Source: a virus. From it: a stretch of DNA of 21,994 nucleotides. Both the position numbers and the translations under genes were made by a program. The DNA is taken from IMG/VR virus record IMGVR_UViG_3300042514_000491, positions 1-21,994 of that record; one strand, given 5' to 3'. Under the pieces are notes generated by a model. That model did no database searches, was not told the DNA's origin, and worked only from the letters and a program-made list of their open reading frames with translations. This document shows, one piece after another, positions 1 through 21,994 of this stretch; position 1 is the stretch's first letter; the number at the start of each line of letters is the position of its first letter.

Positions 1-810
1 GTATTCCATTTCAGCCCACATCTTTGCGCCAATCCACTCAGGTAAGCCAAAGTAAAAATAGCCTGCCGCGTATTGCTTAACATGGATAACGCTTCTTTGC
101 GTTCCGTCCTCAAATTTCTTAAAGTCTGGGTACATTGGTACCTCCCTGAATCCTTCGCTTTCGTAAAATACGCCGTCGGTGGTAAGTGGCACTTCTTCCC
201 AGTTATCGTAAATGCCAACAGATTTTATTATCTGATCCGCTTCGGCTTTTCGAATACCAATGTTGTAAACGGGTACATGATAAATATAAGTGAATGGCTC
301 TGATCCTACTTTGCCTTTAACAATTTCGCAAAAGCTATTCCCAAAAGCATCATAGTCAAACGCAAGCTGAGCCAAAACTTCTTGCAGATTTTGACCATGT
401 AAATTAACCTGAGATATAACATCCTCAATTTCATTTAAAGAATCGTCGGTGATAACCTCACCCTTCATCGTGGTTGTAAGCAATGTATTTGCTTTGCCCT
501 TCATAGGAATGAAGCCGTCACCGACAACCATATTTGTTTTATCTTCGATTATTCTTCTTAATGTCGGCGAATTATTTACAATCGCAATAAGGCTTTTTAA
601 AAAGTCATCCTTTTGCGTGAAGAACCTTACCCATTTTGCCCCTGTGAAATCAAGCCTCTCCCGTGACGGCTCGTTAAAAATATCCTCCTTTACAAGCATG
701 GTATTGGAGGTGTCTAAAGTAACGGAAGCAAGTAAAGGGCTTTGATTCCTTTTACTTACCCTGTTGTTCCTGTTCGGGACTGCCTGTATTTTCTTTAATT
801 GTTGGCTCAT
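1..810 (-). CDS. Portal protein, N-terminal 270 residues (runs off left edge)
   Basis: This is the N-terminal part of a phage portal protein, the dodecameric ring at the head vertex through which DNA is packaged and to which the tail joins. The frame is open from an ATG at 808-810 (MSQQLKKIQAVP) through the window edge. Portal-like features are an N-terminal helical region with SLIAIVNNSPTLRRII, the stretch MVVGDGF, the segment FDYDAFGNSFCEIVKG with the typical D-x-x-GN-x-x-x-EI signature, and YFGLPEWIGA near the edge. A later ATG at 697-699 also exists, but the upstream start gives a typical portal N-terminus and the frame between them has no stop. The upstream start lies inside the preceding 80-residue gene, overlapping it by 59 bases in another frame. 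The C-terminal half is missing here. The assignment rests on recalled family patterns, not a search. Confidence 0.82.
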   Translation of the reverse strand, partial: MSQQLKKIQAVPNRNNRVSKRNQSPLLASVTLDTSNTMLVKEDIFNEPSRERLDFTGAKWVRFFTQKDDFLKSLIAIVNNSPTLRRIIEDKTNMVVGDGFIPMKGKANTLLTTTMKGEVITDDSLNEIEDVISQVNLHGQNLQEVLAQLAFDYDAFGNSFCEIVKGKVGSEPFTYIYHVPVYNIGIRKAEADQIIKSVGIYDNWEEVPLTTDGVFYESEGFREVPMYPDFKKFEDGTQRSVIHVKQYAAGYFYFGLPEWIGAKMWAEMEY

Positions 811-994
811 AGCTTTTTTTCTCGGGGGTAAAAATGACGTGTTGCCCAACGGTATGAGGGCTTGATGTGTACCAAGCCCTCAATTCGTTTTGTGAAAGTT
901 CGCCGATAGTTTTTCGAATAATGCCTGCTTTGCCCGAAAGGTCAGCCCCAACGTAAAGCATTTGTTTGCTTTTATCTCTAACTATCATATTCAA
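752..994 (-). CDS. Small protein of unknown function (80 aa) between head genes
   Basis: I do not recognise this 80-residue protein. It begins MNMIVRDKSKQMLYVGADLSG and has a hydrophilic, Glu/Gln-rich C-terminus (SPEQEQQGK). Its start follows one base after the stop of the 182-residue gene and its last 59 bases overlap the portal start in another frame, so it is probably translated from the same message. Its place between a capsid-cluster protein and the portal suggests a head-associated or connector role, but nothing in the sequence proves this. It has no membrane segment, cysteine cluster or signal peptide. It is retained as real because the frame fills the space exactly between two genes. 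Confidence 0.6.
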   Translation of the reverse strand: MNMIVRDKSKQMLYVGADLSGKAGIIRKTIGELSQNELRAWYTSSPHTVGQHVIFTPEKKSYEPTIKENTGSPEQEQQGK

Positions 995-995
995 A

Positions 996-1544
996 TTAAT
1001 CTAAGGCGTTCATCACTGTTTCGCCGTTAACAATGTACCTTGCTTTGTTCGTGGTTCTGCAAGTAATGGTAAGCGTTTCTTGATTTGAATCGGTAAACAA
1101 TGCACCTGATAAACCTTCCGCGCTTGTCAACCTTGCAACCCTTTTCTTTGCCCCAATGGTTTCAACGCCCCATATCCAATAGTTACCCGTGTTTTCCACG
1201 TGTACACAAACCAAGCCACACGCCTGATTTGCCATGTCTTGAATAAGGTTTCTTAAATCCTGGTCACGGCAATTAATGATTCCCACCAAACTTTGCTCAA
1301 TGGCTACTGACAAAGTATCAGGATCTTGCGTCACAGTTTCCGTGAATGCTCCTGAGTTGTCTCTAAATTCGACTTCGTAAAACACGGCAGCCGTTGACGC
1401 CATTGTTATTGCCGTGGTTGCTCCCGATGCGTTATTGGTAATGCTTGTTACCTGATTTGCATTGGCAATGTAAAATTTACCAATACCACCAGCGCACGTT
1501 CCGTCTGTACATTGATTAAGCCAACCGCTTGTTATTGCGCTCAT
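996..1544 (-). CDS. Putative virion structural protein downstream of capsid (182 aa)
   Basis: A 182-residue protein directly after the major capsid gene (9-base gap). It begins MSAITSGWLNQCTDGTCAGG and is rich in Thr, Ala, Asn and short beta-like stretches, for example ITSITNNASGATTAITMAS-type sequence in the first third. It has five or six cysteines, including the pairs CTDGTC near the N-terminus and CGLVC near the middle. Composition and position fit a head decoration, head-tail connector or minor structural protein. I do not recognise a named family. It shares the operon and a similar A-rich translation leader with the capsid gene. Confidence 0.6.
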   Translation of the reverse strand: MSAITSGWLNQCTDGTCAGGIGKFYIANANQVTSITNNASGATTAITMASTAAVFYEVEFRDNSGAFTETVTQDPDTLSVAIEQSLVGIINCRDQDLRNLIQDMANQACGLVCVHVENTGNYWIWGVETIGAKKRVARLTSAEGLSGALFTDSNQETLTITCRTTNKARYIVNGETVMNALD

Positions 1545-1553
1545 TCTTTTTTA

Positions 1554-2537
1554 TTAGTAGCCTAAGCTGATTAATGATGGGTGAATATAATTCACGCCCA
1601 TTTTAAAGCGTGCCTTGATATACACCTTTTCGTCTTTCTGGTCATACCAAAGTTCTAAAGCCGTTTCAGGGCTTAACACGTCCGTCGCAAGCACCTTGTT
1701 TTGAGGCGTGGTATATTCAACATAATGCGGCTTAGTTGTTCCAAGTCCTGTTGCAATGTCATCCCAACGGAATTGAGGAATCACGGTTACACCGCGGAAT
1801 GTGAATTGTTCAACGCCGTTAATTAACTGTAATAAACCGTAGTCACCGCCACCGCCGTTTTCAATATCCTCACGAAGCTGAGAATAAACGCTTTGCGTTA
1901 CATTGAACACCTTTTGGTTAGCTGGTAAACCTTTCAACTGCAAAGGAGCCTGGTCATACACCGCGCGAAGGATCGCAAATCCGTCACCAGCCGCAAGGTC
2001 TGTACCTGAACCCGTGTTGCAACGTGGAACTAAATCTTGTGTAACCAACTGAGGGTAATAAACAGTCCAAAAACCATCAAGTGAATCAAAGTTAGGATTA
2101 TTTGAAGACTGGTCACCGAAATAAGAAAGACGGGTAATGTCATTTCTTATCGCCTGTTGTGTACGGGTCAAAAGAATATTTTCAATCAAAGTTCCCGAAA
2201 CATCTGGAAGCCTTGTACCTGTTTTCAATAACTCTTCAAAAACGGTATCCTCGAATTCATCCCAGCACATTTCAAGATCCACTTTCATTTTTTCAACGTC
2301 GATTGTACGCTGGTAAATGTCAACCGAGCCCACGGGATTAAATCCGCAACCCGAGTATTTACGTACAATGTTTTCCAACTGTTGTACGAAAACCATCTTC
2401 TTTTTATTTGCAACGTTTCCAAGTACACGGAATTGTCCGCGTAAATCGTCATCAAAGAAAACTGGTTCTAAAAAAATGTTATTTGCCTCCGTACCTCTAA
2501 AGGATACGTCAAGTTGGCTTATTTCAACTAATGCCAT
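1554..2537 (-). CDS. Probable major capsid protein (327 aa)
   Basis: The best candidate for the HK97-fold major capsid protein that forms the icosahedral shell. It is 327 residues long, within the usual range, and follows a protease-scaffold gene and a likely decoration gene, the standard protease, decoration, capsid order. The sequence is the mixed alpha/beta, Asp/Glu-rich type seen in Bacteroidetes phages: a short N-terminal arm, then a region with FDDDLRGQFRVLGN, then a helix-rich central part with MKVDLEMCWDEFEDTVFEELL, and a C-terminal part ending MGVNYIHPSLISLGY. The leader is A/T-rich (ATAAAAATAAAAAAAATGG) with no clear Shine-Dalgarno, as is normal in Bacteroidetes. The call rests on context, length and style, not on a diagnostic motif. 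Confidence 0.75.
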   Translation of the reverse strand: MALVEISQLDVSFRGTEANNIFLEPVFFDDDLRGQFRVLGNVANKKKMVFVQQLENIVRKYSGCGFNPVGSVDIYQRTIDVEKMKVDLEMCWDEFEDTVFEELLKTGTRLPDVSGTLIENILLTRTQQAIRNDITRLSYFGDQSSNNPNFDSLDGFWTVYYPQLVTQDLVPRCNTGSGTDLAAGDGFAILRAVYDQAPLQLKGLPANQKVFNVTQSVYSQLREDIENGGGGDYGLLQLINGVEQFTFRGVTVIPQFRWDDIATGLGTTKPHYVEYTTPQNKVLATDVLSPETALELWYDQKDEKVYIKARFKMGVNYIHPSLISLGY

Positions 2538-2549
2538 TTTTTTTTATTT

Positions 2550-3014
2550 TTATAAGTTTGGATAAGAAACGGTTGCAGACGTATTTGTTAAAACAAAAGC
2601 ATCCTCAATACCAAATGAAAACTCTGTTTTTGCACCTGCGGTTGTTGCTACGGCAAATAATACCTTCCAATCATTACCCGCGTTCAATGCTGAAGTATTG
2701 ATTTGTAAAATTGCCGTTGGTGCTGAGGATTGCCAGTTGGCGTATGCCTCATTTCCTGATTCGTCAATTACGGTAACCTTGTAAAAATCACTTGCACTTG
2801 TTACCCCTGTCAACGGTGCAAAGTTTAAACGCTTTCCAGCTGAGGAAGTGCCATAAGTGAATGAAACGGGAATTCGATCCGTAAAGGTATCGATACCGTA
2901 TAATTGCTCCGCGTTTACTCCATTTGCGTTGGCATACGGGTTAGTGCGGTTTAAACTGTTTTGCCCGACGTATGTATTGCTATCGAGAAAACCATTGACG
3001 TTTGCTGTTGCCAT
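2550..3014 (-). CDS. Putative head decoration or stabilising protein (154 aa)
   Basis: A 154-residue protein between the protease-scaffold and the capsid gene, the usual place of a lambda gpD-like decoration protein. Its start codon overlaps the protease stop codon. The N-terminal third is Asn-rich (for example NSLNRTNPYANANGVNAEQ), and the rest is a predicted beta-rich domain with Ser/Thr-rich strands, including TGVTSASDFYKVTVIDESG. No cysteines and no membrane segments are seen. I cannot name a family; the role is inferred from position, size and composition. Confidence 0.55.
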   Translation of the reverse strand: MATANVNGFLDSNTYVGQNSLNRTNPYANANGVNAEQLYGIDTFTDRIPVSFTYGTSSAGKRLNFAPLTGVTSASDFYKVTVIDESGNEAYANWQSSAPTAILQINTSALNAGNDWKVLFAVATTAGAKTEFSFGIEDAFVLTNTSATVSYPNL

Positions 3015-4396
3015 TATCTTTGTGAGATTTTGTTTTGAACTAATGAAGCGAAAGAATCAAAGTAACTCGATTTCGCTTTTGTTTCTTGAACCTTTTCATG
3101 TGCTGAGCCGCCCGAAGGAAGTCCAACGCCTTTTTTTACTTGCGCCCTGAGTGCAACCAATTCATTTCCCAATGTTTCAAGAACCGTTTCGATTTCATTG
3201 ATTGAGTTTTTTTGTTCATCGGTCTTTTTGTACATTGATTCCATTTCCTCTTTTTGCTTTGAGTTAATGGCATCCATTTCATCGGGTGACATTACAATGT
3301 AACCTTTCTCCTTTAACATGGAAATAGCCTTTTCAACTTCATCCATCTCAGGCTCCTCAATTACTTTTTCCTCCTGCTCAATAACATTTTCCACGGGTGG
3401 AGTTTCATCTATGCTATTAAGAAGGGATTTGATTTTTTCTAAAATAGAACTACCCATTTCATCTTCTTTTTTTGTGTTTGTTAATAATGCGGCTGGAACA
3501 TTCAAGAACTTGTTTAGGCTATTTTGCAACGGTAACATATCTATGTTTTTTTCGCCAACTTTCACAATTTCATCAATGAAGCCAAATTCTAATGCTTCCT
3601 GAGCGGTCAGCCATGTTTCGGCTGCCATCATTTTTGTAATATTTTCTTGAAGGTTATTTTGGTATCCTTTGCGTTTATAAACCGCCGCCGTGTAAATGTC
3701 AAGTAACTTTGCCTCCATCTTGTCCAATAATTCAGCCGTTGCCTCAAGTTCGTCGGCGTTACCCATCGTGTAACTCCAAGGTCGGTGAATCATCATGAAA
3801 GCGTTCTCAGTCATTTTAACATTATCCGCTGCCAACAATACAACCGTTGCAATGCTTGCTACCAAGCCGATTCCTGTTGCCGTGGTTTCCTCGGGGTAAT
3901 TTGCAACTAAATCAGCAATACCCATTCCCTCGGTGACGCTGCCACCGCCTGAGGATATTGTTAAATTAATTGGCTGCCCGTTCGCCTGGTTAATCTTTGT
4001 TCTTACTGAGTTGTAAGAATTAACCGATTCCGAAATTTCCCCTAAAATATCTATACTTACTTTTGCCATGTTTTTTACTTTGTCCTTTTGTATTGCCTTG
4101 TACTTCGCCTCAGCCCAAACCCTCATGGCACTACCGCCCCATGCGTCATACATTACTGAGCCGCAAATTTCAGAACCGTCTTCATCAAAGTATTTCCCTT
4201 GGTCATACGTTTCCGCGCGGCTTAAAAAGGAATATGTACGCTGAACCGTTTCTTCGCTTAATCCCTCACCGTTGGCGATTTGATTCGCACGTTGCCAACC
4301 GACAAGCGTACCGCAGTCAGACCCGTTCTTTTCCTTGTGGTCAAGTGCGCGTCGTGCGTTGTTCTTTGCGGCATCTGGATAATCGGCGTATGTCAT
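3014..4396 (-). CDS. ClpP-type prohead maturation protease fused to scaffold, with extra N-terminal domain
   Basis: This 460-residue protein should cleave capsid-assembly proteins inside the prohead. Three parts are visible. Residues 1-108 form an extra domain with DYPDAAKNNARRAL, CGTLVGWQRANQIANGE and SVMYDAWGGSAMRVWAE, a module I recall from several phage head proteases. Residues 110-280 are a ClpP/S14-like protease: the Gly-rich SSGGGSVTEGM, the nucleophile Ser181 in GLVASIATV, His204 in MMIHRPW, and TWLTAQEALEFGFIDEI, where the third catalytic residue is expected; no Asp is obvious at the ClpP position and Glu is nearby. Residues 314-460 are an acidic, coiled-coil-rich scaffold tail. Possible internal ATG starts are Met110 (4069) and Met314 (3457). 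A TAnnTTTG box lies just upstream. Confidence 0.88.
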   Translation of the reverse strand: MTYADYPDAAKNNARRALDHKEKNGSDCGTLVGWQRANQIANGEGLSEETVQRTYSFLSRAETYDQGKYFDEDGSEICGSVMYDAWGGSAMRVWAEAKYKAIQKDKVKNMAKVSIDILGEISESVNSYNSVRTKINQANGQPINLTISSGGGSVTEGMGIADLVANYPEETTATGIGLVASIATVVLLAADNVKMTENAFMMIHRPWSYTMGNADELEATAELLDKMEAKLLDIYTAAVYKRKGYQNNLQENITKMMAAETWLTAQEALEFGFIDEIVKVGEKNIDMLPLQNSLNKFLNVPAALLTNTKKEDEMGSSILEKIKSLLNSIDETPPVENVIEQEEKVIEEPEMDEVEKAISMLKEKGYIVMSPDEMDAINSKQKEEMESMYKKTDEQKNSINEIETVLETLGNELVALRAQVKKGVGLPSGGSAHEKVQETKAKSSYFDSFASLVQNKISQR

Positions 4397-4417
4397 AAAA
4401 GAAAAATAATTTATTTA

Positions 4418-4425
4418 CAAAATTA
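4418..4425 (-). promoter_or_regulatory. Possible Bacteroidetes -7 box upstream of protease gene
   Basis: On the minus strand this reads TAATTTTG, an exact match to TAnnTTTG, about 21 bases before the protease ATG in one of the few real intergenic gaps of the minus-strand series, exactly at the tail/head module boundary. I find no good TTTG -33 partner at the usual distance, and the sequence around it is AT-rich, so a chance match is quite possible. Confidence 0.25.
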
Positions 4426-4779
4426 CTCGGTCTCGTTTTTATCTTTTCTTTTTTGCTTGATTTGATAACCAAACCTTTCGGGGTGCTGAACCATGTTATA
4501 AACGTGCTTCTTTGAAATACCCGTTCTTATGCTTATTTCCATCATGGCATCCATTTTTGAATCATTTGAATAAAGGCTATTTGGGTAAAGCTGCATGACC
4601 ATATATTTTGCAACCGTCTTTTCCTTTACCACGTCTGTTTTAACGAGGAAGGAAATAAGATGAAAAAAACTGGGCGTAATGCCTTCCTTTTGGCAAAATG
4701 CACTGTATTTATTCAAGATTTCATGCGTAAAATCCTGTAATAAATCTTCATTAATCATTTCAAATTCATCCATTTTCAT
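4423..4779 (-). CDS. Unknown protein with helix-turn-helix-like segment (118 aa)
   Basis: A 118-residue protein I do not recognise. It begins MKMDEFEMINEDLLQDF and is largely helical. Residues around 78-104 (AMMEISIRTGISKKHVYNM) look like a helix-turn-helix with the turn at TGIS, and the C-terminus is very basic and then acidic (KQKRKDKNETE). It overlaps the preceding 87-residue gene by 14 bases and lies between the tape measure and the protease. In HK97-like phages this slot can hold tail-chaperone or connector proteins, but the HTH-like part would also fit a regulator of head-gene expression. Neither role is shown. Confidence 0.55.
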   Translation of the reverse strand: MKMDEFEMINEDLLQDFTHEILNKYSAFCQKEGITPSFFHLISFLVKTDVVKEKTVAKYMVMQLYPNSLYSNDSKMDAMMEISIRTGISKKHVYNMVQHPERFGYQIKQKRKDKNETE

Positions 4780-5029
4780 TCCAATATTGTACTATTTGCC
4801 TCATTTTACCGACTACTTTTGTCCTGCACGCGGGACAATTTCGCCGCTCAGGCTCGTAATGATTAACAAAATTGTTATAAATATTGAACAAATAATCCAT
4901 GTCATTCGGGTCAATGCTTAAAACCCTGTAAGTCCTGTTAACCGTAGCGGTAACTTGCGCCTTGTATTCCTCAGGGATTCGTGAACCAAGTTCTCCCCAG
5001 ATGTTTCCTGTTTTCATGCAATTACACAT
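4766..5029 (-). CDS. Small Cys-motif protein, possible zinc binder (87 aa)
   Basis: An 87-residue protein starting immediately after the tape measure stop codon. It starts MCNCMKTGNIWGELG and has a second cysteine pair in RNCPACRTKVVG. CxC plus CxxC could bind one zinc ion or an iron-sulfur centre; the spacing (about 60 residues) is long for a classic zinc ribbon. The middle is predicted helical with YLFNIYNNFVNHYE. I recall similar small proteins near tape measure genes in Bacteroidetes phages, but do not know a function. The arrangement with the tape measure suggests co-translation and a tail-assembly role, which is inference. Confidence 0.6.
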   Translation of the reverse strand: MCNCMKTGNIWGELGSRIPEEYKAQVTATVNRTYRVLSIDPNDMDYLFNIYNNFVNHYEPERRNCPACRTKVVGKMRQIVQYWNENG

Positions 5030-7963
5030 TTATAAAGTGGCATTTATTTTTAGCTTATTTCCCTCAGCAAGATCGCGCGCAATGTCCTCGCTTACAACGT
5101 ATGCTTGAAGCCTGTCAATCCTATTGTTTATCGCGTCTGTCTTTGCCTCCATGACTTGCAAAAATTCGTTCATGTTTCCCTGTAAACCTAAGCCTTGTAT
5201 CGGTGGGTTAATCGGTGGAACCATGCCACCCTCGGCGAAACCTTTGATACCAAGTTTTCTAAAGGTTGGAGAACCGCCAAGTAAACTTTGTTGGCGTTGA
5301 TTCAATACAACCTCACCACGTTTAACATACGCAAGAACATTGTCACCATTTGACCGCGTTGGTATATTTTGCTTTTGATTTACCCGTTGCCCTGTGACAA
5401 CGCCACCCTCAGCAAGGGGCTGGGCTGCAATGGTTGCAATTTGAGCGGCTGCTGCGATACCCGTGGGAATAGCAAGTAAGAAGCTACCTTGTGCCAAAGC
5501 CCTTTGAAAAGCTAAAGCGCCTTGAATGATTGCTTGAATAATGGCAATACGTTTTTCTTCCTTTGCGGCTTTGATTCGTATCGCTTCGGCTTCCGCTTGT
5601 TGTTGCTTTAATAATTCCTTTTGGGAGGCAATGTCTCTTTCAATTCTTTTCTTTCTTATTCCACTTGCCTTTTCCGCTTTTGCTTCAAGTTCTGTAATAT
5701 TGTTTTCCGTGTTCGTTATTTGCTCGTTAATTGCCTCAGCTTCTTTTTCCGCGCGTGCTTGCTGGAAGGTTGCGATAATGTCGGTAACTGATAAAATTGA
5801 ATTACTTACTGAATCAATTAATTTTTGAGTGTTTTCTTGTTTGTCTTTTAATTGCTGGTCATTTATTTCTTTTTCTTTCTTTGCTGCATCGGCTGAGTTT
5901 TTTATAATTTCATCTTGTACCTTTTTTAAATCTTCCTTTTCCTTTTTTGCTAAATCGGAAGCCTTTACACTTTTTAAAGGAGTTGTTGTTAATGGAAGCG
6001 TTGCAAGTTGCTGGGCATCCTGAAGATTTTTAAGCAAGTTACCCCGTGACGCATCGGCTATGATTTGATTTTGTTCTTCAACCGCCGTTTTAATTTGGTT
6101 ATTAATTGCGTTCAACTTTACCGCAAGTTCTTTCTGTGTTCCTGAGCCAACCACGGCGTTGGAAAACGCGCTTTGTAATTCTGAACGTTGGTTTTCAAGT
6201 TCTGCAAGTGAACCTTCGGTGAAGGACTTAGCCACGTCCTTACCTCCTTTATTTGCCGTGGTGCTTAATTCTTTATTTTGGGCTTTTAACCTTTTCTTTT
6301 GTTCTTCGGCGTTTTGCTTTTCAAGTGCAATCCGATCCTTTTCAGCTTTCTCAATAGCTAACTTATCCTCCTTGTCTATCTTTTGTTTTTCGGCTCTAAA
6401 TACATCTCGATTTGCTTTTAATGCACCACTTATGCTTCCTGTTGTAAAAAATGTTGTTAAGCCTGCCCCCATGGCTTTTAAGGTTGCAGGAAACTCATTT
6501 GCAAAATCAAGTAAACCGCCTAATAAGTTGTTAAAAAATATCTTTGCTTTGGAGGATATAATTGTAAATTCTCCGCCAAACTTTGTGAATGATTCATTTA
6601 ATTCCGATTGACTTGCTTCTAATTCTAAGTTTGTTTGGTAAAGAATTTCCTGTTGTGTTTGATATTGGTTTGTTGACTTTGTTACATCGTTGGTATTTTT
6701 TAAAATCTTTTCCAACGAAAGAATATAAGCTAACCCAGCATCTTCACCAGCTGCACCGAAAACGTCTGCGATAACCGTTTGTAATTTATCACCTGCAACT
6801 TCAGTATCACCCATTTTTCCGCTAACCAATGATAAAGCTTCGGCGGTTGTAATTGAGCCGTTGTTTAAATTCTCAAATAATTCTCCAGTAAATTCTTCGC
6901 CAAATGCACCCACTAAAGCATCTTTTGAAGTCTTTGTTTGTTCCCTAATTCTTAATCCAAATTCCTTTACAACATCCAAGCCTTTATCTGAATAAATACC
7001 CTGATTTGCCGCCTCGATTGAAATGGCTAAATAATCTTTAATACTTAATCCAGCCGCCGCAAATTGAGCGGGATATTCTTTTAAGTTATCTAAGAACTCC
7101 CCATTACTATCCGCTCCCTTTCTAAATCCTGCCTCAATGGCGTCCAATGCCTCATTGAAACCAATGCCTAATGCTTTACTTGCGGTATTGGCTGCAACGG
7201 TTATGTCATTTACATCTTTTTTATATGTGGTTGATATTGCTTTTGACTTACTTACAAAATCGGTCAATACGTTTCCTGTTGCGCCTGTGAAAGCTGCAAC
7301 CTGATTAGATAACTCTTTTGTTTCGGCAACTGATTCGTTTATACTTTGAAATATTTCAGATATGCCACTAAAAAGAGTTAATGCTATTCCAATAGCGCCA
7401 AGAGATTTATTGAATGCTCCTGTTGTTTGTGTTAATCCATTTATTCCCTGAGATAAACCGCCTATTGTACCCGTCACTTGCCCCAATGTACCCCCAAGCT
7501 TCGGGAAAAATTGCCCCAATGCCTCAGTATAACTGCCCACGTTTCTTTGAAATTGACCAACCGTGGCGTCAATGCCCTTTAGTTTTTTATCAAGGTTGTT
7601 GATACTTACAAGAAGGTCTTTTGCCTCCTGACTTGATTCCTGCTCAGCCGCCGCCAAATCCTTGTATCGGTTGCGCTGGTCATTCAATTCCTTGCTTAAC
7701 TTTCGATAAGCCCCGTTGGCTTTGTCGGTCGCGGTTATTTCTTCGTTACGACTTTTGATTTGTTCCTTAACAACTTTGTTAACCTCCATTTGCGCTGCCT
7801 TCAAGTCAACCAACTTTGCCTCAAGCTTCTTGATTTCTTGAACGTCCGTTGTTTTCTTGAGTTCCGCATTGACATCGGCAATGGCGCGTTTTAATTCCGT
7901 TGCCGTTTCAACTGTTTTGCCTAAACCGTCTATTACTATTTGAAAACCTATTACTTGTGCCAT
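5030..7963 (-). CDS. Tape measure protein (977 aa)
   Basis: The longest gene in the window. Tape measure proteins occupy the lumen of the tail tube, set its length and help DNA entry. Seen here: N-terminal coiled coil with many Lys/Glu heptads (residues about 15-130), a hydrophobic Gly-rich segment around 150-215 (for example LGGTLGQVTGTIGGLSQGING), a long central helical region, a further Lys/Glu/Gln-rich coiled coil around 700-820, hydrophobic Ala/Ile-rich stretches around 820-860 (FLLAIPTGIAAAAQIATIA), and the C-terminal signature AEGGVVTG, VKRGEVVLNQRQQ and FAEGGMV that recurs in tape measure proteins. At 0.15 nm per residue it predicts a tail of about 147 nm. The start overlaps the stop of the 811-residue gene (TAATG). 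High confidence from composition, length and the C-terminal signature. Confidence 0.92.
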   Translation of the reverse strand: MAQVIGFQIVIDGLGKTVETATELKRAIADVNAELKKTTDVQEIKKLEAKLVDLKAAQMEVNKVVKEQIKSRNEEITATDKANGAYRKLSKELNDQRNRYKDLAAAEQESSQEAKDLLVSINNLDKKLKGIDATVGQFQRNVGSYTEALGQFFPKLGGTLGQVTGTIGGLSQGINGLTQTTGAFNKSLGAIGIALTLFSGISEIFQSINESVAETKELSNQVAAFTGATGNVLTDFVSKSKAISTTYKKDVNDITVAANTASKALGIGFNEALDAIEAGFRKGADSNGEFLDNLKEYPAQFAAAGLSIKDYLAISIEAANQGIYSDKGLDVVKEFGLRIREQTKTSKDALVGAFGEEFTGELFENLNNGSITTAEALSLVSGKMGDTEVAGDKLQTVIADVFGAAGEDAGLAYILSLEKILKNTNDVTKSTNQYQTQQEILYQTNLELEASQSELNESFTKFGGEFTIISSKAKIFFNNLLGGLLDFANEFPATLKAMGAGLTTFFTTGSISGALKANRDVFRAEKQKIDKEDKLAIEKAEKDRIALEKQNAEEQKKRLKAQNKELSTTANKGGKDVAKSFTEGSLAELENQRSELQSAFSNAVVGSGTQKELAVKLNAINNQIKTAVEEQNQIIADASRGNLLKNLQDAQQLATLPLTTTPLKSVKASDLAKKEKEDLKKVQDEIIKNSADAAKKEKEINDQQLKDKQENTQKLIDSVSNSILSVTDIIATFQQARAEKEAEAINEQITNTENNITELEAKAEKASGIRKKRIERDIASQKELLKQQQAEAEAIRIKAAKEEKRIAIIQAIIQGALAFQRALAQGSFLLAIPTGIAAAAQIATIAAQPLAEGGVVTGQRVNQKQNIPTRSNGDNVLAYVKRGEVVLNQRQQSLLGGSPTFRKLGIKGFAEGGMVPPINPPIQGLGLQGNMNEFLQVMEAKTDAINNRIDRLQAYVVSEDIARDLAEGNKLKINATL

Positions 7964-10398
7964 TAGCCTTTTGTTACGCCGTTTACAATAACTTCATAAT
8001 TTGCCCCATCGTAATGGGTATCCACATTAATACCAATGGTTGAGCCACCAATAATATATTGAATGGTTGGAATCAATTTTTGTCCGTTCTGGAATACAAG
8101 TACATTCGCATTCGTGTTTGATACCTGAGTGATACCTGAGTTAACCGCCAATACAAGTACATTGGTCATTGAGTTAAGGAACGGCGTATAAGATAACTGA
8201 ATATTTACCGTCGCTCCATTTGCTCCAACTAATCCGCTGCCAGATCCTGTCACCGTGCCACCTTGCGGCGGTGCGCCTGCCAAGGTTATCGTATTACTTA
8301 CTTTGCTTAAGTCATTTACATTTGGCTTTTCGTCGTATAAAATAACCGTTCTTGCTGGGCTATTGGATTTGGGATTGTATTCAAGTTCTTGAATGATGAA
8401 ATTACTACTTCCAATCATTCCCTTGCGCCTGAATGACAGTTGCGTTATGTCTTTGTTTTCCCATTTAACAAAGGTTGTATATTGCTTACCAAGTTCAATG
8501 CGTTTATATGTTTGAAGATGAAACGTTTTAAAAACGCCTTGCATCACATTTGTATAATTTGTGACTTCGTCGGAAAAAGAAAGGTTAAAATCTCCGCCGC
8601 TCGGGTCATTGTAATTTACCATGAAAGCCGCTGGAAAATCAAAAGCCGAAGCCGCTGAACTTGCTTCATCGAACAAACGAACATACCCGTCTAAGCCGTT
8701 GCGCCTTCCTGCGTAATAAAGCAAACGAGGTGCCAAGTTATAATTGGGTTCAGCATCTGGCACGGTGTTATAATCGTCACCGAAAACAAGGGGCATCTGC
8801 GCCCCGTATGTTCCACCCGTGGTAATGGCAACGTCGTTTATATGAATCGCTTTTGCAAAGAACTTTGTATATAAAAATTCAATGCCACTCGGGAATCTGT
8901 CCTCTGGGAAATTGTAACCACCTGAATAAATGTTAACGCCGCGCCTTGCCTCCTCTTTGTTTGTTGTATCGTCGTCCGTGGCGTATGCCAGCACCTGACT
9001 TGATTTATAATTATCTAATATCGTCAATTCACTTCCATCAATGTCACGGGTATTCAAATCGTACTTATTCGTGTCCTTAAAAAAACCGTCAAAGGTTGTA
9101 AGGGTAATCGCTCCGCTTGCGTTTGCCCTGTACCTTACCGTATAATTGTCCTTTGGGTATGCATACACTTGTTTGCTTAATACGTCGGTTTCCCATGCAA
9201 GATTGAAAATGGTTGTTAAGTCTGCGATAATATCCTTTACATACCATGAATTAGGTATAATGTATTCCAAGTTCACCGTTTCACCTTGCTCTAATCCTTC
9301 CTTTTGCGCAACCACGGACAAAGAACCATCAATGGTAAGGCTAAAGGTTACGTTCTCGTACCTCAACCGCATTTTAACTAAGTCCCCTGCGACCAAGTCC
9401 CCAAGGAACTCAAGGGCAATGGAATCATTCAATGATGTTTCATTTGTCAAATCATACGTTGAAACGTTGTTTCCATTAACCTCAAAGAAAAGAATGAGTT
9501 CTGCGAATTGGTTTATGTCACCGATTGAAGCCGTTAAGTTAACGTTTAACTCAGCAATCAACTCGTATAAAGCATTAATTGGAACGGTGTAAACGCCGCC
9601 TGAGTAATTGCCACCCGTATCAAAGTTAGGTGACGTTGTTTCGTTTGTGAATGCAATGTCAACCGTGCCGTAATCACCCGCAGAATAAACGAATGATGAA
9701 GGCGAAGGATTGGAAGCTCTCATGTTTACAAAATCCGCAATATAATCAGCATCTAAGTTAAGACCCATGGGAATAATCAAGCGGGAAAAAGGATCTGTTT
9801 TGAAAATACTGTTTAATTGGTATCCTTTATTTTGAAAAGCCTTTTCCAATATTTGCCAAATGAAAATGGCAGGCGTCAACTCATTGTCAACAATGTACGT
9901 TTCGTTTTCCCACGCTTTCCATTTCATCAAGATGAAGCAATGTTCCGACGTCAATGGATTGTAATTCGTTTTAACCGTTGCCGTGGAAACGGTTATATCC
10001 TGCCAACCAAGTGACCTGACTAAGATATTACCCACGTCGGCAAACCAATCTGCGTTGTTTCCAATCAATGCGACCTTGTAATTATTCGCCTTGAATCCGT
10101 GGTTCATCGCATTTAATTCACCTGAATCCAACCGTGCTTTTCCCGTGAGAATTGGAACGCCATTTGCCTCCAGCCGTGCGGGTAATAACTTGTAAGCATT
10201 GTTAACAATGACGTTTGGCGTCTCAATGTTTTCAAATATTTCTATGTTTGTCTTTGTGCCTGGTAATGTTACATTCCTTTTCGAGTGCGCGCCCGATATG
10301 TTACCAAGTTCAATGTTCTCAATGGAATAATCAATGGTTACATTAACATCCTTTTGGTTTAAATCGACTTCTTGATTATTTATAAATAATTTTATCAT
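7963..10398 (-). CDS. Large tail/baseplate structural protein (811 aa)
   Basis: An 811-residue protein next to the tape measure, in the position of a distal tail or baseplate component. The N-terminus, with MIKLFINNQEVDLNQKDVNV and a following KRNVTLPGTKTN, resembles the start of distal-tail-type beta domains. The middle is long, beta-rich and aromatic. Near residue 700 a Gly/Ser hinge (QGGTVTGSGSGLVGANG) separates a C-terminal beta domain of about 100 residues with NANVLVFQNGQKLIP, which could carry host binding or an appendage. No signal peptide or membrane segment. It is coupled by overlapping start and stop codons to both neighbours. I know of no named family, so the role is inferred from position and fold style. 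Confidence 0.7.
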   Translation of the reverse strand: MIKLFINNQEVDLNQKDVNVTIDYSIENIELGNISGAHSKRNVTLPGTKTNIEIFENIETPNVIVNNAYKLLPARLEANGVPILTGKARLDSGELNAMNHGFKANNYKVALIGNNADWFADVGNILVRSLGWQDITVSTATVKTNYNPLTSEHCFILMKWKAWENETYIVDNELTPAIFIWQILEKAFQNKGYQLNSIFKTDPFSRLIIPMGLNLDADYIADFVNMRASNPSPSSFVYSAGDYGTVDIAFTNETTSPNFDTGGNYSGGVYTVPINALYELIAELNVNLTASIGDINQFAELILFFEVNGNNVSTYDLTNETSLNDSIALEFLGDLVAGDLVKMRLRYENVTFSLTIDGSLSVVAQKEGLEQGETVNLEYIIPNSWYVKDIIADLTTIFNLAWETDVLSKQVYAYPKDNYTVRYRANASGAITLTTFDGFFKDTNKYDLNTRDIDGSELTILDNYKSSQVLAYATDDDTTNKEEARRGVNIYSGGYNFPEDRFPSGIEFLYTKFFAKAIHINDVAITTGGTYGAQMPLVFGDDYNTVPDAEPNYNLAPRLLYYAGRRNGLDGYVRLFDEASSAASAFDFPAAFMVNYNDPSGGDFNLSFSDEVTNYTNVMQGVFKTFHLQTYKRIELGKQYTTFVKWENKDITQLSFRRKGMIGSSNFIIQELEYNPKSNSPARTVILYDEKPNVNDLSKVSNTITLAGAPPQGGTVTGSGSGLVGANGATVNIQLSYTPFLNSMTNVLVLAVNSGITQVSNTNANVLVFQNGQKLIPTIQYIIGGSTIGINVDTHYDGANYEVIVNGVTKG

Positions 10399-11597
10399 AG
10401 CTGAGCGACTGGCGTATTTTGGTAAATAATTTCAAATGAAACACCAATATCCGTCGCCCTGTTGTTATCCGTGTTTATTTCCCCGTTGGCAATGGTAACA
10501 TTTACATATTTGCCATTCTCAATAATGTACACCTCAGGACTGTTAAACATTGTGGCAATGTACAACGCATCTTCATGACTTACCGCCACCGTGACCGTCT
10601 TACTTTTGTTTGACCTTTGATTAACTTTAATTACATTTTTATCAAACGTGTTAGCCTTTGGACTTGCGGCAATGTTCCACCGTTGCGCAAGGTTAATCGT
10701 GTCCGCGTTGCTTGTTTGCTTATCAATCATTAAGCCTGTGAACTGGTAACTTTCTGCGCCGCCATGTTTACCAAACCAATGAAGCTCAATGTTATCATTA
10801 CAATTTGGATAAATGTAAATGCGTTGCCTTTCGCTTAGGCGCGTGTATGCACCTGAGTAAACACCAACGGAAACATCGTAATAATCGTATAAATCTGGGT
10901 TCGTTGGAAAATTGCCAGCGTGAAATATGGCAGTGTTCCCAAATATATTTGATACACCAGCGGACAATGAATATAAGTCATTGTTTGCCGTGGAGTTTAA
11001 ATTGTCAACAATGGTAACGGCTGAGCTTCCTGACTTAAAATAAAATTCAAATTGAGCCGCATTTGTCCCACGTCCCAAGTAACTTAAAAATATATTACCT
11101 GAGGAATTGCATTTTATAAAATCATTCCTTTGTGTAAGGAATAAGAAAGGATTCGCCGACGGTTGATAAAAGTCACCTAAATCATATTCCCCATCGACAA
11201 ACAAGGAAGGCAAAACGTATGCCGTGGTGCTACTTTGCGAAGCCGTGGAGGTAACAACAAAGCCCGATGAATTAATTGTTTGATTAAACGCCGTGCAATA
11301 CAATGATGAAATAACGTCGGTATTATTTGTAAGGCTAAACCCGTAAAGATTTCCGAAAAAACTTGTTTTGGCGTTTGTCTTTGGTGCAAGTTGCGTAATC
11401 AAGAACGATTGGACATTTGTGTCAAAAACCGCCGACGTTCCACTTGTTCCCGTTTGGGCTGCTAAGAATGAGCCTTCAAGAGTTCCGTCAAGGTAAACAT
11501 TTACTTGCTGCTGGATAACGCCTGAGGGTTCAATGGAGCGAAAAGCCACGGGGTAAAGGGAACTTGATATGGTATCAGGGTTTATCGTGTAACTCAT
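10395..11597 (-). CDS. Tail/baseplate structural protein (400 aa)
   Basis: A 400-residue beta-rich, Ser/Thr/Asn-rich protein, tightly coupled to the next gene (ATGA overlap with the 811-residue gene) and to the preceding one (ATGA again). Notable segments are QQQVNVYLDGTLEGSF near the N-terminus, DGEYDLGDFYQP in the middle, and a C-terminal domain with KSKTVTVAVSHEDALYIA and VYIIENGKYVNVTIANGE that looks like a compact beta domain of the baseplate-ring type. I do not recognise a family. Position between an HK97-gp10-like protein and the large tail protein suggests a tail-tip or baseplate component. Confidence 0.62.
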   Translation of the reverse strand: MSYTINPDTISSSLYPVAFRSIEPSGVIQQQVNVYLDGTLEGSFLAAQTGTSGTSAVFDTNVQSFLITQLAPKTNAKTSFFGNLYGFSLTNNTDVISSLYCTAFNQTINSSGFVVTSTASQSSTTAYVLPSLFVDGEYDLGDFYQPSANPFLFLTQRNDFIKCNSSGNIFLSYLGRGTNAAQFEFYFKSGSSAVTIVDNLNSTANNDLYSLSAGVSNIFGNTAIFHAGNFPTNPDLYDYYDVSVGVYSGAYTRLSERQRIYIYPNCNDNIELHWFGKHGGAESYQFTGLMIDKQTSNADTINLAQRWNIAASPKANTFDKNVIKVNQRSNKSKTVTVAVSHEDALYIATMFNSPEVYIIENGKYVNVTIANGEINTDNNRATDIGVSFEIIYQNTPVAQL

Positions 11598-12121
11598 CTG
11601 TTAAGTATTGATTTGTAAAATGTTTCAACCGTTGTTTCAATGCTATATGTAATCGCCATGTTTATCAAGTCAGCCATTTCAGCCTCCTTCTTTTCAAGTG
11701 CCTGTTCAATGAAGCCCGTGCGTTTTCCCGTCTTTGAATGCTTTTGACTTTTAATCGTTGGCATTCCTTCTTTCTTATGTTTACTTGCAATGGCGAAGGC
11801 TATTGACTTTGCTTCTTTATCGGAAGCGCCAAACCTTTGTTTTGCGTATTTCATCAGCCCTTTAATGTATTCGCTTTCCTTCCGTCCGCTACCTGGGTAA
11901 TAAGGAATCCGTGCCGCCGTGACCCCTGAGTTGTTTATCGCCATGTAATCAGGAACAAAGCCTTCAATGATAATCTTATCGGTTTCCATGCGAATAACCG
12001 TCTCCATGTTCTTAATCGCTGCCCCTGTCAAGTTGTGCCCTTGTGCTTTCCATTCATTCGCCACGGCGTCAATCGCCATTTGCGCAATGTCATCCGCTAA
12101 CTTTTGTAACTCTTTCTCCAT
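11594..12121 (-). CDS. HK97 gp10-like / neck or tail-completion protein (175 aa)
   Basis: A 175-residue protein with the look of small head-tail joining or tail-completion proteins: a helical N-terminus (KELQKLADDIAQMAIDAV), the phrase AQGHNLTGAAIKNME, which matches the conserved HNLTG-type motif of such proteins, then YYPGSGRKESEYIKGLMKYA and ASDKEAKSIAFAIASKHKKEG, a helical block recalled from gp10-like families. The C-terminus is helical. Its start is preceded on the mRNA by a strong UUCG hairpin plus U-run, so its translation or transcription may be attenuated. Medium confidence; other small structural roles are possible. Confidence 0.58.
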   Translation of the reverse strand: MEKELQKLADDIAQMAIDAVANEWKAQGHNLTGAAIKNMETVIRMETDKIIIEGFVPDYMAINNSGVTAARIPYYPGSGRKESEYIKGLMKYAKQRFGASDKEAKSIAFAIASKHKKEGMPTIKSQKHSKTGKRTGFIEQALEKKEAEMADLINMAITYSIETTVETFYKSILNR

Positions 12122-12125
12122 AATG

Positions 12126-12150
12126 AAAAAGGTAACCCCGAAGGGCTACC
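12126..12150 (-). terminator. Intrinsic terminator or attenuator with C(UUCG)G hairpin
   Basis: On the minus strand, GGTAGCCC-TTCG-GGGTTACC forms an 8-bp stem (one G-U pair) closed by the very stable C(UUCG)G tetraloop and is followed at once by TTTTT. This is the form of a Rho-independent terminator. It sits between the stop of the fibre-like gene and the start of the gp10-like gene, only five or so bases before that start codon. On the plus strand the same hairpin is followed by a run of seven Ts after GTG, so it may work in both directions. Confidence 0.7.
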
Positions 12151-12158
12151 GTGTTTTT

Positions 12159-12548
12159 TTAATCAACGCGCAAGGTGAGCGCTAAGGCATTGAATTTCAC
12201 TTCATCACCAACCGCAATGGTTTTTGACGTGGTTAATAATCCATGAAACAAAAGGTTTCCAGCCGCCGAGGAATCAAAGACGCCCACGTAATCAGCCACC
12301 GCCGAAGGTGATGCACTTGTGGTAATCGTCAACGCCGCCGTGTTGCTTATCGTTGCCGTGCTTCCCGTGGTTGTTGTCCAACCGCCTGCAGCAACCGAGG
12401 CGCGCGTATAAAGAGCCGTGCCACCTGTGCCCGTGTCCGTTGGATTTCCGTTGAATAATTGTACCCATGTCGCCGTAGGCGGCGTCGGGAACGCTCCGCC
12501 GTTAATCCAGTCAAGTATCTCATTTTCCATGTAATTTGAAAAAGCCAT
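12159..12548 (-). CDS. Small tail-fibre-like structural protein (129 aa)
   Basis: A 129-residue protein of a pattern common in phages: an N-terminal NYMENEILDWINGGA helix, PTATWVQLFNGNPTDTGTGG, a Thr/Ala-rich beta part (TISNTAALTITTSA), then VADYVGVFDSSAAGNLLFHG, LTTSKTIAVGDEVKFNA and a final LTLRVD. This ordering of DWL-x-G, ATWVQLF, VGVFD-x-x-x-GNLLFHG-x-L and KTIAVGDEV is what I recall from small tail-associated beta-sandwich proteins annotated as tail fibre or minor tail proteins. It is followed by a strong terminator-like hairpin, suggesting it closes a transcript or is expressed above the genes beyond. Confidence 0.68.
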   Translation of the reverse strand: MAFSNYMENEILDWINGGAFPTPPTATWVQLFNGNPTDTGTGGTALYTRASVAAGGWTTTTGSTATISNTAALTITTSASPSAVADYVGVFDSSAAGNLLFHGLLTTSKTIAVGDEVKFNALALTLRVD

Positions 12549-12559
12549 GATATTTATTT

Positions 12560-12955
12560 TTAGTTAAGGTTAAATTCTGTATTTAATTCCCAATTTCCTA
12601 TTTCCTCATTCCATATATACATATTATCATCGTTAGGATAAGGTACAGGTGATTCCCATAGGCAAGAGAATTCATTTAGTATCCAAGATGCATAAGGTTT
12701 TGGTGGTATAAATGCATCTCTTTGTTCGTCGTAATAGTAACCAATGCCCGCATAGTTTTTTCTAAATGCTTTACTTTGGTTTTCACTTGGTATTCCATTA
12801 AAATAATGAATGCCACCATTAGTGTTGTATGATGTTCTTTTGTAAATTTCACCTGTTTGTTGGCTAATTTCTACTTCTCTATGTTCATCTTCGTCCCTTG
12901 CTACGGTTACAAAGACTACATAATTTTCAGCGTTTAATTTTGCAAAGTGTGCCAT
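12560..12955 (-). CDS. Marine-phage-type tail-associated protein (131 aa)
   Basis: A 131-residue protein matching a type I recognise from marine myoviruses and other aquatic phages: MAHFAKLNAENYVVFVTVA at the start, then GIGYYYDEQRDAFIPPKPYA, SWILNEFSCLWESPVPYP and NEEIGNWEL near the end. Members are virion-associated or predicted tail components with no known enzymatic activity. Its codons are strongly AT-biased compared with the neighbouring 129-residue gene, so it seems to have come from a different source. It lies directly after the glycine-rich protein, a pairing I also recall from marine phages, and the two may form one receptor-binding cassette. Confidence 0.72.
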   Translation of the reverse strand: MAHFAKLNAENYVVFVTVARDEDEHREVEISQQTGEIYKRTSYNTNGGIHYFNGIPSENQSKAFRKNYAGIGYYYDEQRDAFIPPKPYASWILNEFSCLWESPVPYPNDDNMYIWNEEIGNWELNTEFNLN

Positions 12956-12956
12956 A

Positions 12957-14576
12957 TTAACTAAATGTTACGGTTTCAGAAGTTGTTGTTGTTGCCGTTA
13001 TTGTTATTATTTTATATCCACCAGACGTTACCGTTGTTTGAGTAACACCAGAGCTAAATGTTGCGGTTTTTGTGTCTGGTATTTTTATTATTATAATTCC
13101 TGAACCGCCAGATGAACCAGGAGTATTATATCCAGCACCACCTCCTCCTCCAGTATTTACAGTACCATTTATAGATTCTGTAGATCCTCTACCTTTTCCA
13201 CCACCTCCAGAACCTCCAGAACCTCCAGTACCAGAACCAGCACTACCACCACCACCACCAGCATATACTAATAAACTTCCTGAAATATTAGTACTTATTC
13301 CATTCCCTCCATTACCTGGAATGCTACCAGAAGCACTACCACCATTTACACCAGCTCCACCACCAGCTCCACAACTTGCAGCTCCCGTAGGGGCGCCATT
13401 ACCACCATTATTTCCTTGAGAAGGAGACGTAATAGGTGTATTTCCACTACCACCTAAAACTCCAATAAAAGGATTAAAATTAAAGGAACCACCACCGCCA
13501 CCAGAACCACCATTTAAGCCTGCGTTATTAGTGCCACTAAAAGAACCACCACCTCCTCCACCATTTGATGTTATAATGTTAAAATTAGAATTAGAACCAT
13601 TAGATCCTCTTGCACCACCAGAACTAGAACCACTGCCGCCAGCACCAACAATAACTGAATAGTTTTGATTTAAGATTATAAATTGACTACTAAAATTCCT
13701 GTAACCTCCAGCACCTCCACCACCAAAACCACCACCTCCTCCACCACCAGCAACTACAAGGTAATCAACTGATATTTCAGCCGAAGGCGCATTTACCGTC
13801 AAATCTGCCGTTGTTGTCCCAGTGGCTAACAAGGAGGCTTGCGGCAACTTGCTAATCAATGCCGATGCGTTTACATTTGCCGACGTTAACAAGGAGGCTT
13901 GCGCCTTTTGCACAAAGTTAATATCACCCGTCAATGATCCTAAAGCGGATAAATTAGCTTGCGCCTTTTGAACAAAGTTAATGTCAGCCGTCACCGTTGC
14001 CCGTGCTTCCAAACTTGCGGCAAATTTCAACACCGTGGTCAATGATGCGGTCAAGTTGCTCGATGTTACAATGTTTGCAATACACTGAACCAACGCGATA
14101 ACGCCAGGGTCGCAATTCGTGGGAACGACTAAATTAAAACTAAGTTGCACGGTAATCATTCTTTGAAGGCCCGTAAAGGAATCAAAGGTAATCGACGGCG
14201 CTTCGGGAATAAAAAGGTAATTGGGTAAAATGCTTTGCTTAATCTTATTCAGCCTTTGTACAAAGTAATTTGCATACTGTTGAAGATTTGCCCATTTGTC
14301 AATTTGTAACGTCGGGTCTTCATCGCCCTCGTTATCGTATCCAAGTAAATCGTCAAAGAAAATGGTCACTTGATACGTGTCTTGTTTCCTTGTTTGGTCC
14401 GAGCCTGTTATCGTTGGCACGGAAAAGAAAACGCGCGGAAACTCGTTCAATTCTTGAAAGTCCTCAGTGTTTCCCTGTCGAACACGGTCGGAAGCCCAAC
14501 CGAAATTGTAGCTTTTTATCGCCGTTATGTTATCCGCGGTATCTTTGAAAATGTCGCTTATTTCCCTGATGTTCAT
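12957..14576 (-). CDS. Chimeric tail protein: tail-completion-like N-terminus, repeat linker, glycine-rich adhesin domain (539 aa)
   Basis: Residues 1-155 resemble a small tail-terminator or completion domain, with IKSYNFGWASDRVRQGNTED, FPRVFFSVP and TYQVTIFFDDLLG. Residues 175-265 are an Ala/Leu-rich linker built from near-repeats; the block ADINFVQKAQANLSALGSL recurs as GDINFVQKAQASLLTSA. Residues 269-500 are a glycine-rich domain starting DYLVVAGGGGGGGFGGG, with many GG/GSGG runs, like the poly-glycine receptor-binding domains of phage adhesins. The end, GGSGIIIIKIPDTKTA and a GGYKIITITA strand, is the typical closing motif of this domain class. The DNA of the glycine part is AT/GGA-rich, unlike the N-terminus. 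Its ATG overlaps the stop of the -1 frameshift extension (ATGA). Two origins joined in one gene is the likely reading. Confidence 0.8.
   Translation of the reverse strand: MNIREISDIFKDTADNITAIKSYNFGWASDRVRQGNTEDFQELNEFPRVFFSVPTITGSDQTRKQDTYQVTIFFDDLLGYDNEGDEDPTLQIDKWANLQQYANYFVQRLNKIKQSILPNYLFIPEAPSITFDSFTGLQRMITVQLSFNLVVPTNCDPGVIALVQCIANIVTSSNLTASLTTVLKFAASLEARATVTADINFVQKAQANLSALGSLTGDINFVQKAQASLLTSANVNASALISKLPQASLLATGTTTADLTVNAPSAEISVDYLVVAGGGGGGGFGGGGAGGYRNFSSQFIILNQNYSVIVGAGGSGSSSGGARGSNGSNSNFNIITSNGGGGGGSFSGTNNAGLNGGSGGGGGSFNFNPFIGVLGGSGNTPITSPSQGNNGGNGAPTGAASCGAGGGAGVNGGSASGSIPGNGGNGISTNISGSLLVYAGGGGGSAGSGTGGSGGSGGGGKGRGSTESINGTVNTGGGGGAGYNTPGSSGGSGIIIIKIPDTKTATFSSGVTQTTVTSGGYKIITITATTTTSETVTFS
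13828..14000 (-). repeat. Imperfect tandem repeats encoding the linker of the tail protein
   Basis: Direct repeats of roughly 60 bases. AACAAGGAGGCTTGCG occurs twice, near 13829 and 13887, and GCGCCTTTTG-n-ACAAAGTTAAT occurs twice, near 13901 and 13961 (plus-strand reading). They encode the INFVQKAQA-type repeats of the glycine-rich tail protein. Probably made by slippage or unequal crossing-over. Confidence 0.75.
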
Positions 14577-14848
14577 TTTTTACTTTGCTTTTGTATCTCA
14601 TTGTAAAGATTATCCTCAGCCGCTTTGCTCGCAAGGTATTGAAATACCTCGTACAAATTTGCCTTTTCGCTTGATTGTAAGGGCGTCAAGCCTGCCAAGT
14701 TAAACAATCCGCACTCAGCTATTTTCTTAATCGTCAAGTACCAACCGTATTTATCATTCAGTTGTCTTGAAGCTGCGGCATACTTTCCATCGCCTTGCGA
14801 AGCATAGAGGTCTGCAAATCGACTTGATAACTCTCGCTTAACTTCGTC
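14573..14848 (-). CDS. -1 frameshift extension of tail chaperone (91 codons; GT-like part)
   Basis: This open segment is in the -1 frame relative to the 297-residue gene and has no convincing start of its own. Read from the slippery T run it encodes 91 residues: DEVKRELSSRFADLYASQG, then YAAASRQLNDKYGWYLTIKK, then SEKANLYEVFQYLASKAAED and a basic end. It would replace the last 29 residues of the zero-frame product, giving a total of 359. Evidence that it is coding: it fills the only sizeable gap (14577-14757) in this stretch, its composition is that of a normal soluble protein, and its TGA overlaps the next ATG as ATGA, like its neighbours. Lambda gpG/gpGT provides the model. An alternative is one gene broken by a sequencing error in the homopolymer. 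Confidence 0.72.
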   Translation of the reverse strand, partial: DEVKRELSSRFADLYASQGDGKYAAASRQLNDKYGWYLTIKKIAECGLFNLAGLTPLQSSEKANLYEVFQYLASKAAEDNLYNEIQKQSKK

Positions 14849-15651
14849 AAAAAAAAACCAATTTCAAAGCCAACTTGTAAAGGCAATTTTAAAAAGTCAA
14901 TGCAATTACGTTGAAATACCTCGTCACTGTACGCCTCATCTTTTTTCCTGAGCAACACGGCGATGACATGAAGCAAGCCTTGCGCATCATTGTTTTCAAT
15001 CGCCTTGCGCCCCTTGTCAAATTGGGCTGCTTCCGCGAATTCAAGCAACGTGGATTTTGCCATTAGCTTATCAGGAAGATAATACAATGTTTCGTTGAAG
15101 TCATAAATCTGTTTATACTTAAGTTCTTCGGGTACGCTTATCGCATTGAGTATCTTTGAAAACATATAAGTCAAATATTTTAACTCCAGACTTTCCGCAA
15201 CCTTGCCATAACAGGCGTCAAGGGGAATGCCCGTGAAATAATTTACCACCTTTGCCATGTACGGGTATTTTACCTGAGCCTCCCAGACTTCGTCCATGAT
15301 TTCAAGGCACTTGTCCAATGCCTTTTGATTTGCGTTGAATTGGTCAATCAATGCTGGAAGGAAACGACGTACATTGTCTTTGACATTATTTGTCAAAAGG
15401 ATTATTTCCAATTCTTGCACGACGTCCGTCGGCGTTGTTTTCAAGTCAATGCCCAACTTCTTTACATAGGGTTTGATCTTTTCATACGCTGCCTTCATTT
15501 GCTTTTGTGCAATCAATGCGTCAAGTTCAACCTCAGGGTATTGAGGAAGGATAAACTTGTGGAAATAAACGTATTGTTCCAACGTTATATCCGCGGCGGT
15601 CTCAGGATAAAAATACTTTGTATCGGAGTGGCTTAAATGAAATTGTACCAT
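14758..15651 (-). CDS. Probable tail assembly chaperone, zero-frame product (297 aa; G-like part)
   Basis: A 297-residue, mostly helical soluble protein: MVQFHLSHSDTKYFYP, then DITLEQYVYFHKFILPQYP, then LGIDLKTTPTDVVQELEIILL, and VGFEIGFFLTKLSES near the end. There is no signal peptide or membrane segment. Tail chaperones of the lambda G/GT type coat the tape measure during tail assembly, and the clue here is the frameshift site at codons 265-268 leading to an alternative C-terminus. It is longer than lambda gpG (140) and does not directly precede the tape measure, so the functional call is inference from the frameshift. The start overlaps the preceding gene's stop. The alternative is an unrelated structural protein. 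Confidence 0.6.
   Translation of the reverse strand: MVQFHLSHSDTKYFYPETAADITLEQYVYFHKFILPQYPEVELDALIAQKQMKAAYEKIKPYVKKLGIDLKTTPTDVVQELEIILLTNNVKDNVRRFLPALIDQFNANQKALDKCLEIMDEVWEAQVKYPYMAKVVNYFTGIPLDACYGKVAESLELKYLTYMFSKILNAISVPEELKYKQIYDFNETLYYLPDKLMAKSTLLEFAEAAQFDKGRKAIENNDAQGLLHVIAVLLRKKDEAYSDEVFQRNCIDFLKLPLQVGFEIGFFLTKLSESYQVDLQTSMLRKAMESMPQLQDN
14848..14858 (-). promoter_or_regulatory. Slippery T9 run (programmed frameshift or transcriptional slippage site)
   Basis: The minus strand reads GGT TTT TTT TTG ACG in the zero frame, a run of nine Ts (14849-14857). Both T-TTT-TTT and T-TTT-TTG fit the X-XXY-YYZ rule for -1 slipping, and a run of nine is also long enough for RNA polymerase slippage. 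A slip leads straight into the 91-codon extension. Confidence 0.68.
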
Positions 15652-15950
15652 TATTTTCGCTTGCTTTTTCTTGTTGGTTCTGGAATGTTATCTGCGATGC
15701 TTGCGCTCGGCTCAATGTTCTTTTGATTTTCATTAACCTTTGGGGTTAATACTTTTTCATGGCTCACCAATGGCAATGATTCAGGTCTTTTTAATTCCCT
15801 GTACATTCCTGTGCCCGTCAACCGTACCGCCTTTTCCAAGTGAGAACGAAGCAAAAGAAGTTGTTTCCTTCGCATGGGGTATTCCTCAATTTCAAGTGTT
15901 ATCACCTTAATCAAGTCAATGATATAGTGAGCCTTTTCGTTGTTTGTCAT
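15651..15950 (-). CDS. Unknown small protein (99 aa)
   Basis: A 99-residue protein I do not recognise. The first 60 residues are helical (KAHYIIDLIKVITLEIEEYP, RRKQLLLLRSHLEKAVRLTG); the rest is a polar, Pro/Ser/Lys-rich, probably disordered tail ending EPTRKSKRK. The start codon overlaps the stop of the 18-codon remnant (ATGA), and its stop overlaps the ATG of the chaperone-like gene. Position between the terminase block and the tail genes gives no clear role. Confidence 0.6.
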   Translation of the reverse strand: MTNNEKAHYIIDLIKVITLEIEEYPMRRKQLLLLRSHLEKAVRLTGTGMYRELKRPESLPLVSHEKVLTPKVNENQKNIEPSASIADNIPEPTRKSKRK

Positions 15951-16003
15951 TTCGTTATGATATTTTTTAAATGCAATTCCCTTGCTTTGTCCTTTGGTGT
16001 CAT
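15947..16003 (-). pseudogene. Truncated fourth copy of the MTPKEKAEEL small-protein family (18 aa)
   Basis: From an ATG at 16003 the frame reads MTPKDKARELHLKNIITK and stops. Its first ten residues match the start of the three upstream paralogues, and its ATG and stop codon both overlap neighbouring codons as ATGA, keeping the coupling of the series. It lacks the rest of the family's sequence, including the AVDEI-like and WKEVKKEI-like blocks. It is best explained as a decayed copy kept as a translational bridge, although a functional mini-peptide cannot be excluded. Confidence 0.65.
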
Positions 16004-16227
16004 ATACTTTCTATTTCGTGTTCAACCTCTTCCCACCAATAATATTCATCTTCGCTGCCTTCTACCTCAATGTTCCATTTTTCTTTCATAACCTCCCGTG
16101 CGGTAAACAAGGCGCTTTGCTTTGCAAGGATTGAAACAAGGATCTCCTGTCCAAGTTCGCCTCCGATGCTTTGAATAAGGTTGTGGTAATGGGTGAATAA
16201 TTCCTCTGCTTTTTCTTTTGGCGTCAT
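16000..16227 (-). CDS. MTPKEKAEEL-family small protein, copy 3 (75 aa)
   Basis: A small helical protein beginning MTPKEKAEELFTHYHNL and ending EVEHEIESI with a Trp pair (YYWWEEVEHEI) where the other copies have YWKEVKKEI or FWKEVKKEI. The ATG at 16227 overlaps the preceding stop codon (ATGA). A longer frame using a TTG at 16260 exists, but that part overlaps the previous gene's C-terminus and seems accidental. Small proteins of this type, with an MTPKEKAEEL start, a central A-VDEI helix and a WKEVKKEI end, are familiar from Bacteroidetes phages; their function is unknown. This copy is the most divergent and more acidic. Confidence 0.68.
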   Translation of the reverse strand: MTPKEKAEELFTHYHNLIQSIGGELGQEILVSILAKQSALFTAREVMKEKWNIEVEGSEDEYYWWEEVEHEIESI

Positions 16228-16475
16228 AGGTTTTGTATTTCTTTTTTTACTTCTTTCCAATAATTAATGGAAGGGGATGTGTCATGTGTAGCCGTTAAAA
16301 GATAATGGATTTTTATTAACTCATCCACGGCAACCAAGGCGCATTTTTTAGCATTATTTTTTTTCATGTTATCGCCTAAAAATGAGGTTATTTCATTCCT
16401 GAACTTATCAATTAACTCCTCTGCTTTTTCTTTTGGTGTCATAGGTTTTGTATTTCTTTTTTTACTTCTTTCCAA
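16203..16475 (-). repeat. 58-bp near-identical direct repeat at 16203-16260 and 16418-16475
   Basis: The two 58-base segments differ at a single base (16222 versus 16437) and lie 215 bases apart. Each spans the 3' end of one small gene and the 5' end of the next. A 26-base piece at 16639-16664 and a 13-base piece at 15991-16003 repeat the start-codon part. This is the DNA trace of the tandem duplication that made the small-protein array. Confidence 0.85.
16224..16442 (-). CDS. MTPKEKAEEL-family small protein, copy 2 (72 aa)
   Basis: A 72-residue paralogue: MTPKEKAEELIDKFRNEIT, a central CALVAVDELIKI helix and a YWKEVKKEIQNL end. It shares the last 12 residues almost exactly with copy 1. The start chosen is the ATG at 16442 that overlaps the preceding stop; the TTG-started version (adding an ERSKKRNTKP extension) is rejected because those codons are another reading of the upstream gene's 3' end. 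Function unknown. Confidence 0.72.
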   Translation of the reverse strand: MTPKEKAEELIDKFRNEITSFLGDNMKKNNAKKCALVAVDELIKIHYLLTATHDTSPSINYWKEVKKEIQNL

Positions 16476-16663
16476 AAATTAGTGTGTTCAATGCTATTAT
16501 GTTTCCAAATAGCACATTTTAAAATTTCATCAACCGCAGTCAACGCGTGTCCTTTTGCCTTGGATGAATCAATATATTCCACCCAGCCTTTTGTTTCTGT
16601 TAAAATTTTTCTGCGTTCACTAAATTTATTTACTAATTCCTCTGCTTTTTCTTTTGGTGTCAT
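16439..16663 (-). CDS. MTPKEKAEEL-family small protein, copy 1 (74 aa)
   Basis: A 74-residue paralogue, first of the array after the large terminase: MTPKEKAEELVNKFSERRK, then HALTAVDEILKCAI, ending FWKEVKKEIQNL. It starts seven bases after the terminase stop codon and ends in an ATGA overlap with copy 2. The four-copy run suggests recent duplication with divergence, unusual in compact phage genomes. Function unknown. Confidence 0.72.
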   Translation of the reverse strand: MTPKEKAEELVNKFSERRKILTETKGWVEYIDSSKAKGHALTAVDEILKCAIWKHNSIEHTNFWKEVKKEIQNL

Positions 16664-16669
16664 GTCTTT

Positions 16670-17899
16670 TTAATTATGCGCAAGTGAATCAGAGCCTTGC
16701 ATTAAACGAAGTGAGGCATAGCGAACTCCGTCAATCCCGTGCTGATGCATATCCATTGGCGTTGAAGATTTCTTGTCATTCCAAATATAATTCCTTAATT
16801 CAAACTTTAAATTATACGATTCCTCTGTTACAACAATCGTAAAATCAAGCATTCGTTTTATTCCGTCAACCACGCTGCCAGCGTACTTTTCCGTTTTATT
16901 CACATTGATTCCGTTTGACAAAAGCGCGTCAATCAAACGTGGCTCACTTGTATCAGCAACAATCATAGCATCCGTTTCAACCTCATTCCTAATCTTTGTA
17001 ACAACCATGTCATAAGAAAGGCTTTGTTCGTAAATGATTTCCTTTACATAAATCTTATTTGCCGTGGTATCAACCGCAACTTTGACAAGCGCCAAGGGGT
17101 CTGGATAAAATCCGAAGTCAAGCCCGTAGGCGAAAGGTAGGCTTGTATCAAATTCGCCCTCCACCCAGTTTGGAAATATTACGCCATGTTTCTTATCCAG
17201 CCACTTGCCCAAAAACCTGTGCGCGTATGCCTCAGGTGACTTGCTTTTAATCGCCTCAATCTTTGCGATGTAATCCTTGCTTATATTATGGTAATTGTCA
17301 AGGTACGTCGTATGAATATGCGTTATGTCCTCATGCGTGCTTATCGGGATTGAATGCCCGTCAATCGTCTCCATGCGGTGCGACTTTTCAAACCAACGTT
17401 TCCAAATCCAATGCTCCACGTCTTGCGGGTTCATGACAAGGATAACAAGGTTAGGGGTGTCAGGCATACGAATGGATTCGTCAATGGTATCGAAGTCCTT
17501 TTCGCTTACGAATTCCTCAGCCTCGTCCACGATGAAAACATTGAGCCCAGGTATTGACTTTAACTTTGCCGTTTGATTTCCTGAACTTGTTTTGATTCCT
17601 GAAAAGATTATTTCACTCTTTGTAACCTTGTGACCAATTTGCGCGTTCGTCATGTTGAACTCGTCACCCACGCCAAGCAAGTCAATCTTTTCCCTGAACT
17701 CAGGGATAACGGAAATGTTGGCGCTTGATAACGTGTACCTTGTAAACAGTACCTTCCAATTTTTGTAAGCAAGTAACATATTACAAGCCCAAAGCCCCAC
17801 GGTGAAAGACTTTGCCGAACCACGTCCACCCGTGATGAGGAAGTAACGCGTCCGCGGTTGCCAAAGGGCTTGGTATTTGTCACTAACTTTTATCTCCAT
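16670..17899 (-). CDS. terL: Terminase large subunit (409 aa)
   Basis: The packaging motor: an ATPase that pumps DNA into the prohead and a nuclease that cuts the concatemer. Walker A is at residues 24-31 (GGRGSAKS), Walker B at 121-128 (VFIVDEAE), with the coupling region around LVILVMNPQD. The RNase H-like nuclease has the three acidic residues expected: Asp261 in YGLDFGF, Asp316 in IVADTSEP, and Asp390 in HGIDGVRYA. This arrangement fits the PBSX/Terminase_3 type, and the length of 409 is normal. It overlaps the small-subunit gene by 17 bases, so the two are probably coupled. High confidence. Confidence 0.95.
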   Translation of the reverse strand: MEIKVSDKYQALWQPRTRYFLITGGRGSAKSFTVGLWACNMLLAYKNWKVLFTRYTLSSANISVIPEFREKIDLLGVGDEFNMTNAQIGHKVTKSEIIFSGIKTSSGNQTAKLKSIPGLNVFIVDEAEEFVSEKDFDTIDESIRMPDTPNLVILVMNPQDVEHWIWKRWFEKSHRMETIDGHSIPISTHEDITHIHTTYLDNYHNISKDYIAKIEAIKSKSPEAYAHRFLGKWLDKKHGVIFPNWVEGEFDTSLPFAYGLDFGFYPDPLALVKVAVDTTANKIYVKEIIYEQSLSYDMVVTKIRNEVETDAMIVADTSEPRLIDALLSNGINVNKTEKYAGSVVDGIKRMLDFTIVVTEESYNLKFELRNYIWNDKKSSTPMDMHQHGIDGVRYASLRLMQGSDSLAHN

Positions 17900-18191
17900 C
17901 CTTTGTAAATATAATCGTTGGCACGGTCACCTTTTCCCCCTGCGTCGTGATATCAATGTTTTGCTTTGCCTTGCCATAAGCACGGTCAAGGAGCAACTGA
18001 GCCGCCTTGATGTCACCCTTTGCCGCCTGTTCCCTTAGCTTCATGATAATTGCCTCGGCTGCGGTAATACCGTCTTTTTCCTGACCCATGACATTTGCCA
18101 TGATAAGGTCAAGGGCGGGAAGTTTTTTAGGGCGACCTGTTCCAACCGTGTTTCCTGATTTCAATTTGCCTCCGTGTTTTCCTTCCCTCAT
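17883..18191 (-). CDS. terS: Terminase small subunit (102 aa)
   Basis: A 102-residue protein directly upstream of and overlapping the large subunit. It is basic at the start (MREGKHGGKLKSGNTVGTG, RPKKLPALD) and then helical, with ITAAEAIIMKLREQAAKGD, IKAAQLLLDRAYGKAKQ, the pattern of the DUF5681-like packaging proteins in which an RPKK motif precedes a two-helix region. It should bind the phage packaging site and stimulate the large subunit. The C-terminal beta part (VTVPTIIFTKDGD) could contact the partner. The ATG overlaps the stop of the preceding glycosyltransferase gene (ATGA). Confidence 0.75.
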   Translation of the reverse strand: MREGKHGGKLKSGNTVGTGRPKKLPALDLIMANVMGQEKDGITAAEAIIMKLREQAAKGDIKAAQLLLDRAYGKAKQNIDITTQGEKVTVPTIIFTKDGDKS

Positions 18192-18979
18192 GATTCGAGA
18201 TTTAAACGAGAATTGATTCCATTATTTTTAAAAACTTTCCAATCAACAAAATGATGAATACGGTTAAAACGTATTACAGTTTTTGCATATTGCGGCCACT
18301 GTGCCTCTAACATTTTTGCTTTTAAAAGTTTCTTTTTTGGGTCATTGCCTTTGTATAATTCATCTTGATTCCCTCCTTTCATTTTTTTGGACGTACTTAC
18401 TTTATTAATTGTATAATAAACACAACTTCCAGTACTACCTCCATTATGTAATACTTGTAAACACAAATCTACATCCTCATTATATTTAAGTCTCCACCGA
18501 TAAGGCAAACTATTTTTTATTAACAATGCTGAATAAATATGACAATTATTTTTAAAAGGTTTTTTAGGTATTTTTCTAACAAAATTATATTCCTCAAATC
18601 CTCCCAAATCAATATTATTTTTTAATGTGTAATTTTCAATATATGACAAAGATGTTTTTATGTCTTTTATTTGACATCTTTTTCCATTAATCCATTTATA
18701 AAAAGATGTTATGTTATCGTCAAATAACCAATGATGCGTATATCCTAATTTTATCGAATGCTCCCAACAAAAATTTCTTGCAGGAAAACTTCCAAGTCCT
18801 AAATTTGCAAAAGGTAATTTTAACACCCTTTCTTTTCCCAATTTATTTACATAACTATCATATTCTTGTGGCTCAACTGCTATTAAATAATCTAAGTTAT
18901 CTGCTTCAAATAAATTTGCAGTCATTGTAACGTCAAATCTTCCTTTGCTAATTATGTAAACAGGGAATTTATTTTGCAT
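18188..18979 (-). CDS. TAGT-type (TET-associated) glycosyltransferase, probable DNA-modifying GT-A enzyme (263 aa)
   Basis: The sequence matches the pattern I recall for the TET-associated glycosyltransferases of phages, GT-A enzymes proposed to add sugars to modified bases in phage DNA. Landmarks: PVYIISKGRFD (6-16), AVEPQEYDSY (34-43), GSFPARNFCWEHS (63-75), the metal/sugar-binding DDN in HWLFDDNI (83-90), RWRLKYNEDVDLCLQVL (161-177), and KMKGGNQDELYKG (199-211). The C-terminal KTVIRFNRIHHFVDW is also typical. Its codons are clearly more AT-rich than those of the terminase next door, so it may be acquired. The ParB-like gene precedes it and the small terminase follows with an overlap. No TET/JBP or deoxynucleotide-modifying enzyme is in this window. 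Confidence 0.88.
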   Translation of the reverse strand: MQNKFPVYIISKGRFDVTMTANLFEADNLDYLIAVEPQEYDSYVNKLGKERVLKLPFANLGLGSFPARNFCWEHSIKLGYTHHWLFDDNITSFYKWINGKRCQIKDIKTSLSYIENYTLKNNIDLGGFEEYNFVRKIPKKPFKNNCHIYSALLIKNSLPYRWRLKYNEDVDLCLQVLHNGGSTGSCVYYTINKVSTSKKMKGGNQDELYKGNDPKKKLLKAKMLEAQWPQYAKTVIRFNRIHHFVDWKVFKNNGINSRLNLES

Positions 18980-19009
18980 ATTTTGTACTTAAATTAACGT
19001 GCCATACCC

Positions 19010-19558
19010 CTACATCGTCACCACCAAATTTTTATAATCATATTTCATCTTATTTTTATCATACCATTCGGCTGCTAAATCTTCATTATCAAAAATAAAA
19101 ATAATACGATGCAATCCTTTTGAATTACCAACAGGGTCAAACTCTTCATTAATATCCAATTCATCTTCATTCATTGTGTTTAATTCTGAACCTGCCGACC
19201 AATTCGGTATCTCCATGCCCCACGCTTCCAAGTCCACCACGTCCCAATCGTTCGCCAGTGTATCCCAGTCCCATTCTCCAAATGCTACATTGTCCGCAAT
19301 GATAAACCGCTTCTTTTCCTCCTCAGTTAAATCGCTGCTTCGCTTTACCCATGTTTCATCCACGTCCGTAAATCCAAGTTCTTGCAAGGCGCGAAGCCTC
19401 ATGTTTCCCCCGAGTACCACGTTATTTTCGTCAATGACCATCGGGCGAAGCGATAGCATCTTTGGAAACTCCTGTATGCTTTGCTTTAGCTTTTGAAACT
19501 TGTCGTCCCTTAGGACGCGTGGGTTGTTCGGGTTTGGTTTTATATCCTTTAGCTTCAT
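19010..19558 (-). CDS. ParB-like nuclease-fold protein (182 aa)
   Basis: The N-terminal 80 residues are a ParB/sulfiredoxin-like domain: LKDIKPNPNNPR at the start, then MVIDENNVVLGGNMRLRA with the Gx-x-R box of the family. Residues 95-125 (FIIADNVAFGEWDWDTLAND) and DVVDLEAWGMEIPNW are typical of phage ParB proteins that are often attached to a DNA methylase. Here no methylase follows; the C-terminus is instead a short extra part with LHRIIFIFDNEDLAAEWYDK. Overlaps the preceding glycosyltransferase gene by ATGA. A role in DNA modification or in recognising phage DNA is inferred from the neighbours. Confidence 0.82.
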   Translation of the reverse strand: MKLKDIKPNPNNPRVLRDDKFQKLKQSIQEFPKMLSLRPMVIDENNVVLGGNMRLRALQELGFTDVDETWVKRSSDLTEEEKKRFIIADNVAFGEWDWDTLANDWDVVDLEAWGMEIPNWSAGSELNTMNEDELDINEEFDPVGNSKGLHRIIFIFDNEDLAAEWYDKNKMKYDYKNLVVTM

Positions 19559-20559
19559 ATACTTTTTAACACTTGTTTACGTTTGTTGTTGACGGTGAGA
19601 AGATTTCGCTCAGTCAAAAGCCATTTTCTCCCAGCCTGCAAATGATTAAAATAATCCCCGTCCTTTTCCAACGCCTTTTCAAATTGTCCGCTTAAATCGT
19701 CGTTGCCCTCGTACAACCGCACGCCTGGGACATTGAACTCCGTTATTTCCTTCGGTGCATAAGGAACGCAACCAGTGACAAGCATCTCCATCGCAAAGTT
19801 ATTCGACTTACTTTGGTTAAAATTGTCATTTGTCAACGGGAACACGGCGTAATGTGCCGCACTGTTTTTAATGAGCTCAAAGTATTGAAACAAGGAATTG
19901 TTCCACGGTATGACCTTTACATTTGGGTAAAGCGTTTTGCCCAACCACTCAGGAATACCAATAAATGCAACCTCTGTGTCCTTGCGGCTGCTGACATAAT
20001 GCCAAAATATATCCACGGTTTTTAAATCCTCAATGTGTGTCATGCTTCCACGCCACAACACGCGTTTAATCTTTGCCTCAAGTTTATCAGGTGACACGGG
20101 ACAAAGTGGCGTCACTTGAAAGTCAATAGCGTTAGGAATAACCATTATTTTACTTTCGTCAAAGAATTGTTTGTAAAACTCTTTGAGGTACGGCGTTGAA
20201 ACGATTATATAATCGGCATACTTGAAAGCCTTTTCAACAGATTCTTTTACCTGCGTTTTACCGAAGTGTGCCGACGCTGGATTCGCAGCGTTAACCTCAT
20301 GTAATAAATCGTCGTGGTCAAGAATGATTTTTTTACCCATCTTCTTCGCCTCCGCGATCATTGATAACATTCCGTCACCATTGGGCCGTTGAAACAGGAT
20401 AACGTCAACGTCGTAAAAATCATACCACTTTACCGTCTCAGGATTAAGGTAAGTAATATGAAGATTTATCATCTGGGAGCGAAGCCGCATGAATGGATTA
20501 ACGGAACGATAATAATCGGTCGTTGGACTGGTTAAATTGGTGACAATGCCTAACCTCAT
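19555..20559 (-). CDS. GT-B glycosyltransferase, GT4-like (334 aa)
   Basis: A glycosyltransferase with two Rossmann-like halves. Seen: MRLGIVTNLTSPTTDYYRSV (N-terminal acceptor side), DVDVILFQRPN, KIILDHDDLLHEVN, ADYIIVSTPYLKEFY, MVIPNAIDF at the hinge, RVLWRGSMTHIEDL at the donor-domain start, and SKSNNFAMEMLVTGCVPYAP (250-269), where Glu258 of the EX7-type motif would contact the nucleotide sugar. It belongs to a class often found in phages near DNA-modification genes. Its substrate is unknown: DNA base, cell-wall or virion sugars are all possible, but the ParB/TAGT neighbours favour DNA. The start overlaps the stop of the 57-residue gene (ATGA). Confidence 0.85.
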   Translation of the reverse strand: MRLGIVTNLTSPTTDYYRSVNPFMRLRSQMINLHITYLNPETVKWYDFYDVDVILFQRPNGDGMLSMIAEAKKMGKKIILDHDDLLHEVNAANPASAHFGKTQVKESVEKAFKYADYIIVSTPYLKEFYKQFFDESKIMVIPNAIDFQVTPLCPVSPDKLEAKIKRVLWRGSMTHIEDLKTVDIFWHYVSSRKDTEVAFIGIPEWLGKTLYPNVKVIPWNNSLFQYFELIKNSAAHYAVFPLTNDNFNQSKSNNFAMEMLVTGCVPYAPKEITEFNVPGVRLYEGNDDLSGQFEKALEKDGDYFNHLQAGRKWLLTERNLLTVNNKRKQVLKSI

Positions 20560-20729
20560 TTACTTTGTTTTTGGTATGTGTCCAATAAAAGGTTTAAAAC
20601 CTCCTCCATCGAGTGTTTGACGTTTGTTTCCTTCCAAAGTTGAAATTGCAAATCAAGCAATTTTTTCCTTATTTTTTCGTCCCGATAGCTTACCGAAAAC
20701 ACGGCGGCGGCTGGTTTATTGACATTCAT
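20556..20729 (-). CDS. Small unknown protein, possibly ribbon-helix-helix-like (57 aa)
   Basis: A 57-residue frame from the ATG at 20729, too short to be obvious, reads MNVNKPAAAVFSVSYRDEKI, then a Leu-rich helical part with MEEVLNLLLDTYQ. The VFSVSYRDEKIRKKL to EEVLNLLL layout, a short strand followed by two helices, resembles ribbon-helix-helix DNA-binding proteins. It overlaps the preceding 74-residue gene by 14 bases and ends in an ATGA overlap with the GT-B gene, so it fills the gap exactly. No homology is claimed. Confidence 0.6.
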   Translation of the reverse strand: MNVNKPAAAVFSVSYRDEKIRKKLLDLQFQLWKETNVKHSMEEVLNLLLDTYQKQSK

Positions 20730-20940
20730 TTTTTTGTTCTTTTAATCTGTAATAACGTTCCATTTGGTATTTATTAACCCTCTCTTTGTTCGCTTGATAC
20801 CACGCTTTATTCCTAATGCTTTTCTCAGCCTTCTTTTCAGGTGATTGATTCTGGTGATAAAGCCTAAAATATTCCCTTTGCTTTTGCTTTTGGTACTCGG
20901 TCATATTCTCCCGATACTGCTTTTGATACTCAGGTGTCAT
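20716..20940 (-). CDS. Tyr/Gln/Lys-rich small protein (74 aa)
   Basis: A 74-residue, highly charged protein made of Tyr-Gln-Lys-rich helical repeats (PEYQKQYRENMTEYQKQ, RLYHQNQSPEKKAE, YQANKERVNKYQMERYY). Its ATG follows the SSB stop codon without a gap. Repeats of this type, YxKxYR or WYxxNKE, often flank HNH endonuclease domains or DNA-binding modules in phages, but no HNH motif is present here. DNA binding is likely from composition; a specific role is unknown. Confidence 0.55.
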   Translation of the reverse strand: MTPEYQKQYRENMTEYQKQKQREYFRLYHQNQSPEKKAEKSIRNKAWYQANKERVNKYQMERYYRLKEQKNECQ

Positions 20941-21318
20941 TTAAAATGGGAGTGATTCGTCTTTTACCGTTGTTTCATTTGTCATCTTCGGGTTGTTCTC
21001 CCCAGGCGTTGCCTTGCCTCCAAATTCAATGTTATTTACCATGCAACGAATAACGCCCGTTGGTTCTCCGTTCTTCATGTACGCATTAACCCCACCTGTT
21101 CCTTCGACTACGACATACGTACCCTTTACCAAATGAGGCGCAAGTTTGGAACCACGGTCACCCCACATTGAACACGTCACCCAAACCGTCTTTTCCGTTG
21201 GATTGTTTCCAAATGTCTTTTCCGTATGTGCCACGGAGAAAGAACAAACGGTTGTATCACCAACGGACTTGATTTCAGCATCTGTACCAAGGCGACCCGC
21301 AACTATTAATTTTATCAT
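20941..21318 (-). CDS. ssb: Single-stranded DNA-binding protein (125 aa)
   Basis: An OB-fold single-stranded DNA-binding protein that coats ssDNA during replication and recombination. Seen: KLIVAGRLGTDAEIKSVGDT (strand 1 and 2), VCSFSVAHTEKTFGNNPTEK, VWVTCSMWGDRGSKLAPHL, then KGTYVVVEGTGGVNAYMKNG, typical of bacterial SSB. The C-terminus DESLPF is the acidic, LPF-ending tip that binds partner proteins, close to the DDDLPF form common in Bacteroidetes. Length 125 is short for an SSB but normal for phages. It is first in the minus-strand series, just behind a TAnnTTTG promoter box. Confidence 0.93.
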   Translation of the reverse strand: MIKLIVAGRLGTDAEIKSVGDTTVCSFSVAHTEKTFGNNPTEKTVWVTCSMWGDRGSKLAPHLVKGTYVVVEGTGGVNAYMKNGEPTGVIRCMVNNIEFGGKATPGENNPKMTNETTVKDESLPF

Positions 21319-21337
21319 TGTTTTTATTTTCTTTCTG

Positions 21338-21365
21338 CAAATATAATATTATTTTTGTTATCAAA
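21338..21365 (-). promoter_or_regulatory. Bacteroidetes-type promoter for the minus-strand series
   Basis: On the minus strand TATATTTG (21338-21345) is an exact match to the -7 consensus TAnnTTTG. A TTTG lies 16 bases upstream (21362-21365), slightly nearer than the usual 17-23. The start point would be near 21331, about 13 bases before the SSB ATG. The region is strongly AT-rich. Confidence 0.6.
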
Positions 21366-21393
21366 TTTAAAATATTTTTTAAGAATATATTTA

Positions 21394-21401
21394 TATCTTT
21401 G
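21394..21401 (+). promoter_or_regulatory. Bacteroidetes-type -7 box for the plus-strand tRNA-like cluster
   Basis: TATCTTTG is an exact TAnnTTTG match, three to four bases before the 5' end of the first tRNA-like element (21405), the expected spacing for the start of a stable RNA. I see no clear TTTG at -33. With the box on the other strand it forms a divergent control region at 21319-21404. Confidence 0.45.
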
Positions 21402-21404
21402 TGG

Positions 21405-21473
21405 CGCAAGTTAGTTTAGTGTTAAAATGTTTTGCGACGGCAAAAAGACGAAGATTAGATTCCTTCACTTGCA
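21405..21473 (+). tRNA. tRNA-like element 1 with 6-nt anticodon loop
   Basis: A 69-base cloverleaf can be drawn. Acceptor CGCAAGT/ACTTGCA (6 of 7 pairs), U8-A9, D stem GTTT/AAAT with A14 and A21, anticodon stem TTTTG/CAAAA, variable region AGAC, T stem GAAGA/CCTTC (4 of 5) with loop TTAGATT, close to TTCRANY. The anticodon loop is CGACGG, six bases, with no U33. An alternative 7-base reading gives an ACG anticodon but loses the stem. No CCA is encoded. It may be a degenerate tRNA or a tRNA mimic. Confidence 0.42.
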
Positions 21474-21477
21474 AATT

Positions 21478-21549
21478 AGCAAGGTGGCGGATGGGTAGCG
21501 CAAAGCGGCGACCGCGGCTGACATTGTGGGTTCAAATCCCACCCTTGTA
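21478..21549 (+). tRNA. tRNA-like element 2 with aberrant anticodon arm
   Basis: Acceptor AGCAAGG/CCTTGTA (one mismatch, one G-U), D arm GCG/CGC with GGATGGGTAG loop, and a perfect T arm GTGGG-TTCAAAT-CCCAC. The anticodon arm is AGCGG-CGACCG-CGGCT with a G-G mismatch and a 6-base loop. A 7-base reading would give a GAC anticodon with only 3 of 5 stem pairs and no U33. It begins four bases after element 1 ends. The same DNA read on the other strand gives a spurious GFEPT-type frame, a known sign of tRNA genes. Confidence 0.5.
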
Positions 21550-21617
21550 CTTACCACCCGAAGGTTGAGCAATGCTGGCACCGTGCGTTGATAAAGGGAT
21601 GGAACGGTGTAAATTTT
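21550..21617 (+). other. Spacer between tRNA-like elements 2 and 3, with a hairpin
   Basis: No gene is seen here. CACCGT (21579-21584) pairs with ACGGTG (21604-21609) around a 19-base loop, and a G-U pair extends it. It could be an RNA-processing signal or the remnant of another tRNA-like element. Confidence 0.4.
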
Positions 21618-21740
21618 AGCAAGATGGCGGAATGGTAGACGCACAAGTCGGATGGGTGGAGTATCGTAGCCCAAGGTTATACTTCCTTAACAAAAAAAAG
21701 TAGGGAGATACTCGTACGGGTTCGATTCCTGTTCTTGCTG
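21618..21740 (+). tRNA. tRNA-like element 3 (Leu-like arms) with enlarged, restructured anticodon/variable region
   Basis: Acceptor AGCAAGA/TCTTGCT pairs perfectly. The D arm, GGCGGAATGGTAGACGC, is the classic form of tRNA-Leu, and the T arm is ACGGG-TTCGATT-CCTGT. Between them, 72 bases (21644-21715) stand where a Leu tRNA would have about 30-35. I find no normal anticodon stem-loop. Possible helices are TGGGT/GCCCA (21653-21657 with 21669-21673), GAGTATC/GATACTC (21659-21665 with 21707-21713) and CTTCCT/AGGGAG. No CCA is encoded. It seems to be a tRNA scaffold with an inserted structured RNA, or a pseudo-tRNA. Confidence 0.5.
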
Positions 21741-21756
21741 CTAAAAAATTAAGGTT

Positions 21757-21994
21757 ATGAATATTAAACAATTAAAAGAATCAATCGCAAATCTTCCTGA
21801 CGAAATGGAAGTGGTTTTACAAAAAGATAGTGAGGGTAACGGGTATAGTCCACTTAAAGGTGTTGACTCAGATGCTGTTTACATTCCTTATAATACATGG
21901 TCAGGGGATGTTTATTCAATTGGATGGACTTCAGATGAAGCTGATATGTCAGATAAAGAATGGCAGGAAATAAAGTCGAAACCAAGAATTTTGA
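21757..21994 (+). CDS. Small phage protein, N-terminal 79 residues (runs off right edge)
   Basis: A plus-strand frame from the ATG at 21757 to the edge. It begins MNIKQLKESIANLPDEMEVV, followed by LQKDSEGNGYSPLKGVDSDA, VYIPYN, and a later EADMSDKEWQEIKSKP. The layout, a helix with LPDEMEVVL, then EGNGYSPL-x-GVD-DAVYIP and EAD-M-x-x-x-EWxEIK, is one I recall as a widespread small phage protein of unknown function. The start is preceded by AAGG at the usual distance. It is read away from the minus-strand series, after the tRNA-like cluster. Confidence 0.7.
   Translation, partial: MNIKQLKESIANLPDEMEVVLQKDSEGNGYSPLKGVDSDAVYIPYNTWSGDVYSIGWTSDEADMSDKEWQEIKSKPRIL

Follow-up and report, generated by a model that had tools for sequence, protein, structure and literature searches.

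Phage RNAs on a tRNA-Leu-like frame carry exchangeable domains in place of the anticodon arm

The window, by which we mean the whole stretch of DNA analysed, is a phage fragment of 21,994 bases in which the genes for terminase, a Clp-type protease, a minor tail protein and SSB all lie on the minus strand. Directly past SSB, on the plus strand at 21405-21740, are three elements (E1-E3) that resemble tRNAs, and the question they raise is whether they decode at all. The original prediction held that they are tRNA-like and lack a decoding anticodon arm. All three are present where it placed them, and its observation is confirmed in that none has an in-place 7-nt loop with U33. The array extends outside the window, with a fourth tRNA-like element, E4, at L010:1928-2029. 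Its features within the window are as follows.

21394..21401, plus strand: TATCTTTG, a match to the -7 promoter box TAnnTTTG that ends 3 nt before E1, recognized by conservation in relatives
21405..21474, plus strand: E1, first tRNA-like RNA of the array (Rfam tRNA model, 41.9 bits), with homologues in L107 and L172-L176
21435..21440, plus strand: CGACGG loop of E1, where a tRNA normally has its 7-nt anticodon loop; L107, L175 and L176 have other middles here
21450..21466, plus strand: T arm of E1, GAAGA-TTAGATT-CCTTC, read from the sequence and identical in L107 and L172-L176
21478..21549, plus strand: E2, tRNA-like RNA with acceptor AGCAAGG and a 24-nt middle at 21502-21525 (model R1, 30 bits, E = 2e-4)
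21550..21617, plus strand: E2-E3 spacer, which contains a CACCGT...ACGGTG hairpin and is conserved at 61/66 aligned positions in L174
21618..21740, plus strand: E3, tRNA-like RNA with acceptor AGCAAGA/TCTTGCT, tRNA-Leu-type D arm and T arm ACGGG/CCTGT (model R1)
21643..21715, plus strand: replacement domain of E3, 73 nt long, standing where a tRNA has its anticodon arm and variable loop (from the sequence and a predicted fold)

An ARAGORN scan of the window returned no tRNA and no tmRNA, and because it calls nothing here, no 7-nt anticodon loop emerges from that scan through an alternative alignment. The original prediction had named ordinary loops under another alignment, or arms not conserved in relatives, as outcomes that would speak against it; neither occurred, as ARAGORN finds no ordinary loop and the arms are kept in relatives. 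In an Rfam search of the window, E1 was the sole match, its 41.9 bits to the tRNA model exceeding the cut-off of 29 bits, at which E2 and E3 were missed. Membership of the tmRNA class found no backing from ARAGORN or Rfam tmRNA matches, and no mRNA-like region or tag peptide was found. Nor does the window phage or any of eight sibling records, reaching 59 kb, contain an ordinary tRNA gene: their tRNA-model matches are throughout E1 or members of the tRNA-like family described below. The record of L132 holds a 74-nt element of 55.9 bits whose loop is abnormal according to ARAGORN. All records are metagenomic fragments without isolates. Elsewhere in the window, a tandem trio of small paralogous ORFs, which all start almost alike (MTPKEKAEEL), occupies 16000-16663 on the minus strand, and a TET-associated glycosyltransferase of family PF20691 at 18188-18979 (minus strand) suggests hypermodified phage DNA.

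The acceptor of E1, CGCAAGT/ACTTGCA, contains a C1 x A72 mismatch. The earlier drawing of its middle as a 6-nt CGACGG loop on a 5-bp stem, lacking U33, holds, a 6-bp stem closed by a GACG tetraloop being a possible alternative. In the T loop (21455-21461) A56 replaces C56 and is matched in the D loop (21418-21424) by U19 replacing G19, such that the near-universal G19-C56 tertiary pair becomes U19-A56. This change, together with G53 to A53, is found in every E1 homologue retrieved (L107, L172-L176), an identity whose weight is limited by a search pattern that fixed part of both the D and T loops. The homologues have a near-identical frame and three further middles. In L107, which is ~74% identical to the window across the adjacent 1.8 kb, the acceptor, D arm and T arm are identical to those of the window E1 while the middle is wholly different; L175 and L176 each contribute another distinct middle.

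E2 and E3 have most of their first 24 bases in common, a likeness already pointed out in the original prediction. The 6-nt CGACCG loop proposed there for E2 is one possible drawing, but the pairing improves when the hairpin is drawn as GCGG-CGA-CCGC, whose loop has 3 nt. By comparison with a copy in L174 that is 92% identical and has an intact 7-bp acceptor (AACAAGG/CCTTGTT), the acceptor end of the window E2 is damaged. E3 has seven perfect acceptor pairs, G73, and good D and T arms. Its oversized middle, put at about 72 bases, measures 73 nt and has no anticodon loop; the predicted fold includes a possible GAGTATC/GATACTC helix (21659-21665 / 21707-21713). E3 scores 63.4 bits (E = 1.5e-12) against R1, a covariance model of the frame, a value that is not independent given that E3 is among the 38 sequences used to build the model. 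The minimum free energy of the E2-E3 spacer was not below that of shuffles (z 0.05).

When a 22-base piece of E3 was used as query, eleven IMG/VR contigs matched, some representing the same phage and others unrelated phages, whose elements have the D arm, the T arm and a strict acceptor AGTCAGG/CCTGACT in common and middles that are little alike. The pattern AGTCAGGTGGCGN{55,85}TTCGANTCC occurs in at least 120 IMG/VR contigs. These phage matches are not due to chance, because the same pattern in 257 Gb of bacterial genomes gave 11 stretches, 6 of them without any tRNA fold; the bacterial set resolves into elements in five MAG contigs and six chance matches. A host assignment from the MAG contigs was rejected, as these are short and probably misbinned phage. 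A frame-based finder yielded 289 distinct elements at 177 loci, with acceptor AGTCAGG in 236 and A73 in 260 of the 289, counts that are skewed to AGTCAGG by the design of the search. The common GCAAG acceptor noted originally describes this array but not the family, in which AGTCAGG dominates and GCAAG is a local variant. R1 had hits in every one of the 32 records examined, as many as 26 of them in a single 41-kb fragment; a few of the low-scoring hits (tRNA-Leu, for example) are in fact ordinary tRNAs. In larger phages the tRNA-like elements occur together with as many as 25 ordinary tRNAs, in nearly full sets, and ARAGORN labels some family members Ser, Pro, Ile or 'tRNA-???'. Apart from tRNA, Rfam gave no credible match to the family; it was found in none of 50,697 annotated phage records, and searches of the open-access literature returned no description of it or of the second scaffold discussed below. 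These elements thus appear to form a large, previously undescribed family of virus-encoded RNAs. A cyclic-phosphate processing receiver domain linked to RNA repair (PF20274) is encoded in 8/30 element-bearing records, for example at L122:565-972; a link to RNA repair on this basis was set aside, the count having no base-rate control.

The kept frame comprises an acceptor (AGTCAGG or GCAAGG), a tRNA-Leu-type D arm, a T arm and A73, and its acceptor, D and T arms have canonical tRNA geometry as judged by RF00005 and R1 searches and by alignment. Parts of the frame outside the search pattern are also conserved, namely the 3' acceptor strand CCTGACT, GGTAGACGC and the T stem. Acceptor pairing is retained in other variants, as in AACAGAG/CTCTGTT of an L296 element that was retrieved by its domain and T-arm start, not by its acceptor. 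An encoded C74 followed by an A-rich 3' context, and T-1, are common to the family and the ordinary tRNAs of these phages. The hypervariable domain begins at position 26-27 and reaches the T stem. The stretch between the D and T stems, in contrast, spans 26 to ~145 nt in the family, compared with mostly 22-24 or 31-38 nt in ordinary tRNAs of the same contigs. An in-place anticodon arm (5-bp stem, 7-nt loop, U33 and R37, at position 26-28) was present in 0/121 families as opposed to 315/393 ordinary tRNAs on the same contigs. This family-wide pattern bears out the main reading of the original prediction, that what processing enzymes recognize in a tRNA has been retained and its decoding part substituted, and we are highly confident that the scaffold is non-decoding. 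Given that a fast-changing folded piece has taken the place of the decoding part, these are not ordinary translation tools.

By BLAST the replacement domains group into 182 families, of which 132 have a single member. In one 15-member domain family, double compensatory changes affect 9/12 pairs, a number reached by 0/500 shuffles. The first helix of this domain starts exactly at the anticodon-stem site. The commonest ending class of domain helices lies 2 nt before the T stem, which is the site of the class II variable arm. Overall, the middles are slightly more stable than shuffles; since the mean z is only -0.63, some of them may be little structured. AGGTG occurs in 30 of the 182 families (about 14 expected) and GGTGG in 27 (about 12 expected); beyond this modest enrichment, with z about 5 where shuffles reach at most 4.1, no motif common to the domains was found. 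One element, in L003 (minus strand, 60-152), holds a second T-arm-like hairpin, CGGGGTTCGAATCCCTC, in its middle.

Comparison with L174 captures the exchange of whole elements. The two phages are 93% identical over 300 nt upstream, 97% in E1, 92% in E2 and 98% over 254 nt downstream; a different family element stands at the L174 site of E3, and at the E4 site outside the window L174 also holds a different element. Close phages therefore swap whole elements at fixed sites, which is cassette exchange.

Immediately 5' of E1, TATCTTTG is found in the window, L107, L172, L173, L175 and L176, and with one change, as TAACTTTG, in L174. It matches TAnnTTTG, which we take to be the Bacteroidota-type -7 box and which lies within 30 nt upstream of 16/164 family members as opposed to 3/164 random places.

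We favour, by a modest degree, the interpretation that E1-E3 belong to a phage RNA family built on a tRNA-Leu-like scaffold with exchangeable domains, giving processed small RNAs whose targets are most likely host factors or defences. A host-type promoter would transcribe the array, and host RNase P, tRNase Z and the CCA-adding enzyme would recognize the frame and free stable small RNAs. The released RNAs, unable to decode, would each present their own folded domain to a target, the likeliest targets being host factors and above all defences that sense or act on tRNAs. Arms-race selection and recombination within the common frame might then produce cassette swapping. The swapping observed fits an arms race, and both the tRNA frame and the fast exchange would follow if the elements were decoys or inhibitors of tRNA-targeting defences. 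They are probably counter-defence or host-takeover RNAs; a counter-defence role, in which they would act on the bacterial host as RNA weapons or as decoys, is put forward as a plausible hypothesis. Because the anticodon is not a recognition element for the leucyl-tRNA synthetase of E. coli, charging of the elements is conceivable, yet their acceptor is consistently unlike Leu acceptors.

The strongest rival, which we consider rather unlikely, is that the elements are stable trans-acting riboregulators on a tRNA frame, whose domains bind phage or host RNA or protein and control expression in a manner unrelated to defence. Such regulators would agree with the many different elements per phage and with domains that are structured, specific to their family and, in the only family tested, marked by compensatory changes. 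However, the longest runs complementary to the phages' own contigs (the recovered parts of their genomes) equalled those of shuffled controls, and whole-cassette exchange among near-identical phages would be unusual for core regulators. Less probable still is that the frame is processing punctuation, an RNase P and tRNase Z cutting site between neighbouring RNAs, with the middle as free filler. The elements do lie mostly between co-directional genes or RNAs, and 19/57 RNAs of the second frame end within 30 nt of an element, but filler would neither show compensatory changes nor reach 145 nt, and these arrays already contain ordinary phage tRNAs that would act as cutting sites. Interrupted decoding tRNAs, intron-containing and spliced to ordinary anticodon arms, would account for a tRNA-Leu-like body with an insert that starts near the anticodon arm. 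We find this very improbable: the arm sequence itself is lost (a normal anticodon arm anywhere in the middle in 6/121 families, against a shuffled mean of 2.4 and maximum of 7), no intron signature was recognized, and the larger phages already carry nearly full ordinary tRNA sets. Simple decay of tRNA genes, also raised originally and in keeping with the failure of ARAGORN and of Rfam at its cut-off to detect E2 and E3 and with the damaged acceptor end of the window E2, is refuted by frame positions that stay identical across phages at 70-77% identity while the middle changes, by compensatory changes and by a wide distribution with hundreds of members.

The preferred reading, RNAs with exchangeable domains aimed at host factors, has several precedents against which the family can be set. 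It is established that host defences cut tRNAs and that some phage tRNAs escape this attack (PMC10264068 and PMC11555353), the former covering phage counter-defence tRNAs with anticodon-loop changes and the latter phage tRNAs that evade retrons. Septu is reported to cleave tRNA-Tyr in its variable loop (PMC13096335), and Cas12a3 cleaves tRNA tails (PMC12851939). Ordinary and counter-defence phage tRNAs resemble the family in their tRNA frame, their phage arrays and a plausible tie to tRNA-targeting immunity, but they keep the anticodon loop where the family has a hypervariable domain of 26-145 nt. In a bacterial tRNA-Leu (Leu-CAA, L162) the D arm, TGGCGGAATTGGTAGACGC, is the same as the consensus of the family, the T arm is nearly so, and A73 is present; its acceptor is GCC...GGC, whereas the family has AGTCAGG or GCAAGG with A1-U72 and neither an anticodon arm nor a normal variable arm. 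The tRNA-like domain of tmRNA is likewise a tRNA frame without a decoding anticodon, but the D arm of the family is intact. In the synthetic tRNA scaffold used for recombinant RNA expression, a foreign RNA takes the place of the anticodon arm and is stabilized by the frame; that scaffold is engineered, while the phage family is natural, diversified and exchanged among phages. The family would be a large class of phage RNA, missed because tRNA finders discard or mislabel its members, and would mean that nature, too, mounts hypervariable RNA on a tRNA frame. Non-translational roles of phage tRNA clusters thereby become testable, hundreds of candidate RNA inhibitors are on offer, and there is a warning that tRNA counts of phage genomes include non-decoding RNAs.

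A second RNA frame often lies directly upstream of the tRNA-like elements and has the form GTGTTGT-TCC-CTTGAGAAA-GGA, a hypervariable stretch, then ACAACAC-A-GAGG-nn-TTCTCA-CCTC; written as GTGTTGTTCCCTTGAGAAAGGAA...ACAACACAGAGG..TTCTCA..CCTC, it combines a hypervariable insert with complementary loops.

L107:4028-4557 (minus strand), L060, L063, L122:6941, L160:11611 and about 50 others: second-frame copies

A scan found this frame in at least 120 contigs, from which 57 distinct copies were extracted; Rfam gave no match to it, and it is described in none of the 50,697 annotated phage records. Among 11 variants trimmed to the frame, double changes occur in 6/21 pairs, one of them in the predicted kissing of two loops; as the variants were hand-picked for variation, this is structural support with a biased count. 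It is possible, as a joint reading that we advance with caution, that uncultivated phages, probably of Bacteroidota, possess a modular arsenal of RNAs built on at least two scaffolds (tRNA-Leu-like and kissing-loop), with arrayed, hypervariable and swappable domains under arms-race selection, which might represent the RNA counterpart of swappable anti-defence protein genes.

A third recurrent hairpin, GACAGCTCGGAAAGACGAGCAACA, and its variants, in which stem changes are paired, lies just 5' of or near elements in L003/L004, L121, L054 and L175. In L025, L105, L212 and L260, CTATTAGTGAACTTCGGTACCCATACCGCTGACGATGGGC... is conserved after the second frame and is possibly another structured RNA.
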